A stretch of 64,000 nt of DNA from Methanolobus tindarius DSM 2278. GTDB taxonomy: Archaea; Halobacteriota; Methanosarcinia; Methanosarcinales; Methanosarcinaceae. Shown piece by piece: positions 1 to 64,000 of this stretch. Position 1 is the first letter of the stretch, and each line of letters begins with the position of its first letter. The stretch spans positions 3,074,879 through 3,138,878 of the forward strand of contig NZ_AZAJ01000001.1 of the NCBI RefSeq assembly GCF_000504205.1. Reading direction: 5' to 3'. Below the pieces are notes generated by a model. That model was not told where the DNA came from and searched no databases. It saw nothing but the letters and a program-made list of their open reading frames with translations. The translations under genes were made by a program, and so were the position numbers.

Positions 1-2
1 TA

Positions 3-2240
3 TTGCCGGATTCCCTTGTTGAATCCGGACTTAAATCCATACTTGAAAAAATTCTCACTCACAATTCTGAAAACAATTCTGAAACTGACCAGATTATCAG
101 GCATATCACAAATAACGGCAGTGATGTTACTCTCAGGATCAGAACAAAAACAGAGACAGATGACAATAAAAATGTCACAGGTTATGTTTTTCTTATTGAG
201 GAGATTTTGACTGAAACTGAAATCAATAACCAGTTTCAACGGAAAATGGTTGAAGAGCTGATTGAAAAAACATATTTGAAATTTAAAGATATGTCTGTGG
301 CAGAGATCGATGACAATATTCTGGAATCATTGCCACCCATCGGAAACATAACTGATTCAGACATAATATGCATCTTCCAGTTTGCACCCAGAGGACAATT
401 ATTTTGTGAGCATAGCTGGCATAGAAATTCAACTGACATAGTAAAAGAAGAAAAGCTTAAACAGTTTGTAATGGCAAATCCGGGTTGCTTTTCTATTTCA
501 GACAAAAAACTGTTTTTCCTTACTCATAATGACTTGAAAAAATTAAACTGTGACTCAAAACAAGCATCTGATTTTTTCAATGAAGATAACAAACGTTCAC
601 TAATAATTGTGCCCATATACGGGCACAGAGCAAAGATAGGTTTCATCTGTCTGAGCTCTTCGTTTGAACCTGAGAATACTGAACCGGAACTTCTTCGTCT
701 TTTTAACTATCTCGGGGAGATCTTTGTCAACGCTTTTGAACATCGCAATACCGATAAACTCCTGTTAAAAAGCGAAGAAAAGTATCACAGGATATTCAAC
801 GAAATACATGATATTTATTATGAAGCGGATCTTGGAGGAATTGTACTTACAATCAGTCCTTCTGTCCAGCATTATCTTGGATATACGGACAAAGAGTTAC
901 TGGGTCGTTCTATTCAAATTCTATACAAAAATCCTCATGACAGGAATAATTTTCTTCGTGAAATCGTAAAGAATGGTTTTGTATCCCATTATGAGATTAC
1001 GCTTGCAAATAAGAATGGCAATACAGTTTATGTTTCAGTAAATGCACATCTTGTTTATGAAAATGGTATTCCTTCAATGGTAGCAGGAATGATAAGAGAT
1101 GTTACTGAGCTTAAAAAAGCACACATGGAATTGAAAGAACAGAAAAAACTGCTTGCCAGTACATTTGAATCAATTCCTGATCTCCTTGCTGTAGTAGACA
1201 GGAATCATCAGATCGTCCTGAGTAATTGGAAAGGGCATGAATATTTCATAAATGAAGATATGAGTTCCGAAAGTATTTGTTACAAATCTTTCCTGAAAAA
1301 GGATAAACAATGTGATCCTTGTTTGCCATTTGATGTATTTGATTCAGGAGAAATACTTACATATCAGATTCATAATGAAATTGATAGTACGTTCCGTGAG
1401 ATACGTGTGATACCTATTTTTGACAATAAAGGAAAAGTATCAAAAATACTTGAACACGTAAGGGATATTACTGAACAGAAAAAAGCTGAAATTCAGCTCA
1501 TGGATGCAAAATTAATTGCAGAAACTGCCAGTAAGTCTAAAAGTGAGTTCATTGCAAACATGAGCCATGAACTACGTACACCTCTGAATTCAATAATAGG
1601 TTTTTCCGATTTTCTGCTTGAAGGTGCATTTGGAGAGCTTAACGATAAACAGGAAAAATACCTTTCAAATATATCCAATAGTGGCAAGCATCTTTTAATG
1701 ATAATAAATGATATTCTGGATCTTTCAAAAATAGAAGCCGGTGAAATGGAACTCAGGCCTGAGTGCTTTAATTTTAATGAAGCTGTAGATGAAGTTACTA
1801 CGATAATGGATTCCCAGGCACAGAGGAAAAATATCACGCTGACAAACAATGTAACCGGTGTCCTTTCTGTTAATGGTGACCGTGCAAAGATAAAACAGAT
1901 TCTTTATAACCTGCTGAGCAACGCTGTCAAATTTACACCTGTTGGTGGCCTTGTTGATATCAATGCAAGTATAAACAATGAAGCAAAAGATAAAATACTG
2001 ACAATAACCGTTTGCGATACGGGAATCGGCATTTCAGAGGAAAATAAGGATATATTGTTCCATCCTTTCAAGCAGATAGATTCATTCTACAGTAGGCAGC
2101 ATGAAGGAACAGGCCTTGGACTTGCTCTTGTCAGTAAGTTTGTAGAAATGCACAATGGTAATATCGATGTAGACAGTAAACCCGGTAAAGGGAGTTGTTT
2201 TACAGTAAATATACCGGTAAAAAAGAATATACCTGAATAA
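3..2240 (+). CDS. PAS sensor histidine kinase, 5'-truncated
   Basis: The frame is open to the left edge, so the true start lies outside the window. From the visible end the protein has a GAF-like region (about residues 95-250), two PAS domains (about 262-375 and 380-490), a HisKA dimerisation helix with the phospho-acceptor His near residue 522 (NMSHELRTPL), and a HATPase domain with N box (NLLSNAVKFTP), G1 box (DTGIGI) and G2 box (GTGLGL). No membrane segment is visible, so the seen part is cytoplasmic. No response regulator is adjacent, which is common for methanogen hybrid sensors. The signal sensed is unknown. A short spacer separates it from the next plus-strand gene. Confidence 0.9.
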   Translation: MPDSLVESGLKSILEKILTHNSENNSETDQIIRHITNNGSDVTLRIRTKTETDDNKNVTGYVFLIEEILTETEINNQFQRKMVEELIEKTYLKFKDMSVAEIDDNILESLPPIGNITDSDIICIFQFAPRGQLFCEHSWHRNSTDIVKEEKLKQFVMANPGCFSISDKKLFFLTHNDLKKLNCDSKQASDFFNEDNKRSLIIVPIYGHRAKIGFICLSSSFEPENTEPELLRLFNYLGEIFVNAFEHRNTDKLLLKSEEKYHRIFNEIHDIYYEADLGGIVLTISPSVQHYLGYTDKELLGRSIQILYKNPHDRNNFLREIVKNGFVSHYEITLANKNGNTVYVSVNAHLVYENGIPSMVAGMIRDVTELKKAHMELKEQKKLLASTFESIPDLLAVVDRNHQIVLSNWKGHEYFINEDMSSESICYKSFLKKDKQCDPCLPFDVFDSGEILTYQIHNEIDSTFREIRVIPIFDNKGKVSKILEHVRDITEQKKAEIQLMDAKLIAETASKSKSEFIANMSHELRTPLNSIIGFSDFLLEGAFGELNDKQEKYLSNISNSGKHLLMIINDILDLSKIEAGEMELRPECFNFNEAVDEVTTIMDSQAQRKNITLTNNVTGVLSVNGDRAKIKQILYNLLSNAVKFTPVGGLVDINASINNEAKDKILTITVCDTGIGISEENKDILFHPFKQIDSFYSRQHEGTGLGLALVSKFVEMHNGNIDVDSKPGKGSCFTVNIPVKKNIPE

Positions 2241-2322
2241 AACTAATTCTATATCACATACTATTCCATACAGGAAAGTATACGTAACCGGTAAAATACA
2301 ACTATTTTCTGAGGATAGACAG

Positions 2323-3753
2323 ATGATTCACATCAAGGAAGATACCAGGCTTTTGGGTGTGATTCTGACTAAAATTACAATTATACTTATAATTATTTTA
2401 ATTTTAAGTTCATCCGGATGTACAGATATTCAGGCACAGAAAGTATCAGAACAAAGTACAGAGCAAAATACCAGCTCATATAAGACTCCTGAAGTCCTTG
2501 GTTCCGAGCCTGATAATTACATCCAGACTGTCAAGAAAACAGGAGTACTGGAAATTGATAATGGATACTCACTGAAAGTCCTGGATATCAGCAAGCAAGA
2601 CAAAGATGTACGTTTGTCTTTTAGAAAAGATGGGAATGAATATACTACCGGCACACTGTTTGAAAACAAAACGTACAGCATAAAGGACACAAACGGAGAA
2701 AATATCATTTACACTATCAGGATAGACAGAATATCTGACAGCAGTTTTTCTGTTAATATCAGTTACGAAATCTATCCTGCAATATTCCTTGAGACCGGAA
2801 TATATGAAGGTGAAATTACACACACCGATGTAAAGATTAACAGCAACAGCATAACACGTTCATATCGCTGGAAATATGACAATACGGATTTCTCAGTTGA
2901 ATATGAATATGATACTGATGCATATGATGCATATTCCCGTAGAAGCCGTAACAGGGATTTCAGTCATTTTGTAAATGACCCTTTTGACGATGAACTCATA
3001 TCCATGATTACAGAACAAATGGCTGGGCTTGCACAAGCAAATGGCTACAGCAGAGATGAAATTCCATATATTGTAATGGCTTTTGTGCAATCTCTTCCTT
3101 ATGTAAGTGACAGTGCTTCAGCAGGATACGATGAATATCCACGTTTTCCCTTTGAAACTCTTTACCATGGTGGAGGAGACTGTGAGGACTCATCCATTCT
3201 ACTGGCAGCTCTGCTTTATGATATGGGATACGGGGTGGCACTGGTTGAATTCCCCGGACACATGGGCGTGGGAGTTAAAGGTGCAGAGGCTCTTGAAGGC
3301 AGCTACTTTGATTATTCAGGAGTACGCTACTATTATCTTGAAACGACAAATTCCGGATGGGAAGTAGGTGTGATACCTGAGGAATATGCCGACCTTGAAG
3401 CTTCAGTAAAACCGGTTCTTAACTCATACCCGCAACTTCTGGTCAAATTTACTGGCAATGCAAGGGGAAATAATTATGTCACTTATGCTGATCTTGAAAT
3501 CGAAGTAACGAATATTGGTTCTGATGTTGCTCATGATCTAGTAATTTATACCAGCCTGGAAACTACGACTCAAAATATGGTATGGGATGATCTCCAGACA
3601 GAGACACATGAGGATCTGGATGTTGATGAGACTGTGACCTATACAATATCAAATCTTAAAGTTCCTGCCGGTGAAACCTACCGTGTTGGAATTTGGGCAT
3701 GGGGCTCAAATTCTGAAAACGAATATGTTTACAGTGACTGGGCAACAGCCTGA
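2323..3753 (+). CDS. exported transglutaminase-like putative lipoprotein
   Basis: The start ATG follows GAGGAT at good spacing. Residues 14-33 form a hydrophobic signal ending in a lipobox-like SSSGC (Cys33), so surface anchoring is likely. Central residues carry a transglutaminase/cysteine-protease-like core: Cys287 in GGGDCEDS and His313 in FPGHMGVGV, in the order expected for the Cys-His catalytic pair. The last ~110 residues (from about 365) look like a CARDB-type beta-sandwich, common on archaeal surface proteins. The substrate is not predictable. Confidence is high in the fold and low in the catalytic role. Confidence 0.75.
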   Translation: MIHIKEDTRLLGVILTKITIILIIILILSSSGCTDIQAQKVSEQSTEQNTSSYKTPEVLGSEPDNYIQTVKKTGVLEIDNGYSLKVLDISKQDKDVRLSFRKDGNEYTTGTLFENKTYSIKDTNGENIIYTIRIDRISDSSFSVNISYEIYPAIFLETGIYEGEITHTDVKINSNSITRSYRWKYDNTDFSVEYEYDTDAYDAYSRRSRNRDFSHFVNDPFDDELISMITEQMAGLAQANGYSRDEIPYIVMAFVQSLPYVSDSASAGYDEYPRFPFETLYHGGGDCEDSSILLAALLYDMGYGVALVEFPGHMGVGVKGAEALEGSYFDYSGVRYYYLETTNSGWEVGVIPEEYADLEASVKPVLNSYPQLLVKFTGNARGNNYVTYADLEIEVTNIGSDVAHDLVIYTSLETTTQNMVWDDLQTETHEDLDVDETVTYTISNLKVPAGETYRVGIWAWGSNSENEYVYSDWATA

Positions 3754-3812
3754 GATTCCAAGCTAAAAAGAAAAGTAAAAAATGAAGAAAAGAAGGACTG
3801 TGCCCTCTTCTA

Positions 3813-4985
3813 TCAGATAACGTATGCTTTCAAAGGTGGTAAGCCGTTAAAAGCAATGGAACTATAACTCTGTGTATAAGCTCCGGTGGTGAATATGTAA
3901 AGTCTTTCATTCTCGTGAAGACTTTCAGGGAAAACATATTTGTGATCTTCGTAGAGAATATCCATGCTGTCACATGTAGGACCTGCAAGAATTACTTCTT
4001 CTTCACATCCCTCACTTTCTGAGTATATAGGGTATTTTATGCATTCATCAAGTGTTTCAATTAATCCGCCAAACTTTCCTATGTCCAGATATACCCAATG
4101 GTACTGGTTCAGTTTTGCTTTCTTTGAAATCATTATGATTTCTGTTACAATAACACCTGCGTCAGCGACCAGGGATCTGCCAGGCTCTATTATAATCTCC
4201 GGATGTTCCTCACCAAAATCTTCCTGTATAAATCGAAGTATTTCATGTGCATAGGTTTCAAGTTCGTTAGCTGGGGACATATATTTTGCAGGAAAACCGC
4301 CACCCAGGTTTATCATTTTAAGCTTAATACCCTGAAGTGACACAGCTTCAAAGAGGTATTTACATTTTGAAAGAGCGTTGTCCCATTGTCCGATATCACG
4401 TTGCTGTGAACCTACGTGAAAAGAAAGACCATATGGTTCAAGTCCATTTTCATGTGCTTCAAGTATAAGCTCATAAATAACATCAGGGTGAGCTCCGAAT
4501 TTTCTTGATAATGGCCAGTCTGCACCATCGCTTTCAGTAAGCAGACGGAAGAATACACGTGATCCGGGAGCATTTTTGATTATCTTATGAAGGTCACTCT
4601 GTGAATCTGTTGCAAACATCCTGATGCCTTTCTGATATGCATATGCAATATCTTTTTCCTTTTTTATTGTGTTACCATAACTGATCCTTTCCGGTGCAAC
4701 ACCAAGCCTGAGAAGCTGATCAATCTCATAAACAGTTGCAGCATCGAAGTTGGATCCTTTATCCCTTAGGACTGAAATAATCTCATCCATAGGATTTGCC
4801 TTTACTGCATAATGTATTTTAACATAAGGCATGTTCCTTACAAGTTCATCATACATTTTTTCAACTTTAGACAGGTCTACAACAAGAAATGGAGTCTCCT
4901 TATCTTCAGAAAACTCTTTAACCTTTTTAAAGTCGGCCTCTGATGTGAATTCACTCAGAGGAAATTCATATTGCACTTTTCTCAT
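3813..4985 (-). CDS. PLP-dependent ornithine/lysine-type decarboxylase
   Basis: Alanine-racemase-fold (type III) amino-acid decarboxylase of 390 residues, the usual length. PLP lysine Lys62 lies in HYAVKANP. The glycine loop is GGGFPAKY. The ornithine decarboxylase signature GPTCDSMD (Cys338) supplies the active-site Cys and Asp from the second subunit. It should decarboxylate ornithine or lysine to a diamine for polyamine synthesis. The CDS signature favours ODC/LDC over diaminopimelate decarboxylase, but the exact substrate is inferred. The start ATG is preceded by AAGGAGTAG. It stands alone, convergent with the gene to its left. Confidence 0.85.
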   Translation of the reverse strand: MRKVQYEFPLSEFTSEADFKKVKEFSEDKETPFLVVDLSKVEKMYDELVRNMPYVKIHYAVKANPMDEIISVLRDKGSNFDAATVYEIDQLLRLGVAPERISYGNTIKKEKDIAYAYQKGIRMFATDSQSDLHKIIKNAPGSRVFFRLLTESDGADWPLSRKFGAHPDVIYELILEAHENGLEPYGLSFHVGSQQRDIGQWDNALSKCKYLFEAVSLQGIKLKMINLGGGFPAKYMSPANELETYAHEILRFIQEDFGEEHPEIIIEPGRSLVADAGVIVTEIIMISKKAKLNQYHWVYLDIGKFGGLIETLDECIKYPIYSESEGCEEEVILAGPTCDSMDILYEDHKYVFPESLHENERLYIFTTGAYTQSYSSIAFNGLPPLKAYVI

Positions 4986-5249
4986 ATCTACTCCTTTTAA
5001 GTTTCTAAATAAGTATTATTTAAGAATATTATAGCTAAATAACAGTTTAAAATCTGTATATTAAATAAATACTTGATAAATCATCCCTATTAGTAGTTTA
5101 AATATTTAAAACTAATTCTTCATTGTTTTTAATGCAAAAAAATCTAAAAAAACAAGAACATAGCAAGTTAGCTACATATTTAGTAAAAAAAACATCTAAT
5201 GCATTTACGATATGAATGTAACATAATTAAACGCAGTGGAAATAAGGTT

Positions 5250-7901
5250 TCATACCTGATTAACAGGGATAGTAAAAAAGAACTCACTACCTTCCCCTAT
5301 CGTACTTTCAACCCATATATTTCCGCCATGCATTTTCACAAATTTTTCAATTATAGCAAGACCAAGACCACTGCCCCGGTATTTGCGTGTTGAAGAACCA
5401 TCAACCTGGTAAAATGGCTCGAATACCCTTTTAACGTCATCTTCCCCAATACCAATTCCGGAATCGGCTACTGATATCAGTATTGTATTTTCGTCCCGTA
5501 GGCCAATATTTATATTTACATATCCATTTTTGGGAGTAAATTTTAATGCATTGTCAATCAAATTATAAAGAATCTCTTTTACCTTGATCCTGTCAGCTAC
5601 AACATCAAGTTTATCCGTATTTGATATTAATTCAAGTGAAACTCCTTTCCTTTCGGATAATATGAACATCATAGAATAAACATCCTGGACAACTCGTACA
5701 ATATCAAATCTAGTAAGTTTAAGTTCCATTTCACCGAATTCAATTTGCGAAAGATCAAGAATATTATTAATCAAATTAAGAAGAAGGTTTCCACTCTGAT
5801 AAATGGTCTTCAGATATTTTGTCTGTTTGTCATTCAGATCACCGGAAACACCTTCCAGAAGCAGGTCAGAAAACCCAATGATAGAACTAAGAGGGGTTTT
5901 AAGTTCATGACTGGTATTTGCCAGAAATTCAGTCTTACTGCGGTTGGCATTATCCGACATTAGTTTTGCTTTTAGTATCTCTTCTTCGGCTCTTTTTCTT
6001 TCGGTTATGTCACGGAAAAAGAAAAGGGCTCCGTTTTTACCTTCATAATTAAGAGGAACTGCCGAGACTTCTGCAACAAAAGAACTTCCATCCATACGCA
6101 GACATATCTCTTCCATTATAGGAGCTGCTTGCTTTTTAGAATCAAGGGTGCTTATTCTTTCCTTTACCTGTGAACGTGAATCTGGATGGAATTGCTCAAC
6201 AACAAAATTTCCTATTAATTGTTCCGGAGAGTCAGCACCAAACAATTCCAGAGCTGCCGGATTCAGATATGCGAATTTGTTGTCTGTCTGGACAAAAATA
6301 GCTTCAGGAGCATGTTCTACAAGCAGACGGAAGCGGGCTTCACTTTCCTGCAAAGCTCTTTGTGCTTCCCGTTCTTCAGTCTGGTCACGGAAAACAAGAA
6401 CTACACCGGATATATCACCAGAAGCATTTTTTATTGGGGAACCGCTGTCTGCAATGGGGATTTCATTTCCTTTTCTGGAAATAAGAAGAGTGTGATTTGC
6501 CAGCCCAACGATTTTTCCTTCCCTGAGAACCTTTCTGACAGGAATTTCAACTTCGCTTCTGCTATCCTCATTTATGATCGGAAATATATCTTCAAGCATT
6601 TTTCCTTTTGCTTCAGACTCAGACCAACCCGTCAATTCTTCAGCTATTGTATTCATCTGCTGAAGACAACCGTTGGTATCGGTTGTTATTACTCCGTCAC
6701 CTATACTGTAAAGGGTGGTCCTGAAAATCTCTTCACTCTCTTTTACACGCTCTTCCATTAATTTTCGCTGTGTAATATCAGTAATGAAACCTTCAAGTGC
6801 AATTACATTGCCCTGTTCATCAGCTACACCTTTCCCCTGTTCCCACACCCACTTTAGTTTTCCGGAAGCAGTTTTGATCCTGTATTCATCCCTGAAGAAT
6901 TCGCCATTTGCCAGTATTCTCTGCCACTTGTCCCAGAGATAATCCCTGTATTCAGGCTCTATGAGGTCATTAAACGATGTTTTTTGGTTGTTAATCAAAT
7001 CTTCCGCCTTGTATCCTGTAAGCTCAAAACAGCCTTGGGAAATAAAACGCATTGTCCACTCTCTGTCAAGTTCACAACGATAAGCAATACCTGGTAAATT
7101 TGAAATGAGAACAGATTTACTTCTTTCACTTTCCCTTAGATCATTCTCCAATCTTACACGATCACTTATGTCCCTCACAAAACAGAAAAGGCCATGAGAA
7201 TCACTGCTTGTATAAATGGCACTGATTTCAACACTAATTATTTTTCCGTCTTTTCTGCGATGATGGGTTTCAAACAGGTCCTTGCCGGATAGAATCGTTT
7301 TGTCAATATGGTACGTTATTTCTTTTTTATCCATATCTGCTTCAATGTCAGACACACTCATTTCCAGTAGTTCATAGTACGAATAACCAGACATTTCACA
7401 ATATTTTCTGTTTACATCAAGTATGCTGCCTTCCCTGTCTAAATACATAAAGCCATCAACAGACATTTCGGTAATAGTACGATATCTTTGGGCGTACTTT
7501 TTATCTTCATCTGTTTTCCAGCGTTCATTGTCCTTTTTTGAAATACAGAATTGAATAGAAGTAGCTAATTGTTCATCAGATGCAGGCCATACAATACAGG
7601 ATGAAAATGATAATGATCTGAGCTTCGTTATTAGCTGATTATTTACATTTGAAATTACAGGAAGAACAGGAATTGTAGATAATTCACTTATAAGTTCAAG
7701 TTGAACGAGTGTTTTTCCAAACTCTGTATTTATTCTTAAAATAAGAAGGTCATAGCCAGTTTCAAAAGAAGATATAAGATGCTCTTGCAGGCTGTTAGTG
7801 CTGATCTTTGCCTCGCAAACCACATGTCCCATAGACTGTAGTTTTTCTGATAGCTCTGCCGTATCAGAACCTTCTTCAAAAAGCACCAATATTTTACTCA
7901 T
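5250..7901 (-). CDS. multi-PAS sensor histidine kinase
   Basis: A large cytoplasmic sensor kinase. The first ~130 residues look like a receiver-like fold without a clear phospho-acceptor Asp pattern, so it may be a degenerate receiver. Four PAS domains follow, each ending in a typical D-I-(S/T)-(D/E/Q)-R motif (DISDRV, DITQRK, DQTEER, DITERK). Then come HisKA (NTSHELKTPL) and HATPase (NLIDNALKFTP, DSGIGI, GSGLGLAI). The start is ATG 7901; a GTG one codon upstream is also possible. There is no linked response regulator. The organisation resembles the kinases at both edges of the window. Confidence 0.9.
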   Translation of the reverse strand: MSKILVLFEEGSDTAELSEKLQSMGHVVCEAKISTNSLQEHLISSFETGYDLLILRINTEFGKTLVQLELISELSTIPVLPVISNVNNQLITKLRSLSFSSCIVWPASDEQLATSIQFCISKKDNERWKTDEDKKYAQRYRTITEMSVDGFMYLDREGSILDVNRKYCEMSGYSYYELLEMSVSDIEADMDKKEITYHIDKTILSGKDLFETHHRRKDGKIISVEISAIYTSSDSHGLFCFVRDISDRVRLENDLRESERSKSVLISNLPGIAYRCELDREWTMRFISQGCFELTGYKAEDLINNQKTSFNDLIEPEYRDYLWDKWQRILANGEFFRDEYRIKTASGKLKWVWEQGKGVADEQGNVIALEGFITDITQRKLMEERVKESEEIFRTTLYSIGDGVITTDTNGCLQQMNTIAEELTGWSESEAKGKMLEDIFPIINEDSRSEVEIPVRKVLREGKIVGLANHTLLISRKGNEIPIADSGSPIKNASGDISGVVLVFRDQTEEREAQRALQESEARFRLLVEHAPEAIFVQTDNKFAYLNPAALELFGADSPEQLIGNFVVEQFHPDSRSQVKERISTLDSKKQAAPIMEEICLRMDGSSFVAEVSAVPLNYEGKNGALFFFRDITERKRAEEEILKAKLMSDNANRSKTEFLANTSHELKTPLSSIIGFSDLLLEGVSGDLNDKQTKYLKTIYQSGNLLLNLINNILDLSQIEFGEMELKLTRFDIVRVVQDVYSMMFILSERKGVSLELISNTDKLDVVADRIKVKEILYNLIDNALKFTPKNGYVNINIGLRDENTILISVADSGIGIGEDDVKRVFEPFYQVDGSSTRKYRGSGLGLAIIEKFVKMHGGNIWVESTIGEGSEFFFTIPVNQV

Positions 7902-7996
7902 CACACCATCTTTAGAATATTATTATTATTAAAAATGGGAAATAAATTATATAAATACTTGGTGGGTACAGCTTTCCATTTGATGATAAACAAAAC

Positions 7997-8737
7997 TTAT
8001 TTATTGATTTGTTCTTTTTCAAATGGAAATGATGCCAGCTCGAAAGTAGTGTTTACAAGAATCTGCTGACTTAATGGAGTTGTAAGTAAAACACCGGTTA
8101 TGTAGATAACTAAATTGAAGGCAACAGGCCATCCCAGAAATAAACCTGCATAATACGGAAGTACTCCTACAAGAGCCACAAAACCTACTATCAGACTTAT
8201 TATAACACTTGCTATAATGTTTGACTTTACAATTGCAGCACTTTCTGACAAAGCATCTGTTATGTCATATCCTTTGATTACATATAGTGGCAGCATATAA
8301 AGCATGAAAAATACCGGAATAAGGGCAATACAGAGAACTGCAAGATAGAGTATAGCCACTATTGCCAGAATTACTGATTCGGGTATGGAGGAACTGGAAG
8401 AACCCAGTGTAAACATAAGTCCAAATGAAAGTATTCCGACAAAAAATAGCAATATCATTGCAATTATTGAAATCAGAACAGCAATTATCATCACAAAAAG
8501 CATGTATTTCCAGCTACGGACAAAATTACCGTTCCTGAATCCATCCAGAATATCCATTCCTTTTACCACTTCATTTCTTGTGCCTTTTGCAAGCATCATG
8601 ACAAAACCATAAAGCAACGGTGGAGCAGTTACAAATAATATTGAGCCAACGCTAAGAATCACCGTTGCGATTGCATAGGAAACAAAGTTTCTTAGAACCG
8701 TTTTTATTGAAGTGCCTAAAAGATTACCATATTCCAT
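7997..8737 (-). CDS. DUF4013-type polytopic membrane protein
   Basis: 246 residues with about six hydrophobic segments. The N-terminal region begins MEYGNLLGTSIKT and continues through a KGMDILDGFRNG loop, as in DUF4013 membrane proteins of methanogens (recognition from memory). Function is unknown. The start ATG is preceded by AGTGATCAA. It lies just upstream of the PAS kinase on the same strand with a ~95 bp spacer that includes a TATA-like AT-rich stretch, so it may be a separate transcript. Confidence 0.65.
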   Translation of the reverse strand: MEYGNLLGTSIKTVLRNFVSYAIATVILSVGSILFVTAPPLLYGFVMMLAKGTRNEVVKGMDILDGFRNGNFVRSWKYMLFVMIIAVLISIIAMILLFFVGILSFGLMFTLGSSSSSIPESVILAIVAILYLAVLCIALIPVFFMLYMLPLYVIKGYDITDALSESAAIVKSNIIASVIISLIVGFVALVGVLPYYAGLFLGWPVAFNLVIYITGVLLTTPLSQQILVNTTFELASFPFEKEQINK

Positions 8738-8893
8738 TTGATCACTTTTCTTTCATTTTTTTAACACAAGAACAATTAATTGATAAATGATATTCTATTA
8801 AAAGTTATGTCACTGTTTCATGCAGTAAACCCAAAATAAAATACAAAAATATTTGAAGTATAAATATCCTGAATTAATAAGAGGTTCTTGATT

Positions 8894-9268
8894 TTGAATT
8901 TGTTAATTGCAGCATCGGGTTTACTTTTAATTGTATTGTGCATTCTTCATGTTGTATTTGGCGAAAAAAACTACTTCAACACTAAAGAAAAAAGAAGTAT
9001 TGCCGGATATGTTCCTTACCATCAGATCTCAGCTGTAATGTTTCTTGAAGGCGCAGGAATGATCTATTCCGCCTTTTATTTCAACATACAACTCTCAGTT
9101 TTCATCCTGGTTTTAATTCTGGCCAGCCTGACAGTTTTTGTGCTAATATGCATAAAAGAAAAAGAAGAAGAAACGATAAAAGCTTCCGTTCCTCAATTCA
9201 TTCTTTTTGGAATTGTTCTCCTTCTTATTGTTCTTGGTATATATCAAGAACTTTCCATTACTCAATAA
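8894..9268 (+). CDS. small membrane protein, DUF3784-like
   Basis: About 124 residues with three hydrophobic helices separated by short charged loops, including IKEKEEETIKA before the last helix. GAGG at 8881-8884 favours TTG 8894 over TTG 8888. The length and three-helix layout resemble DUF3784 proteins, but this is a weak assignment. Its stop codon directly abuts the convergent SIMPL gene. Confidence 0.5.
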   Translation: MNLLIAASGLLLIVLCILHVVFGEKNYFNTKEKRSIAGYVPYHQISAVMFLEGAGMIYSAFYFNIQLSVFILVLILASLTVFVLICIKEKEEETIKASVPQFILFGIVLLLIVLGIYQELSITQ

Positions 9269-10006
9269 TTACTCAATAATATAAGTGACCTGCACAGACA
9301 TTGAAACAGTTGATTCGCCCGGACTTATCGGAGTTGACGCTTCCTCTGCCACAGGCATTTCCTGTGCTGTACTATAAATAGTAGAGATGCCACTATTATC
9401 ATTTACAGATGATGTTTTTACACCTGTAATCTTTACATTCAGACTGCTTGCAAGCATATCTGCTTTTGAGCGCGAATCAGTTACAGCTTCTGAAATAAGC
9501 TCATCACGAAGTTCTTTCTGCATTGTGTCTGACACGGAGAATGACAGACTGCCTATCTGGTTAGCTCCGGCTGCAGCAGACCTGTCAATTATCTCATTGA
9601 TCATGTCAAGTTTTTTAGTGGTTATATCCACACTATTTGAGGCCGAGTACCCGGTTATGGTTCTTCCTCCGGTATAATTGTATACCGGCGATACTGAAAC
9701 ATAAGATGTCTGCATTTCCCTATCCTCTAAACCCAGAGCCTTTAATTCATTTACTATTGAATTCATTATTACAGCATTTTCACTGCTTGAACCGTTTGCT
9801 GTTATTTCCTGGGTTACAACTCCGATACTTATTGATGCAGTGTCAGGCACTACTTTCTGTTCCGCATACCCACTCATGGAAATTGTATGTTCTGTGTTTT
9901 CCTGTGCTGTCCCCTGTGATCCTGCATACAATGTCGCTGCCATCAGCGCCAGGGCTATAGCCAGAACCAAAATTAAACTATATAGTTTATTGTTTTCCTG
10001 TGACAA
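9269..10006 (-). CDS. SIMPL (DUF541) domain exported protein
   Basis: An N-terminal hydrophobic anchor or signal is followed by the SIMPL/DUF541 pattern: an ISMSGYAEQKVVPDTASISI strand, a middle GYSASNSVDI segment, and a C-terminal SVSMSVQVTYII strand. Family members are periplasmic or cell-surface proteins of unclear biochemical role. GGGAG eight bases upstream favours TTG 10006; the longer GTG start at 10015 would overlap that site. It is convergent with the upstream plus-strand membrane gene and divergent from RuBisCO, with about 160 bp between. Confidence 0.75.
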   Translation of the reverse strand: MSQENNKLYSLILVLAIALALMAATLYAGSQGTAQENTEHTISMSGYAEQKVVPDTASISIGVVTQEITANGSSSENAVIMNSIVNELKALGLEDREMQTSYVSVSPVYNYTGGRTITGYSASNSVDITTKKLDMINEIIDRSAAAGANQIGSLSFSVSDTMQKELRDELISEAVTDSRSKADMLASSLNVKITGVKTSSVNDNSGISTIYSTAQEMPVAEEASTPISPGESTVSMSVQVTYIIE

Positions 10007-10165
10007 ATTATACACTCCCTTTTATTTCATATTAAAGATTCTTTGTTACCACTAATATAACCTCGTTCCAATAACTTCTTTTTAACTTCTATTGCAGGGA
10101 TTCTGACACTTTCCTGATCTCATCCCTGCAAAAACTAAAATACATTGCATGCTCTTTTTTATTAT

Positions 10166-11605
10166 ATGAGTTCAATTCACAAAGATCTGGTTAAATCGCT
10201 CAACTCCAAACAGGAAGCATATGTAAATCTGGAACTGCCTGATCCGACAAATGGTGAATATCTTCTCGGAGTTTTCCACCTGACACCTGGTGGAAAGTTC
10301 AATATCCTGCAGGCAGCCGCTGAAGTTGCAGCCGAATCGTCAACCGGTACTAATTTTAAAGTTAATACCGAGACCTCATTTTCCCGGGTCATGAATGCTC
10401 TTGTTTATCAACTTGACTTAGAACGTGAACTCGTATGGATAGCATATCCATGGAGACTTTTTGACAGGGGAGGAAATGTACAGAACATCCTCACCTATAT
10501 CGTAGGTAACATTCTCGGAATGAAGGAAGTTGCAGCCCTTAAACTTCTGGATGTATGGTTCCCTCCGTCAATGCTTGAACAGTATGACGGACCAAGCTAT
10601 ACCGTTGATGACATGAGAAAATACCTTGATGTCTATGACAGGCCTATTCTTGGAACCATAGTCAAACCAAAGATGGGACTCACATCTGCCGAGTATGCTG
10701 AAGTCTGTTACGATTTCTGGGTAGGTGGCGGTGATTTTGTCAAAAATGACGAACCACAGGCAAACCAGGATTTCTGTCCCTATGATAAGATGGTAAAACA
10801 TGTGAAGGAAGCAATGGATAAAGCTGTTCGGGAAACCGGACATAAAAAGGTTCATTCATTCAATGTTTCAGCAGCTGATTTTGACACCATGATTGAAAGA
10901 TGTGAAATGATAGTTAATGCAGGTTTTGAGCCCGGAAGTTATGCTTTCCTTATCGACGGGATTACAGCAGGCTGGATGGCTGTGCAGACACTCAGAAGAA
11001 GATATCCTGATGTTTTTATTCACTTCCACAGAGCAGCTCATGGTGCATTTACAAGACCTGAAAACCCACTTGGATTCTCAGTACTTGTTCTCTCCAAATT
11101 CGCAAGGCTCGCCGGTGCTTCAGGAATTCACACAGGTACAGCAGGTGTTGGTAAAATGAAAGGAACACCTGAGGAAGATGTAGTTGCAGCACACGAGATT
11201 CAGTACATGAGTGCTGAAGGACACTTCTTCAAACAGAGCTGGTCCAAGATACCTGACACAGACAAGGATGCTATCAATATCGTGAATGTGGATCTGGCAC
11301 ATCATGTTGTGCTTGAGGATGATAGCTGGAGAGGCATGAAGAAATGCTGTCCTATTGTCTCCGGAGGACTGAATCCTGTAAGACTGAAGCCTTTTATTGA
11401 TGTCATGGAAAATGTTGATTTCATAACAACAATGGGATCCGGAGTACATGCCCATCCTGGAGGAACGCAGGACGGAGCTAAAGCCCTTGTACAGGCATGT
11501 GATGCATATCTCCAGAAAATTGATATTGAAGAATATGCTAAGACTAACAAAGAACTGGCACAAGCAATTGAATACTTCACTAATGCGTCAAAAGACGCTA
11601 TGTGA
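10166..11605 (+). CDS. rbcL: RuBisCO large subunit, archaeal form II/III
   Basis: Ribulose-1,5-bisphosphate carboxylase of 479 residues, closely resembling the M. burtonii enzyme as I remember it. Visible catalytic residues: Lys167 in TIVKPKMGL; the carbamylated Lys193 with Asp195 and Glu196 in FVKNDEP; His288 and His292 in HFHRAAHG; loop-6 Lys330 in GVGKMKGT. After loop 6 there is an extra stretch (about residues 345-385, ending VLEDDSW) matching the insertion described for the M. burtonii protein. In archaea it works in nucleotide (AMP) salvage or a related pentose pathway rather than a Calvin cycle. Neither AMP phosphorylase nor ribose-bisphosphate isomerase is in the window. ATG 10166 matches the family start better than TTG 10145. 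Confidence 0.95.
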   Translation: MSSIHKDLVKSLNSKQEAYVNLELPDPTNGEYLLGVFHLTPGGKFNILQAAAEVAAESSTGTNFKVNTETSFSRVMNALVYQLDLERELVWIAYPWRLFDRGGNVQNILTYIVGNILGMKEVAALKLLDVWFPPSMLEQYDGPSYTVDDMRKYLDVYDRPILGTIVKPKMGLTSAEYAEVCYDFWVGGGDFVKNDEPQANQDFCPYDKMVKHVKEAMDKAVRETGHKKVHSFNVSAADFDTMIERCEMIVNAGFEPGSYAFLIDGITAGWMAVQTLRRRYPDVFIHFHRAAHGAFTRPENPLGFSVLVLSKFARLAGASGIHTGTAGVGKMKGTPEEDVVAAHEIQYMSAEGHFFKQSWSKIPDTDKDAINIVNVDLAHHVVLEDDSWRGMKKCCPIVSGGLNPVRLKPFIDVMENVDFITTMGSGVHAHPGGTQDGAKALVQACDAYLQKIDIEEYAKTNKELAQAIEYFTNASKDAM

Positions 11606-11633
11606 CTTTTTTTAACTACTAAGGCTGGCAGGA

Positions 11634-12413
11634 ATGAGCTTCAAGGATATCAGAGATATTGTAGACTGGAACATCTACTGGCTGCTGTTTATGGTGGCTG
11701 AATTCTCATTGCTGGCAGCACTTCCTTATGGAATTACAATGTCAGGTGATGCATTGTATGACCTGGCCATGGCAGTGCCTACAATACTGGCAACACAGTT
11801 TGCCAGATCAACGGTGATATTTCTTATTGGTATTTTCACAGGCCTGTATCTTGGCAAAAAAGTTGGCCTGAAAACACCGGTACTTAGTTCTCTTTTTGAA
11901 GACAGGAGACTACCTTCTGATTTTAAAGACTCTTTCAGGTTCTCGATTCTCATGGGTCTGATTATATCATTTGTAATCATAATTCTGGATACTCTTGTTT
12001 TTACACGATATTCAGAATCGTTACTCATCTTCCTGACAACTCCGCCCCTATGGCAGCGATTTTTGTATTCATTTTACATAGGCATCACTGAAGAGATTGT
12101 ATTAAGGTTTTTTTTGATGACATTCCTTGTGTGGATTACCTGGAAAATAAAGAAAAATTCAGAAGGAAAAGCTACAGAAATTGGTGCCTGGATTTCTATT
12201 TTATTAGTAACCTTGCTTTATAGCACCATTTATGTGTTTCTATCCAGAGAAACAATGGATCCGGCACTTGTTATGCGTATTGCAGTTTTTAATGGAATGT
12301 CAAGCATGGTATTCGGATGGATTTACTGGAAAAAAGGACTCGAGTACTCCATAATATCCAATACCACCGCCACTATGATGCTATTTGTAGTGTTTGGAAC
12401 TCTGTTTCATTGA
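11634..12413 (+). CDS. CPBP-family intramembrane protein
   Basis: 259 residues with about six to seven membrane helices. The first CPBP/Abi motif is present as ITEEIVLRFFL (EExxxR). The last motif region reads FGWIYWKKGLEYSIISN, where the usual His is replaced by Asn. It may therefore be a degenerate or altered Rce1-type protease. It starts 28 bp after the RuBisCO stop and is probably cotranscribed, which says little about function. Confidence 0.7.
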   Translation: MSFKDIRDIVDWNIYWLLFMVAEFSLLAALPYGITMSGDALYDLAMAVPTILATQFARSTVIFLIGIFTGLYLGKKVGLKTPVLSSLFEDRRLPSDFKDSFRFSILMGLIISFVIIILDTLVFTRYSESLLIFLTTPPLWQRFLYSFYIGITEEIVLRFFLMTFLVWITWKIKKNSEGKATEIGAWISILLVTLLYSTIYVFLSRETMDPALVMRIAVFNGMSSMVFGWIYWKKGLEYSIISNTTATMMLFVVFGTLFH

Positions 12414-12633
12414 TACTAACCTGTATGTGTTTTGAATTAAAATTGAATTTTAAGTTATTGAGAAAATCCAATACAAAGATTAGAAATCATTTAATAACAG
12501 ATTTTAAAAACAAACAAGAGAAGAAGAGAAAGAAGCTGGGAATTCTTTATGACAATAACCCCGGCCCAAAGGCCTGAATCCCCTTTGCTCATACTCCATT
12601 ATGAATGTGATTAACTAAAGTTTACTAAAGCCC

Positions 12634-12691
12634 GAACGTAACAAACCTGGTGTGTGGTTGTGGGAGTAATGTGGCAGGTTTGTTATCGTTC
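12634..12691 (-). ncRNA. dispersed long-stem RNA element, minus strand
   Basis: Arms 12634-12649 and 12675-12691 form a 16-bp stem with one bulged base (T12686). On the minus strand the 25-nt loop is A/C-rich with CCACAACCACAC, while on the plus strand it is G/T-rich. This is the stem-and-loop style of the array at 24.4-27.1 kb, so I assign the minus strand. It lies in the 505-bp gene-free stretch 12414-12918. Function is unknown. Confidence 0.4.
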
Positions 12692-12731
12692 ATGTGCTTT
12701 TGTACGTTTCGCTTTAGTTTATTTCAATCAA

Positions 12732-12758
12732 GGCCATATCGTACCACCGTATATGGTC
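12732..12758 (+). ncRNA. short hairpin with GTACCACC loop
   Basis: GGCCATAT pairs with ATATGGTC (one G.U) around the loop CGTACCACCGT. The octamer GTACCACC recurs in the loops of elements at 24459-24546 and 26484-26528. It could be a small member of the same RNA family or a regulatory hairpin. It lies 41 bp from the minus-strand element to its left. Confidence 0.3.
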
Positions 12759-12918
12759 ATGCAGTCTTTCGCATTTCAGCTTGTGACTGCAATTCCTAGT
12801 ATTATTTTCTACTATATAAATATATGTATACTTCATTATATAATGAGTATCATCATTATTATATTTAAGATTTAGACAGTTAGGTTAGTTGTTTTGTTAG
12901 TTATTTTATTACAGAGAA

Positions 12919-13344
12919 TTATGCTTCAACCACTATAATCTTAAATGTCAGAGCCTTGCCTGCAAGTGGATGGTTAAGATCAAAGGTTACTTCATCTTCT
13001 GTCAGCTCAACAATTTTTGCAGGGATTGTCTGTCCATGAGGAGACTGTACCCAGAATGTTTTACCTACTTCCATTTCCATGTCAGACCTTACAAGATCCC
13101 TGGAAACTGTATCCTTAAGAGCATCATTGTATTCTCCATAAGCATCTTTAGCTTCTATCCTGAATTCTTTTTCCTCGCCAACTTCAAGACCTTTAACTGC
13201 TTCATCAAAGCCCTTTATCACATTACCTTCACCTACTGTGAATTCTAAAGGCTGACCGTGTGTCTCTGAAGCATCAAAAACAGAACCATCATCAAGCAAA
13301 CCTACATATTCTATCTTTACTGTATCTCCATCTTTAATTGCCAT
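12919..13344 (-). CDS. FKBP-type peptidyl-prolyl isomerase
   Basis: 141 residues with an FKBP/SlyD-like half-domain order: KIEYVGLLDDGSVFDAS, then VIKGFDEAVKGLEVGEEKE, followed by the insert-in-flap region (GEYNDAL through FDLNHPLAGKALTF). The sequence FDLNHPLAGK is diagnostic for archaeal short FKBPs. It acts as a cytoplasmic folding isomerase/chaperone. The start MAIKDGD at 13344 is favoured over the TTG nine bases upstream. It is monocistronic, with AT-rich flanks. Confidence 0.9.
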   Translation of the reverse strand: MAIKDGDTVKIEYVGLLDDGSVFDASETHGQPLEFTVGEGNVIKGFDEAVKGLEVGEEKEFRIEAKDAYGEYNDALKDTVSRDLVRSDMEMEVGKTFWVQSPHGQTIPAKIVELTEDEVTFDLNHPLAGKALTFKIIVVEA

Positions 13345-13521
13345 ATTTATCAACTCAATTAAAATTTATTTCATTCAATTATATTTAATTCTGTAAACTT
13401 TAATTCATCGGAGGTGGCGACATTACTTAGGTGTTTTGGTAAATTGATTTTGTTATCCGGATAAAATAACAGTAACTGCAATGTTATTTATAACAGGAAT
13501 TCGCTAATCCTCACAAAACTC

Positions 13522-15027
13522 ATGGAAGTAAGTATGGAACCAAAACAGGAAGTAAATATGGAATCAAATCTTGCAGCAAGAAAAGGTAACATTAATCCAA
13601 CATGTAAAAATCCAGAAGAAAATCAGCCATCTAAGAAATCACCTTTAGCTGATAAAACGCAGAAACAGATAGTTCTGCTTATAGCCATACTCGCAGGTTT
13701 TATCACTCCATTTGATGGCTCGGCGGTGAACATCGCTTTACCAACCATGGGAGCAGAATTCAATATGGATGCTATTTCACTTTCCTGGGTAGCTACTGCA
13801 TATCTACTTTCATCAGCAGTATTTCTGGTTCCTTTCGGGAAAATTGCTGACATATATGGGAGAAAAAAGGTTTTCCTTTATGGAATTATTATTTTCAGTC
13901 TGGCATCACTGGCAATGACCATGGTTCCCACAGAAGGGATGCTTATAGCTGTCCGTGTCATTCAGGGTCTTGGAAGTGCCATGATCTTTGGTACAGGAGC
14001 TGCCATTATAACTTCCGTATTCTCTCCAGGAGAAAGGGGTACTGCTCTTGGTATCTACATCACTGCCGTTTATGTGGGACTTTCCATGGGTCCGTTCCTT
14101 GGTGGAATTATGACACAACACCTTGGATGGAGAAGTATTTTCCTTGTTAATGTGCCAATCGGTGCCATTGCAGTTTTGCTTATACTCTGGAAACTCAAAG
14201 GTGAATGGGCTGAGTGTCGCGGAGAAAAATTTGACTTTACAGGCTCTGTAATCTATGGAGCTGCTGTTGTTGCAGTTATGTACGGTTTCTCCAGTCTCCC
14301 TGAAATAAAAGGTGCGGCTCTTATAGGTCTTGGACTCCTGGGTATCGGGCTCTTTGCTCTTTATGAAATGCGTATACCCACTCCAGTGCTTGATATCAGG
14401 CTTCTGACCAGAAATCGTGTTTTTGCACTATCGAATATGTCTGCACTCATAAATTACAGTGCAACCTATGCAGTTACATTTTTACTGAGTCTTGACCTGC
14501 AGTATACCAAGGGATTTACTCCCGGACATGCAGGTATGATTCTTATCGCACAGCCTATCATACAGGCAGCTATATCACCTGTGGCCGGCAAGCTTTCTGA
14601 CCACATTGAGCCCCGGTTAATTGCATCAACAGGAATGGGACTTACAGCAACCGGACTTTTCTTATTGACTTTTGTTACGGAAGCAACAGCACTCTGGTAT
14701 ATCGTAGGAACACTTGTGCTGCTTGGTGCAGGTTTTGGTCTGTTCTCATCACCTAATACCAACGTTATCATGAGCTCAGTTGATAAAAGATTCTATGGGG
14801 TGGCATCAGGAATGAACGGCACCATGAGACTGCTTGGACAGATGCTCTCAATGGGTATAGCCATGATGATATTTTCAGTGGTTATCGGTCCTGTAGTGAT
14901 AACTTCCAAGTATTATCCTCAGTTTGTTACCAGCATGCATTATGCATTTATCCTGTTCACAATCTTCTGTATAATAGGAATATTTGCGTCTCTTGCAAGA
15001 GGAAAGAACTCTTCAAATAATCATTGA
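13522..15027 (+). CDS. MFS drug exporter, DHA2 (EmrB/QacA) type
   Basis: About 501 residues and 14 predicted membrane helices after a ~45-residue hydrophilic N-terminus. Motif A is GKIADIYGRKK. The antiporter motif C region is around GPFLGGIMTQ with LGWRSIFLVNVPIG, typical of DHA2 proton-coupled multidrug exporters. Three in-frame ATGs lie near the start (13522, 13534, 13558). GGAAGT precedes 13558, so the N-terminus is uncertain. Substrates are unknown. A hairpin terminator lies between it and the convergent VWA gene. Confidence 0.85.
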   Translation: MEVSMEPKQEVNMESNLAARKGNINPTCKNPEENQPSKKSPLADKTQKQIVLLIAILAGFITPFDGSAVNIALPTMGAEFNMDAISLSWVATAYLLSSAVFLVPFGKIADIYGRKKVFLYGIIIFSLASLAMTMVPTEGMLIAVRVIQGLGSAMIFGTGAAIITSVFSPGERGTALGIYITAVYVGLSMGPFLGGIMTQHLGWRSIFLVNVPIGAIAVLLILWKLKGEWAECRGEKFDFTGSVIYGAAVVAVMYGFSSLPEIKGAALIGLGLLGIGLFALYEMRIPTPVLDIRLLTRNRVFALSNMSALINYSATYAVTFLLSLDLQYTKGFTPGHAGMILIAQPIIQAAISPVAGKLSDHIEPRLIASTGMGLTATGLFLLTFVTEATALWYIVGTLVLLGAGFGLFSSPNTNVIMSSVDKRFYGVASGMNGTMRLLGQMLSMGIAMMIFSVVIGPVVITSKYYPQFVTSMHYAFILFTIFCIIGIFASLARGKNSSNNH

Positions 15028-15033
15028 GCTTTG

Positions 15034-15050
15034 CCACCAATTTCAGGTGG
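15034..15050. terminator. hairpin between convergent genes
   Basis: CCACC pairs with GGTGG around a 7-nt loop at the meeting point of the MFS exporter and the VWA gene, followed on the plus strand by TTATCCTTTT. It overlaps the last codons of the minus-strand gene. Confidence 0.4.
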
Positions 15051-17382
15051 TTATCCTTTTGTACAAAACCGGAAGAGTCCCGGGAAGTGAACTAGCATCA
15101 TCAATTATTGTGTACTGAGAATCGGAAAAAATGTTTTCAAGATACTTTCCCGGATCAGGATCTACTGTTATGCAAAAAAAGTCAATTCCTTTTGTCTTGC
15201 ATTCCTGAATTGCAATCCTTGTGTCTTCTTCAGCAGTGTTTTCCTTATATGCAGATTCTCCCCGGGAAATGTCGAAAGGTTCTCCATCTGATAACAATAT
15301 AATTATCTTAGTTTTTGCGTCCACCTTTTCAAGTTTCCTGACAGAATGCCGGATTGCAGGCCCAAGTCTTGTATTTGATACGGGTTCCAGCAGGCTTATC
15401 CTGCGTGCAACGGTATCTGATAATTCTTCACTGAAATCCTTTATGACAAAGTATTCAACATCACCCCTGTCCTTGCCGGAAAATGCGTAAATAGCGTAGT
15501 TGTCACCGATGCTTTCAAGAGCCTGTGTCATGATAATGAGAGAATCTTTTTCAACATCAAGTATGCTTTTTTCCTCATAGTTTAGCATTTTATGAGTGGA
15601 ATAACTGACATCCACAAGGAAAAGAGTTGCAACATCCCTCTCATGCTTATCCCATCTCATATAGAGTCCATCATCAGGATTGATTCCGCATTTTTTCTGG
15701 ATAAGCAAGTCGATAAAGGCATCGATATCTATCTCAGTTCCATCTGTCTGCTGTTTCATTCTGCGGAATGTCTCAGGCTTCATCCTGTTGAATATTTGTT
15801 TAATAAGGGCTATCTCATTCCTGTATTGTTCTGATGCCTCATAGTAGTAATCACCTGACATGCCAAAAGGCTCAACCTCATTAACCACAGACCAGTCTGC
15901 TTTATAATCACTGATGACAGCATCCCACTCATCGTATCTGTAACTGCCAAGAATGTTCCAGTTCTTTTTTTCGGCATAAGTTGGCTGGCTTTTAAGTATT
16001 TCTTCCTGTGAGGAGGCATTTTCTTTTGTCAGTCCAACTTTGCTTTCGGGAATAAATTGCTTGATAATATTCTCATGGGATGTGTTTGAAAGAGAATCTT
16101 TGCTGTTGTAAGCTCCAATGCTCACACCTCGGTAGTCAAGGTTTTTCAATACCCTGTACTCTTTCTGGCTTAATGGTCCTTCATGCTCGTCAAGCAATTT
16201 GTATATCTTAAAGCTTGTTTCAAGAGAATCAAGTACTGATGAATCATCTCTGAGGATGCTTTCCTCCAGAATTGGTTTTATCTTATCCAGAAGAAGCCTT
16301 GTTATTTTATTTAACTCATAAACAGGTTCCTTTCCGATGGATATCCACAAAAGTGATTCCATGAATTCTTCAAGTTTTCCTGAGGGAACAGGTCTTGCCA
16401 GGAGCATCTGCTGCCTTATTCTTTCAAGGTCTATCCTGACTCCTTTGTAGCTTTCCATTATCCTGTACTCAACCCGGGCATCTTCCAGAATTCCAAGTAT
16501 TGTGCCTGCCAGAGCCTGGTTTGGAAAGAGGGCTATGACATCAGCTATACTAATGTTGCCTTCAGCCTGCATTCCTAAACTCGGGAGCCTCTTTTTCATG
16601 GTTGAGTATCGTCTTCTGATATCTTCCATTAGTTCTGCTGCTCCGTCACGTTCAAGTTCATTGGAACTGAAACGTATATGGCCAACTTCGTGCATGATGC
16701 TTAGCTTATAAATTTTGTAATTATCCTCAAAATCATCATATTTCTTAATCCTTGGTGCAAGATAGATGGTATTGCCTGCAATCACAGGGTTTATAGAATC
16801 CGGTTTTACTTCTGCTCCCAGATTTCTGCGGGATTTTATGTTGAAACTAACACCTGACAATCCAAGAGCATAATACCGGAGTATGTTGGTGATTTCACTG
16901 AGTGCCACAGAACCTCTGAGATTCTCTACGAATTCTCTTGATTCTTCTGATTTCAGGTAGAAATAATCCTTGGCCTGTGCCGGATTGGTTTCAAAAACTG
17001 TAATGCCTTTTAAAGCCCACTCTTCCAGTTCACTGACGTTTAAATCACTCAAGAGAGATGCTGAGTATGAAAAATAAGCGATTGCCAGGGCTTTGTCCTG
17101 ATCAAATAACTTTAAGCCGATTCCTGCCCATTTCCTGATGCCTTCCAGATCGGTGTTTTCTGCTGCTGTAGGTATATTTTCAAGGAAAAGTCCTGTTATC
17201 ATCCAGTCTTTATCAAGCAGCATCCCGATAGTTCTAAGAAATTCAGCATGGTGAGGAAAACTGCCTTTTTTCAAAACACTTAGCAAATTCTCATGATAAT
17301 TTCTTCCGGGAAATCGGGATTCTATTAGCAGGAGCAACTGTTCTTTAGTGATGACTTCATGCCCAGTGTTTTCATTTGACAA
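15043..17382 (-). CDS. NorD/CbbO-like VWA-domain protein
   Basis: 779 residues. The middle region resembles NorD/CbbO: SVALSEITNILRYYALGLSG, TIYLAPRIKKYDDF and LAGTILGILEDARVEYRI. A full zinc-metalloprotease-like HEVGH lies in IMHEVGHIRF. The C-terminal von Willebrand A domain has MIDAS residues DVSYS, Thr in SNTRLGPA, and LLSDGEP. NorD and CbbO pair with MoxR-type AAA ATPases (NorQ/CbbQ) that remodel nitric oxide reductase or RuBisCO. No such ATPase is adjacent. RuBisCO lies 3.4 kb away on the other strand, which makes a link conceivable but unproven. The TTG start follows GAGAGGGG. Confidence 0.75.
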   Translation of the reverse strand: MSNENTGHEVITKEQLLLLIESRFPGRNYHENLLSVLKKGSFPHHAEFLRTIGMLLDKDWMITGLFLENIPTAAENTDLEGIRKWAGIGLKLFDQDKALAIAYFSYSASLLSDLNVSELEEWALKGITVFETNPAQAKDYFYLKSEESREFVENLRGSVALSEITNILRYYALGLSGVSFNIKSRRNLGAEVKPDSINPVIAGNTIYLAPRIKKYDDFEDNYKIYKLSIMHEVGHIRFSSNELERDGAAELMEDIRRRYSTMKKRLPSLGMQAEGNISIADVIALFPNQALAGTILGILEDARVEYRIMESYKGVRIDLERIRQQMLLARPVPSGKLEEFMESLLWISIGKEPVYELNKITRLLLDKIKPILEESILRDDSSVLDSLETSFKIYKLLDEHEGPLSQKEYRVLKNLDYRGVSIGAYNSKDSLSNTSHENIIKQFIPESKVGLTKENASSQEEILKSQPTYAEKKNWNILGSYRYDEWDAVISDYKADWSVVNEVEPFGMSGDYYYEASEQYRNEIALIKQIFNRMKPETFRRMKQQTDGTEIDIDAFIDLLIQKKCGINPDDGLYMRWDKHERDVATLFLVDVSYSTHKMLNYEEKSILDVEKDSLIIMTQALESIGDNYAIYAFSGKDRGDVEYFVIKDFSEELSDTVARRISLLEPVSNTRLGPAIRHSVRKLEKVDAKTKIIILLSDGEPFDISRGESAYKENTAEEDTRIAIQECKTKGIDFFCITVDPDPGKYLENIFSDSQYTIIDDASSLPGTLPVLYKRITT

Positions 17383-17525
17383 GATATAGCCCCTCTCAAT
17401 GGATTCTCAGTTGTGATGTTGTTTATATATACAAGTTGTTCCTGCTTCTTTATATCTACTATTGTAGGATTAGAGATTGGGTTTTGGTGAAAATATATAT
17501 AATTTAAGTGCCAAGAGGACGACTG

Positions 17526-18245
17526 ATGGCAGAAAACGCTTACGACCACAGAACAAAGGTGTACACCTTACAGAATGAGACCATCGAAGTACTGTACAAT
17601 GCCCAGAAAGAAACAAAATCGAATGTCAGGGAGATTAATTCCCATCTTGGTAATCTCATTCCTCCTACAAGTCGTCAGTCCCTGTACCTGTTTCCTTTTA
17701 CTGATTCTGTGAATCTCAGTATTCCTATTCAAGCCATCAAGGAAATCTTCCTGAATCAGATAATCCAGATTGAAAGTAACAATTGTCTTAAGATTTCCAT
17801 CGATTATGAGGAAGTTCTGGATTTCATCGAAAATATGGAATCATATGATGCTTTTAAGATAGCCGACCATATCAAAAATGAGTATTTCTACAATGATGAA
17901 CACATTTTAAAGAGAATTAAAAGTGATTGCAGACGTCTGATACCCATCGATATTACTTCTCCAACTGATGATGCGGAAAAAAGAAACGGAACTGTCATAA
18001 AATTGAAAGCATTAAAAAACCCGTATCAATCGCTTGATTGCCTTGAAAGTCTTGGAAAACTCGTTGACATAACCTTAAACAACACTCCCCCCTCAGCAGC
18101 AAAAGTTATAGAAATACAGCCCGGAGGAGCTCACATCGATGAAACGATGAAACTTTACTATTTTAAAAACGGAAATGTCCGTCTCGTATTCAATAACCCG
18201 GAGTGCACTGAAAAGATGATTGATGCGCTTGAATTGGGATGTTAG
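17526..18245 (+). CDS. conserved-looking protein of unknown function
   Basis: 239 residues, soluble, with no motif I recognise. The N-terminal half is acidic and Asn-rich with likely helices. The middle has LIPIDITSPTDDAEKRNG, and the C-terminus has KVIEIQPGGAHIDETMKLYY. AAGAGGACGACTG upstream selects ATG 17526 over GTG 17508. It is divergent from the VWA gene with about 140 bp of AT-rich promoter region between, so the two may be coregulated. Functional inference is not possible from sequence alone. Confidence 0.6.
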   Translation: MAENAYDHRTKVYTLQNETIEVLYNAQKETKSNVREINSHLGNLIPPTSRQSLYLFPFTDSVNLSIPIQAIKEIFLNQIIQIESNNCLKISIDYEEVLDFIENMESYDAFKIADHIKNEYFYNDEHILKRIKSDCRRLIPIDITSPTDDAEKRNGTVIKLKALKNPYQSLDCLESLGKLVDITLNNTPPSAAKVIEIQPGGAHIDETMKLYYFKNGNVRLVFNNPECTEKMIDALELGC

Positions 18246-18385
18246 TTTTATGGAATTGAGCTGTGATTCTCCAAGTGGGCGCTGAGCAAAGTATTTTCGT
18301 AGGGATGAGCTTTTAAGCCACAGTTCACAAAACAAGGTCTTGCTTTTAGTAAAGGTTTGGTTAGCAGAGTGAAAGTAATCTATTG

Positions 18386-18883
18386 TTAGCTTATAAGTGA
18401 CGATACTCCAAGGAGGTACATAGCAAGTACAATTAATGCTGTTAAGAAAGTCCACAGAATGGCTAAAGCTTTGTTTTCGATTTTTTCATCAATATGAATG
18501 GAATTCCATAATATGAAGGTTATTAAGATGTAGCCTACTATTGTGCTCCATTTAGAAGATGATATTCCTTTGTATTCAAAGAAAAACACAAATAAATATG
18601 AAAAAGATGATGCTGTAAGTCCTTCTAAAAATATATTAAATTCATTAACGATTAGTGAACGTTTTGTATGGGATGACATGACTAAAGTGCTTAAAATAAA
18701 TACAAAAAAGACTGTAAAATATGACTCTGGAATCACGTTATCAGGATTTACATTGTTGAACCCGGCAAAGATTAAGCCTATCAAAATTAAAAGTGTTTGT
18801 AAGAGTCTCTCTCTTTTTTCTATGAAGTACTTAATATCTTCATCATCTTTCTTTTTTGACTCTAAAACAGCTTGTTTTACCAT
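18386..18883 (-). CDS. small membrane protein, unknown
   Basis: 165 residues with a hydrophilic, Lys/Glu-rich N-terminus (about residues 1-26) and four to five hydrophobic helices. No family is recognised. It is one of three small membrane-protein genes in a row on the minus strand in an AT-rich patch, which may be an acquired or fast-evolving segment. Confidence 0.5.
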   Translation of the reverse strand: MVKQAVLESKKKDDEDIKYFIEKRERLLQTLLILIGLIFAGFNNVNPDNVIPESYFTVFFVFILSTLVMSSHTKRSLIVNEFNIFLEGLTASSFSYLFVFFFEYKGISSSKWSTIVGYILITFILWNSIHIDEKIENKALAILWTFLTALIVLAMYLLGVSSLIS

Positions 18884-18944
18884 TGATATTTAATAGTTTT
18901 TTAAGAGTTTAAGTATTTCGACATCAATATTAATTGGCGCAAAC

Positions 18945-19244
18945 TTATTTTCCACGTATTTTACGAATATAGTTACGAATATAAGCATCCCAAAAAAACT
19001 GACGTTCAATATTCCGAAAAGTACCGCCCACAATTAAGTAAACTATGCAGACTGCCCGTATTATTTCCCAATTTTTATATGATGATATTACGATCACAAT
19101 TACCGTAATAAGTAAAGAAATAGACAAATAATCGTTTATATGATTACCGAGAGACCTTATTTTTGTTGAATTTTTGTAAAGAAAAAACATGAATATGTAT
19201 GTGCCAATAATAAAAACTAATGATAAAATACTTAGTATGTTCAT
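18945..19244 (-). CDS. small membrane protein, unknown
   Basis: 99 residues with three predicted helices and a basic C-terminus (RNYIRKIRGK) expected to be cytoplasmic. No strong ribosome binding site is seen. It is supported mainly by the continuous amphipathic and hydrophobic pattern and by its neighbours, so the call is tentative. Confidence 0.4.
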   Translation of the reverse strand: MNILSILSLVFIIGTYIFMFFLYKNSTKIRSLGNHINDYLSISLLITVIVIVISSYKNWEIIRAVCIVYLIVGGTFRNIERQFFWDAYIRNYIRKIRGK

Positions 19245-19388
19245 ACAAATACATCCAAAGTTCTATCTGATTAGTATGTATACTAAATATATGTAATTGT
19301 TTAATTGGACTCTTGTTAATAGTTTTAATTGGTGTAAACTCAAAAAATCTATAATAAAAATAGCCCACCCATACAAACAATCAACACT

Positions 19389-19535
19389 CTAAGCCTTCGT
19401 AACCTCCCAGAAAACAACGCTTATTAAATACGCAAGAGTGACTAATCCTAAATTATCCCAATTTCCAGTGTAATACAGAATGAGGACAATTATCGCATAT
19501 GTTACTGCTTCTGATAGTAATTTTTTTAACTTCAT
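19389..19535 (-). CDS. 48-residue membrane protein
   Basis: A short ORF starting ATG 19535 with GGTGTGGTT upstream. It encodes a basic start (MKLKKLLSEA) and two hydrophobic segments joined by TGNWDNLG. The stop is TAG at 19389-19391. Neighbouring genes are also small membrane proteins on the same strand. Length is the main reason for caution. Confidence 0.45.
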   Translation of the reverse strand: MKLKKLLSEAVTYAIIVLILYYTGNWDNLGLVTLAYLISVVFWEVTKA

Positions 19536-19689
19536 AACCACACCCAAATTTAATTTAGTAGTTTTAGTAAACTTTTAACCATATGTGTTTTTCTATTTAG
19601 TCTTGAATTTCAAAATTTAGTATGTGTAGAAATTTTCAGGGGTGTACTAGATATAAGAGAGGAATCAAAAGTGATAGCGGGGTGTTTCA

Positions 19690-22431
19690 ATTACAGACAA
19701 GAGAATTATTTTCTTCCTGATCGTTGCGTTCTTTTTAGGTATCGGACCTTTGGTAGGCATATATACTGACTATCTGTGGTTCGATATGATAGGATATACT
19801 TCTGTTTTCACAACGATATTGCAATGGAAACTGATAGCAATAATACCGGGATTCCTGCTTGCGTTCGTCTTCCTTTATGCAAATGCCAGATATGCAGGAA
19901 ACTCTAGCAGAAAAATACTGGAAGACAAGGACATTAAGTACAATAACATGGATAGCTCCGGGATACTAATAGTCATTACAGCTTTCTCATTGCTATTCGG
20001 TCTCACATTCAGCAGCAGCTGGAGAATAATTCTTCTATATCTGAATAGTTCAACTTTCGGAATAGACGATCCTATCCTCATGAACGATATTGGGTTCTAT
20101 GTATTTCAGTTACCATTCATTCAGATGATTCACGGGACATTACTAACGCTTGCTATCAGTTCCATCATACTGGTCCTTGGTCTGTACTTTTTCAGACTAC
20201 AACCGTACTTCAAGTCAGAGGGAATAGAGATAGATGACGCAGAAGAATCATATTTCCTTTATCAGACAGGCGGACTGAAAGATACAATACCTGCAAGAGT
20301 TCTTGTCCATCTTTCATTGCTTCTTTCAGTCCTTTTCGCACTGATAGCATTTGGATACTTCCTTAACAGATATGACATATTATTCTCACAGCAGGGTGTT
20401 GTTGCAGGTGCAGGCTACACGGATGTACATGTAAGGCTTCCCATATTCAATATACTTACCTTATTGTCCATGCTGACTGCCATCTCCCTGGTAGCGAATA
20501 TCAAACTGAAGAAAGTGAATATACCGCTTGCAAGCGTAGTACTGTTAATCCTCTTTATCGTTACAAGTTCATTTGTACCAGGTATATACCAGCAGTTCAA
20601 AGTAGAACCTACGGAAATTCAGCTTGAAGAACAATATCTGGAGTACAACATCAATTATACAAGAATGGCCTTCGGTCTGTCGGACATAGAAGAGAAACCA
20701 TTTGAAGCGAATTCCGACCTTACCGCTGAAGAACTCCAGAATAATACGAATATAACCGAAAATATTCGCATATGGGACCGTAGAGCCTTAGAACAGACCT
20801 ACAAACAGCTTCAGCAGATAAGGACATATTATACTTTCAATGATGTGGATACTGACCGGTATAGTATGGATGGTGGTTATCAGCAATACATGATCTCTGC
20901 AAGGGAACTTGACACCATGCAACTGGCACCTGAAGCTAAGACATGGGTCAATGAACGTCTGGTCTACACACATGGTTTCGGTGTTGTTATGAACCCCGTA
21001 AGCACAAAGACAGAGGACGGAAGACCGGAATTCGTGCTTCAGGATATTCCACCAACAGGAGAGTTTTCAGTTGATAACCCACGTATATATTATGGAGAAA
21101 TAACAACCGGTTATAAGATATCAGATACAGGAAAAGATGAATTCGATTATCCGAGAGAAGGGCAGAACGTATTCGTACAATACGAAGGCCAGAGTGGTAT
21201 ACTTCTGGATTCATTCGTTAAAAAAGTGATATTTGCTTTCGTTTTCAGTGAATACAATTTCATTCTGAGTGAATACATAGATGACAGTTCAAGATTGATG
21301 TATCACAGGCAGATAGTGGACAGAGCACAAACAATCGCTCCGTTCCTTGAATACGACAGCGATCCATATCCGGTCATCTATGAAGGAAAGATCTACTGGA
21401 TAATCGATGCATATACCACTGCTGACAAATATCCCTATTCAGAGAGCTACTATGGTGACAAGTTCTATAACATCAACTATATCCGCAATTCTGTGAAGGT
21501 TGTTGTAGATGCCTATGAAGGAACTGTAGATTTTTATGTTATGGAAAATGAACCGGTGATCACTACCTACTCAAAGATATTCCCTGACCTTTTCAAACCT
21601 TTCAGCGATATGCCGGAGGGTTTGCAGGAACACATACGCTATCCAAAGGATTTCTTCAAGGTGCAGATGGGCCTCTACGAGAATTACCACATGAAGGATG
21701 CGGAGACATTCTACAATAAAGAGGATGCATGGGAAATACCAAGGGAAGTATACCGTGGAACCAGCATAGACATGGAACCTTATTATATGATCACAAAGCT
21801 TCCAAACGATGGCGGACTTGAATATGTCCTTTTACAGCCGTTTACACCAAGAAACAGGGAAAATATGATTGCCTGGATAGCAGCCAGATGTGACAATCCG
21901 AATTATGGAGAACTCAAGCATTATGAGCTTCCAAAAGGAGAACTCATCTACGGCCCTACACAGATCGAATCCAGAATTGATCAGGACCCTGACATCTCAG
22001 AACAGCTGACACTTTGGGGACAGACAGGTTCCAGGGTCATCAGAGGTAATCTGCTGGTTGTGCCGATAGGCAACTCCATATTGTACACTGAGCCAATATT
22101 CATCAGTGCCGAAGAGTCAGAAATACCTGAACTTAGAAGGGTTGTAGCTTCCTCAGGACAGAGAGTTGTTATGGGAGAAGACCTGCAGGAATCACTGCAA
22201 ATGCTTGTTGAAGGCAGGATAAGCACTGAAGAAAATACTGAACAGGAAACGGAGGTTCCGACAACTGCAAAGGAACTTGCAAAACAGGCTCTTGATCATT
22301 ATAACAAGGCACAGGAATATCTTGCAGATGGTGACTGGGCAGGCTATGGCGAGGAAATCGATAAGATGGAAGAGATTCTCAATCAGCTGAATCAGGTACT
22401 TGAGAAGGCGGATATCACTATATCCGGATGA
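19690..22431 (+). CDS. UPF0182 (COG1615) membrane protein, probable ATT start
   Basis: A large UPF0182 family protein. It has an N-terminal half with about seven membrane helices, then a long extracellular domain with family-typical stretches such as IRIWDRRALEQTYKQLQQIR and YMITKLPNDGG, and a C-terminal acidic helical tail (KELAKQALDHYNKAQEY). Function is unknown. The first ATG/GTG/TTG in frame (TTG 19750) falls inside the first helix. Reading upstream gives ITDKRIIFFLIVAFFLGIGP before a stop at 19675. ATT at 19690 has GGGGTG five bases upstream and is the likely start. A frameshift joining GTG 19671 (which has GAGGAAT) is the alternative. Confidence 0.8.
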   Translation: MTDKRIIFFLIVAFFLGIGPLVGIYTDYLWFDMIGYTSVFTTILQWKLIAIIPGFLLAFVFLYANARYAGNSSRKILEDKDIKYNNMDSSGILIVITAFSLLFGLTFSSSWRIILLYLNSSTFGIDDPILMNDIGFYVFQLPFIQMIHGTLLTLAISSIILVLGLYFFRLQPYFKSEGIEIDDAEESYFLYQTGGLKDTIPARVLVHLSLLLSVLFALIAFGYFLNRYDILFSQQGVVAGAGYTDVHVRLPIFNILTLLSMLTAISLVANIKLKKVNIPLASVVLLILFIVTSSFVPGIYQQFKVEPTEIQLEEQYLEYNINYTRMAFGLSDIEEKPFEANSDLTAEELQNNTNITENIRIWDRRALEQTYKQLQQIRTYYTFNDVDTDRYSMDGGYQQYMISARELDTMQLAPEAKTWVNERLVYTHGFGVVMNPVSTKTEDGRPEFVLQDIPPTGEFSVDNPRIYYGEITTGYKISDTGKDEFDYPREGQNVFVQYEGQSGILLDSFVKKVIFAFVFSEYNFILSEYIDDSSRLMYHRQIVDRAQTIAPFLEYDSDPYPVIYEGKIYWIIDAYTTADKYPYSESYYGDKFYNINYIRNSVKVVVDAYEGTVDFYVMENEPVITTYSKIFPDLFKPFSDMPEGLQEHIRYPKDFFKVQMGLYENYHMKDAETFYNKEDAWEIPREVYRGTSIDMEPYYMITKLPNDGGLEYVLLQPFTPRNRENMIAWIAARCDNPNYGELKHYELPKGELIYGPTQIESRIDQDPDISEQLTLWGQTGSRVIRGNLLVVPIGNSILYTEPIFISAEESEIPELRRVVASSGQRVVMGEDLQESLQMLVEGRISTEENTEQETEVPTTAKELAKQALDHYNKAQEYLADGDWAGYGEEIDKMEEILNQLNQVLEKADITISG

Positions 22432-22438
22432 ATAAAAA

Positions 22439-22497
22439 CTTCCTTCTTTAAGCAGGAAGAATGACTGGTTAGCTGGTCATCTCCTCACACTTTTTTT
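22439..22497 (+). terminator. double hairpin plus T7 terminator
   Basis: Two adjacent hairpins, CTTCCT/AGGAAG (22439-22459) and ATGAC/GTCAT (22461-22480), are followed by T7 at 22491-22497, directly after the UPF0182 stop. Confidence 0.6.
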
Positions 22498-22613
22498 ATA
22501 GTTGAACCAAAAAACCAGGAGTATGTAACTTTTTGTAATTGCAAAATAAAAATTTTTGTGAAAATAAGTTAATGAAATCAATATAACTATTAAAAAAAGT
22601 TGAAGTTATTTGG

Positions 22614-22686
22614 TAGCCCGGCACGGATTCGAACCGAGGTTGCGGGATCCAGAGTCCTGCATGATTGACCACTACACTACCGGGCT
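22614..22686 (-). tRNA. tRNA-Gln (CUG)
   Basis: The minus strand folds as a tRNA: acceptor AGCCCGG/CCGGGCU, discriminator A, encoded CCA at 22611-22613, anticodon loop CUCUGGA (anticodon CUG), and T loop UUCGAAU. Two stem positions do not pair: A28.C42 in the anticodon stem and U50.U64 in the T stem. It is unclear whether they are tolerated, corrected by modification or editing, or signs of decay. It is a single gene with no linked tRNA. Confidence 0.85.
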
Positions 22687-22743
22687 ACGGTGAATGCATC
22701 TCCTTAATTGTAAAGCTTGTATATTAAGGTATCGGACGGATGG

Positions 22744-23148
22744 TTATTCCAGACCTTCCGGATTTTCATTTAGAACAGCAGTCCACCACCATCTGGCCAT
22801 GTCAACAAGATCCTTGCTGAATTGACCTGATAAGCGATATTCATGGTCTTTATGAGTAATGAGGCCAGCGCCTAACAGTTTATTGCGCATGGCATAGAAT
22901 GAAGCGCGTCCAATATCGAGTTCCTGAAGAAGAGCTTCCCACTCACTAGTCTTGATAGGATTACCTGCTTTTTGACGGTCCTCAACCAGCATGAGAAACT
23001 TCTGACCACGAATAGCAGTTGCCTCTTCCTGAAAGAGTCGTCTCATCAGGTTATAATAAGGGTCTCTGGAGTGAGTTATACGGGAATTGGAATCCGAACG
23101 TATAACAATCGTGGTAGACGTACGCGGTGCGTTTTTTACTATAGACAT
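22744..23148 (-). CDS. putative winged-helix DNA-binding protein
   Basis: 134 residues. The central part (about 60-115) has a helix-turn-helix pattern, with LLQELDIGRASFYAMRNKLL as positioning and recognition helices followed by a wing (GLITHKDHEYRLSG). The N-terminus is basic and flexible, and the C-terminus is Trp-rich (MARWWWTAV). No family name is recognised. It is followed on the same strand by a DUF2551-like gene after a promoter-sized gap. Confidence 0.55.
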   Translation of the reverse strand: MSIVKNAPRTSTTIVIRSDSNSRITHSRDPYYNLMRRLFQEEATAIRGQKFLMLVEDRQKAGNPIKTSEWEALLQELDIGRASFYAMRNKLLGAGLITHKDHEYRLSGQFSKDLVDMARWWWTAVLNENPEGLE

Positions 23149-23180
23149 TCTAATCAGGTTTGATAATCACAATTCACTAA

Positions 23181-23504
23181 TTAACAGCCTGAAGATGATG
23201 GCCTGGCTTCAAGAGCTGTTCGAATCATGTCCTCATATTCTTCCTTTAAAGAATAAACTATTGGAGTCTTGTAAGACTCTTTATGAGATCTGAGTACGCC
23301 TAGCTTGGAATAAATGTAGCCTACCATGGATGCCACTGCACTGCGTGAAATATCGTACTTTTCAGTGATATTTGCATGCAGCTCATCTACTGTTGTCTCT
23401 TTTACACTTAAGAAAATTGATAGTATATGACTGCGTAGTCCATTTACATCCAATTCGATGAACTTCTGCAATCTTCGTTTTATTTTTGCGCGAATTGAGT
23501 CCAT
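23181..23504 (-). CDS. DUF2551-like small winged-helix protein
   Basis: 107 residues with the pattern of methanogen DUF2551 proteins: a basic N-terminal helix (IKRRLQKFIELDVNGLRSHI), then FLSVKETTVDELHANI, then a recognition-like SRSAVASMVGYIYSKLGVL segment. It is probably DNA-binding and regulatory, targets unknown. A TATA-like AATATATATAG stretch lies just upstream of the start. Confidence 0.65.
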   Translation of the reverse strand: MDSIRAKIKRRLQKFIELDVNGLRSHILSIFLSVKETTVDELHANITEKYDISRSAVASMVGYIYSKLGVLRSHKESYKTPIVYSLKEEYEDMIRTALEARPSSSGC

Positions 23505-23661
23505 TACTTCACCTCATATATAGCACAAACTTTTATATGTGTTTCAATCTATATATATGTTTTTAAATTTTTATCGTATGAAGCCAATATTAAGTAATCA
23601 AAAGTAAAAGGACTAATACGATAAATGCATTATTCAAAATCTCAATTTTTCCGGTGACCAT

Positions 23662-24111
23662 ATGAATATAAAATACGATTTGGAAAACAACGTAATGCAG
23701 ATCGATGATATAGACTTATATCCCGAAAATCTTGACACTAACTTTATAGGAATATGCAATTCCTGCAATTCAGATGTCATCAGTCTCAGTTATCATGACC
23801 ATGATAATGGAATGGTAGTTGCGGGTAAATGTACTGAATGCGATTTGCTTTATGCGATTTTTTACGATAATCTGTGGAACTGGCAGGGAGAAGAACCAAT
23901 TGTACAGTTCTTTGATATCGATAACAGTAACAGTATCAAATTCCTTGACAGTATCGATAGAAAAAAACTTGAAACCATTTTTACTCCTGCAGAAACAACA
24001 GCAATGTATGCAAAAGCAAGAGGAGAAAAATATGTCAGACAGTATCTGTATCGTGCCAGGAAAAAATATAATGATTTCTATGAGTTATTTGGAATACAGA
24101 TCAACATATAA
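23662..24111 (+). CDS. zinc-ribbon protein of unknown function
   Basis: 149 residues. CNSC (about residues 32-35) and CTEC (about 57-60) form a four-Cys zinc-ribbon-like site. The rest is acidic with an Arg/Lys/Tyr-rich C-terminal helix region (YVRQYLYRARKKYNDF). The start ATG follows GGTGACCAT. No family is recognised. It is the last convincing gene before the 5-kb gene-free stretch. Confidence 0.6.
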   Translation: MNIKYDLENNVMQIDDIDLYPENLDTNFIGICNSCNSDVISLSYHDHDNGMVVAGKCTECDLLYAIFYDNLWNWQGEEPIVQFFDIDNSNSIKFLDSIDRKKLETIFTPAETTAMYAKARGEKYVRQYLYRARKKYNDFYELFGIQINI

Positions 24112-24458
24112 AAGTTTGTTATATGCCCATTATTGTAAAAGAGTATATTATCAAAAAAAACATAACACTTACTAATAAAAATTAACATTTAATATTATTT
24201 ATTTTATAAGTACATAATAAAATAAAGCTATTTTTATATAACTACATGTCTTTCTAATTTGCTAGAGGTTTTAAATAGAAAACATACAGAAAAAACTACA
24301 TGATTTTTTTTTAGATAAATTTACTATTTTTATTAATTGTCATACACATTATAATTAATTTATATCTGTAAACAGACACTTAAATCTCAAGTTATATCAA
24401 TCAGAGTAACAAAATAGACAATAATTATAAATATCAACATTTGCATATGTGCAAATAG

Positions 24459-24546
24459 TGAGGGAATAAATATAATCCATTTTCCTGGTAGAGCTATGTA
24501 ACACCCACTAACCATCTATATTGTACCACCATTGTTTGTTCCCTCA
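24459..24546 (+). ncRNA. array element 1
   Basis: Arms 24459-24472 and 24533-24546 pair over 14 bp (two G.U). The 60-nt loop is A/C-rich and contains CCCACTAACC and GTACCACC. TATAAATA at 24426-24433 lies about 33 bp before the stem, consistent with its own promoter. Confidence 0.45.
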
Positions 24547-24736
24547 TATCCACCAAACATTTAATTTTGATATGCAGCACCAGTTCGTATATTAAGATCC
24601 ATAGTTTTCTTATTGAATAGAACTAATTAAAAATGTATAAGAATTATACTAATAAACAAAAATAGCTCAATAAAATTATAAATAGTATTGCATTGAAAGT
24701 AACTGTTGCATAGTGTAGGAGTGAATAGTCCTCCTT

Positions 24737-24796
24737 AGGCCTGTAAGGATAACCACTAACTGCCTAACCTAACCCTAACATGTTCTTATCAGGCCT
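24737..24796 (+). ncRNA. array element 2
   Basis: Arms 24737-24749 and 24783-24796 pair over 13 bp with one bulged T (24789). The loop contains ACCACTAAC and ACCCTAACA. CCTCCTT (24730-24736), identical to the anti-Shine-Dalgarno core, abuts the stem. TTATAAATAG lies at 24676-24685, and a T-rich tail follows. Confidence 0.5.
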
Positions 24797-24986
24797 TTAT
24801 TTATTATATTACAAATTTTACTGTGCCTGCACCACTATATTCTAATTGTAAACAGGGACAAATCTGGTTCAACTATTAAATCAATAACCTTAATTTTACA
24901 ATTAAACTAACTTAGTCCGATTGAACTTATATATAGAATTAGCTTGAAACATAAAAAGAGAGTTGGAGTCTTCTGCTGATCCTCCT

Positions 24987-25045
24987 TGTTCTGATAAGAA
25001 AAACTCATTACGCACCACCGCCAATCATATATTCTTATCAGAGCA
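24987..25045 (+). ncRNA. array element 3
   Basis: A 14-bp stem (24987-25000 with 25032-25045, one G.U) has core CTGATAAG/CTTATCAG. The 31-nt loop contains GCACCACCGCC. CCTCCTT (24981-24987) adjoins the stem. TATA TTATATATAG lies at 24927-24936. The tail is TTTATTTTTT. Confidence 0.5.
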
Positions 25046-25209
25046 TTTATTTTTTAAACATACTTCTCTTTCTTTTTCGATGAAAATACAATATATTATG
25101 TATATTCAACAAATAAGTTGAGATAATTATATATAATATAAAATACAGAGTAACAGTTGCACATAAATACCAGATGATTATAAAAATGTTCAGAAACTGT
25201 GCCTCCTGT

Positions 25210-25264
25210 TGCCTGATAAGCATCAAGTACCAAACAATAACCCTAACACACCCCTTATCAGGCA
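25210..25264 (+). ncRNA. array element 4
   Basis: A perfect 11-bp stem TGCCTGATAAG/CTTATCAGGCA. The 33-nt loop has ACCCTAACACACC. CCTCCT lies at 25202-25207 just before the stem, with TATAAAAA about 30 bp upstream. The tail is CCTTTCTTTTT. Confidence 0.5.
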
Positions 25265-25312
25265 CCTTTCTTTTTACAGAAACAGGTATTTATGACAATC
25301 CGGATAATGTTT

Positions 25313-25370
25313 GTTGCCTGATAAGCCTGAATCCAACTAACCTGTCAAACCACATCCTTTATCAGGCAAC
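25313..25370 (+). ncRNA. array element 5
   Basis: A 13-bp stem (25313-25325 with 25358-25370, last pair G.U) nearly repeats the arm of element 4. The loop has CCAACTAACC and AAACCACATCC. Only 48 bp separate it from element 4, with no TATA box, so the two are probably one transcript. Confidence 0.45.
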
Positions 25371-25484
25371 TTATTTCAATTGATTTGAATTTAACATTAT
25401 GTAATATAATTAACTAAAATTAGTTGAATAAACTTATAAATAGGAGTATTCACACTGTGAACATGCTCAGGAAGGTAAAACAGA

Positions 25485-25557
25485 GATTGTCTGATAAGCA
25501 AACCACATCCTGGCAAAATCAACCAACCAACCCTAACATGCCACTTATCAGACAATC
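25485..25557 (+). ncRNA. array element 6
   Basis: A perfect 14-bp stem GATTGTCTGATAAG/CTTATCAGACAATC. The 45-nt loop contains AACCACATCC and AACCAACCCTAACA, sharing words with elements 2, 4 and 5. The promoter is CTTATAAATAG at 25433-25443. Confidence 0.5.
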
Positions 25558-25641
25558 ATATCTTAATTATCACTATTAGAATTTTAGTTTCAGAACTTTC
25601 TTTCCTACTACAATAAATATACTACTGACATAAACCTTTTT

Positions 25642-25715
25642 AGTAGATAGGCCGTATATCGCACCAACTGAAACATAATCATTTTTAAATGATCATATGT
25701 TAGGTCCTGTCTACT
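25642..25715 (+). ncRNA. array element 7
   Basis: Arms 25642-25653 and 25703-25715 pair over 12 bp with one bulged T (25705), the same design as element 2. The loop begins GTATATCGCACCAACTG and contains an inner hairpin ATCATTT/AAATGAT. It is less regular than its neighbours. Confidence 0.35.
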
Positions 25716-25850
25716 TTCTCATTAACAGATAACTAATTTTTAAGGAAATCTAACCTATCATATTTGCTAGATTGTACAAATAATCCCCTTATCAATAATT
25801 CTAAACATAGATTCCTGCTGCCATAAATATTTTGAAAATATAATTTCTAT

Positions 25851-25921
25851 TAACCATTAGGCATTAGTGGTTACCTTATGGGGCATTACCCAGTTACCCA
25901 AACTTTTCTGCCCCGTAAGGT
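25851..25921 (+). ncRNA. array element 8 (two-hairpin type)
   Basis: A small hairpin TAACCA/TGGTTA (25851-25873) leads into a 13-bp stem (25873-25885 with 25909-25921) of ACCTTATGGGGCA type with one G.U. The 23-nt loop has TTACCCAGTTACCC. The T-rich tail is TTTTCTTC. Confidence 0.4.
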
Positions 25922-26048
25922 TTTCTTCAATTCTTGATGCCTTCAAAAGCCAAATAATAATTTTGTTCTGAAACATTGCTTCTTAGAATTTAATAAGAAA
26001 TAGAACATACAGCAGGAAGTCACATTGCTCAGCAGTGACATTTAACAG

Positions 26049-26114
26049 ATTGGTGGGGGTTTACCAATTGCCTTATGAAGACATGACAGTAACCCAATAA
26101 TTGTTTCATAAGGC
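26049..26114 (+). ncRNA. array element 9 (two-hairpin type)
   Basis: Hairpin ATTGGT/ACCAAT (26049-26068) is directly followed by an 11-bp stem GCCTTATGAAG (26070-26080) with 26104-26114. The loop contains AGTAACCCAATAA. Same layout as elements 8 and 12. Confidence 0.4.
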
Positions 26115-26345
26115 TATCATTTTACTATGATGCCTTGTTTATTTTCCTATTAGCTTGTGACCCTCAATTTATTGTCAAAAGCAGGGGCTTTATTGTCAGA
26201 AGATTCCAGACATTGTTACTGAACCGTTAAATCAGATACATACATTTAATTAAGTAACTCAGTTTCTTTTAGTTTTATCTCTGTGAAGCGATATAAATGA
26301 AACTAACGCTTCCTTTTAAACTTTGATGCCAGCCGGAAGCGACGA

Positions 26346-26377
26346 GGTGGTGTCATTTGGGCCTCAAAAACACCACC
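26346..26377 (+). repeat. hairpin hiding a CACCACC motif
   Basis: GGTGGTGT (26346-26353) pairs perfectly with ACACCACC (26370-26377) around a 16-nt loop. Here the ACCACC word that is single-stranded in other elements is sealed in a stem. Confidence 0.35.
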
Positions 26378-26483
26378 ATTGGAATCTTGATTTGTGGTAA
26401 ATGCCGTGCAACATAAATCAATTTGGTAACGTACGGGCAGTATTTACATAAATTAAGTGGGGAGTATAATTTAGCCCGGTTTA

Positions 26484-26528
26484 CTGATGAGGATATAACT
26501 CGTACCACCAATATAATATCCTTATCAG
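26484..26528 (+). ncRNA. array element 11
   Basis: A 13-bp stem CTGATGAGGATAT with 26516-26528 (one G.U). The 19-nt loop contains GTACCACCAATATA. A GTATAATTTAG TATA-like box lies just upstream, and CTCTTTTCTTT follows. Confidence 0.45.
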
Positions 26529-26695
26529 CTCTTTTCTTTATCTTAATATTAGTTAATTTCCTTTTGACATTTGCATCCAGAAAGATGCCGGTGGATAAAT
26601 AACAAAAAATGCTCTGAAACTAAGATTCCTACAAGATTAAATAGAAGAGAAATAATTTTTTATTAACCACAAATGTCTATGCAAAATATGTAAGG

Positions 26696-26766
26696 GTTAG
26701 TGGTATCTTATGGGGCAAAACAGTACCCAATTGTTGTAATTCCTCATCCTGCCCCATAAGACTAAC
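26696..26766 (+). ncRNA. array element 12 (two-hairpin type)
   Basis: A perfect 12-bp stem TCTTATGGGGCA (26706-26717) with 26750-26761, extended across a 5-nt internal loop by GTTAG/CTAAC (26696-26700 with 26762-26766). ACCAC near 26675 can pair with the GTGGT at the stem base, as in elements 8 and 9. Confidence 0.45.
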
Positions 26767-27047
26767 ATGTTATTGAAAACTGCTATTTATTATATTTAAA
26801 TTTGCAGCTTTCACTGAATTTAAAGCCATATTTTCAATGTCGGTCATAAGTTCCCTCCTCTCACATGATCAAAAATGGATTAAATAAAAGACTGTTAGAT
26901 AGTTTTAATCATTAAAAATATAGCTTTTTTATCAATATCTGCAACCATCTGCAATATACCTATCAACATAATAGTCCGTAGTTTAATGATACTTGATATT
27001 ATTATATTTAAGAAGTATACGTTTGGTTGATCTTTTAGAGAGGGAAT

Positions 27048-27098
27048 TTGGACTAATAGAGTCCTGCATGAGAGTAAACCTAAATCCTATTAGTCCAA
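27048..27098 (+). ncRNA. array element 13
   Basis: A perfect 12-bp stem TTGGACTAATAG/CTATTAGTCCAA. The loop is 27 nt. The 5' arm can instead fold locally (GGACT 27050-27054 with AGTCC 27060-27064), so two mutually exclusive structures exist. Confidence 0.4.
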
Positions 27099-27426
27099 TG
27101 CAGTTCATGCATAATTAATTTTTATAGCCATTTTCATCATTCAAATTTTCTTATTTTAGGATTTCTATACGATTAGCTGAAAGCCCAAAGAAGGATTCAG
27201 ATAATTATAACACCGCTATTGTTGCCAATAATCCAAAAATATGGCTATAAGATACTGTCTACATGTAAATGTAAAAATTACGGATGACATCCTAGATTCA
27301 AAAGCAATACATTATTTATTAAAATAAAAACGAGGGTCCGACTTTATCTAGTCAAACTTAAATATTAACACAACAATTTGTGTATTCGTATATACCAAAC
27401 ATACAAATTAAAGAAGTGAGAAGAAT

Positions 27427-27498
27427 ATGCTACTTGGCGGCAGCATAGCCTTTTTTGAAGCACTAGGTTTTGTTTGTATGTTGTCCCCCGAACACTGA
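27427..27498 (+). CDS. possible 23-residue hydrophobic peptide
   Basis: ATG 27427 is preceded by GTGAG and a TATATA box at about 27389. The peptide is mostly hydrophobic (MLLGGSIAFFEALGFVCMLS). Its stop codon lies inside a 10-bp hairpin GAACACTGAT/ATCAGTGTTC (27490-27513). It could be a micro-protein with its terminator, a leader peptide or chance. Confidence 0.3.
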   Translation: MLLGGSIAFFEALGFVCMLSPEH

Positions 27499-28251
27499 TT
27501 TATATCAGTGTTCATCATCCTACTCTCATCCGAATTTTTAATTTGATAACTGGTATTTTAACTTACAATATTTACATATCAATGAATCAGTGTGGTATAA
27601 GTTAGGAACTTTAGAAAGTAAGGTAAAATCCTGCGAAAACTTCAAAGTTTCTCCAAAAAACTAAGATGTAACTATATTTTGTTACATCTATTCTATTCTT
27701 TAGTGAATATTGCAATGTAACAATATTCTGTTACACATATAATTTAGGATTGTGACAAATTTTTTAATACATTGACATAGATATATAAAATTACACTTAA
27801 TTAATTGTTGATTTCGTACCCACACGAACAAAAACGCGATTTTTGGCCAATTTTGGGGATTTAGTGAACAAAATCCCAGAATTATAATTATTTGAGTGGC
27901 AAGATATTACTTTCAGTTATAATCTGGCAAAGTTACTAACTAAATTATAGAAGTTGAGAGAAATTAGTGTTTACTTCAGATTAAAATTAATAGAGTCCGA
28001 TTATCTTCATCATAATTTTAACTAAGTTAGATTACAGTTAAGTATTATTTACTATGTTTGAACTCTGCAAAACCAAATTTATTATGCTATTTTTATTTAA
28101 TATTTTTTGATACGTTTACTCTAGAGTCACAGCACCTAAAATACCAATCTAAAATTTGCGCGGATTTTCTGAACAAGTCCTAAAAATGAGCTTTACTTTC
28201 TAGTAAAAGTTTCAAAGTCTAAGCTGTGATTCAGGTGATCCTAACAAAATA

Positions 28252-28445
28252 AATCCATATTCCTATAGTATATAGGATTGAAAATGGCATTTTCTGAAAA
28301 TGGCCAAAAAGGGTATGTTTTTCTGAAACTGGCCATTCCATAGTATGTATGAATACAGGGGTTCCAAACTCCAACCCCTCCATTATCTACACAAAAGTAT
28401 CTGGAAAAATACTAGCCATTTTAATTCAATCCATATTCTTATAGT
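28252..28445. repeat. degenerate short repeats
   Basis: AATCCATATTCYTATAGT occurs at 28252-28269 and 28428-28445. TTTTCTGAAAMTGGCC occurs at 28290-28305 and 28319-28334. TCCTATA/TATAGGA is a near-perfect palindrome inside the first copy. It may be the remains of an element; no transposase is present. Confidence 0.35.
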
Positions 28446-29129
28446 GTTTGTAATTTCTGGACGTTGTAGAAATATTATATAGAAAACAAGAAAAACGTTA
28501 CCAATACAGCCATTCATGCAATTACCACTATAGCAAGCATAACGATAAAATGGATTTGCATTCAAAATGCATTCAAAATTAATAGAAACTCAATATAATA
28601 GATAAATAGAACAAAATATGCAAAACCAGAAACTAATTGATATTATTTATAACGTATATGTTTTTTAAAATAATCAAACATACATCACATTTTTTCTTTC
28701 ATTTTGTACAAAATAAATTAGTATGTAGTATTTAATTAAGAATATATTTATAATATACTTTTTGTAACTTATAGTCTACACTAAACAAGCTACAAGATAA
28801 TAAATAAAAATATTGCAATAAATATAGAACTTAACAATTATTTATTAGTTACTAGAAAAATAAAAATTGTTTTACAAATTTTATTTTAACAGATAGTGTA
28901 AAGTATATAATTTGGTACATACTTTTAAATTAGTTGTAATTGTTGTCATTTTATTTTATTATTTAAACATGTATACTTTAGTATATAGATTGATATCTAA
29001 TGTAACATCATACAAAGTACTGTAAATCCAATTACAAATACATCCCATATAAAGAAAACCAAAATAATCTTTTTCAAAACTTAAAACTAAATAACATGCC
29101 AATGATCAGTAAATCCGTGAAAGAAGCCT

Positions 29130-30308
29130 ATGACAAAACAACGTTTTTTTATTTACTCAACTGTGTTTCTCATAATGGGTTTATCGAATTCCGTTATCCC
29201 TGTATTACCTGAGATTGCTACTGCTTCATCGGTGGAATCAGGCACCATTAAATACACTTTACTTTTTTCCGGCTATTTTATCGGAGCATTGTTAACCCTG
29301 ATACCTTTTGGATTTTTAGCAGACAGGTATGAACATCTGAAGATAATCATTTTTGCTATTTCCCTTACAGCAATTTCCGGCACAATCCTTACTGTAACCA
29401 ACAACATCCATATAATGATACTAGCAAGAATACTTGAAGGCAGCGCATGTGGTGCATTTTTCCCAGCAGCATATGCAATGCTTGCCGAATATCAGAAAAA
29501 AAATCAATATCTGGGAGAATTCAATTTTCTCCTTAATGCCGGACTTGCAGCTGGTGCCGTAGCTGCAGGATTTCTGGCAGAGGAATTCATTAAAGGAGCA
29601 ATTATACTTTTCACCCTGCTTTCGTTAATAGTGTTTATTTTTGGCATTATTAAAACAAGTTCACTCCAAAACAAGAACAAGAATAATAACAATGATAAAA
29701 ATAATTTAATCCTGAAAACAAAAGAAAAAACACATTCAAACACCACATTTTTGATTGAAATTAAAAAGATTCTCAATATAGCATTCAATCCATTATTTAT
29801 CAGAACATGGATAATTGCATTTTTTATTTTTGGAATCACCGGAGTAATGCTTGCCTATTACCCACAATACAGTAGCGGAATGCTCAGCAAACCGGAACTT
29901 GGCATAGTGATAGCTACAGTATATATTAGCTCAATGACCACCAACCTCATTGCAGGAAGGTCAAGCATTAAGTTCAGAAAAATGATCAACATAGGCATAA
30001 TACTTGCTGCTGCAGGCGTCATAATCTCAATTACACAACCCCTTCCAGGTTTTACGCTTCTTGGCATAGGATCGGGAATGGCAATGATAGGTTTACCAAT
30101 AGCAGTTTCCTGTATGAATATCAGTAAAAAGGACAAAGGACTGAGCATGGGAATCTTCACAACATTTACATACATGGGACTTGCATTCCTACCCATGATA
30201 ATGGGCTACTTTACAAAATACGGATATCTTGCAATGTTTGCAGGAACTTCATTGCTTATGGTTCTTACACTTTTACTGAAAGACAGTAGTAAAAATAATA
30301 CCAGTTAA
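29130..30308 (+). CDS. MFS transporter, 12-helix type
   Basis: 392 residues with about 12 membrane helices and the MFS motif A at FGFLADRYEHLK between helices 2 and 3. The central cytoplasmic loop is extremely Asn/Lys-rich (about residues 176-200). It resembles DHA1-type drug or metabolite efflux proteins, but the substrate is not predictable. It follows the gene-poor region. The next gene starts 60 bp downstream on the same strand. Confidence 0.85.
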   Translation: MTKQRFFIYSTVFLIMGLSNSVIPVLPEIATASSVESGTIKYTLLFSGYFIGALLTLIPFGFLADRYEHLKIIIFAISLTAISGTILTVTNNIHIMILARILEGSACGAFFPAAYAMLAEYQKKNQYLGEFNFLLNAGLAAGAVAAGFLAEEFIKGAIILFTLLSLIVFIFGIIKTSSLQNKNKNNNNDKNNLILKTKEKTHSNTTFLIEIKKILNIAFNPLFIRTWIIAFFIFGITGVMLAYYPQYSSGMLSKPELGIVIATVYISSMTTNLIAGRSSIKFRKMINIGIILAAAGVIISITQPLPGFTLLGIGSGMAMIGLPIAVSCMNISKKDKGLSMGIFTTFTYMGLAFLPMIMGYFTKYGYLAMFAGTSLLMVLTLLLKDSSKNNTS

Positions 30309-30368
30309 ATCAAATTAACTAAAACAAAATAGAAACTTTATTATGGAGATACTCTCTTTCTTGGATTG

Positions 30369-31847
30369 ATGGCACCAATAAAAAACGTAAAAACGATCAT
30401 CCCTGAAAGAAAAATTGATACATTACACCTGTTTTCAATTTGCTGTGTCCTCTTACTGGCATTGTGTATTTTCACATCTCAGGCAGGAGCAAATACAGTT
30501 GCAGAAATAGGATCAGTAAACACTCCCCATGGTGCCATTATTCTCATTGTTGATGGTTTAAGTTCATGTTATGTGTATCCTGAATACACTCCTTACGCAA
30601 TAGATGGCTCAATGCTTGAAAAAGCAGAAGTACCTAAAATGCAGGAAATATTCGATAATAGTTGCAGGGTGCTTGATGTAACAGTACCTCAGACATTTAC
30701 CGAAGGTGGTCACTCTGTGATTGCCACAGGATATTCCAGTGCGGATTCTGAACTCACCGGCTCTTCAGAAACAACATTCTTTGACGTAGCTCATGATTAC
30801 GATTATCTAACGTTCGCGATTATGGAAAAAGGCGATTCAGGTGGTTTTTGCAGCAAACAAAATGTAGTCATGCATGACACAAAAAACTCCATAAACGAAC
30901 CTGAAATGGTCATTCAAACAAACAGGATTACAGAAGACAATAAAGATATTTCATTTGAAATCACTGAATTGATGCAGGTTCATTCCTCCGGGTTACAGGA
31001 AAAACTTGATCAGTATCCGGAAGGCTCTATTGAACGTTACATTGAATATAACGCGTGGGTTATTGAAACCGGGATTGATGTTATTGAATACATGGAAAAA
31101 GAGTATCCTGAACAAAATTACATACTCACATTAAATGCAGGTGCTGTTGACAGTGCCGGCCATTACAAAAAGAATAGCGGTTATATTGAATGTATTGAAG
31201 GAATCGACAACATAAGTTATTCACTTTATGAAACCTGCCTTACAAACAATCTGGCTTTTGTACTTACAGGTGATCACGGAATGGCATTCCCTACCAATGA
31301 TTCAAAGGGAGGACACCAGGCAGAAAAATATTCCGTAATGACTGAATCACAAAAAGTTCCACTGGCAATAACTGCAAATGATATTGATAATGTTGTTGTG
31401 GAAGGGAAGTTCAAACAGGAAGACATTGCACCAACAATTCTTGAGGTACTAAACATCCCCGGTAAACTGAGACTTGCAGACGGAGAGGCAATTGCACTTA
31501 AAGATTACACAAATGTTGAAGTAATTATTCCGGAAGAAGGCGAACTATCTTTAACAAAAGAGGGAAAAATTCTCTTTAAAGATAATGTCAGAGAAAACAT
31601 TGCTTTTCAGGGTATTGAGCCGGATAATGAATATATACTAACATTTAAACCTTTATCAGAACAGGACAATACTGTACAGCAATCTTTCAGTGCTGGATCA
31701 GATATTTCAGTCAAACTCTTAACATCAGAACAGAGCTCCAAAAGTGATAAATCCTATCAGAACTCTCGTTATATAGAAGGAGGATTTCTGATAGGAGCAG
31801 TAAATCTTACAGGACTGCTGCTGATACGTAAAATACTGAAGGAATAA
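30369..31847 (+). CDS. exported alkaline-phosphatase-superfamily protein
   Basis: About 492 residues: an N-terminal signal/anchor (about 20-42), an alkaline phosphatase/sulfatase-fold catalytic domain, and a C-terminal beta domain with a final membrane helix (GGFLIGAVNLTGLLLI). Metal-site and catalytic patterns visible: IVDG near the start, TFTEGGHS (nucleophile Thr/Ser region), AVDSAGH, TGDHGM and KGGH. This order matches phosphomutase/phosphodiesterase/sulfatase relatives, so surface hydrolysis of a phospho- or sulfo-ester is likely, substrate unknown. ATG 30369 is chosen over TTG 30366. Confidence 0.75.
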   Translation: MAPIKNVKTIIPERKIDTLHLFSICCVLLLALCIFTSQAGANTVAEIGSVNTPHGAIILIVDGLSSCYVYPEYTPYAIDGSMLEKAEVPKMQEIFDNSCRVLDVTVPQTFTEGGHSVIATGYSSADSELTGSSETTFFDVAHDYDYLTFAIMEKGDSGGFCSKQNVVMHDTKNSINEPEMVIQTNRITEDNKDISFEITELMQVHSSGLQEKLDQYPEGSIERYIEYNAWVIETGIDVIEYMEKEYPEQNYILTLNAGAVDSAGHYKKNSGYIECIEGIDNISYSLYETCLTNNLAFVLTGDHGMAFPTNDSKGGHQAEKYSVMTESQKVPLAITANDIDNVVVEGKFKQEDIAPTILEVLNIPGKLRLADGEAIALKDYTNVEVIIPEEGELSLTKEGKILFKDNVRENIAFQGIEPDNEYILTFKPLSEQDNTVQQSFSAGSDISVKLLTSEQSSKSDKSYQNSRYIEGGFLIGAVNLTGLLLIRKILKE

Positions 31848-31906
31848 TCCACACACTAATTCAAAGGCAGATAATTGCTATAAAGTTACTGAAAGGAATT
31901 GATGCC

Positions 31907-32704
31907 ATGAAGCAAGAGCTACATAGACTTTTGCAGAATACATTTGAGATCTTCACATCTGAAGAAGCACTGGTACGCATAAACTCATCGAAAGCCCTGA
32001 TAGTAGGAGATATTCATGGGAATCTGGAAGCACTTGAATTTATTCTGTACATTCGCAAAGCGCTGAAATGTGATCACATTGTATTTCTTGGGGACTACGT
32101 TGACAAAGGCCCCCATTCTTCCGAGGTTCTCGAAAGGATCCTGACAATGAAATTGCGGGAACCTGAAACATTTATTTTGCTGAGGGGAAATCATGAAACA
32201 AGAGAAATGAACAGAGTTCATGGTTTTTATGATGAAATACTGGACGAGGAATTGTTCCTTGCTGCAAACCGCACATTTGAGGAAATGCCGATTTCTGCAG
32301 TCATAAATGATTCTATTTTCTGCGTGCACGGGGGCATTCCCGGACCTGTTGATCTGAATCGCATAAATAAAGAAGAAGCGTTTCATTTTTTATGGAATGA
32401 CCCAAGTGGTTGTGACGGCATAAGCGCGTCTATCCGTGGACCACGGCCCAAATGTTTCGGAGGAGATGTATTTAGTGAATTCATGGACAAAAATGATCTG
32501 TCTTTAATGATACGGGGACATACAGCACTTTTTACAGGTCATGCCTGGTGCTTTGATCGAAAAATGCTTTCTATTTTTTCCTGCCCGGAATACACAGGAA
32601 AATCCAATAATGCCTCTTTTGCCTTATTAAAGGAAGATGAATTATCCATATTTACATTTGGAAGAACTGGCAATTGTTACTCACTAATTCGTAATAACTT
32701 CTGA
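31907..32704 (+). CDS. PPP-family serine/threonine protein phosphatase
   Basis: 265 residues carrying the PPP metal-site signatures: GDIHGN, GDYVDKG and RGNHE, followed by HGGIPGP and IRGHTA. It is a cytoplasmic protein phosphatase of the PP1/PP2A type found in some archaea. Targets are unknown. AAAGGAATTGATGCC precedes the start. A Ser/Thr kinase is not in the window. Confidence 0.9.
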   Translation: MKQELHRLLQNTFEIFTSEEALVRINSSKALIVGDIHGNLEALEFILYIRKALKCDHIVFLGDYVDKGPHSSEVLERILTMKLREPETFILLRGNHETREMNRVHGFYDEILDEELFLAANRTFEEMPISAVINDSIFCVHGGIPGPVDLNRINKEEAFHFLWNDPSGCDGISASIRGPRPKCFGGDVFSEFMDKNDLSLMIRGHTALFTGHAWCFDRKMLSIFSCPEYTGKSNNASFALLKEDELSIFTFGRTGNCYSLIRNNF

Positions 32705-32784
32705 TTCACAATTGTTAAATACACTTAGTGAGTATATTTTATTGTTAAACATATTCTGAAATTCTGAATATGGGGGAAGATCAT

Positions 32785-33009
32785 ATGTCAGAAACAAACA
32801 TCGATGTTAGGGGACAGACCTGTCCGGTGCCTCTTGTAGAATGCCGTAAAGCAATTCGTAAAGCTGCCCCGGGAGATGAAATTGTAATTACAGGGACACA
32901 TTCTGCTTCCAAAAAAGAAATACCCATGGCCTGTGAGGCAATGGGACTTGAAGTTGTGGAAGTGGATGAAAATAACGAAAAAGAGTGGACAATCCGAATT
33001 AAGAAATGA
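32785..33009 (+). CDS. TusA-family sulfur carrier
   Basis: 74 residues with the TusA/SirA fold: DVRGQTCPVPLVECRKA contains the CPxP motif with the persulfide-carrying Cys. GGGGGAAG precedes ATG 32785, so the upstream ATG at 32770 is less likely. It heads a same-strand cluster with a DsrE-like protein, an IscS homologue and IscU, suggesting sulfur relay for Fe-S or thio-modification chemistry. Confidence 0.9.
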   Translation: MSETNIDVRGQTCPVPLVECRKAIRKAAPGDEIVITGTHSASKKEIPMACEAMGLEVVEVDENNEKEWTIRIKK

Positions 33010-33033
33010 CACTTTCGGGAGAGTGGGTAGTAC

Positions 33034-33453
33034 ATGACAGAAAAGGCAGTAATAGTTGCACATAGTGGTGACCTTGACAAGATATATAGTGCACTTATAG
33101 TTGCAAACGGTGCGCTTTCCATGGGAATGGAAGCATCTATATTTTTTACATTCTGGGGTTTGCAATGTCTTAAAAAAGGAGGGCTGGACAAAGGTCCCCT
33201 TTCCAGAATGAATTTACTGGGACTGGGTAAATGGATGGTAAAAAGCAGGATGAAAAAAGCCAATGTTGTTTCACTTGAAAAACTGATGGAAGATTACAAA
33301 GAACTTGGCGGAAAGATAATCGCCTGCGAGATGACCATGGAAATAATGGGAATCAAGGAAGAGGAATTGAACAACCAATGGATAGACGAATATGGTGCTG
33401 TTGGCACTTATATAATGGAAGCAAAAGATGCCAAGATTACCCTATTTATCTAA
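33034..33453 (+). CDS. DsrE/DsrF-like (DsrE2) protein
   Basis: 139 residues. The start MTEKAVIVAHSGDLDKIY and the conserved Cys in KIIACEMTMEIMGI are typical of DsrE2-type proteins, which carry or reduce persulfide sulfur. An internal hydrophobic segment (ASIFFTFWGLQCL) suggests membrane contact. It lies 24 bp after tusA and is likely cotranscribed. Confidence 0.85.
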   Translation: MTEKAVIVAHSGDLDKIYSALIVANGALSMGMEASIFFTFWGLQCLKKGGLDKGPLSRMNLLGLGKWMVKSRMKKANVVSLEKLMEDYKELGGKIIACEMTMEIMGIKEEELNNQWIDEYGAVGTYIMEAKDAKITLFI

Positions 33454-33491
33454 ATATCACAATATTTTGAAGAAACAAACAGGGAGTAACT

Positions 33492-34664
33492 ATGTTAGAT
33501 GAAATGATTTACCTCGATAATTCAGCCAGTACGCGCCTGGACGAAAGAGTTCTGGATGCAATGAAACCATATTTCTTTGATACATATGCAGTGGCAACAT
33601 CTGAATTTGGATATTCCATGGGAATCGATGCAAAAGAAGGTCTTGAAGAAGCCAGGACAATAATAGCAAATTCCCTGGGTGCAACACCTGAGGAAATTGT
33701 ATTCACATCAGGTGACACAGAATCAAGTAATATGGCAATAAAAGGCGTTGTTGCAGCTCTTAAGAAAAAGAAGGGAGAGCACATAATCGTATCAAAATTA
33801 GAGGATTTTGCAGTACTTAATACTGCTAAAAATCTCGAGAAACAGGGATACAGTGTAGACTACATTAGTGTTGATTCAGAAGGCTTTGTGGATCTTGAGG
33901 AACTCAAGAGCAAGATAAGGGATGATACTGTCCTTGTATCCATCCAGTATGCAAATCAGGAAATAGGTACTCTTCAGGACCTTGATGCCATCGCAAAGAT
34001 ATGTAAGGAAAAAGATGTGCTTTTCCATACTGATGCAACGCACAGCTACATGCGAGTACCAATTAATGTTTCACAAACACCTGTAGACATGATAAGCATG
34101 TCAGCCCATACAATCCACGGACCAAGAGGTGTCGGTGCACTTTATATCCGCAAGGGTACACCCATTACTAAATGGATGGATGGCGGCTATCAGGAAACAG
34201 ATCGTCGTGCAGGACTTGAAAATATCCCGGGAGCTGTAGGTTTTGCAAAAGCAGTGGAACTTGTAACAGACAAGGAAACTGAATTTCTGGCTTCGATGAG
34301 AGATTACACTATAAAAAGAGTCTTCGAAGAAATACCCCATGTCACACTAAACGGAAGCAAGAAACAGAGAACGCCACAGAATGCCAATATCACGTTCCAT
34401 TACGTGGAAGGTGAATCAATGACCCTGCATCTGGATATGAGAGGGTTTGCAGTAAGCACCGGGTCTGCATGCTTCAGCCGGTCACTGGAAGCAAGTCATG
34501 TTATTCTCGGCATTGGCGGAGATCATGAAAGGGCACACGGCTCCATCAGGTTCACATTCGGACGCTATAACAGCATGAATGATGTTGATGCTGTGGTAGA
34601 TGCAATCAAAGAGATAGTAAAGCAACTCAGGGACATTAGTCCCCTGTATAATAAAGAGGCATGA
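33492..34664 (+). CDS. IscS/NifS homologue lacking the PLP lysine
   Basis: 390 residues with the fold signatures of class V cysteine desulfurases: start LDNSASTRLDERV, FTSGDTESSN, and the sulfur-accepting loop Cys327 in STGSACFSRSLE. The PLP lysine position reads SAHTIHGPRG, so Thr207 replaces Lys. The PLP-stacking His of the EH(K) motif reads LEDF. Archaeoglobus fulgidus IscS also lacks this Lys (Asp there) and does not act as a normal desulfurase, and the same is expected here. It may be an Fe-S scaffold partner, bringing Cys327 to IscU. GGGAG upstream supports the ATG. It is followed immediately by iscU. Confidence 0.85.
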   Translation: MLDEMIYLDNSASTRLDERVLDAMKPYFFDTYAVATSEFGYSMGIDAKEGLEEARTIIANSLGATPEEIVFTSGDTESSNMAIKGVVAALKKKKGEHIIVSKLEDFAVLNTAKNLEKQGYSVDYISVDSEGFVDLEELKSKIRDDTVLVSIQYANQEIGTLQDLDAIAKICKEKDVLFHTDATHSYMRVPINVSQTPVDMISMSAHTIHGPRGVGALYIRKGTPITKWMDGGYQETDRRAGLENIPGAVGFAKAVELVTDKETEFLASMRDYTIKRVFEEIPHVTLNGSKKQRTPQNANITFHYVEGESMTLHLDMRGFAVSTGSACFSRSLEASHVILGIGGDHERAHGSIRFTFGRYNSMNDVDAVVDAIKEIVKQLRDISPLYNKEA

Positions 34665-34673
34665 GGCGATAAT

Positions 34674-35309
34674 ATGAAATTTCCATACACAGAAAAGGTA
34701 CTTGAGCATTTTAAGAATCCACGCAATGTAGGAAAAATGGAAAATCCGGATGGAAAAGGACTGGAAGGCAGCCCTGCATGTGGAGACATGGTTGCAGTCT
34801 ATCTTCAGGTGAACCCGGACACCCAGGTAATCGAGGATATCAAATTCGAGTCATACGGATGTGCTTCTAACATTGCAACAGCCTCCATAATAACTGAGCT
34901 TGCAAAAGGCAAGACGGTTGAAGAAGCTAAAAAGATAAGCTGGCAGGAGGCTACCGAAGAGCTGGGAGGACTTCCACCTGTAAAAGCCCATTGTTCCGTA
35001 CTTGCAGTAGAAGGACTTCGTGCAGCCATAAGAGATTATGAGGAAAAGCACGGCCTTGTAAGTGAACAGGAACCAACCACTGTTGATGTTATCAGAAGCA
35101 GGTTGAAGCATGTGATGAACCCAATGGCAGGGCTGGATATTATCAGGACCGAGCTGGTCACCAAAATGGAGATCAACGATGGTGTTGTCAGAATACTTAT
35201 TGACCTGCCGTCAAACCATCAGTTTGCAGCAAACATCAAGGAAGAGGTCACAGAGAAGCTTGAATCCCTCTGGGATGTTAATGAGGTTAATGTTGTCTTT
35301 ACTGAGTAA
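34674..35309 (+). CDS. iscU: IscU Fe-S scaffold fused to DUF59-like domain
   Basis: The N-terminal ~125 residues are IscU: the three cluster-ligand Cys are in SPACGD, YGCASN and AHCSV. The C-terminal ~75 residues (from TTVDVIRSRLKHVMNP) resemble the DUF59/MIP18 family of Fe-S assembly proteins (EINDGVVRILIDLP). It assembles and hands over Fe-S clusters. It starts 9 bp after the IscS-like gene with GAGGCGATA upstream, so the pair is one operon. The fusion is unusual relative to stand-alone bacterial IscU. Confidence 0.85.
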   Translation: MKFPYTEKVLEHFKNPRNVGKMENPDGKGLEGSPACGDMVAVYLQVNPDTQVIEDIKFESYGCASNIATASIITELAKGKTVEEAKKISWQEATEELGGLPPVKAHCSVLAVEGLRAAIRDYEEKHGLVSEQEPTTVDVIRSRLKHVMNPMAGLDIIRTELVTKMEINDGVVRILIDLPSNHQFAANIKEEVTEKLESLWDVNEVNVVFTE

Positions 35310-35336
35310 AGATGATGTTTAATCCTTTCTTATTTT

Positions 35337-37598
35337 TTACCAATTGAAATCTGAATTCTTCAGTGATTTAAGATTCTCTTCGCAAAAAATGATTATTCGC
35401 GGATCTTTTATTTCTTTGCCTATCACTAGTGCCTGATTATAGTGCTCAATGGATTTCTCGACTTCACCAAGAACACTATATGCGAGACCGAGGCTGCTGA
35501 GACGAGTACCTTCACCGTTCCGGTCCCCAATCTCACGGAAAATTGCAAGAGCCTGTTCACCGTAATCAATGGCTTTCTCAACCTGACCAAGAACATGGTA
35601 AGCGTTGCCAAGGTTGCCGAGATCACTGCCTTCACCGCACCTGTCTCCAATCTCACGAGAAATCACAAGTGCTTGTTCATGGTACTCAATAGCTTTCCAA
35701 AGCCCACCAAGAACATAGTAAGCGTTGCCAAGGTTGCCGAGACGAATACCTTCGCTGCGTCTGTCCCCAATCATACGGGAAATCACGAGTGCCTGCTCAT
35801 AGTAATCAATAGCTTTCTCGACTTCACCAAGATCACTATATGCGAGACCTAGGCTGCCGAGACAGGCACCTTCGCATTTCCTGTCCTCAATCTCATGGGA
35901 AATCACAAGACCCTGTTCATGGTACTCAATAGCTTTCTCGACTTCACCAAGAACATAGTAAGCGTTGCCAAGGTTGCCGAGCTCAATGACTTCACCGCAC
36001 TTGTCCCCAATCTCACGAGAGATTATAAGTGCCCGTTTATGGTACTCAATAGCTTTCTCGACCTCACCAAGAATATTATAAGCCCTGGCGAGGTTGCCGA
36101 TAACTGCACTATGAGTAACCATACTGCTCAACAAAATTTTATTCTCAAAAGGATTATCTGGTAGCAGTCCTGAATAAAGGTCAACAAGCATTTTGAAGTT
36201 TCCCCATTTATCAAGGTCTCGATGCAGCCCATTATCAAAAATAATATCTGCAGCTACGTCATACTCTTTGGCAAGGCAGGCATGATAATGTGCTTCTATC
36301 AATGATAGAACATCCTCTTTTTTTGTGCGTGTTTCTGGTATGGGAAGTGAAAGATAGTACTCGCAAGCAAGTTTGTGGATTTCCATCTTATTTTCCAGAT
36401 CATCATACGAAAACTCCTGAACTAAAGGGTGAAGCCAATAGTTACCAACATGATCAGTTTCTAGAAGCGAATTGTCAATAAGTTTCCGCAAAGCATCAGG
36501 GGATGTCTTATCTGTGAACATTCTTTTGAGTGCAGTTATGGATTCAGGCTGGCGGAAGACTGCTATGCGCTCTAACAATTCTTTTTCATCCCCTGCCAGT
36601 TTATCGAATAACTTTCTTGCCTTTTTGATAGTATCGTATTTGCTTTTTTGATACATGCTCAGGTCATCCAGTGCATCATTTATGCCAAAAATCTTAACAA
36701 TATCTATCAAAAGCTTCAATGCTAAAGGATGTCCATCTACACCTTTCACTAATTCTTCTAACTTTGCAGGTTCGACTTCATCAAGTCCATTCTTTCTCAG
36801 GTAATCAATACCAAAATCTATGTTTAAACCCTTAAGTTCTTTTTTTTCTTCATCTATTACATCAATTAAACTTTCTCCGTTCTTCAGTACAGGCAAAGTT
36901 CTGCTTGTTACGATTATCCTGGCTTGATGAGTACTGTTGCGTAAGGATGTAAACAATAGATCAATTCCTTCATCATGGAATTCCCTGCTATCCATTATGG
37001 TTTCCAGGTTATCAAAGATCAGCCAAACAGAGTCTCGATCTCTTAATTCTGCAGTTAATTTATTGATATCATCCTGCCCAGCGTCCCTTCCTTCTGTTTT
37101 GAAACTTGCAATGTCTGTTTTGTTCATATAGCTTGCAAGCTTTTCAAGAATATCTCCTAATGTAGCACTTTGGTTTTTATTGAAATCTAACCAGAATGGA
37201 ATAGGAACGTTTGCTGGCCTTGTTTCAACAAGAGCCCGTGCTAATGTTGTCTTGCCCACACCACCTATGCCACTAATCAATAAAATACGATGATTCTGAA
37301 GATACTCCAGATTTTTACTCAGTTCAAGAAATCGGTTCTCAATAACAAATTCACGAAGTCGTGGTGGAAGATTTGGAAGAATTGAAGGATTATAACTATT
37401 TATGATTTTTAGATTTGTCTCTTCCATCCTTTTTTGATTAAGATTATCTATCAGTTCACTTAATTCTTTACCAGAGAGATTTTCTGAGTTGAACTGAATG
37501 ATATATTCTCCAATTGCAAGCTGGCCACTGGTGTCACCAATGTTTACATCCCTGCCAGCTGTTATGCCAGAACCACTAGCAACATCTTGCTTATCCAT
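35337..37598 (-). CDS. STAND ATPase: NB-ARC plus six TPR repeats
   Basis: 753 residues. A short glycine-rich N-terminal motif (GSGITAG, then SGQLAIGEYI, residues 8-33) is followed by a helical linker and an NB-ARC NTPase: Walker A GIGGVGKTT (110-118), Walker B LIFDN (193-197), sensor VTSR, and GHPLAL. A winged-helix region (YWLHPLVQEF) follows, then six 40-residue TPRs with the pattern LGNLGNAYxxLGEVEKAIEY, which are near-repeats at DNA level. Such proteins are autoinhibited switches; many act in phage defence. The upstream neighbour carries the same N-terminal motif, so both likely bind each other or a shared partner. Confidence 0.85.
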   Translation of the reverse strand: MDKQDVASGSGITAGRDVNIGDTSGQLAIGEYIIQFNSENLSGKELSELIDNLNQKRMEETNLKIINSYNPSILPNLPPRLREFVIENRFLELSKNLEYLQNHRILLISGIGGVGKTTLARALVETRPANVPIPFWLDFNKNQSATLGDILEKLASYMNKTDIASFKTEGRDAGQDDINKLTAELRDRDSVWLIFDNLETIMDSREFHDEGIDLLFTSLRNSTHQARIIVTSRTLPVLKNGESLIDVIDEEKKELKGLNIDFGIDYLRKNGLDEVEPAKLEELVKGVDGHPLALKLLIDIVKIFGINDALDDLSMYQKSKYDTIKKARKLFDKLAGDEKELLERIAVFRQPESITALKRMFTDKTSPDALRKLIDNSLLETDHVGNYWLHPLVQEFSYDDLENKMEIHKLACEYYLSLPIPETRTKKEDVLSLIEAHYHACLAKEYDVAADIIFDNGLHRDLDKWGNFKMLVDLYSGLLPDNPFENKILLSSMVTHSAVIGNLARAYNILGEVEKAIEYHKRALIISREIGDKCGEVIELGNLGNAYYVLGEVEKAIEYHEQGLVISHEIEDRKCEGACLGSLGLAYSDLGEVEKAIDYYEQALVISRMIGDRRSEGIRLGNLGNAYYVLGGLWKAIEYHEQALVISREIGDRCGEGSDLGNLGNAYHVLGQVEKAIDYGEQALAIFREIGDRNGEGTRLSSLGLAYSVLGEVEKSIEHYNQALVIGKEIKDPRIIIFCEENLKSLKNSDFNW

Positions 37599-37616
37599 TG
37601 CTGCACCCGTGCCCGT

Positions 37617-38045
37617 TTATAGCAAGACCGTGAAACCTAATTTTCCGAGTAATTTTACTACCTTTCCAGTCCATTCCCATTTTGATACTTGATCAATAGT
37701 GTCGCCCACTTCCTTGATGGTCTCAATTACTCCTTCGAACTTCCTTTTGATCTTGGGATAATTAGGTTCGTCTTTTTGTGCTTCTTTAACTGCAGTACCA
37801 ACATCATTATTGATATCATCAAGTTCATCTTCAGGCAGACCCAGATTGGCAATTGCATTTCGAAATTGTACCAGACTATCCAGGAGTTCTTTTTTGTCAG
37901 AAACAGATAATGTTAATGTCTGTGTTTGTTCAATATTTTCCCCGATGGCAACCTGACCACTGACGTTACCAAAAGATACATTTCCACCGGCAGTTATGCC
38001 GGAACCGCCAACAACTTTTTGATCAGATTTCTGTTCCTCTGCCAT
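37617..38045 (-). CDS. small partner protein with shared STAND N-terminal motif
   Basis: 142 residues. Residues 14-40 (GSGITAG, then SGQVAIGENI) match the N-terminus of the downstream STAND ATPase at most positions. The rest is helical and charged (about 48-120) and ends in an amphipathic Trp/hydrophobic stretch (WEWTGKVVKLLGKLGFTVLL) that could contact membrane. GAGGAGTGA precedes the ATG. The gap to the ATPase start is 18 bp, so they are one operon. Role unknown: adaptor, inhibitor or effector of the ATPase (inference). Confidence 0.7.
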   Translation of the reverse strand: MAEEQKSDQKVVGGSGITAGGNVSFGNVSGQVAIGENIEQTQTLTLSVSDKKELLDSLVQFRNAIANLGLPEDELDDINNDVGTAVKEAQKDEPNYPKIKRKFEGVIETIKEVGDTIDQVSKWEWTGKVVKLLGKLGFTVLL

Positions 38046-38169
38046 TGTTGATTCACTCCTCTTCTTTTTCAGTACAATCTACAAAATAATAAAATTATGC
38101 ATTAGAGGATTTCTACAGAACCAAAATTTGATCTATGCCAGAAAGACTCTAAATGAGGTTTTCTTTTTC

Positions 38170-38637
38170 TCACTCAACATCCGCTATAATCACAACATAG
38201 TTCTTCCCATATTTTTTTGCGCATTTCGGACAGGTAGTATACCACATGAACCATTTCTTTATTTCATATCCCTGTTCTTTTGCATAAGCTTCAAAATCAT
38301 CACACCATTTCTTAGTGTCCTTAAAAGGACCTTCGTAGACTTTGCTCAAGAACTTTCCACTCAGCAGTACATTATTGGTATCAGGTATGTTTTTGTTAAC
38401 TGCAAGATAGACATCCATGTTCCATTTTGACGTATGGTCTGACAGACAGAGATTATCAATAATACCTGCTCCTGCATCCCTGACTTTTCGGTCAAGCTTT
38501 CTTATTACTCCGCCAAAGTTGACTGGCATATAGAAAAGTGTTAACACTTTGTCTTTTACGAATTTCTTATTATCCCACTCGATTACTTTTTCATCCCATG
38601 GTATGGGATCAAATTTTGAACAGCATTCTTTTTCCAT
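38170..38637 (-). CDS. GyrI-like small-molecule-binding protein
   Basis: 155 residues, soluble, with three Cys-containing points: ECCSKFDP at the start and TTCPKCAKKYGKNYVVI at the end. A motif LSGKFLSKVYEGPFKD lies mid-protein. It resembles proteins annotated as hydrolases or GyrI-like effector-binding domains in methanogens (recognition uncertain). It is upstream of the STAND pair but separated by over 120 bp with a TATA-like stretch, so probably independent. Confidence 0.5.
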   Translation of the reverse strand: MEKECCSKFDPIPWDEKVIEWDNKKFVKDKVLTLFYMPVNFGGVIRKLDRKVRDAGAGIIDNLCLSDHTSKWNMDVYLAVNKNIPDTNNVLLSGKFLSKVYEGPFKDTKKWCDDFEAYAKEQGYEIKKWFMWYTTCPKCAKKYGKNYVVIIADVE

Positions 38638-38833
38638 GTGAAATCACCACTTCCACTTAGATAATTAAATTTTGATAATACAGATATAAAAATAGTATGC
38701 TTTACGTCAGTATCTGTTTCTTTGAACCTGAATTGTGCCAGCAACCTGTATTACGTATATTTTTAAACAATTATACTCAATAAACAGACAAGATGAAAAC
38801 ATAAGTGCATTTATCGTTTAAAGAGGCAAAAAA

Positions 38834-39655
38834 GTGAGAGTTAATCCGGATTTGAGTGTTAATGAGAATGACCTTGAAGAGTTCCAGGAAATTATAAGCT
38901 TTAAATTCAAAGACAAAAGCTACCTTGTACAGGCACTTTTACATGGCTCACTTTTTAGCGGTGATAAGGAAAAACTGAGTGATTTCAGAAAAATTAACGG
39001 ACTTGAAAACAAAGACTATGAGAAGCTCGAGTACCTCGGTGATTCTGTTCTTGGACTTATAATTGCAGAACATGCATTTCATGACACTGGCATAAACGAG
39101 TATGCCAGGTTAAAAGGACTTACAATAGAAGGAGTTGCTACAAAAATAAGAACGGTACTGGCTTCCAATGAAAGTCTTAAACCTGTGGCAGGAAAAATAA
39201 AACTTTCACGTTTTGTCCTTTCAGAAGGGCATGTAAACATTGACGGAAAACTATCTGACATCATGGAAGCACTTATCGGTGCTATTTACATTGATGGAGG
39301 GCAGGACAATACCAGCAAGACTGATGAAGCTGAAGGAAACTATTCTGCTGCAAAGGATTTTGTTTACCAGTTCTTCGAAATTGACAGTGCACTGGAAAAA
39401 ATTGCTGTTTTTAATCCCAAAGGCATGATACAGGAGATATTCCATCACAATAGACTTGGAAATCCAATCTACAAAGTGATGGAAGAAGAAGGACCTGATC
39501 ATGAGAAAAAATTTACAGTTGGGCTTTACCTTAATGATAAATTGCTTGCAATGGGTTCCGGAAACAGTAAAAGAAAAGCTGAGAAAGCGGCGGCAGAGCT
39601 TCATTTGAAGCATTTGCAGGACGAATCACCTGACATATCACAGGATATTGAGTAA
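38834..39655 (+). CDS. rnc: ribonuclease III
   Basis: 273 residues with the two-domain RNase III architecture. The catalytic domain signature is DYEKLEYLGDSVLG (Glu63, Asp70), and the second acidic pair lies in SDIMEALIGAIYIDGG (about 137-152). A C-terminal dsRNA-binding domain starts near FNPKGMIQEIFHHN and includes SKRKAEKAAAEL. It cleaves double-stranded RNA. RNase III is unusual in archaea, which process rRNA with splicing-type endonucleases. Long perfect RNA stems are predicted at 24.4-27.1 kb of this window and are candidate substrates (speculation). The GTG start follows GAGG. Confidence 0.9.
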   Translation: MRVNPDLSVNENDLEEFQEIISFKFKDKSYLVQALLHGSLFSGDKEKLSDFRKINGLENKDYEKLEYLGDSVLGLIIAEHAFHDTGINEYARLKGLTIEGVATKIRTVLASNESLKPVAGKIKLSRFVLSEGHVNIDGKLSDIMEALIGAIYIDGGQDNTSKTDEAEGNYSAAKDFVYQFFEIDSALEKIAVFNPKGMIQEIFHHNRLGNPIYKVMEEEGPDHEKKFTVGLYLNDKLLAMGSGNSKRKAEKAAAELHLKHLQDESPDISQDIE

Positions 39656-39849
39656 AAGTCATCCTACATTGTTTTTCAATGCATAATAAGTATTTTTACA
39701 ATCCATTGACCCTAGCAATAAGTATAAATAAATTATCACTATTTTTCATTACAATGTTTCGACTAGTAGTCACTATAAATGTGCAGATGCCGGAAATCGA
39801 ATATCTGTACATTTGAAACATGCATTAAATTGAAGGTGGTAATAAAAAA

Positions 39850-40398
39850 ATGCTTTATCCAAATCCCCAGAAACAGCATCCTAAGATAAGTGAAACAGCA
39901 TGGATATCTGAAAATGCGGTCATCGTAGGTGATGTTACAATAGGAGAGAATGTTTATGTGGCCCACAATGTCATAATCAGGGCTGATGAACCCGGATCAT
40001 CTATTGTAATCGGAGATAATTGTAATGTCCAGGACGCCGTAATAATACACGGGCTTGGAGGTTCAAAAGTTGATATCAAAAATAATACTTCACTTGCACA
40101 TGGCTGCATTGTACATGGACCCTGCACAATAGGAGAACGATGTTTTGTTGGATTTGGAGCCGTTGTTTTTGACTGCAATATAGGTGATGATGTAGTTATT
40201 TTGCATAATTCAACAGTTCGTGCAGTTGACATACCATCATGTAAAGTGGTAACTGACGGACAGGTTATTACTGAACAAAAACTGGTAGATGAACTTGATG
40301 ATATCTGCCATAATCTTGAAAAATTTAAGGCATCTGTTATTGACGCAAACCTTGAACTAGTGGAAGGATACTGCAAACTGGCGCAAGATTCAGATTGA
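39850..40398 (+). CDS. gamma-class carbonic anhydrase, CamH-like
   Basis: 182 residues with left-handed beta-helix hexapeptide repeats (VIVGDVTIGENVYVAHN and similar). Zinc-ligand histidines are visible in IIHGLGG and SLAHGCIVHG, spaced as in gamma-carbonic anhydrases. There is no signal peptide and no acidic loop as in Cam, so a cytoplasmic CamH-type enzyme is likely. A helical C-terminal extension follows. AAGGTGGT precedes the ATG. Confidence 0.85.
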   Translation: MLYPNPQKQHPKISETAWISENAVIVGDVTIGENVYVAHNVIIRADEPGSSIVIGDNCNVQDAVIIHGLGGSKVDIKNNTSLAHGCIVHGPCTIGERCFVGFGAVVFDCNIGDDVVILHNSTVRAVDIPSCKVVTDGQVITEQKLVDELDDICHNLEKFKASVIDANLELVEGYCKLAQDSD

Positions 40399-40454
40399 AA
40401 GAAAATGATGTTTTGAAAATGGTTTTTAAGAAAGAATTCATAAAAGCAATTATA

Positions 40455-40483
40455 TGCCTCTAAAAACTGAGAGTTCAGAGGCA
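40455..40483. terminator. hairpin between convergent genes
   Basis: TGCCTCT pairs with AGAGGCA (7 bp) between the carbonic anhydrase and the convergent wHTH gene. There is no long T-run, so the call is weak. Confidence 0.35.
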
Positions 40484-40575
40484 ATATTGCCAGCAGTTAG
40501 TACGAAACACTATCAAGCAGAACCTATAGCAAATATATACAAACGGAGTCCGTGGAAACTGGATTTATCGGCACC

Positions 40576-40869
40576 TCAGATGAATTTGCCTTCCATTTCC
40601 CTTATTACATTTCTTCCAGCGTCGGTTAACATGTATTTTTTCCATGTGCTTTTTGCAGGATTAATACACTCAATTAAACCTCTGCTTTCGAATTCTTTCA
40701 TAGCACGGCTCATGTTCTGGGTTGACCTTCTGGTTACCTGAGCAACATCAGAAGCTTTACCAACTACATTCCTTTTCATATATTCCATCAGCACAAGTCT
40801 GCGGTCAACGCTTAATATCCACCTGACATGGTCATCTGAGTCAGGTTTTATTGCTATTTGACACCTCAT
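40576..40869 (-). CDS. small wHTH regulator, paralogue 1
   Basis: 97 residues, one of four related genes in the window. Shared core: WILSVDRRLVLMEYM, ASDVAQVTRRSTQNMSRAMK (helix-turn-helix) and a wing with W-K-(K/R)-Y. GAGGTGAAAAAC precedes ATG 40869, ruling out the upstream TTG. It is divergent from hypF, whose start is 755 bp away, and hints at a role in hydrogenase gene control (inference). The region upstream has an inverted repeat (40895-40918) that could be its own operator. Confidence 0.8.
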   Translation of the reverse strand: MRCQIAIKPDSDDHVRWILSVDRRLVLMEYMKRNVVGKASDVAQVTRRSTQNMSRAMKEFESRGLIECINPAKSTWKKYMLTDAGRNVIREMEGKFI

Positions 40870-40894
40870 GTTTTTCACCTCGTTTTTGATAGCA

Positions 40895-40918
40895 CATCAT
40901 GCATGCTGCACAATGATG
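40895..40918. promoter_or_regulatory. inverted repeat upstream of wHTH paralogue 1
   Basis: CATCAT (40895-40900) and ATGATG (40913-40918) form a 6-bp inverted repeat with 12-bp spacing, 26 bp upstream of the start codon. A candidate autoregulatory site. Confidence 0.35.
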
Positions 40919-41579
40919 CAAATTACAGTTCGTTTTTCGTTCAGGTTCTACCTTACTAAAGCCAGGAACTCTCCGGAATGAATAACAACCAGACCATAGA
41001 CCAGAATGATCATTTACGTGGATTATTGTGTCATTGTTGAGATTATAGTCTAAATACACTACAGTATAGTGTATATAGAACCTAGCCTCAATTCTTCTCA
41101 ATAATTATGCCTGCAATTACGGCCATCCACATTAATTGAGATTCATGTACCTTATTGTTCACTGGACCTTATCAGGAACAAATTCACAATTGTGTTTTAA
41201 GTATATAAAAGAAACTCTAAGCTGTATATACATATTAAACATCGTTTCCACATATATTTTTAAGAAAGTTATCAACTTTTGCATAATAAAAAGTCTGTTT
41301 TAGTTTGAACTAAAATTTTGCATTTAAATTATAAAAAGCAATGAGAACATATTTGAAATTATGAACTGAATATATAATAAACATATGATAAATAGTATAT
41401 TAAACTTTTAAGAATGCTTAAGATGCTTGATTTTTAAAGAAAAAAAAGCCAATTTTACCCAATTGATGACCTGAAAAACTATTTATTAAGATATAAATTA
41501 TTATATTAAAAAATCCAGAAATTGAGAGATTAGTTTTTAATAATCTCAGATTATAGAACTATTTTAAAGTAAGCTGAAA
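40919..41579. other. long AT-rich spacer between wHTH and hypF
   Basis: No gene is visible. Features: an inverted repeat TACACTA/TAGTGTA with 5-nt spacing (41055-41073), which overlaps a TATA-like stretch; and a hairpin (41155-41181) in which TTGTTC and CTG pair with CAG and GAACAA around one bulged A. The rest looks like plain AT-rich DNA. Confidence 0.4.
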
Positions 41580-41594
41580 TACGAACTGTTCGTA
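41580..41594. promoter_or_regulatory. palindrome TACGAA-CTG-TTCGTA before hypF
   Basis: A 6-bp inverted repeat with a 3-bp centre, 13-30 bp upstream of the possible hypF starts. It is well placed for a repressor at the transcription or translation start. Confidence 0.4.
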
Positions 41595-41624
41595 CATAGG
41601 CGAATATTGGAGTACAAAAAAACA

Positions 41625-43928
41625 ATGTCAAAAGTTTCCAGACTTATTATAGTTGAAGGAATCGTACAGGGAGTAGGTTTTCGGCCATTTGTGTACCGCA
41701 TAGCGAAAAATCACAGTATTTCCGGCTCTGTAAAAAATAACGGAGGAAGAGTTGAGATTATCGCTGAAGGTAGTTGCGGCAATATAGACTCATTCCTTTT
41801 AGACTTGGAAACAGAAAATCCTCCAGTAAGCCAGATATATTCTATAAAATCAAAAGATATCGCTATTGAAGGCCATAATGACTTTACCATTGTCAAAAGC
41901 AGCACAGAGAAGACACCCAACTCAATACTTGTTCCGGATATTGGAATCTGCAAGAACTGTACACAGGAACTTGGTGATCCTGAAAACAGACGCCATGAGT
42001 ATCCTTTTATCTCATGTACCGAATGCGGTCCCAGATATACACTTACAAGGACATTGCCTTATGATCGACAGAGTACATCCATGTTTGATTTCAAACCATG
42101 TGCAGTATGTGATAGTGAATACACATCACCTGCTGATCGCCGTTTTCACGCCCAGACGGTATGTTGTAAGGACTGCGGACCGGAACTCACATTCACAGAT
42201 AACGCAGGCAGCATGCTTTCAAAAGGAAAAGAAGCTATTAGCGATTGTGCAAAAGCCATCAATGAAGGGAGGATTCTTTCCATAAAGGGATATGGCGGAT
42301 TCCACCTTTCATGTGATGCATTCCAGACTGAAGCTGTAAAACTGCTAAGAAGCAGGATTGGAAGACCACAGCAGCCATTTGCGATTATGGCAAAAGATAT
42401 TCAGGCTGCAAGGGAGATAGTTCACATAAATGACAAAGAGGAAAAACTCCTCCTGAGCAGTAAAAGGCCTGTTCTTATTCTTGATAAAAATAAGGATTCA
42501 AATAAGGATTCAGATTTAGATTATGATCTTGAAGAGATTGCACCGCAACTGCACAATATTGGAGTCATGCTCCCATACTCAGGCATCCATCATATGCTCT
42601 TCAAAAACACATCAAGTAATGCTTATATCATGACATCAGCCAATGTTCCTGGATTACCTATGGTCATCGAGGATGAGGTGGCTATTCGCGAACTTGGACA
42701 CATAGCTGACAATTATCTACTTCACAACCTGAAAATTGAGAATCGTATCGATGACTCAATAATCAGGACTTTTAAGGACAATCATGTATTCATCCGTCGC
42801 TCCCGTGGATATGTTCCTGAACCCAGCGAACTGCCTTTTGAGATAAGACCATCTGTTGGTGTTGGCGCAGAACTTAGTAACACCTTGATATTTGCTTCAG
42901 GTAACAAAGCATATATTTCCCCTCATATTGGAAATACCAACCATTATGAGACTGCCATGTACCATGCGGAAGTTTTCAACCGGTTCTCAAAGCTCACATC
43001 CATAGAACCTGAAAGCTGGGGATGTGACATGCACCCACACTTCAATACCACCAAATTTGCAATGGAGACCGGTGGGAATAATGTTGTACCGGTGCAGCAC
43101 CATCATGCTCACCTCGTAGCCCTCATGGCAGATGCAAAACTTGACCGGGATTCTGAAATAATAGGAATTGCCCTTGATGGCGTCGGATATGGTTCTGATG
43201 GAACTGTATGGGGCGGAGAGATATTACAGGCAAACTATACGGAACACAGCAGACAGGGACACCTGAAAGCTCATGCTATGCCAGGAGGAGACCTCTGTTC
43301 CTATTATCCTGAAAGAATGGTTATTTCAATGCTGAAAGGACTTGCGGATGACGATGAGCTGTTTTCCCTGCCATTTGAGCTTAAACATGGCAAAATGGAA
43401 CTTAAAATGGTAAGAGAGCAATTGGAAAAGAACATTAATGTTGTAATGTCCAGTAGCTCGGGAAGAGTACTTGATGCAGCGACAGCACTCCTTGGAATAT
43501 GTAAATACCGTAGTTATCAGGGCGAACCTGCCATGAAGCTGGAATCTTATGCAAGAAAAGCAACTGAAAAGTCACTGGAACTTTCGGTTACTATCAAAGA
43601 CAATGTGTTTGATACAGGAATGCTGCTTTTTGAGCTTTACAATAAACTCAATGAAAATGAGTATTCCATACCTGAACTTGCATGGGCGTATGAAGATGCA
43701 TTTGCCCGTGGAGTTTCTGAGATGGCTGTAAGGGCGGCAAAAAGAACTGGTATTGATGTTGTTGGACTTACAGGCGGTGTTGCATATAATGAGCACATAA
43801 GCTATCGTATACGCGACATTATTAAAGAGAACGACCTGAAGTTCATTTCTCACTCAAAAGTCCCATGTGGAGATGCTGGCATATCACTGGGACAGGCAAT
43901 TGTGGCAAGCCTGAAAAGTGACGAGTAA
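41625..43928 (+). CDS. hypF: hydrogenase maturation carbamoyltransferase HypF
   Basis: About 767 residues. Domains in order: acylphosphatase (VEGIVQGVGFRPFVYRIAK), two zinc-finger pairs (CKNC/CTEC and CAVC/CKDC), YrdC-like (GYGGFHLSCDA), and Kae1-like carbamoyl transfer domain (HHHAHLVALMAD; GLTGGVAYN). It uses carbamoyl phosphate and ATP to load HypE for CN ligand synthesis at the NiFe centre. ATG 41625 is preferred by family alignment; TTG 41607 is possible. It heads the maturation/Tat/hydrogenase block but is separated from the other hyp genes by the tat genes. Confidence 0.95.
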   Translation: MSKVSRLIIVEGIVQGVGFRPFVYRIAKNHSISGSVKNNGGRVEIIAEGSCGNIDSFLLDLETENPPVSQIYSIKSKDIAIEGHNDFTIVKSSTEKTPNSILVPDIGICKNCTQELGDPENRRHEYPFISCTECGPRYTLTRTLPYDRQSTSMFDFKPCAVCDSEYTSPADRRFHAQTVCCKDCGPELTFTDNAGSMLSKGKEAISDCAKAINEGRILSIKGYGGFHLSCDAFQTEAVKLLRSRIGRPQQPFAIMAKDIQAAREIVHINDKEEKLLLSSKRPVLILDKNKDSNKDSDLDYDLEEIAPQLHNIGVMLPYSGIHHMLFKNTSSNAYIMTSANVPGLPMVIEDEVAIRELGHIADNYLLHNLKIENRIDDSIIRTFKDNHVFIRRSRGYVPEPSELPFEIRPSVGVGAELSNTLIFASGNKAYISPHIGNTNHYETAMYHAEVFNRFSKLTSIEPESWGCDMHPHFNTTKFAMETGGNNVVPVQHHHAHLVALMADAKLDRDSEIIGIALDGVGYGSDGTVWGGEILQANYTEHSRQGHLKAHAMPGGDLCSYYPERMVISMLKGLADDDELFSLPFELKHGKMELKMVREQLEKNINVVMSSSSGRVLDAATALLGICKYRSYQGEPAMKLESYARKATEKSLELSVTIKDNVFDTGMLLFELYNKLNENEYSIPELAWAYEDAFARGVSEMAVRAAKRTGIDVVGLTGGVAYNEHISYRIRDIIKENDLKFISHSKVPCGDAGISLGQAIVASLKSDE

Positions 43929-43986
43929 AATGTGAGGATAAAGAAAATAATATGACATTTTAGAGTAGCCACGCTGGCTCTCTAAC

Positions 43987-44721
43987 TCATTTCTTTTTTC
44001 CTTTTCCTGCACCCATGATCCTCACGATTATGAGACTTAACTCGAAGAAAACCACCAGAGGCACACCTACCATCATCTGACTGATGATATCAGGAGGAGT
44101 GATTACCGCACCTACTATCAGACAGACTACATAGATGTGTTTTCGGTATGTTACAAGGGTTTGATACTGGACTATATCATAACGTGTCAGCAATGTCAAT
44201 ACAAGTGGAGTCTCAAAGACAAGACCAAATATCAGAGTAGCCTGTACTGCAAATGATATGAAACTGAAGATTGAATAAGTGGCCGTCACACCTGAAGCTG
44301 CAGCGTTCAGGTAGAGATAATCGATAAAAAGTGGCAGCATAATAAAATATGCATACGATGCACCTGCAAGAAATGAAAGAATAGCAAAGAATGAGACAAT
44401 TACAACAGGGACTTTCCGTATTTTGATTGTAACAAGTTTCCTTTTCATAAGAGCCCTGACTGCAAAGAAAATCAAAAATGGAAGCAGACAGAACAATCCT
44501 ACAAATAATGCTATTTTCATCTTAAGTATCATGATTTCCAGAGGAGAGACATAGACAAGCTTTGCTCCTTCCGGCAGGAGGTCGTCCTTGATGGTGCTTA
44601 TAATTAGACCTGCAAACTGGAAAGATATCATGAAAAGAACAAAGAAAACTGAGAACAGCAGTGCCAGTTTCTTTCTGAGTGAAACTATGACTACACTGAT
44701 ATCTTCCATAAATGAATTCAA
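43987..44721 (-). CDS. TatC-type translocase subunit, divergent copy
   Basis: About 244 residues with six hydrophobic helices and the TatC order (FSVFFVLF, LFVGLFCLLPFLIFF, SFLAGASYAYFIMLPLF, FGLVFETPLVLTLL, YVVCLIVGAVITPPD). The FETP motif and TPPD before the last helix pair are typical. AAAGGTGAT sits three bases before TTG 44721; ATG 44709 is the alternative. It is transcribed away from the second tatC with a ~70-bp shared promoter region. It may be specialised for the hydrogenase or for another cargo. Confidence 0.85.
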   Translation of the reverse strand: MNSFMEDISVVIVSLRKKLALLFSVFFVLFMISFQFAGLIISTIKDDLLPEGAKLVYVSPLEIMILKMKIALFVGLFCLLPFLIFFAVRALMKRKLVTIKIRKVPVVIVSFFAILSFLAGASYAYFIMLPLFIDYLYLNAAASGVTATYSIFSFISFAVQATLIFGLVFETPLVLTLLTRYDIVQYQTLVTYRKHIYVVCLIVGAVITPPDIISQMMVGVPLVVFFELSLIIVRIMGAGKGKKK

Positions 44722-44789
44722 AATATCACCTTTACGTTTTTTCGGGTACAATGTTTTTATCCTATATATCCCAAACCTATTATGATTTT

Positions 44790-45554
44790 ATGGGTGACGA
44801 ACAAAACAAAAACGAAAAACAAAAAACCGAAACCATAAATTCAGCAACTATAGGAGTTGCAGGAGATTATAGTGAACATGTCAGATACCATCTGAAGGAG
44901 CTGCGCAACCGATTAGCCATCATAGTTGGTGCAATGATCCTTTGTGTTCTAATTGCTTATCCATTCACAGAGTATCTGCTAACCCATGCGTGGAGCATGT
45001 TCCTGGGTGAGCAGGTTGGTATGAATATCTATACCCCATTTGAATGGATGTTTGCCAGGATTAAAATAGCGTTATTGATAGCACTGGCATTTACATTCCC
45101 GTTCACATTTTATGAGCTTTTCAGATTTGCATCAAGAGGATTGTATCCAAATGAGAGAAAGTTCATAAAAAGTGTAGTCCCGATCTCATTCCTTTTTTTC
45201 ATTGCCGGAGCCGCAATTGCGCTTGTGTTTATTTTGCCGCTTATGTTCAATTATATAATCCTTTCATCTGATACTGTAGCTGAGAATCAGATATCTGTAA
45301 AGCAAACTGTTTCTGTTGCAGTAACACTCATAGCAGGTGCAGGACTTGTATTCCAGATACCGGTTTTGATGTTCTTTGCAACCAGAATGCAAATCATCAG
45401 GCGTCAGACACTCCGGAAAATGAGACTTCTTGTGTATGCATCACTTCTGACACTCTCATTATTTATTACACCAGACCCCACTTTCATTGCTCAGCTTGTC
45501 TGTGCAGTCCTTCTGGTAGTGTTATTTGAGATAGGATTACTTGTTTCAAAGTAG
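44790..45554 (+). CDS. tatC: TatC translocase subunit
   Basis: About 254 residues: a hydrophilic Lys/Gln/Asn-rich N-terminus, then HLKELRNRLAIIVGAM and six helices. Classic TatC features: the ELRNRL segment, FTFPFTFYELFRF, GLYPNERK and LFITPDP. The start MGDEQ at 44790 is chosen because upstream codons are unlike TatC. It overlaps or nearly abuts tatA downstream and should form the receptor for twin-arginine proteins such as VhtG. Confidence 0.9.
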   Translation: MGDEQNKNEKQKTETINSATIGVAGDYSEHVRYHLKELRNRLAIIVGAMILCVLIAYPFTEYLLTHAWSMFLGEQVGMNIYTPFEWMFARIKIALLIALAFTFPFTFYELFRFASRGLYPNERKFIKSVVPISFLFFIAGAAIALVFILPLMFNYIILSSDTVAENQISVKQTVSVAVTLIAGAGLVFQIPVLMFFATRMQIIRRQTLRKMRLLVYASLLTLSLFITPDPTFIAQLVCAVLLVVLFEIGLLVSK

Positions 45555-45606
45555 GCGAACAAATAAACTATATATTCCAGAAAGGAATAAGGGGTCTATT
45601 GATATC

Positions 45607-45912
45607 ATGATAGGTTCGCTCGAGATAGTTGTTATTTTGGTCGCTGCGTTGCTTATCTTTGGTCCGGACAAGATTCCAGAAATTGCGCGGGCTGCAGGAA
45701 AAGCATGGGGTGACTTCCAGAAAGCACAACTATCAGCTGAACTTGGATTATCTGATCTTGATATGAAACCGGCTAAGGCTCCTGAAGAACCTGAACCGAC
45801 TGAAATGGATAACAAAATCAGGCAAATTGCAGAGTCAGCAGGAATAGATGTGCAGGGAAAAAGCACAGAAGAACTTCTTTCCCTAATGGAAGAAGCCGCA
45901 AAGGCCAGATGA
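45607..45912 (+). CDS. tatA: TatA/E-type pore subunit, copy 1
   Basis: 101 residues: one N-terminal helix (IGSLEIVVILVAALLIFGPDKI), the FGPDKIPE hinge, then an amphipathic helix (AAGKAWGDFQKAQ) and an acidic tail. GGGGTC precedes ATG 45607. It is directly downstream of tatC on the same strand. Confidence 0.9.
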   Translation: MIGSLEIVVILVAALLIFGPDKIPEIARAAGKAWGDFQKAQLSAELGLSDLDMKPAKAPEEPEPTEMDNKIRQIAESAGIDVQGKSTEELLSLMEEAAKAR

Positions 45913-46024
45913 TATTAAAACCCTAGTATAAGTACAGGTATAAATTATATACCAGTAATGTATACTAAAGACGTATACTGCAAAAGTATACCAAAAACGC
46001 ATAAAAACGGAGTAGTGATAGTTA

Positions 46025-46339
46025 ATGATAGGCGGATTAGGCCCTACAGAACTTTTACTGATCTTTGGAGTAATCTTTTTGCTCTTTGGAGCTGCCAAAT
46101 TACCGGAACTCGCACGTTCCATGGGAACATCCATGGGTGAGTTCAAGAAGGCACAGAAAGAGTCCGAGCTCTCAGTAAAAGAATTTGAACGTTCCCTTAA
46201 GAACCAGGTTAACACAACACCAGCAGTAGAAACAAAGGCCGCTGATGTTAAACAAGTAGCTTCAAACCTCGGTATTGATACAACCGGCAAGAGTGACGAT
46301 GAAGTCCTCACCGAGATCAATACAATGCTGAAAAAGTGA
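46025..46339 (+). CDS. tatA: TatA/E-type pore subunit, copy 2
   Basis: 104 residues with helix GPTELLLIFGVIFLLFGAAK, the FGxxKLPE hinge and amphipathic helix ARSMGTSMGEFKKAQ. The C-terminal ~30 residues (VASNLGIDTTGKSDDEVL) resemble the tail of copy 1 (AESAGIDVQGKSTEELL), so the two arose by duplication within this lineage. It has its own AT-rich upstream region. Confidence 0.9.
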   Translation: MIGGLGPTELLLIFGVIFLLFGAAKLPELARSMGTSMGEFKKAQKESELSVKEFERSLKNQVNTTPAVETKAADVKQVASNLGIDTTGKSDDEVLTEINTMLKK

Positions 46340-46606
46340 GTGTAACACCTGTTCTTACTCACTTATCTTTTGTTTTAAACCGTTTCTCATATTTTCTAAT
46401 TCTTAATAATAAACAAATACAACTAATTGAGTATTGTTTATTCCATAAAACATTCACTTATGAATCATTTTCCCTGTAACTTCCTTAATCTTAAATTTAG
46501 AGCTAAATACCTCGAGAAAACAATACATAGAAATTTTTGAGAACTATATAGATTAAGTAGACAAGATTGAAAAAACATGACAAGTACTAATGTACAGTGA
46601 TCGATT

Positions 46607-47338
46607 GTGCCATTTGAATCAAATTTATCAAATCCTTCTTTGATTGCAAAGATTGATAACTTCCTTGAAAGTACGGATATTGTAGATTACTATAAAAAAT
46701 ACGGGTGGAAGAAAGATTTATGGACTAAGGGTTTCCCTGATATATTCAGACTCGAAATAATGATTGGTGAAGCAATTAGAACAAATACTTTGGAACAAAA
46801 TCATATTCTTAAGATTGCAAAATGGGGAGGCAATAACAATCCAATAAAATGTAATGATTCCATAAATGTGCCAATTTATAATGGAGATGACATAGCAAAA
46901 TGGGTAGAACTAAAACCTGAAGCTTACATAGACGATATTTGTGATAGTATCAGGTATTTTGGACCTACATATGGAAGTAAATTGCTTCGGTTTGCCCTTC
47001 CTTCTGAATATGGTGCTATAGATACTAGGATTGTGAGAGTTTTTGGAAAAGGAGACGAAAAAAGCAGTCAGGTTGACTTATTAAACCTCAAAGTAAACAG
47101 TACTCCTGAAAAACGCTGGTATATCAATAAATACCAACCAAACTGGCCAGCAGAATATGGAAAATGGATCAATATATTAAGGCATATTTCAAAGCAAATG
47201 AATAAGAATGACCTACCATGTCCTCATCCCCATAATTTCATTGATGCAGAACTTCGTGAAAGTGGCAATTGGTTCTGTGCTGATGTTGAAATGGCACTTT
47301 TTTCTTATGCCACTCACTGTATTTATAGCAAGGAATAA
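46607..47338 (+). CDS. protein of unknown function, glycosylase-like hint
   Basis: 243 residues, soluble. The segment YFGPTYGSKLLRFALPSEYGAIDTRIVRVFG has a flavour of helix-hairpin-helix DNA glycosylase-type proteins (a GSKLLRF helix, then a D-x-R loop), but no catalytic signature is confirmed. The C-terminus has PCPHPHNF and a Cys-rich end. The start is GTG 46607. It sits between the tat and hyp genes, with no obvious link to either, and AT-rich flanks suggest an insertion. Confidence 0.5.
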   Translation: MPFESNLSNPSLIAKIDNFLESTDIVDYYKKYGWKKDLWTKGFPDIFRLEIMIGEAIRTNTLEQNHILKIAKWGGNNNPIKCNDSINVPIYNGDDIAKWVELKPEAYIDDICDSIRYFGPTYGSKLLRFALPSEYGAIDTRIVRVFGKGDEKSSQVDLLNLKVNSTPEKRWYINKYQPNWPAEYGKWINILRHISKQMNKNDLPCPHPHNFIDAELRESGNWFCADVEMALFSYATHCIYSKE

Positions 47339-47447
47339 TAGCATATATCTAAAATAAAAATATTATTATTCGGCAAGATAAAACTGTTGATAAACTACAG
47401 ATGTTCAACTTATGGACTTTTAAATAAATGACTTGAGCCTGCACTTC

Positions 47448-48500
47448 TTAGCAGACTCTGGGAATCGGATCGCCAACAGGCATTCCAAGCTGACGCAGAC
47501 TTCCAATAGATGTCCTGAGCAGAACCTTACCCTTGTGCTCGCTGACAGCTTTACCAACTATTCTGGCATTCTTACCATATTTGTGAGACTTCAAAAGCTC
47601 AAGAACCTGCTCGGCGTATTCGGGACGAACTCCTATCACAGCCTTGCCTTCATTGGCTATCTCAAGAGGATTCAGTCCGAGCATCTCACAGGCTGTACTT
47701 ACAACCATATCAATTGGAATATCAGTTTCTTCAAGGATTATACCTACACCGCTTTTCTGAGCCATCTCATTGATACTTGATGCCAGACCTCCTCGTGTGG
47801 GGTCTTTCATGGCACAGATTACAGGCTGATCACCTTCAGTTCTCAGTTCAAGCGGAGCTTTCAGGAGGTCATTAACTGGAGCTACATCAGAAACTAGCTT
47901 CGTTTCAAAATCAAACCCTTCCCTGTGGGAAAGTAAAGCTATCCCATGGTCTCCAAGGTTTCCAGTAACAATGATTACATCGTCAGGAGAAAGTCCATTG
48001 TCCCTGACAACTTTAGGAGCAACTCCAACGCCTGTTGTGTTGATTATCATAGAGTCCAGCTTGTTGCCCTGGATAGTCTTGGTATCTCCGGTTATGATGG
48101 CAACTTCAGCTTCTTCTGCTGCACGGTTCATGGATTTAATAACCTCTTCAAATTCAGAGAGTTCAAAACCCTCAGAAACAATAATTGCACAGGTAAGAGC
48201 CAGCGGCTTTGCACCCATAACAGAAAGGTCATTCACAGTTCCACATACAGCAAGTCTTCCGATATCTCCGCCGGGGAAGAATAGAGGGTCAACAACATGA
48301 CTGTCGGTTGTCATAACAATCTCATAATCATCTCCCATTCCTTCAGGTATTGAGATTGTAGAACCGTCATCAAGGTCATCAAGACCAACTGTTCCGGCTG
48401 AACGTCTGGAGATGTTCTGAAGGATTATGCCGCCAATGAGTTCCTGCATGAACTCTCCACCGGCACCATGTTCCATGCTAATTCTGTTTTTCCGGGACAT
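47448..48500 (-). CDS. hypE: hydrogenase maturation protein HypE
   Basis: 350 residues of the AIR-synthase/selenophosphate-synthetase fold. Start region: RISMEHGAGGEFMQELI. ATP/metal motifs: TTDSHVVDPLFFPGG, GTVNDLSVMGA and DPTRGGLASS. The C-terminus ends PRVC, the Cys that becomes thiocarbamate and then thiocyanate, carrying the cyanide ligand. AAGGATTGAT precedes ATG 48500. It is the last gene of the hypCDABE minus-strand operon. Confidence 0.95.
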   Translation of the reverse strand: MSRKNRISMEHGAGGEFMQELIGGIILQNISRRSAGTVGLDDLDDGSTISIPEGMGDDYEIVMTTDSHVVDPLFFPGGDIGRLAVCGTVNDLSVMGAKPLALTCAIIVSEGFELSEFEEVIKSMNRAAEEAEVAIITGDTKTIQGNKLDSMIINTTGVGVAPKVVRDNGLSPDDVIIVTGNLGDHGIALLSHREGFDFETKLVSDVAPVNDLLKAPLELRTEGDQPVICAMKDPTRGGLASSINEMAQKSGVGIILEETDIPIDMVVSTACEMLGLNPLEIANEGKAVIGVRPEYAEQVLELLKSHKYGKNARIVGKAVSEHKGKVLLRTSIGSLRQLGMPVGDPIPRVC

Positions 48501-48521
48501 GAATATCAATCCTTATTATCT

Positions 48522-49193
48522 TTATTTTTCTTCAATGAGCTGGTCTGCCATGGATGAAATAGTTGAGAACCACATTTCCATGCTCTGCGCATCATGTATT
48601 GAGGTTTTAAGAACCGGGATTTCAGAATTGAGATGCCTTACATCATCTTCCATCTTTTCAGCACTGGCAAATACAGCTTCTGCAAGGTCTTTTTTATGGA
48701 TGATTGCAATATCAGTACTCTTGAATATCACCGGATGTTTCAGGACAATATCATCGCCCTCTGTTACACTTACAACTACAACACGCAGGTGTTCTCCCAG
48801 TTTGTAGTCTGCAGGACAGATTAGATTTCCAACATTCTCCATAAGCAGAATGTCAATATTCTTGAGGTCAATGGATTTCAATGCCTTTTCAACAAGTTTC
48901 GCATCAAGATGACATTCCCTTCCAGTGTTCACAGGAATTGTAGTAACACCAAGCTTTGCTATTCTTCCGGCATCCATGTCAGCTATCACATCACCTGCAA
49001 TAACAGCAAGACGGTATTTGTCACCCAGGTTCTCAACTGTCTGTTCAATGAGCGTGGTTTTTCCGGAACCAATCGCACCCATGAAATTGATGGCAAGAAC
49101 ACCATTCTTGGCAAGAAGTTTCTTGTTTTTAGCTGCAAGCTTATCGTTAGCCTTGAGAACATCATGGCCCACATTGATCACATGCATTAACAT
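48522..49193 (-). CDS. hypB: hydrogenase nickel-insertion GTPase HypB
   Basis: 223 residues. P-loop GAIGSGKTT, switch region with GDVIADMDAGRI, and ENVGNLICPADY. It donates nickel to the hydrogenase large subunit using GTP. The first residues MLMHVINVGHDVL are short, without the poly-His metal store seen in some bacteria. GGAGACC upstream supports ATG 49193. Confidence 0.95.
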   Translation of the reverse strand: MLMHVINVGHDVLKANDKLAAKNKKLLAKNGVLAINFMGAIGSGKTTLIEQTVENLGDKYRLAVIAGDVIADMDAGRIAKLGVTTIPVNTGRECHLDAKLVEKALKSIDLKNIDILLMENVGNLICPADYKLGEHLRVVVVSVTEGDDIVLKHPVIFKSTDIAIIHKKDLAEAVFASAEKMEDDVRHLNSEIPVLKTSIHDAQSMEMWFSTISSMADQLIEEK

Positions 49194-49342
49194 AATAAAG
49201 GTCTCCAAATTGTTCGTTTTTTAAGTTTAAGTTTAGACTTAAGTTCATAAGTATTTGATGATTAATATATAATAATTTGCTGCTACACAAATTAACAATT
49301 GTTGTATTCCATATCATCAAGAATTATTCCTTTTTTGTCAAT

Positions 49343-49726
49343 CTACTGTTCGATATCGATACTTTCGATAATAAGATCCCTGCCACCTGATGCGTGCATC
49401 ATTTTTTCGCATTCGGGACATGGTACTTCAAGAAAAGCCCTGATATCGTCTATGATCTCATCACCAACAGTACAGAACTGTTTACCTTCGCCTAAATAAC
49501 CGCACTGGCACTGCATCTCAGGATAGATCTCATTGAGGATAATTTCCGCACCTGTTGCAACATTATCCTCGCACAAAGACTCAATGCAGAACATCAACTG
49601 ATCCGGGTTCACATGAGCAAGTCTTCCCACACCAACGGTAATCGAGTTAATTTCCTTTGCATTGTTCTCCTGAGCAATTGAGAGAACATTATTCATGATC
49701 TCACAGGCCAGTGAATACTCATGCAC
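49343..49726 (-). CDS. hypA: hydrogenase nickel chaperone HypA
   Basis: About 127 residues. The N-terminal nickel-binding motif reads (M)HEYSLACEIM, which fixes the GTG start at 49726 with AGAGGTG upstream. The zinc site is CQCGYLGEG and CPECEKMM. It delivers Ni to the HypB partner. It overlaps the end of hypD by 8 bp, so translation is coupled. The 149-bp gap to hypB contains a TATA-like stretch that could be an internal promoter. Confidence 0.95.
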   Translation of the reverse strand: MHEYSLACEIMNNVLSIAQENNAKEINSITVGVGRLAHVNPDQLMFCIESLCEDNVATGAEIILNEIYPEMQCQCGYLGEGKQFCTVGDEIIDDIRAFLEVPCPECEKMMHASGGRDLIIESIDIEQ

Positions 49727-50786
49727 TGTCAACACCTCTGTAACGGAACCAGTTATAGCACATGCCTTCCTGGCTTACCATACATGATCCGACTGGATTT
49801 GATGGAGTGCATTTTTTAGAGAACAACGGACAGTTATCCGGTTTCTCCTTGCCTTTAAGGATATCAGCACAGTGACAGAGTGATGAAAGTGAGTTTTCGT
49901 ATGAGATGTTTTTCATCTTTTCAGCTATAAGGTCTGCATAGATGATCGAAGCATTATATTGTGAAAATTCAGGCCTCATTACCATTCCGGAATCCGGGAT
50001 AGTTCCAAGACCACGCCACTGCGAGTCTGTTACTTTAAAGACCTTATCCATCATTTCCTGAGCACGAACGTTTCCTTCATCCTTTACAGCCCTTGGATAT
50101 GCATTCTCAACTTTGTACTCTCCAGCCTTCAACTGCTCAAGTATCATGAGAATAGAAAGAAGCAGCTCATCCGCTTCAAATCCGGCTGCGATTATTGGGA
50201 ACCCTTTTTCTGCAAATTGCTCGAAAGGATGAATACCGATAATAGTACAAACATGTCCGGGAGCAATGAAAGCATCAACTTCAATTTCATCTATCAATGC
50301 TTCAATGGCAGGAATCGTTAGTTTGTGTGTGAGTAACAAGCTGAAATTCTCAGGCGGTTTGCGTAGAATTGCAGCTGCATTTGTAGGTGTTGTGGTTTCA
50401 AAACCAATGGCAAAGAACACAACCTTACTTTCAGGGTCTTTTTCTGCAATGGCAATGGCATCATCAATACTGTATACCATCCTGACATCACATCCCCTTG
50501 ACCTGGCATCCATTAGACTGCCACTGCTTCCGGGGACTCGCATCATATCACCAAATGAGGTGACAATGATACCTGATTCTGCCAGAGCGATTGCCCTGTC
50601 TATTTCTTCTTTAGGAGTAACACATACCGGACAACCGGGACCACTGAGCACTTCGATCTCTTCTGGCAGAACGTCACGTAAACCATTGCGTGAGATGGTT
50701 CTCTCATGGGTTCCGCAGATGTGCATAATCTTAACGGGACGTGAGAGTGTGCGTATCTTTTCCAGAAGTTCTGACTCAGCAGACAT
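49719..50786 (-). CDS. hypD: hydrogenase maturation protein HypD
   Basis: 355 residues. Diagnostic motifs: MHICGTHERTI, LSGPGCPVCVTP, TSFGDMMRVPGS, FFAIGFETTTPTNA and APGHVCTIIG. The C-terminal Fe-S ligands lie in LCHCADILKG and the CMVSQEGMCYNW segment. With HypC it scaffolds the Fe(CN)2CO group. It begins 2 bp after hypC ends. Confidence 0.97.
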   Translation of the reverse strand: MSAESELLEKIRTLSRPVKIMHICGTHERTISRNGLRDVLPEEIEVLSGPGCPVCVTPKEEIDRAIALAESGIIVTSFGDMMRVPGSSGSLMDARSRGCDVRMVYSIDDAIAIAEKDPESKVVFFAIGFETTTPTNAAAILRKPPENFSLLLTHKLTIPAIEALIDEIEVDAFIAPGHVCTIIGIHPFEQFAEKGFPIIAAGFEADELLLSILMILEQLKAGEYKVENAYPRAVKDEGNVRAQEMMDKVFKVTDSQWRGLGTIPDSGMVMRPEFSQYNASIIYADLIAEKMKNISYENSLSSLCHCADILKGKEKPDNCPLFSKKCTPSNPVGSCMVSQEGMCYNWFRYRGVDSA

Positions 50787-50788
50787 GG

Positions 50789-51019
50789 TTATTCTCCTGC
50801 AACAAGCTCTCCAAGGAGCTCTAAGGTTTCTTTACCTTCTTCTTCACTAAGCAAAGAGATAGCATAGCCAACATGCACAAGGACATACTGCCCAAGAAGT
50901 GCGTCATCGCAGTCGCCAAGGAGATCAAGCTTGATCTGCCTTTCCACGCCTCCAAAATCGACAATGGCAGTATATTCATCCAGCAATGAAGTCACTTTGC
51001 CGGGGATTGCAATACACAT
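50789..51019 (-). CDS. hypC: hydrogenase maturation chaperone HypC
   Basis: 76 residues with the invariant MCIAIPGKV start (Cys2 binds iron) and a small OB-like core (VHVGYAISLLSEEE). It carries the Fe(CN)2CO unit with HypD to the large subunit. First gene of hypCDABE. A TATA box (TTTATATA on the minus strand, about 51043-51052) lies about 25 bp before the likely transcript start, giving a very short leader. It is divergent from vhtG. Confidence 0.95.
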   Translation of the reverse strand: MCIAIPGKVTSLLDEYTAIVDFGGVERQIKLDLLGDCDDALLGQYVLVHVGYAISLLSEEEGKETLELLGELVAGE

Positions 51020-51125
51020 GGAGTCTGAATTAGCACTTGTGGTATATAAAAGATACTTACTTAAAAACTGAATAGCTGTGAGAAATTATTAAAGAATATT
51101 ATGAAAAATTAGAGACAGTGGAAAA

Positions 51126-51150
51126 GCTTTATTAGCATGAACAATCATGA
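51126..51150. promoter_or_regulatory. vhtG promoter with CATGA-N4-TCATG inverted repeat
   Basis: GCTTTATTAG (51126-51135) is TATA-like. CATGA-ACAA-TCATG (51136-51149) follows directly. Nearly the same sequence, with one mismatch over TAGCATGAAYAATCATGA, occurs at 59825-59842 upstream of wHTH paralogue 4. A shared operator is likely (inference). Confidence 0.55.
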
Positions 51151-51207
51151 CATTCCGTTCAACAATCACAATTGTAATTATCCATCCATTTATAGGAGTT
51201 TAGCCCC

Positions 51208-52344
51208 ATGGAAAAAACAGAAAAACAGGACTTCTTAAGTATGGACAGACGAACGTTCCTCAAGGTGGTAGGAGCGATCGGAGCGTCCACATTTCTGGGA
51301 TTACACCGCACCCAGATAACAAAAGCTCTCGAACTCTCAAAGACAAAAGTAATCTGGCTTCACGGTGCGGAATGTACCGGATGCTCTGCTTCTCTTCTTG
51401 ATGCAGGAAACCCTGACATCATGCAGGCAATAAACAAACTTAGTGTAGACCTTGTATTCCACGAGACAATCATGGCTCACCAGGGAATCTTTGTAGATGG
51501 TGCTCCTGCAGGTACATCAGAACTCAACTCAGAGATTCTTCTTGACGAAGCAATTGAAGAAGGAGACTACATCCTTGTTGTAGAAGGCGCAATTGCAAAC
51601 GGACCTGACGGCTCAGGTAAATATTGCATGTACGGCGAGCGTACCTTCAAGGACATGTTCGAGAAGGCAGCAAGCAACGCCAGTATGATAATGGCTGTAG
51701 GAATGTGTGCAGCATTCGGTGGTATCAATTCAGCAGACAGTGACATTGCAGACCTCACAGATTTCAGAGGTGTGGACTTCGTAAAGGAAAGCCACTCCAA
51801 AGGAATGCTCACTGAGCTTGGAATTGACAAGCCTGTGATCAACATTGCAGGATGCCCATCACACCCAGACTGGGTACTTCTCACACTTGCAGCAGTAATT
51901 CTCGGAAAATTCAGTCTCAATGACCTTGATTCTGTTCTTGACAAATACAAGCGTCCAACAGTATTCTTCCCTGAAACAAACACAATGCACGACAACTGTC
52001 CACGCAGGGGCTATTATGACAGAGGTATTCTGGACGACGATTTCTCAGGAGAAGGATGTCTCCTTAAGGTCGGTTGTAAAGGACCATACACCAGATCAGA
52101 CTGTGGACTTCGTAAGTGGAACAACGGTGTCAGCATGTGTACACAGGCAGGTTCATCATGTATCGGATGTGCAGAACCTGGTTTCCCTGACAGTACATCA
52201 CCATTCTATGAAATGGGAGAAGACAAGCCACTCATGGGCGGTGTAACAATTGACACAGCAGCAAAGGTAGGAACAGCAGCTGCAGTAGCAGGTGTTGGAG
52301 TACACGCACTCCGCAGATTTGTTTTCAAGGACAAGGAAGAGTAA
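51208..52344 (+). CDS. vhtG: methanophenazine hydrogenase small subunit
   Basis: 378 residues. Twin-arginine signal DRRTFLKVVGA (about residues 12-22) followed by a hydrophobic stretch. Fe-S ligands: proximal cluster CTGCSASLLD, MCAAFGG and AGCPSHP; further clusters CPRRGYYD, CLLKVGCKGP, CGLRKW and CIGCAEPGFP. A C-terminal hydrophobic segment (AAKVGTAAAVAGVGV) anchors to membrane near VhtC. It is exported folded with VhtA by Tat. First gene of vhtGACD; homologous paralogues are called vhoG. Confidence 0.95.
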   Translation: MEKTEKQDFLSMDRRTFLKVVGAIGASTFLGLHRTQITKALELSKTKVIWLHGAECTGCSASLLDAGNPDIMQAINKLSVDLVFHETIMAHQGIFVDGAPAGTSELNSEILLDEAIEEGDYILVVEGAIANGPDGSGKYCMYGERTFKDMFEKAASNASMIMAVGMCAAFGGINSADSDIADLTDFRGVDFVKESHSKGMLTELGIDKPVINIAGCPSHPDWVLLTLAAVILGKFSLNDLDSVLDKYKRPTVFFPETNTMHDNCPRRGYYDRGILDDDFSGEGCLLKVGCKGPYTRSDCGLRKWNNGVSMCTQAGSSCIGCAEPGFPDSTSPFYEMGEDKPLMGGVTIDTAAKVGTAAAVAGVGVHALRRFVFKDKEE

Positions 52345-52358
52345 AGGAGGTATGAAAA

Positions 52359-54146
52359 ATGACAAAAGTAGTAGTAGATCCATTAACACGTATCGAAGGA
52401 CACCTCCGTGTATCAACTGAAGTTGACGATAATGGCGTAATTACAGATGCACAGAGCTCAGGAATGCTTTTCAGAGGTATTGAGCGCATTATGATGAAAC
52501 GTGATCCAAGGGATGCAGCACGTCTTGTCCAGAGAATCTGTGGACTCTGCCCAACAGCACAGTCAATGGCTTCAGTAAATGCACTTGACGACCTTTTCGG
52601 TGTTGCAGAATCAATTCCAAAAGATGCACTTGTAACAAGGAACATCATCCAGGGTCTTAACACCCTTACCAGCCACGCAACACACTTCTATGTACTGTGG
52701 ATGCCTGACATAGTAAACCCTGCTTACAGGGACATTCTGGCAACAGTAGACAACACCGGTCCAGCACTTTGGAAAGAGTTACTTTCACGCTTTGCACCTA
52801 TCAGCTACAAGATGGATGGAGAAGCCATCACACCAGGTGCCGGATACATTAACGCCATCAAACAGAAGAAGAATCTCGAAGAAGCAATGGCACTCATTGG
52901 TGGAAAGATGCCACACCAGATGTCAACCATCGCTGGTGGTGTAACATACCTCCCAACCGTTGCTGACATTGGAAAACTTACTTCTTATTATCTTAACCTC
53001 ATGGACTTCGTTAACACTTCAACTCTAAGTGTTGGTGCAGAGACATGGCTTGACAACACCTTCAGAGCAAGCTCTCCACAGAAAGCAGTGAACTTTGTCA
53101 TGGAACACCTTCAGGAAGTTGTTGACGGTTCACTTGCATCACAGAACTTCTCAAAAGCAAAGGGATGGGGAGACCTTGAACTCTTTGCAGCATTTGGTTC
53201 TGAGCTTATCGGAGAAACACTCGGACTTCCTGCAACTTTCAAATTTGACAGAACAGGACAATACGCAGAGGATGCAAATGTCGGTTACCTGACATACGGT
53301 GTATTCTATGATGTTGAGAACGGTGACGGTTACAACCCTACAGAATTTGGAAAGTCAGGATTCCAGCAGGCTGCATTCATTAACAGCTCACTCGAGAAGA
53401 AATCCTTCAACCATGAGTACATCACAGAGGAAACCACACACGCATTCTACGAAACTGATGAAGGTCTCCATCCATTTGACGGTGTAACAGAACCTGTCAG
53501 AACAGCTGATGAGATCAGCTATGAAGGCGGCAGTGACAGCAAGTACACATGGATGAAAGCACCACGTTACAATGGAATTCCATGTGAGGTCGGACCAATT
53601 TCCCGTATGCTTGCAATGGGAGAGCCACTTACAGTCGGTCTTATGAACCTCTTCAAGGACAACGGTTATTCAGCTGCTAACAGCTTCACAAGAATGATCG
53701 CTAAGATGCAGGAAACCCTCATACTCTCAGAACAGTTGCTCAAATGGGTAACCGTGGATCTTGATCCAAACGGAAAATACTACGTTGACACTGACCTGAA
53801 AATGGCAAAGGATTCCGAAGGCATCGGTCTGTGGGAAGCACCTCGTGGAGCTCTCGGACACTGGATCAAATCCGGTTCAGACTCAATGGTAACAAACTTC
53901 CAGATGGTTGTTCCAACCACATGGAACGCATCACCAAGAGACAAGAACGGTGTAGCAGGTCCTCTTGAGCAGGCTCTTATCGGCACAAAGATCTCAGCAG
54001 CAGAGAACATGATGGGAATTGACAATACCAACCCAACAGGAATTCTTCACACTGCAAGATCATTTGACCCATGTATTGCATGTGCTGTTCACACAATTGA
54101 CCTTAGCAATAAGGACAAAGAACAGGGCACATTCACAATTGTATAA
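52359..54146 (+). CDS. vhtA: methanophenazine hydrogenase large subunit
   Basis: 595 residues. Nickel ligands: L1 motif RICGLCPTAQ (the common His position is Gln) and L2 motif FDPCIACAVH (about 569-578). Seventeen residues follow the last His (TIDLSNKDKEQGTFTIV) and should be removed by VhtD after nickel insertion. It oxidises H2 outside the membrane, passing electrons through VhtG to VhtC. AGGAGGT precedes the ATG. Confidence 0.95.
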   Translation: MTKVVVDPLTRIEGHLRVSTEVDDNGVITDAQSSGMLFRGIERIMMKRDPRDAARLVQRICGLCPTAQSMASVNALDDLFGVAESIPKDALVTRNIIQGLNTLTSHATHFYVLWMPDIVNPAYRDILATVDNTGPALWKELLSRFAPISYKMDGEAITPGAGYINAIKQKKNLEEAMALIGGKMPHQMSTIAGGVTYLPTVADIGKLTSYYLNLMDFVNTSTLSVGAETWLDNTFRASSPQKAVNFVMEHLQEVVDGSLASQNFSKAKGWGDLELFAAFGSELIGETLGLPATFKFDRTGQYAEDANVGYLTYGVFYDVENGDGYNPTEFGKSGFQQAAFINSSLEKKSFNHEYITEETTHAFYETDEGLHPFDGVTEPVRTADEISYEGGSDSKYTWMKAPRYNGIPCEVGPISRMLAMGEPLTVGLMNLFKDNGYSAANSFTRMIAKMQETLILSEQLLKWVTVDLDPNGKYYVDTDLKMAKDSEGIGLWEAPRGALGHWIKSGSDSMVTNFQMVVPTTWNASPRDKNGVAGPLEQALIGTKISAAENMMGIDNTNPTGILHTARSFDPCIACAVHTIDLSNKDKEQGTFTIV

Positions 54147-54163
54147 TCCAGGGAGTGGAGGAA

Positions 54164-54997
54164 ATGAGGAGAAGACAAAGACTAACTCCCGAAGATAAGA
54201 GGATAATTAATCTTCACGACGGAGAAAGGCATATCGAGAGATATTCCTTCCTTGAGAGGTTTGCACACTTTGCACACCTCCTTTCACTGTTTGTCCTGCT
54301 GTTCACAGGATTTAAGATCTACCTTGGATGGGATTTCATGAGCTATCACCTGGCTCTTTACGTCCATATGATATTTGCCATTGTGTTCATCCTGGCAAAC
54401 TGGGTACTTATCCCTTACAACATTGCAACCACAGAAGTCCCTCACTGTGAGAAATGTAAGTCAGGTGAACACAATGAGTTTATTCACTCAGCTATGAACA
54501 TTGCAGGCAGGTACCTTCTTGGTCCACAGGACTTCAAGAACATGTACCATATTATGCTCAACTTCATAGGAAAAGGCGACTACCCTGCCTTCACCGTCTA
54601 TGATGTGAAGAACAAGGGTTACATTGGAAAACTCCACCCGGTTACCAAATTCCTTCTTGTGTTTGAAGGTATGGCAGTAGCGGTTATTGTATTCACAGGA
54701 ATTGTGATCTATAACATCAACTGGGGATTTTTCGGAATTCCTGTAAGCCCGATATTACTTGCAATAGGTGACTTTGTTGCACCACTGTTTGGTATGGGAA
54801 CAATATTCTTCATGCGTACACTTCACCTTGCAATGGCTTACTTCTTCATCATAGAAGTGATAATCCACGTAGGTATAATCGAGATGGATCCAAAGGTATG
54901 GAAATACCACAAAGCGATCTTCATCGGCGGTCATGAAGATATCTGCGACCATAGCTATGTAAAGCTCATCAATACAGAGACAGAAGCAGAAGCCTGA
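54164..54997 (+). CDS. vhtC: hydrogenase b-type cytochrome subunit
   Basis: About 277 residues with five membrane helices. Heme-ligand histidines are plausible in RFAHFAHLL, YVHMIF, RTLHLAMAY and EVIIHVG. CEKCKSGEHNEF lies in a loop. It transfers electrons from VhtG to methanophenazine. GGAGG just upstream favours ATG 54164 over GTG 54155. Its stop lies 10 bp before the proposed vhtD start. Confidence 0.93.
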   Translation: MRRRQRLTPEDKRIINLHDGERHIERYSFLERFAHFAHLLSLFVLLFTGFKIYLGWDFMSYHLALYVHMIFAIVFILANWVLIPYNIATTEVPHCEKCKSGEHNEFIHSAMNIAGRYLLGPQDFKNMYHIMLNFIGKGDYPAFTVYDVKNKGYIGKLHPVTKFLLVFEGMAVAVIVFTGIVIYNINWGFFGIPVSPILLAIGDFVAPLFGMGTIFFMRTLHLAMAYFFIIEVIIHVGIIEMDPKVWKYHKAIFIGGHEDICDHSYVKLINTETEAEA

Positions 54998-55007
54998 GGG
55001 TGATTCT

Positions 55008-55481
55008 ACGATCCGGATACTTGGTTGTGGTAATCCCCTTGTGGGTGATGACGGAATTGGCATTCATGTCATTGAGAAGTTAAGCGAGATCAGGGACGAA
55101 CTTCCTGATGAAGTTGAACTTATCGATGCTGGTGTCTGCGGACTTGAAATGTTGAACATGCTGGAAGATGCCAGTAATGTTATCATAGTCGATGCAGTCA
55201 AGGGTGCCGGTAACGTCGGTTCTGTTCATCGGTTGTCAGTCGATGATGTAAAAGAAGCCGCATCCGGTAATGACGGTCTGTCTGTTCACGATATCAGTCT
55301 TGCAGACGTGCTCAATATAGCCGAACAGGTTCAGGAAATGCCAGACCAGCTCACGATCTTTGCCATAGAGATTGAGAAGGCCGATGAGATTTCACTTGAC
55401 CTGTCGGATAAGGTACAGGGTTCACTGGACACGACTGTTAAGCTGATTATTGATGAAATCAGTGCGATGAAAGCTTGTTGA
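55008..55481 (+). CDS. vhtD: hydrogenase maturation protease VhtD, probable ACG start
   Basis: HycI/HoxM-type endopeptidase of about 158 residues that cuts the VhtA tail. The conserved N-terminus RILGCGNPLVGDDGIG lies upstream of the first GTG (55041), so a 55041 start would delete the first strand. No ATG, GTG or TTG is in frame between the stop at 54960 and 55041. GAGGGTGAT sits three bases before ACG 55008 (ACG ATC CGG ATA), the spacing used by neighbours. Asp in GDDG and later residues (GVCGLEML, SVHDISLADVL) fit the family. Alternative: ATC 55011 or a point mutation/sequence error in an ATG. Confidence 0.85.
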   Translation, partial: TIRILGCGNPLVGDDGIGIHVIEKLSEIRDELPDEVELIDAGVCGLEMLNMLEDASNVIIVDAVKGAGNVGSVHRLSVDDVKEAASGNDGLSVHDISLADVLNIAEQVQEMPDQLTIFAIEIEKADEISLDLSDKVQGSLDTTVKLIIDEISAMKAC

Positions 55482-55662
55482 GGGTTTACCTGATCCGTCC
55501 CTCAACAATTATCAATGCACTTACTTCTGAATATGAGTTCGCTCATGTGCAGGCTAGTTTAAAACTTTGAATTAAGAGAGAAAAAAGTATCATTGGAACA
55601 AACACCAACAAACAATGAACACAGAGTAATAGTTGATTAAAAAACATACTCAGGAGATAACA

Positions 55663-55947
55663 ATGGAAAATCCACGCTCAACTCCGTTAGAGGAACTACT
55701 TGTCTGGATCCTCAGTGTTGACCGCCGTGTCATCCTTATGGAGTCTATAGACAATCATCAGGTCATTAAAGCATCTGATGTCGCACAGAAAACGAACAGA
55801 TCAACTCAAAACATAAGCCGTGCTTTGAAGGAACTCAAAAATAAAGGCATTATTAAATGTCTTACACCTGAAAAGACTACCTGGAAAAGGTATATGTTAA
55901 CAGATACGGGAAAAGAGGTTAGACAAAGATTACAACAGTACCACTGA
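55663..55947 (+). CDS. small wHTH regulator, paralogue 2
   Basis: 94 residues. It shares the core WILSVDRRVILMESI, KASDVAQKTNRSTQNISRAL and TTWKRYMLTDTGKEV with the genes at 40.6, 59.2 and 60.0 kb. AGGAGATAACA places the start at 55663. It lies 180 bp after vhtD on the same strand, so hydrogenase control is a fair guess. Confidence 0.85.
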   Translation: MENPRSTPLEELLVWILSVDRRVILMESIDNHQVIKASDVAQKTNRSTQNISRALKELKNKGIIKCLTPEKTTWKRYMLTDTGKEVRQRLQQYH

Positions 55948-56060
55948 CCTCTAAACTGTAATAACTGACACTGTTAACGTTTGAAATGGGCTTTTGCCCA
56001 TTTGTTTTTCTTTTTTGTGAATTTTTACTTCTACATTTGAGATTTGCCGTACTAAATAGA

Positions 56061-56216
56061 CTAGCGAATCTTCTTGCACAAATTCATATAAATATCTATT
56101 TTATCCTTTTGAACGAGTTCTTCAATCCAGGCCATTCCCCCACCCTGATCTATGCGAAAACTGAGTTCTTTGAAAAATTCAATTTCATCATCACTGAAGT
56201 AAATCATTTTTCCCAT
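56061..56216 (-). CDS. 51-residue acidic protein, unknown
   Basis: Starts at ATG 56216 after GAGGGAATGTAAA. The sequence is soluble and acidic (MGKMIYFSDDEIEFFKEL) and ends basic (NLCKKIR). It is preferred over the overlapping plus-strand frame at 55986-56237 because it has a good ribosome site and coding-like composition. Confidence 0.5.
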   Translation of the reverse strand: MGKMIYFSDDEIEFFKELSFRIDQGGGMAWIEELVQKDKIDIYMNLCKKIR

Positions 56217-56368
56217 TTTACATTCCCTCTGTTATGAGATAGATTATCTTTAGCTATTATCACATATATAGTATTCAACCATACTATTAACTCTTAGTGT
56301 ATTGAGTAATGGTGTGGATACTAGGAAACAAACTTTTGATTTCTCGATGATAAAAATGAGAATCATAT

Positions 56369-56896
56369 CTACTTTTTATGCAGATGGTACACAAGTTCTA
56401 TAATACCAGACTCATATTCCTGTGATGATTTTAGATCAAGCCTGATGTCCTTCCTGATATCTCTGAAAAGAGGGATCCCTTTTCCAAGAATAATTGGTTG
56501 TATTGCAATCCTCAGCTCACTGATAAGTCCTTTGTTAAGAAGAGGTGATATTATGGAAGAACCACCAACGACCCATATGAAACCACCGGTTCCAAGGATG
56601 AGATTCTCTGTGACACCTACCGGATCGTTGGAAAATATAATCCGGTCATTTATTTTTTCATCCTCAGGATATGGACTACGGGTTGTAAAAACGTAACATT
56701 CTTTTCCTTCATATGGCCACTTGCCAAAACCAAGTACCTGCCTGTAGGTTTTGTGTCCCATGAGCAGAGTGTCTGTTTTAGCAAGGAAGCTATCAAAATC
56801 ATATTCGTCTTCATCCAGCAGCCAGTCTACATTACCATTTTCGTCTGCAATATAGCCATCAAGGCTGCATGTTATTAACAATATTACTTCACGCAT
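56369..56896 (-). CDS. dihydrofolate-reductase-like (RibD C-terminal) protein
   Basis: 175 residues of the DHFR/RibD-C reductase fold: ITCSLDGYIADENG, LLMGHKTYRQV, FIWVVGGSSIISPLL, and IQPIILGKGIPLF. It is probably an NADPH-dependent pterin or riboflavin-related reductase; the true substrate is unknown in this subfamily. Monocistronic. Confidence 0.8.
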   Translation of the reverse strand: MREVILLITCSLDGYIADENGNVDWLLDEDEYDFDSFLAKTDTLLMGHKTYRQVLGFGKWPYEGKECYVFTTRSPYPEDEKINDRIIFSNDPVGVTENLILGTGGFIWVVGGSSIISPLLNKGLISELRIAIQPIILGKGIPLFRDIRKDIRLDLKSSQEYESGIIELVYHLHKK

Positions 56897-56973
56897 CTAA
56901 TCCCCATTACTAATCAGGTGCCCTGGTTATATTTGCTTAATGACAATGGTAAAAACTGACAATGATAGATTTA

Positions 56974-57402
56974 TCATGTCAGTGCGTATGGGAACTCTGT
57001 GATTTTCCATTCATCTTCCTGCTTTACAAGATCAAGTTCCTTTGTAACCTCATTATATTCAGGTTCAACTTCAATGAAATTCTCAAGAGAGAATTTGATA
57101 GCAACAGATGACTCATTTACAAGAACATCAACAACTGCAGTATTCTCGTTTACATATTCATTTGTCACTTCTATAAACTCATACTTGTCAGGATTTACAT
57201 CCTTGCAGATATCTACAAAATCTGAAAGCGATGTCTCTTCTTTGTAAGCTGTTGACATCATGTCATAACAGGTATCATAGTTTTCCTGGCTATATTCTGA
57301 TGCAAAATTCTCCACAGTCTTTGTAGGACTGCTTCCAATACCTGCACATCCTGCAGTCAGAAGAGCTAGCGTTACAATCAGGATTGTTATTTGTTTTTTC
57401 AT
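56974..57402 (-). CDS. putative lipoprotein, DUF4878-like
   Basis: 142 residues. Lipobox LLTAGCAG follows a hydrophobic signal. The mature part has the SPTKTVENFASEYSQENYDTCYDMMS pattern of NTF2-like/DUF4878 secreted proteins and ends with DEWKITEFPYALT. GAGGTGTGGTT precedes ATG 57402. Confidence 0.7.
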   Translation of the reverse strand: MKKQITILIVTLALLTAGCAGIGSSPTKTVENFASEYSQENYDTCYDMMSTAYKEETSLSDFVDICKDVNPDKYEFIEVTNEYVNENTAVVDVLVNESSVAIKFSLENFIEVEPEYNEVTKELDLVKQEDEWKITEFPYALT

Positions 57403-57620
57403 AACCACACCTCAGTTTTAATTGTACTGTACTAAGTGATTAAGTCTTTGGGTCAGACATACTTTCATATTCCGGAAACAGAATGTAGTGTTAACCTTCA
57501 TGTATCGGCAAATGAAGGAAAACAGAATGAAGAAAAAACATAATAAAGGATTCATATGCACTGGTTTTCGAATGTGTGATCACCTGTTTCCCACTATAAG
57601 TGGGCACTGCATGTGATAAG

Positions 57621-58250
57621 TCAGTTGTTATTTGAAGAAATGCGTTGGTTATGTCTAATAATCAAATCAAGATTTCCAGCAACAGACGTAGCAATTTTCC
57701 TGGCAAGATGATTTTGATAATGTTTGTAGGTGAAAAGACCTGTCATCTCATTGTATAAGCTGATGTTCCCCTGTATAAGCAACGGATAGTCATTTTTATC
57801 ATCTAATGATAATTCCACTGCTTTCATATTACCAAAGCCTTCTAAATCCAGATATTTAGTCTCACCTGATGCGGAAAAATCAAACTGGACATATACATCG
57901 GAATTTGAGTATATAGGAGTATACGAGAATGTTCCGACAGTACTTTTTACAAAAATAAATGGCGAGCCATAATCATCCCTCAATTCATCTGTGACTGTCA
58001 CTGAAAAACCCTCTTTTTCCAGAGCAGTGATTAACTCTCTTTCTACAATTGAATCAAATATCTCATCCTGATGGACGTACAGTATTATGTCACCATAGAA
58101 AAAATTCTCAATATTACCAGTAAAATTAGCACTAATGTCAGGGGATTTGTAACTAGCACTAGAACCTAATCCTAAATCCAGAAATGCAAATGAAAATAAG
58201 AAAAATGAAATTATTATGAATGTTGTTATCTGTTTTTTGCTGAACTCCAC
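57621..58250 (-). CDS. exported protein of unknown function
   Basis: 209 residues with an N-terminal membrane anchor (about 9-25). The exported domain is beta-rich, with GDIILYVHQDEIFDSIVE and FTYKHYQNHLARKIATSVA. No family is recognised. GTG start with GAGG eight bases upstream. The two surface proteins here lie in the same direction, 218 bp apart. Confidence 0.6.
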   Translation of the reverse strand: MEFSKKQITTFIIISFFLFSFAFLDLGLGSSASYKSPDISANFTGNIENFFYGDIILYVHQDEIFDSIVERELITALEKEGFSVTVTDELRDDYGSPFIFVKSTVGTFSYTPIYSNSDVYVQFDFSASGETKYLDLEGFGNMKAVELSLDDKNDYPLLIQGNISLYNEMTGLFTYKHYQNHLARKIATSVAGNLDLIIRHNQRISSNNN

Positions 58251-58513
58251 TTCTTTGCCTCTTTAATAAAAATATAGTAACTGATATATAAAAATTTCTA
58301 TTGTGGGTCTTGTAACAACAATTCCATTTCTGTCAAATGAAGGAATACGGCAGCATAAAATGTCAAAACCGCCAAATAAAGGAAATTAAAAACGACATAA
58401 CATTCACAAAGGTTTGTTTTTGTATAAATGTGCAGTCGTACACAAAATCAAAAAATATATATAGTATTAATATTACATGATAATCCCTATAGAAATACTA
58501 GAGATTGTTACTA

Positions 58514-58921
58514 ATGAAACTTTCAACAAAAAGTGAATATGCATGTCTGGCACTCATAGACCTTTCAGAAAACTATGGTTCAGGATACATAAAAATAGAA
58601 GATATCTGTCACAGACAGGATCTTCCCAGGAAATACATCGAGCAGCTATTATTATCCTTAAAAAGAGCTGGATACGTGAAAAGCCGTCGTGGAGCTGATG
58701 GCGGTTATATGCTGGCCAAAGAGCCTGCACAAATATCCCTTGCAGAGATCGTTAGGTTAATGGACGGGGCTCTGGCTCCGGTTAATTCGGTGAGCAAATA
58801 TTTCTATGAATGCACACCGCTTGAAAAGAATGAAGCACTGATCAAAGTGTTCAGAGAGATCAGAGACTACATTGCTGATAAAATGGAGAATACGACTTTT
58901 GCTGATCTGATAAAGGAATAA
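58514..58921 (+). CDS. Rrf2-family regulator
   Basis: 135 residues: MKLSTKSEYACLALIDLSEN (wHTH start), recognition region RQDLPRKYIEQLLLSLKRAG, and wing SRRGADGGYML are textbook Rrf2. Only one Cys occurs in the usual Fe-S cluster region (YECTPLEKN), so it likely does not bind a [2Fe-2S] cluster in the IscR manner. It is upstream of the duplicated wHTH pair. The regulon is unknown. Confidence 0.9.
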   Translation: MKLSTKSEYACLALIDLSENYGSGYIKIEDICHRQDLPRKYIEQLLLSLKRAGYVKSRRGADGGYMLAKEPAQISLAEIVRLMDGALAPVNSVSKYFYECTPLEKNEALIKVFREIRDYIADKMENTTFADLIKE

Positions 58922-59080
58922 TTTTTTTCAAATTAATCTATACTAAACCGATAGAGAATATAGAATAAGAAATAGAATCTAATCTAAATGGAGATTAAAC
59001 TTACAGTCACATGTTTCACAATATATTTGATTCCATGAATAACCACAACGCATCTACGGTAAGTAAAGGAGACCTGAACT

Positions 59081-59182
59081 ATGAAAAAAGCAGAAAATAT
59101 CTTAGATGGACATGAATTAAGAACACATCAGAAATTACAAGATAGTCATTGTGGACTCAAAAGGAAGGAATATCTTTGTTAA
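59081..59182 (+). CDS. conserved 33-residue ORF before wHTH paralogue 3
   Basis: ATG 59081 follows GGAGACCTGAACT. The predicted peptide shares residues K3, E12, R14, T15, Q17, Q20, D21, S22, C24, K27, E30 and the final Cys33 with the ORF at 59905. It overlaps the next gene's TTG by 7 bp, so translation is likely coupled. It may be a leader/small protein or simply the hitchhiking 5' part of the duplication. Confidence 0.5.
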   Translation: MKKAENILDGHELRTHQKLQDSHCGLKRKEYLC

Positions 59183-59505
59183 AAATGATGGACACAGTCA
59201 ATATGACAGGAGAAATTCAAAACACCATGTCTGATGAAGAACTGGTTGCATGGGTACTTGGTGTTGACAGACGCATTGTGGTGCTTGGTTCCATGAAAAA
59301 ACGTCCAATCCTTAAAGCATCTGATATTGCTCAGGAAACAAACAGATCTACACAGAATATAAGCCGTGCTCTTAAGGAATTCAACGAAAAAGGGTTCATT
59401 ACATGTCTTAATCCAGAAAAAACCACATGGAAGAGATATACAATCACAAGTACAGGAAAAGAATTACTGGAAAAATTCGACGACATGTTCTTTGATCCAA
59501 ATTAA
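59176..59505 (+). CDS. small wHTH regulator, paralogue 3
   Basis: 110 residues counted from TTG 59176 (GGAAGGA upstream); ATG 59185 is an alternative. Core: SDEELVAWVLGVDRRIVVLG, KASDIAQETNRSTQNISRAL and TTWKRYTITSTGKELLEK. About 90% identical to the gene 820 bp downstream. It is followed by a GAGGGG.../CTCCC hairpin and T6, a likely terminator. Confidence 0.85.
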   Translation: MLKMMDTVNMTGEIQNTMSDEELVAWVLGVDRRIVVLGSMKKRPILKASDIAQETNRSTQNISRALKEFNEKGFITCLNPEKTTWKRYTITSTGKELLEKFDDMFFDPN

Positions 59506-59824
59506 GTAAGAGGGGCTAACATTCAGGTCTATTCTCCCTTTTTTATTCTTATTTGCGTCCTTACATCAGAATTCACCGTTCCAAAATTCACGTAATCTTT
59601 CTTTTTCCCATAATTGTTCAATTATGGAGAGAGTTCAGGAAGATAATAACCTCTTAAACTTAAGGTGTATAGTAGGAAGCATACTTCCGCCCTAACGCCC
59701 GTACCAAAATAAAATATTTAGTAAAACAATGCTAAACAGCAAATTAGAGAAATGAGAATTTGAATCAATGTTAGAAGATATGAGAACTTATGAGAGACTG
59801 TGAAAAGTTTCGGGAAAGGTTTAA

Positions 59825-59842
59825 TAGCATGAATAATCATGA
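59825..59842. promoter_or_regulatory. CATGA-N4-TCATG site before paralogue 4
   Basis: TAGCATGAATAATCATGA sits just after a TATA-like GGTTTAATAG and matches the vhtG promoter sequence at 51133-51150 except for one base. The tandem copy before paralogue 3 (near 59035) keeps only the CATGAATAA half. Candidate common operator. Confidence 0.55.
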
Positions 59843-59904
59843 GGTATCTGATGGCTAACACCATTATTAATCATGATAGATTATTAATGCCGGAGACCTG
59901 AACC

Positions 59905-60006
59905 ATGAGAAAAGTAAACCATACCATTAAAAGACCTGAATCCAGAACATATCAGATTATGCAAGACAGCCTTTGTATCCACAAAAAGGAGGAATTGTTT
60001 TGTTGA
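59905..60006 (+). CDS. conserved 33-residue ORF before wHTH paralogue 4
   Basis: ATG 59905 follows GGAGACCTGAACC. Same length, spacing and end as the ORF at 59081, with matching residues along the length. It ends inside the start region of the next gene (TTG 60000), again coupled. Conservation of length, frame and residues after duplication argues it is translated. Confidence 0.5.
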   Translation: MRKVNHTIKRPESRTYQIMQDSLCIHKKEELFC

Positions 60007-60329
60007 AGATTATGGGAGCAATTGGTATGGAGAACACTACTCAAACCTACATGTCAGATGAAGAAATGATTGCATGGGTACTTGGTGTTGACAGGCGAAT
60101 TGTAGTTCTTGGATCCATGAAAAATAATCCAATACTTAAAGCATCTGATATTGCTCAGGAAACAAACAGGTCTACACAGAACATAAGCCGTGCTCTTAAA
60201 GAGTTCAACGAAAAAGGTTTCATTATGTGTCTTAATCCTGAAAAAACCACATGGAAAAGATACACAATTACAAGTGCCGGAAAAGAGTTACTGGAAAAAC
60301 TCGACGACATTTATTTCGATCCGAATTAA
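60000..60329 (+). CDS. small wHTH regulator, paralogue 4
   Basis: 110 residues from TTG 60000, with AAGGAGGAATT placed seven bases upstream; ATG 60012 is possible. Sequence nearly equals paralogue 3 (differences mostly in the N-terminal 20 residues). The downstream spacer (AATTAAGTGAGAGG...) is also duplicated. The unique intact promoter site links it to vhtG. Confidence 0.85.
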   Translation: MLKIMGAIGMENTTQTYMSDEEMIAWVLGVDRRIVVLGSMKNNPILKASDIAQETNRSTQNISRALKEFNEKGFIMCLNPEKTTWKRYTITSAGKELLEKLDDIYFDPN

Positions 60330-60445
60330 GTGAGAGGTGGCTAACGTCAGGGTCAGCTTTCCTCTTTACCTCTTATTTTCATTTCATGGATTCACTTTTG
60401 TTTCTATTTCAGTTCTAAAGTTCCAAATATACTATATGCACATTT

Positions 60446-62170
60446 TTAAGAATCATCTTCAACCTGCCTAATATACGGACCAAGAATCATGTCCTTATAT
60501 GCTCCACCGGCAGGAACCTTTGGATAAAGAACTTCTTCCCTGTCTGTACAGACCTCAAGGAAGCATGGTCCTTCTGAGTTAAGGAAAGCTCCCATTCCGT
60601 CTTTCAGATCTTTCCTGTCAGCAATCCTTTCAGCAAAAGCAAACCCGAAAGACTCTGCAATCTCCGCAAAGTGGACATCCTTTGGTCTTTGTGTTCCTGT
60701 TCTTTTACCATCATAAGCTGCATCCTGCAGGTTCTGGACCATTCCATCACTCCTGTTGTTGAGCATGAGTATCTTAATTGGCAGGTCAAGTGATGCGATT
60801 GTATGCAGTTCACCAAGGTTCATCCGCAGACTTCCGTCACCGTCTATTGCTATGACCCTTGCTTGCGGATTAGCATAGTGAACACCAATGGATGTTGGCA
60901 TGGAGAATCCCATTGTTCCAAAGGACCCAGAACTCATGAACGATTTTGCTTTCTGCATTGGAAGATACTGTGCTGCAAGCATCTGCTGATTTCCGACACC
61001 TGTTGTAACCATTGTATTGCCATCAACATATTCTGACAGAAGTGACATAACCTCAGCAGACTGGATAAATTCGGACTCCCGGCTATAATCCAGCGGCCAG
61101 GACCTCTTCAGGAATCTTGCACGTTCCTGCCATTCATAGATGTTCAACGTGATGTTATGTTTTTTAGCATAGTTGAGCAGGTCCATGATAGCTGTAGCAG
61201 CATCTCCGATAAATGTGAATTTAGGTCCTCTTTCAATCTTTATCTGATGCATTTTCTCAGGATTTATGTCGATATAAGCTATGTCTGTACCTATTGCAAA
61301 ACCGACCTTCTCTGCAACCCTGTCATCCCAGCGAACCCCTATTGCAAAGAAGAAATCATTCTCCTGAATTAGCATGTTGGCGTATGGTGTTCCAAACATT
61401 CCAAGCATTCCGAGATTGAGGTCATCCCGACCATCCAGGACTCCTTTTGCCATGAGGGTGTTAACCGACGGTATCTGGAAGTAGTTGTTAAACTCCCTGA
61501 TTGCATGGCTTCCGGCTTCAGAATTGAGACCTCCTCCAAGATAGAGCAGCGGCCTTTTTGAATTAAGGAATAACTGGAAGAATTCTTCACACTGTTCCTC
61601 GCAGAGATGCCTGTCATCATGATAACTTTCCTCAAACCTTATGACGTTCATGTCCTGGTACTCATGCATTTTCTGCTGTTTATCCAGCGGAATATCTATG
61701 ACAACAGGCCCCGGCTTTCCTGATTTTGCAAAGTAATATGCATCTTTGATTATTGACTCGAGGTCGTCACCATCAGAAATAAGCATGACTTTCTTGGCAG
61801 CTTCCCCGAATATGCCCTGTACATTGATATGCTGGAATGAATCGGTGCCTATCTTATGTCCGGGGACCTGACCGGCAAAGACCAGTAGGGGAATACTGTC
61901 ACCATAGGCATCAGCGACACTCGTAAGTGTGTTGGTGATTGCAGGTCCTGATGTAACTATAGCAACACCTACCTCGTTGCTGGATCGGGAATAACCGGCT
62001 GCACTGAAAGCTGCTGACTGCTCGTTCGAGTTAATGACTATCTCGATGTCACTCTTTTCAAGTGCATGGAAAACCGGCAGTATCGCCGCTCCGGTGTAAC
62101 CGAAAATTTGTTTGACCCCGAGGTCCTCCAGACTTTTAACTAATATTTCTGCTCCATTCATTTCTTCCAT
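60446..62170 (-). CDS. acetolactate-synthase-like TPP enzyme
   Basis: 574 residues with the three-domain TPP enzyme layout: N-terminal catalytic Glu in SNEQSAAFSAAGYSR, middle domain (YLGGGLNSEAGSHAI), and TPP/Mg motif GDGSLRMN...NNRS. In true acetolactate synthases the next residues read GMVxQWQ; here they read GMVQNLQ, so the substrate pocket differs. No regulatory (IlvN) subunit is adjacent. It may be an acetolactate synthase isoform or another 2-oxoacid enzyme. GGAGAATTATA supports ATG 62170. Confidence 0.75.
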   Translation of the reverse strand: MEEMNGAEILVKSLEDLGVKQIFGYTGAAILPVFHALEKSDIEIVINSNEQSAAFSAAGYSRSSNEVGVAIVTSGPAITNTLTSVADAYGDSIPLLVFAGQVPGHKIGTDSFQHINVQGIFGEAAKKVMLISDGDDLESIIKDAYYFAKSGKPGPVVIDIPLDKQQKMHEYQDMNVIRFEESYHDDRHLCEEQCEEFFQLFLNSKRPLLYLGGGLNSEAGSHAIREFNNYFQIPSVNTLMAKGVLDGRDDLNLGMLGMFGTPYANMLIQENDFFFAIGVRWDDRVAEKVGFAIGTDIAYIDINPEKMHQIKIERGPKFTFIGDAATAIMDLLNYAKKHNITLNIYEWQERARFLKRSWPLDYSRESEFIQSAEVMSLLSEYVDGNTMVTTGVGNQQMLAAQYLPMQKAKSFMSSGSFGTMGFSMPTSIGVHYANPQARVIAIDGDGSLRMNLGELHTIASLDLPIKILMLNNRSDGMVQNLQDAAYDGKRTGTQRPKDVHFAEIAESFGFAFAERIADRKDLKDGMGAFLNSEGPCFLEVCTDREEVLYPKVPAGGAYKDMILGPYIRQVEDDS

Positions 62171-62287
62171 TATAATTCTCCGTGAAAGAAACGATCCCGG
62201 CGCAGGATACACTAATCAGTAAAGTAACCAAAAAACAGTGCACTTGAGCCAGAAAAGTTTCGATTATCGTGCTCAAGCGTTTAGCAC

Positions 62288-62372
62288 TACCACTACTAAA
62301 GACACAGATACATTACGTAAAGTGTGAGTTGTGGTAGAGTTTTGCATTAATTTAGGATTGGAGGTAGTGGTA
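62288..62372 (-). ncRNA. long-stem A/C-rich element, leader of ALS-like gene
   Basis: TACCACTAC (62288-62296) pairs with GTAGTGGTA (62364-62372). An alternative stem CTACCAC (62287-62293) with GTGGTAG (62331-62337) competes. On the minus strand the loop is A/C-rich with CTACCTCCAATCC, as in the 24-27 kb array. It lies in the 350-bp spacer upstream of the ALS-like gene, near a TATATAAATAAG box. It may be a leader switch or its own small RNA. Confidence 0.4.
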
Positions 62373-62521
62373 TTTAAGAATAATGCTTTGTCACAAATCA
62401 TATTTATTTTTTAATACTGAGAAAACTATATTAGAAATTGTCTTATTTATATACAATGAATTATATAGATTCTGTTAATAAGTATCCATGCTTCTAATTT
62501 GGCACGCTTTTGATGTTGGAT

Positions 62522-64000
62522 ATGGGAACTGGTAAAATGGAGTTAAAAGATCCAGAAATAAATGCATCTGACCATAATGAAACTAAGGAAAAAAACGAAT
62601 TTTTACTTAAACAAAGACTTGATTATGAGCATGCAACAGTACAATGCATGCGTACTTTACTTGAGCCGGGGAGTATAGATGATATCTTACCCAGAATACT
62701 TAAGATCGTACACAGGGTTGTAGACAACAGCAGAACCTATATTTTTAAAAATGAACCTGATCCTGAACGTGGTCTGTGCATGTCCCAGATATATGAAGCA
62801 GTTTCTCAAGGTATTGAACCCCAGATTAACAATCCTGAACTGCAACATATTTCTTATAATGAAGCTACACCGACATTATTAACTGTTTTAGAAAACAGAC
62901 ATCATTTTGCATATTTAGTAGAAGAACTTGAAGACCCGGAGAGAACAATCCTTTCAGAGCAAGGTATTCTTTCAGTACTTATTATCCCTATTTATGCCAG
63001 TAAGGATTTCTGGGGGTTTATCGGCTTTGATGATTGTGAAAAAGCCCGTGAATGGGATGAAAATGATATAGACCTCCTACGAATAGTTGCTGATGGTATC
63101 GGGGAGCTTATTTCCCACCGGAAAGCAGAAAATGAACTAAGAGAAAGTGAAGCTTTACTGAATGAAGTTGGAAGAATTGGAAAAATAGGTGGATGGGAGT
63201 ATGATGTGGCAAGTGGAAATGGTAAATGGACTTCTGAGGTTTACAGGATACATGAAGTAGAGATGGACTCTGATCTAAGTGTTGCAGATACTCTTGAATT
63301 TTATCCGGCTGAATCGAGAAAACTAGTTGAAAAAGCGTTCAACGATGCTATTGAAAAAGCGAAACCATATGATCTTGAACTGGAATTGATTACTGGAAAA
63401 GGCAATCACAAATGGATAAGGACAAGAGGTCGCCCAACAATAGAAAATGGTAAAAATGTAAAGATAATCGGATCGTTTCAGGACATAACGGAATACAAAA
63501 ATGCTGAGAAAAAACGTCGTGAAAGTGAAGAAAAACTAAAGATATTCATTGAGCATGCACCGGTGACCATAGCAATGCTAGACCGGAATATGCAGCACAT
63601 AGCCGTAAGTAGAAAATGGCTTGAAGAACTCGGTAGTACTGAGGATATCATCGGACTGTCACATTATGAAGTTTACCCCTTTATAAATAACGAAGTCAGA
63701 GAAGCACATCAACGTGCTCTGAAAGGAGATATCGTCCGCAAGGAAGAAGATAGAATTAAGCTACCTGATGGAAGTATTCGTTGGACTCGTTGGGAAGTCA
63801 GACCATGGAAAGCATCCGATGGTACTATAGGCGGAATAATTATTTTTTCAGAGAATATCACTGAAAGAAAAGAATCTGAGATCGCACTCAAGGAAAGTAA
63901 AGCGCTTCTCAGTGAAGTAGGAGAAATTGCTAAAATTGGTGGGTGGGAGCTGGATGTTAAATCAAATAAAGTTACATGGACAGAGGAAGTTGAGGAAATC
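62522..64000 (+). CDS. GAF/multi-PAS sensor protein, truncated at window end
   Basis: The frame is open to the right edge (493 codons seen). ATG 62522 or ATG 62537 starts it. A GAF domain (about residues 45-200, e.g. SVLIIPIYASKDFWGFIGF) is followed by PAS repeats. Two PAS linkers are near copies (SEALLNEVGRIGKIGGWE and SKALLSEVGEIAKIGGWE), so internal duplication occurred. It is likely a sensor histidine kinase like the two at the other end; the kinase core would lie outside the window. Confidence 0.85.
   Translation, partial: MGTGKMELKDPEINASDHNETKEKNEFLLKQRLDYEHATVQCMRTLLEPGSIDDILPRILKIVHRVVDNSRTYIFKNEPDPERGLCMSQIYEAVSQGIEPQINNPELQHISYNEATPTLLTVLENRHHFAYLVEELEDPERTILSEQGILSVLIIPIYASKDFWGFIGFDDCEKAREWDENDIDLLRIVADGIGELISHRKAENELRESEALLNEVGRIGKIGGWEYDVASGNGKWTSEVYRIHEVEMDSDLSVADTLEFYPAESRKLVEKAFNDAIEKAKPYDLELELITGKGNHKWIRTRGRPTIENGKNVKIIGSFQDITEYKNAEKKRRESEEKLKIFIEHAPVTIAMLDRNMQHIAVSRKWLEELGSTEDIIGLSHYEVYPFINNEVREAHQRALKGDIVRKEEDRIKLPDGSIRWTRWEVRPWKASDGTIGGIIIFSENITERKESEIALKESKALLSEVGEIAKIGGWELDVKSNKVTWTEEVEEI

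Follow-up and report, generated by a model that had tools for sequence, protein, structure and literature searches.

The gene-free interval between positions 24455 and 27098 of the window (the whole 64,000-nt stretch of the Methanolobus tindarius genome that was analyzed) contains twelve long-stem hairpins with A/C-rich loops and, in addition, one larger three-stem RNA. The region is, with little doubt, an island of selected structured RNAs. Taken as sequence elements, its members are sibling sRNA genes that lie in tandem and derive from one another by duplication; their transcription is predicted, and they probably act as transcribed trans-acting antisense sRNAs. The best explanation of the whole, to which we assign a probability of about 0.58, is that these would be loop-displaying antisense sRNAs blocking the translation of surface-protein mRNAs in a way resembling that of LhrC. 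The surface-protein targets are new here, the initial annotation of this DNA having given no function. On the right the gap is bounded by a gene for an MFS transporter (29130–30308, forward strand); its left neighbor (23662–24111, forward strand) encodes a 149-aa protein with a CxxC..CxxC pattern and an invariant basic RQYLYRARKK motif.

To evaluate the abundance of hairpins, positions 24440–27140 were scanned for strict cores, defined as at least 8 consecutive pairs with at most one G.U and at least three G-C pairs, enclosing a loop of 12–75 nt with less than 20% G. At a score of at least 22, ten strict cores were obtained, compared with a mean of 0.3 and a maximum of 2 in 60 dinucleotide shuffles; the figures were eight vs. 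0.03 at a score of at least 25, and seven vs. none at a score of at least 28. The same criteria applied to both strands of a 400-kb sample of the genome, which was also the source of the own-genome initiation regions used below, gave backgrounds, scaled to 2.7 kb of a single strand, of 0.34, 0.07 and 0.003 at scores 22, 25 and 28, respectively. At the highest threshold, a single strict stem occurs in the entire sample, against the seven of the array. At least twelve mostly perfect stems with G-poor, A/C-rich loops had been proposed in these 2.6 kb, and this description is borne out: the majority of the twelve stems are perfect, or include one G.U, over at least 10 bp, and GC skew is strongly negative along the array. 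The arms had been described as differing between elements while remaining complementary. Pairing is indeed kept, but the arms are not unrelated, as the word CTGATAAG/CTTATCAG or a variant of it is common to about half of the elements, which are therefore diverged duplicates as well as covarying. Hence, the earlier reading of a selected RNA structure rather than copied DNA stands with respect to selection on pairing, but not with respect to copying.

All elements lie on the forward strand. Candidate sRNA E1 (24437–24569) is preceded by a predicted TATA box, TTATAAATAT (24425–24434), whose position is kept in orthologues within diverged flanks. Its outer stem GTGAGGGAAT../..GTTCCCTCAT spans 24455–24549, and its A/C-rich loop includes GTACCACCA (24523–24531). 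E1 has orthologues in eight other genomes and a fold z of −3.3, and its A and B stems covary, seven pairs showing compensatory change. Relatives of E1 carry an extra stem, CCTGATAG/CTATCAGG, which overlaps in A-B-A′-B′ order and has been lost in this genome. The layout of simple hairpins suggested initially had to be amended both for this more complex element and for the stem GGTGGTGT/ACACCACC, which is part of E10. Candidate sRNAs E2 (24699–24806) and E6 (25462–25570) share a D2 repeat and the predicted TATA box TTATAAATAG, located in alignments (six species for E2) at 24676–24685 and 25434–25443, respectively. E2 combines a leader hairpin (AGGAG../CTCCT) with the long stem AGGCCTGTAAGGATA/TGTTCTTATCAGGCCT, a loop with AACCCTAACATG that is 85–97% identical among five species, and a T-rich tail. 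E6 has a perfect 14-bp stem, GATTGTCTGATAAG/CTTATCAGACAATC (25485–25557), in which relatives show a two-sided U-A to C-G change, and a 45-nt loop with ACCAACCAACCCTAACATG (fold z −3.7). Candidate E3 (24955–25056; fold z −3.4) consists of the stem TGTTCTGATAAGAA/TTCTTATCAGAGCA (24987–25045), a loop with GCACCACC and a T-rich tail. Candidate E4 (25155–25278), found in five species, includes a leader stem (GCACA../TGTGC), the stem TGCCTGATAAG/CTTATCAGGCA (25210–25264), a loop with AACCCTAACA and the tail CTTTCTTTTT. Hairpin E5, GTTGCCTGATAAG../..TTTATCAGGCAAC (25313–25370), comes from the strict-core scan and interspecies alignments, and E7 is the hairpin AGTAGATAGG../..CCTGTCTACT (25642–25715; fold z −3.8).

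In the second half of the array, candidate E8 (25845–25930; four species, z −5.8) has a leader hairpin AACCATTA/TAGTGGTT followed by the stem ACCTTATGGGGCA/TGCCCCGTAAGGT (25873–25921) with loop TTACCCAGTTACCC, and E9 (26048–26114) a leader hairpin ATTGGT/ACCAAT followed by the stem GCCTTATGAA/TTCATAAGGC (26070–26114). The larger RNA, E10 (about 26265–26475), is built from the stem CGCTTCC/GGAAGCG, the above-mentioned GGTGGTGT/ACACCACC (26346–26377) and CTTGATTTGTGG/CATAAATTAAG (26386–26457); it is kept in four species, with three pairs changed on both sides. Candidate E11 (26445–26541; four species) has the stem CTGATGAGGATAT/ATATCCTTATCAG (26484–26528), a loop with CGTACCACCA and the tail CTCTTTTCTTT. 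E12 (26685–26770) comprises the stem TCTTATGGGGCA/TGCCCCATAAGA (26706–26761) and the loop AGTACCCAATTG. In E13 (27030–27102), the stem TTGGACTAATAG/CTATTAGTCCAA (27048–27098) is conserved and the loop is 59% conserved.

Related hairpins are present in the corresponding gap of about ten other Methanolobus genomes, with the order of orthologous elements preserved between species. The covariation surmised from the single sequence was recovered in the alignments: 9 of 11 stem pairs are altered on both sides, and 92.8% of alignment cells are paired, vs. 80.5% when shuffled and 24–41% with slid partners. Identity between orthologues is 0.94 for arms, 0.88 for loops and 0.57 for the downstream spacer. 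Loop words vary among siblings, yet each one is conserved between orthologues. Covariance models match other Methanolobus genomes, as the idea of homologues in related genomes had anticipated, chiefly at the array locus and with few members at other loci. Model R1 retains only four pairs because RNAalifold cannot represent the A-B-A′-B′ order, so that searches with E1 depend mostly on sequence. Among the genomes searched, no credible match of R1 or R2 was obtained in other genera. In agreement with the earlier statement that no named RNA family is known, the sole Rfam 15 match in the 64-kb window is a tRNA; between 23500 and 29100, two chance matches far below the cut-off (E ≤ 5) were returned. 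A CRISPR array was discarded, the repeats being short and diverged and their spacing irregular, and so was a mobile palindrome of MITE/REP type, own-genome searches having found no close copies elsewhere. Related loci show predicted multi-hairpin RNAs whose loops carry GGGGAGTGG and GGTGGTACGG, and the loop CCACTCCCAC..CCCCACTCCCC of one hairpin at such loci complements these loops.

The palindromes stand in tandem where genes are absent, with a few members at other loci, and could also be elements acting at the DNA level (sites of recombination or palindromic binding sites, arrays of the MITE or attC type, or an origin or segregation region). We consider this highly improbable in view of the covariation, the preserved order and the conservation of loops nearly like that of arms; the neighbors examined include no mobile genes, and the A/C-rich loops and T-rich tails are confined to one strand. 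T content is 0.51 on the 3′ side of the stems, compared with 0.34 both on their 5′ side and under the null (0/2000), and TATA-like boxes occur at 45% vs. the 18% expected (0/1000). The TATA boxes and T-rich tails reported initially are thus real as a set, but not clear for each element. Leader hairpins precede the long stem in some units, as leaders, attenuators or riboswitches of unannotated small ORFs might have them; that the units end in T-rich tails with no gene after them, that no frame is conserved and that leader and loop indels between orthologues are not multiples of three make this extremely unlikely.

The antisense sRNA reading envisages a genus-specific island in which each unit would have its own TATA promoter. 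The unit would start with a short leader, in which a small hairpin is frequent, followed by a long stable stem that would display an unstructured A/C-rich loop as antisense seed, and a U-rich end, strand-specific as a tail, would stop transcription. G-rich leaders pair with their own loops no more than swapped leader-loop combinations do (median p 0.65 and 0.83), and such intramolecular pairing is clear in E1 only.

The near-invariant E1/E11 loop word GTACCACCA is complementary to TGGTGGTAC, which is found at the RBS of seven genes in this genome (S-layer PF07752, three PEF-CTERM, NosD/PKD, PQQ beta-propeller and BioY), six of them with signal peptides, gene starts and signal peptides being assigned by simple rules. 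TGGTGGT is present in the RBS of 6 of 58 secreted-protein genes vs. 2 of 301 others (p = 3e-4), and GGAGG in the RBS is not enriched among secreted-protein genes. Complements of at least 9 nt to the E1 and E11 loops occur in four secreted-gene initiation regions vs. 0.82 for shuffled loops (p 0.02, values of 0.01–0.02 being weak singly because several motifs were tried). When membrane proteins are included, six sites are obtained vs. 1.2 (p 0.0075); initiation regions of cytosolic genes show no excess. A conserved seed complementary to initiation regions, as expected for a trans-acting antisense sRNA, is thus found for E1/E11 only. All 12 clear gene starts with a TGGTGGTAC RBS in the other Methanolobus that carry the array belong to secreted proteins; in Methanolobus genomes without detected E1/E11, 6 of 9 gene starts do, mostly of PEF-CTERM genes, the sites of both counts having been picked by spacer and not randomly. 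Of the proteins scanned with a TGGTGGTAC site in other Methanolobus, 17 of 19 are PEF-CTERM, and outside the genus 1 of 30 site matches is a secreted or surface gene of such kind. TGGTGGTACN0-6ATG has 186 matches vs. 70 for the reversed control in 27 Methanolobus genomes, and 65 vs. 30 in 23 other genomes. 

Since the RBS word also occurs in genomes without detected E1/E11, its cause may be a different one, or a different RNA may be its partner. TGGTGGTAC is itself usable as a Shine-Dalgarno variant, GGTGGT being compatible with the 16S anti-SD, and PEF-CTERM genes could have inherited the word by descent. The island could then be real and its sRNAs act on other mRNAs, the E1/E11 match being coincidence or GGTGGT ancestry, which would also accord with the lack of such targets for other loops. 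We judge this rather doubtful, since the complementarity reaches 9–12 nt, shuffled loops seldom match, and the site is nearly limited to surface genes unrelated in sequence (S-layer, NosD, PQQ, PEF-CTERM). We lean slightly toward the view that E1/E11 truly target mRNAs of surface proteins. The ACCACCA loop word (E1, E11 and, less surely, E3) would pair with UGGUGGUAC at the RBS of mRNAs for secreted proteins, those of the S-layer and PEF-CTERM kinds among them, and would keep ribosomes from entering; the remaining siblings are presumed to act alike on other targets.

For the nine other loops, complements at initiation regions were no more frequent than expected, and all loops pooled gave a weak signal (p 0.09). 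No enrichment over the control was obtained when the TACCAACC loops found in relatives were set against GGTTGGTA RBSs, and none was seen for the CCCTAACA loops of E2, E4 and E6, which have 11 complementary sites elsewhere than in the array. The start of a HAMP-domain sensor gene (L276) carries a striking double site, TGTTAGGGTGAAAACATGTTAGGG, a lead for the CCCTAACA loops. As ACC-rich words recur in many loops, these might instead be protein-binding sites (CsrB-like titration or a dedicated RNP), perhaps for the 149-aa neighbor, whose conserved gene is syntenic with the array and encodes a basic conserved tail. This is unlikely: the words differ among siblings and are conserved per orthologue, unlike repeated protein sites, and the gene is also found in species without hairpins. 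As an RNA-binding protein the neighbor was discarded, its AF2 model (pLDDT 82) having no PDB fold match and its sequence no family match.

Regarding known systems, LhrC sRNAs use single-stranded, CU-rich loops as seeds. LhrC1-5 of Listeria monocytogenes are multicopy siblings that regulate LapB mRNA in an envelope-stress context (PMC4132741). Likened by description, the array shares with them several tandem homologous sRNA genes, here as sequence elements, and a surface-protein mRNA as target, here a predicted one; envelope-mRNA repression is suggested here by complementarity and gene class. LhrC is bacterial and its siblings share targets, whereas the loops of the array differ. For RBS masking, archaeal intergenic sRNAs provide a precedent in Methanosarcina mazei, sRNA154 having two loops, one of them anti-RBS, and sRNA41 masking RBSs (PMC5867862). 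These are single genes (nitrogen and ACDS control) and not an array; they are set apart by their descriptions, and the array models had no match in the other Methanosarcinaceae genera searched. For Methanolobus psychrophilus R15, nine conserved cold-induced sRNAs and 43 intergenic regions with at least two sRNAs are described (PMC5378194). That set comes from the same genus as the array. Genome G026, which we take to be M. psychrophilus R15, has the gap, no such hairpins and a marginal model match only. The Neisseria siblings NgncR_162/163 act post-transcriptionally (PMC9973317). They differ from the array in being two copies, bacterial and directed to metabolic targets.

Many archaeal sRNAs exist, very few of them with known targets, and we know of no tandem sibling sRNA array in Archaea. 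At this locus about 13 genes form one conserved family, whose proposed targets are specific enough to be checked, and there is a first indication that PEF-CTERM and S-layer proteins may be co-regulated through a common RBS word and matching sRNA loops. Because at least two loops exactly complement surface-gene RBSs, the island looks like a center for RNA-based control of the cell surface. More tentatively, it might be part of an RNA code for the cell surface, in which a growing island of siblings, each with its own loop word, would serve an RBS-word-marked regulon of S-layer and archaeosortase-sorted PEF-CTERM proteins; the CCACTCCCAC..CCCCACTCCCC loop, which complements the GGGGAGTGG and GGTGGTACGG loops, would add sRNA-against-sRNA sponges to this network. 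As the number of siblings retained differs among Methanolobus species, the genus provides a natural experiment.

The stretch analyzed here extends from 3,074,879 to 3,138,878 of the 3,151,883-bp single-contig genome of Methanolobus tindarius. It includes a 5-kb gene-free gap bounded on the left by the gene for a 149-aa protein (23662-24111) and on the right by that for an MFS transporter (29130-30308), and the hairpin array (24455-27098, plus strand) corresponds to the left half of this gap. The tandem arrangement of long stems proposed in the initial annotation was confirmed. The array contains 12 long stems, of which 10 pass a strict threshold (0.3 in shuffled sequences) and 7 the strictest one (0 in shuffled sequences); the background computed from 400 kb of the same genome predicts 0.34 and 0.003, respectively. 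The sole comparable hairpin in these 400 kb (L114:16483-16539) has a similar loop style (ACACCCACTCCCACACAAACCC). When fold stability of single elements was considered, most of them beat shuffled sequences (z down to -5.8) and some did not. The array is not a CRISPR and shows no sign of a mobile repeat. Rfam gives no match, so the array is not an existing Rfam family, as had been anticipated.

Transcription signals were evaluated in 47 elements from nine loci plus the window. T accounts for 0.51 of the 14 nt past the stem; the corresponding values are 0.34 before the stem and 0.34±0.02 at random gap positions (0/2000). TATA-like boxes are found 20–110 nt upstream of 45% of elements (18±6% expected; 0/1000); hence, the predicted TATA boxes and T-rich tails are enriched in the set, but not every element has such a box. 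Elements E1, E2 and E6 show TTATAAATAG-type boxes at a position fixed among orthologues. The array might alternatively represent a palindrome acting at the DNA level; the T-tail and TATA signal being confined to one strand argues against this and favors RNA. Clustered intergenic sRNAs do occur in Methanolobus, as shown in the M. psychrophilus dRNA-seq report (PMC5378194).

Covariation was studied by aligning the arms of 29 distinct elements, with loops removed and the register anchored on a shared word. Changes on both sides occur in 9 of the 11 stem pairs, with 43 cells against 11.9 in a shuffled control that is inflated by shared descent. In slid controls, which retain descent, pairing drops from 92.8% for true partners to 24–41%, and the covariation suspected from the sequence thus holds. 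The stems of E1 follow an A-B-A′-B′ order (A, GAGGGAA/TTCCCTC; B, CCTGATAG/CTATCAGG), with compensatory changes between species in both (one pair in A, six in B); the two stems form either a pseudoknot or two folds that alternate with each other. The E1 copy in the window keeps A and has lost B′.

When the array was blasted against 60 relatives, homologues appeared in its own genome and in five others, all of them Methanolobus, the foreign matches showing 71–85% identity. Scanning the syntenic gaps for hairpins and with nhmmer extended the distribution to G001, G025, G007, G005, G010, G022, G017, G024 and G015, with weaker matches in G002 and G004; in a second Methanolobus clade (G003, G006, G008, G013, G016, G021, G026) the gap is present and these scans found no array-type hairpins. 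The suggested covariance-model search was also run. The E1 model matches nine Methanolobus genomes, and strong matches of the model built from 25 hairpins are limited to Methanolobus, nearly all at the array locus; neither gave a credible match in any other genus. Multi-hairpin relatives exist at four other loci, in G004, G022 and G025. Identity between orthologues is 94% in arms, 88% in loops, 80% in the upstream 50 nt and 57% in the downstream spacer. Each island of conservation therefore begins at the TATA box and extends to the T-rich tail, which is the pattern expected of gene units.

Most Methanolobus genomes contain a comparable gene-free gap (~1.7–5 kb) directly after the 149-aa gene, which is also present in M. 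vulcani, M. profundi, M. psychrotolerans and one Methanolobus MAG. The protein, encoded in 22 of 27 Methanolobus genomes, includes two CxxC pairs and an invariant RQYLYRARKK tail; neither a known family nor a fold match was found for it. Right of the array lies another conserved unit (27380-27515), in which a C-rich stretch (CCCCC) precedes a perfect hairpin resembling a terminator, GAACACTGATTTATATCAGTGTTC; it has counterparts at L080:3453, L084:2942 and L086:2108 and 3118 (oriented), where the stretch reads GTACCACCCCCAAACCCCC. A conserved non-coding stretch at 28280-28400 (GGGTATGTTTTTCTGAAA..ATTCCATAGTATGTATGAATACA) is also present in the L084 and L086 gaps, apart from the hairpins.

The loops are unstructured, G-poor and conserved in sequence, which suggests that they serve either as seeds for base pairing or as protein sites. 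Leaders show no general pairing with their own loops. When the loops were scanned against initiation regions (400-kb sample plus window), one clear signal was obtained. E1 and E11 share the loop word GTACCACCA (in E3, GCACCACC), whose complement, TGGTGGTAC, occurs at 36 genome sites, two of them in the array; 7 of the 32 others examined lie 1–5 nt 5′ of a start codon. The genes concerned encode an S-layer protein, three PEF-CTERM proteins (archaeosortase-sorted surface proteins), two other secreted proteins (one NosD/PKD, one PQQ beta-propeller) and BioY. In an unbiased sample, the ribosome-binding site (RBS) word TGGTGGT precedes 6 of 58 secreted-protein genes against 2 of 301 others (p = 3e-4), and GGAGG is not enriched among the former; of the four proteins with PEF-CTERM-like ends in this sample, three have GGTGGT within the RBS and the fourth TGGTGGGG. 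The E1 and E11 loops match secreted-gene initiation regions 4 times (0.82 for shuffled loops, p 0.02), and 6 times when membrane proteins are included (1.2, p 0.0075), with no excess for cytosolic genes (3 vs. 2.05); the nine other loops show no excess over shuffled ones. For the most frequent target form, TGGTGGTACAAT(G), the match with the E1 core (ATTGTACCACCA) spans 12 nt, covering the RBS and extending to the start codon.

Across the genus, TGGTGGTACN0-6ATG is found 186 times (a few being the sRNA loops themselves, read backwards) against 70 for the reversed control. Where the array is present, each of the 12 clear gene starts examined with this word belongs to a secreted protein, and of 19 proteins scanned across the genus 17 have a PEF-CTERM domain; in 23 genomes outside the genus, 30 matches were examined and a single one marks the start of a secreted-protein gene. 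The main weakness of an antisense role on surface proteins is that some Methanolobus without detected E1/E11 also carry the word on PEF-CTERM genes. Either other ACCACC-loop RNAs exist in them, or the word arose earlier for another reason; one off-locus candidate for such an RNA was seen (G024, L108).

Larger putative RNAs of ~240 nt with four hairpins were identified at L104:5340-5680 (minus), L025 5880-7140 (oriented to the window), L028 and L027: H1 has loop TGGGGAGTGG; H2, stem ATATTGATCATATAAC/GTTATATGATCAATAT and loop GGTGGTACGG; H3, stem CTGATAGAGG and loop CCAACCAACC; and H4, stem GTTGCCTTATG. Three paralogues belong to the array of M. vulcani PL 12/M, and another lies at a separate locus. 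Hairpins at L105:4973-5038, L106 ~4440-4500 and the L114 site (own genome 826483-826539) contain CCACTCCCAC in their loops, those of L105 and L106 additionally CCCCACTCCCC. As CCACTCCCAC loops are the complement of the larger RNAs' GGGGAGTGG loop, they are possibly a sponge or partner RNA. Adjoining secondary sRNA loci, GGGATATAGTTATCTCCAAAAAACCGAACTT is common to L103 ~4525-4560 and L105:5885-5936 (an inverted repeat in L105) and may be a small mobile element. At the start of a HAMP-domain sensor gene (L276, own genome 2507745), TGTTAGGGTGAAAACATGTTAGGG contains two complements of the E2/E4/E6 loop word AACCCTAACATG; this is a lead only to a possible target.

The simplest account, judged from sequence, is that the array would be an island of sibling antisense sRNAs. 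A close bacterial parallel is LhrC (PMC4132741); the array is predicted to work as known sibling sRNAs do, but differs from them in being archaeal, larger and restricted to one genus, and no relatives of it were detected. Two or three of the siblings would mask the RBSs of surface-protein mRNAs, a mode of action with archaeal precedents in sRNA154 and sRNA41 (PMC5867862).

Follow-up and report, generated by a model that had tools for sequence, protein, structure and literature searches.

The window analysed here, a stretch of 64,000 nucleotides from the genome of Methanolobus tindarius DSM 2278, carries four genes arranged head to tail on the forward strand in the order tusA-dsrE2-iscS1-iscU1, hereafter called the cassette. 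The first gene (32770-33009) encodes a TusA-like sulfurtransferase of 79 amino acids with a CPVP motif at Cys18 (PF01206, 6.2e-22), and judged by its relatives its true start may lie a few codons downstream. The second (33034-33453) encodes a DsrE2-like sulfur carrier of 139 amino acids bearing Cys98, which is matched by PF13686 (1.8e-37), by PF02635 and, under the cut-off of that profile, by NF047629 SulfCarrDsrE2 (1.3e-19). These profile matches bear out the initial annotation of the locus, which had named TusA and DsrE as the neighbours of an IscS homologue. The homologue itself, iscS1 (33492-34664; Aminotran_5, 5.1e-76), is an open reading frame that encodes 390 amino acids, its product lacking the catalytic lysine, and it is followed by iscU1 (34674-35309), which encodes 211 amino acids comprising an IscU/NifU_N domain (residues 5-126; PF01592, 2.9e-44) fused to an FeS_assembly_P domain (residues 139-207; PF01883, 9.2e-12). 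An Rfam search of the window returned one tRNA only and no other match. Adjoining the cassette on the reverse strand (35337-37598) is a gene for a 753-residue STAND-type NTPase (NB-ARC/nSTAND) with TPR repeats, an architecture that is that of signalling or defence NTPases. Upstream of the cassette (29130-32704, forward strand) lie genes for an MFS transporter, a Metalloenzyme-superfamily (phosphatase-like) protein and a calcineurin-like phosphoesterase; in Methanolobus loci the same genes are found again ahead of the cassette.

Alignment of IscS1 with E. coli K-12 IscS, taken from NC_000913.3, places Thr207 (SAHTIHGPRG; codon 34110-34112) at Lys206, the residue that forms the Schiff base with PLP, Asp105 (LEDF; 33804-33806) at His104, the probable general base, which stacks on PLP, and Cys327 (STGSACFS; 34470-34472) at Cys328, the cysteine of the persulfide loop, which is thus retained. 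These three readings had been made at the outset from the letters of the DNA, and all of them hold. Two more active-site substitutions were found beyond them, Gln183 to His184 (34041-34043) and Thr243 to Leu242, both at positions that are presumably PLP contacts in the E. coli enzyme, and the N-terminal FGNP/A-S loop of E. coli IscS reads YAVATSEFGY in IscS1. Asp180 of the PLP pocket and also His205 are retained as Asp181 and His206. Since Lys206 binds PLP in E. coli IscS and His104 is its probable general base, according to the review PMC8300815, and both residues are replaced, the classical reaction with cysteine is not expected from IscS1. The protein has nevertheless the fold of its family: the AlphaFold model (pLDDT 83) has human NFS1, E. 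coli IscS and Archaeoglobus fulgidus IscS as top Foldseek matches with a TM score of about 0.9, and the loops 33-42, 230-236 (mostly below 50) and 325-333 have low pLDDT. Of the features that define a type-I cysteine desulfurase, the fold and the loop cysteine are present and the Schiff-base lysine and His104 are absent. The best NCBIfam matches are NifS (455.8 bits against a cut-off of 530.75) and IscS (382.4 against 643.2), below every curated cut-off shown.

When the GTDB genome collection was searched by signature, 213 relatives were obtained; the best 80 of them were retained, and the residue counts that follow are those of the 80. The retrieval patterns spanned only residues 32-39 and 155-162, so that there was no selection for active-site positions. 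Thr207, Asp105, His184 and Cys327 are each present in 80 of the 80, as is Asp181, and His206 in 78; residue 242 is Leu in 49, Val in 26, Ile in 3, Pro in 1 and Gln in 1; and a lysine at position 207 occurs in none (0/80). Sequencing error or chance as the cause of the substitutions was ruled out by this invariance. Moreover, 38 positions are conserved in at least 95% of the 80 and differ both from E. coli IscS and from the lysine-bearing IscS of the same genome (L002), among them Lys227 (80/80, and 5/5 further members), which is Ala or Pro in those two proteins. Five extra members from Chloroflexota have Thr (3/5) or Leu (2/5; L188, L189) and never Lys (0/5) at position 207, and all five retain Asp105, His184, Lys227 and Cys327. 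Comparison with five close relatives gave dN/dS values of 0.028-0.050 at dS above 1, dS of a sixth pair being not computable; iscS1 is under purifying selection.

The nearest named relatives of IscS1 are from Methanolobus, and window-type iscS is retained in most Methanosarcinaceae genomes. Across 111 genomes of this family, the listed matches split into one set at 66-100% identity and another at about 52% or less. A survey of 392 genomes of the phylum had returned no match above 50% identity outside Methanosarcinaceae, and a restriction to that family was overturned by the GTDB signature search. The best 80 of the 213 relatives, mostly 66-71% identical to IscS1, include archaea outside the family (Methanofastidiosum, Heimdallarchaeota, Altiarchaeales, Thermoplasmata) and bacteria (Dehalococcoidia, Anaerolineae, Thermoflexia, Atribacteria, Syntrophales, Thermodesulfovibrionales, Deltaproteobacteria), many of these being metagenome bins in which single contigs may be misplaced. 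The distribution in Chloroflexota is sporadic (7 of 301 genomes), and one scan of viral contigs returned no relative of IscS1. Judged by sequence, lysine-less IscS is a real and widely conserved class in many anaerobic archaea and bacteria.

The cassette is conserved together with its iscS. Near the iscS genes of the best 80 of the 213 relatives, IscU1 was found at 78 loci, TusA at 70, DsrE at 69 and all three at 65. Cys18 is present in 69 of the 70 TusA copies and Cys98 in all 69 DsrE copies, and the IscU1 cluster ligands Cys36, Asp38, Cys63, His106 and Cys107 are intact in 78 of 78 cassettes. In the Methanococcoides-type genus g7 the cassette is split, the tusA-dsrE2 pair being located elsewhere in 7/7 genomes tested, and IscU1 was the only IscU homologue found in the two g7 genomes tested (G017, G021). 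A decaying relative of dsrE, with ten stop codons, adjoins a lysine-less iscS in another genome of the same family (G090:C27:26765-27175).

We then sorted 161 type-I IscS genes by residue 207 and sought tusA or dsrE within 3 kb. One or both were found beside 114 of the 123 lysine-less genes and beside 1 of the 38 lysine-bearing ones, counts that were obtained with tusA and dsrE profiles built from neighbours of lysine-less genes and that are not independent events, the lysine classes being clades. By class, the neighbours were found at 72 of 80 window-type loci, at 41 of 42 of the A. fulgidus type and at the single locus with Glu (1/1). In 20 further loci, scored with the same profiles and with the CPxP motif allowed in the first 60 residues instead of 45, tusA or dsrE stood beside 4/4 lysine-less and 0/16 lysine-bearing genes; 19 of the 20 had been chosen without regard to neighbours, and the G282 locus for its already seen tusA. 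Pfam TusA and DsrE profiles run on 33 genomes gave no match within 3 kb of the sampled lysine-bearing genes, positions being compared by eye. A pairing test controlled for relatedness had two contrasts, no significance and no power, and the raw Fisher p, which ignores relatedness, is not used as evidence. The eight window-type loci with neither neighbour are five from Methanococcoides, L072, whose MAG (G066) yielded no DsrE2, and two that lie where contigs end (L089, L114); the A. fulgidus-type exception is L245 only. The one linked gene among the 38 lysine-bearing ones (L117) adjoins a lysine-less cassette, and another lysine-bearing gene, on contig 105 of G267 and outside the 38, lies in divergent orientation to the tusA of an operon whose iscS is lysine-less. 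Lysine-bearing IscS genes stand beside lysine-less cassettes at L107 and L110 as well, an arrangement which, at these four places, may point to cross-feeding. The presence of lysine-less rather than lysine-bearing IscS beside tusA and dsrE is what a sulfur source supplied by TusA and DsrE predicts. Such a source had been proposed in the initial annotation; the linkage agrees with it, while the direction of sulfur flow is a matter of interpretation and cysteine may still be the origin of the sulfur.

It had also been proposed that IscS1 forms one class with A. fulgidus IscS (PDB 4EB5, 4HVK), in which Asp199 stands in place of the lysine. The two proteins share the IscS fold, the missing lysine and the retained loop cysteine, and A. 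fulgidus-type genes have, like the window, the operon order tusA-dsrE-iscS-iscU. In the genome whose chain is identical to A. fulgidus IscS (G215), both copies have dsrE directly upstream and one of them also tusA; five DsrE proteins of this type are 28-33% identical to the DsrE2 of the window and retain the aligned cysteine; and IscU keeps its CDCHC ligands in 38 of 38 operons of the A. fulgidus type. In contrast to IscS1, A. fulgidus IscS keeps the equivalent of His104 and has Asn-Asp for His205-Lys206 and Ala for Gln183, a set of His, Ala, Asn and Asp found at the four active-site positions in 20/20 A. fulgidus-type rows and absent from the window protein, which has Asp at 104, His at 183 and His-Thr at 205-206. 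Unlike IscU1, a related IscU (L224) is devoid of the FeS_assembly_P domain. One lysine-less operon of the A. fulgidus type encodes a 444-residue IscU fused to a pyridine-nucleotide-disulfide oxidoreductase (L238:5573-6904, reverse strand), possibly a built-in persulfide reductase, as would be expected if S0 must be reduced; the IscU of another lysine-less operon has the same length (L239:5709-7043, reverse strand; 444 residues).

The phylogeny of lysine-less homologues that the initial annotation had suggested divides them further. In a careful tree of 93 rows, A. fulgidus-type IscS forms its own clade (support 100/99) and the window clade is fully supported; lysine was lost twice in 200/200 bootstrap trees, and the AU test of a single loss gave p = 0.229. 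Quick trees of 76 and 80 rows with poorer sampling gave p-AU of 0.697 and 0.572 for a single loss, the tree in which the lysine-less types were held together scoring higher. Some near-duplicates, L158, L159, L236 and others were left out of the trees. Two losses rather than one are thus favoured by the sequences and not proven, and the proposed class is best described as two clades with different sets of substitutions.

The cassette has a counterpart in a studied methanogen. Locus L046 of genome G074, which we take to be Methanosarcina acetivorans, encodes TusA, DsrE, IscS1 and IscU1 at 69-75% identity to those of the window. The orthologue in the literature is the M. acetivorans pair IscS1-IscU1 (MA0808-MA0807), with the STGSACFS loop, no lysine and an IscU1 of 24.2 kDa (PMC7585200); the M. 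acetivorans IscS1 produced by itself was reported there to form inclusion bodies. There, Deere et al. (2020) reported that M. acetivorans IscS1 is without the catalytic lysine, likened it to A. fulgidus IscS and described four genes neighbouring iscS1 as 'of unknown function'; the terms TusA and DsrE have no occurrence in the available text of that paper. It is therefore already published that the M. acetivorans orthologue is without the lysine and that it resembles A. fulgidus IscS. The link to tusA and dsrE, the rule relating them to the lysine and the occurrence of the cassette across phyla were not found in the literature searched, a search made by title and abstract opening with subscription papers, the A. 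fulgidus structure papers included, mostly outside it.

Two better known systems resemble the cassette. In E. coli the same three protein families, IscS, IscU and TusA, work together, and IscS binds TusA and IscU at separate sites (available part of PMC2854127); in contrast to IscS1, which is without the desulfurase residues, E. coli IscS uses cysteine to form the persulfide that TusA receives. In sulfur oxidizers, tusA-dsrE2 and rhd-tusA-dsrE2 clusters pair TusA with DsrE2-type carriers as in the window (available part of PMC4175335); these clusters are tied to Hdr-like or Dsr sulfur oxidation systems, whereas the pair in the window is tied to iscS-iscU.

Taken together, our analysis supports the view, to which we give a probability of about 0.6, that IscS1 is an IscU partner with the fold of IscS that no longer desulfurates cysteine and that belongs to a four-protein line of Fe-S assembly fed by TusA and DsrE2. 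Its most likely role, judged from the substitutions and the gene neighbourhood, would be that of a docking and sulfur-accepting partner of IscU loaded by TusA and DsrE. Cys18 of TusA and Cys98 of DsrE2 would carry sulfane sulfur as persulfides and would pass it on to the mobile-loop cysteine, Cys327, of a lysine-less IscS dimer docked on IscU1, or directly to the docked IscU; IscU1 would then build the cluster on Cys36, Asp38, Cys63, His106 and Cys107, and the fused FeS_assembly_P domain might help to hand it on. TusA and DsrE could themselves be loaded by sulfane sulfur derived from sulfide or by a lysine-bearing desulfurase of the same cell. We infer the direction of flow from TusA and DsrE through IscS1 to IscU1, the formation of a persulfide at Cys327, the near or complete absence of PLP chemistry and the role of the fused domain. 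Since A. fulgidus IscS lends a cysteine ligand to the cluster of IscU, Cys327 may relay sulfur, ligate the cluster or do both.

Several published observations bear on this relay, all of them taken from the accessible parts of the papers cited. Sulfide alone persulfurates DsrE of Allochromatium vinosum (PMC3397948). M. acetivorans tolerates the loss of SufBC (PMC10500019), and the loss of iscSU2 causes a defect that is specific to cysteine (PMC7585200, PMC10500019), so that another route must exist; on sulfide, the organism needs neither SufBC nor IscSU2 (PMC10500019, PMC7585200). Against the direction of the relay, canonical TusA receives sulfur from IscS (PMC2854127, PMC3397948). Moreover, DsrE3A and TusA of Metallosphaera cuprina react with tetrathionate and not with sulfide or polysulfide, and its DsrE2B reacted with nothing tested (PMC4175335). 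The linkage to tusA and dsrE could also reflect the inheritance of an old operon, and the exceptions L072/G066 (no DsrE2 found), G090 (dsrE with stop codons) and L245 (neither neighbour) speak against the relay.

The closest competitor, which we consider possible but doubtful, keeps cysteine as the source: a lysine-bearing IscS or a SufS-like protein would make the persulfide, TusA and DsrE2 would ferry it, and IscS1 would be the acceptor dock. Besides the cassette, the M. tindarius genome encodes L002, an IscS that bears the lysine, L003, which is SufS-like and has a lysine in the corresponding motif, and L004, which matches weakly. With L002 and L003 in the same genome, cysteine could still be the ultimate sulfur source. 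L002 (G000:C1:1196039-1197577, reverse strand) is paired with an IscU that is without two ligands, having Asp for Cys36 and Arg for His106. Loss of ligands from the IscU of this second, lysine-bearing system was found in 10 of 10 genomes tested from g1 and g11, the window genome included, and in 0 of 2 tested from g10; in the g1 and g11 genomes tested, judging by the aligned ligands, the defective scaffold is thus the partner of the lysine-bearing IscS, and the intact scaffold that of the lysine-less IscS. This division, together with the lysine-bearing genes that adjoin cassettes at L117, L107, L110 and G267 contig 105, and with TusA being a known partner of IscS (in the part of PMC2854127 at hand), speaks for a cysteine-fed relay between two half-systems. 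Such a relay is compatible with the preferred explanation, for which the ligand losses of the second IscU speak as well, and names its donor. Against it, genomes of g7 have the complete cassette and, at E 1e-60, no other IscS, their remaining homologues being distant (about 30% identity), and the MAGs G446, G450 and G451, which may be incomplete, have no other IscS homologue at E 1e-6.

Less probable still is a purely structural IscS1, in which Cys327 would be a temporary ligand of the IscU1 cluster, sulfide would enter IscU1 directly, and TusA and DsrE would serve another purpose such as tRNA thiolation. Cys321 of A. fulgidus IscS does ligate a [2Fe-2S] cluster in the IscS-IscU complex (PMC9769115 and PMC7585200, in the parts accessible), and sulfide feeds IscU in an anaerobic E. 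coli iscS mutant according to the available part of PMC13015791. This explanation leaves aside the association of tusA and dsrE with the loss of lysine, as well as the strong conservation of the DsrE and TusA cysteines of the cassette. It is very unlikely that IscS1 is a desulfurase whose Schiff-base lysine has moved, for example to the clade-specific and invariant Lys227: the pocket does retain Asp181, but Thr243 has been lost along with the general base His104, Pro stands at the place of Lys227 in the A. fulgidus type, and the model gives no distance since loop 230-236 has pLDDT mostly below 50. The idea that iscS1 is a decaying, non-functional paralogue, suggested by the four lost active-site residues, is scarcely credible and is contradicted by the 38 conserved clade positions, by the low dN/dS of the five close pairs and by the retention of the gene in most Methanosarcinaceae genomes.

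With TusA and DsrE feeding IscS1 and IscU1 as the preferred reading, a broader and tentative suggestion, in which we place less confidence than in the relay itself, is that a relay-fed ISC system arose twice, IscS of anaerobes having become a PLP-free acceptor and dock, with clusters made from the inorganic sulfur of TusA and DsrE and without desulfuration of cysteine. In the window clade the PLP pocket would have been rebuilt, with invariant Asp105, His184, Lys227, Asp230, His313 and His345, for a different ligand, which might be iron, a small compound of sulfur or the carrier that arrives.

To conclude, our results provide a rule for annotation from sequence alone: where tusA and dsrE adjoin an IscS without its lysine, the name cysteine desulfurase should be withheld from it. 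Moreover, the cassette joins two sulfur carriers and an IscU with all its ligands to an IscS from which the classical reaction is not expected, and it is a concrete and deletable candidate for sulfide-fed Fe-S assembly in methanogens and other strict anaerobes.
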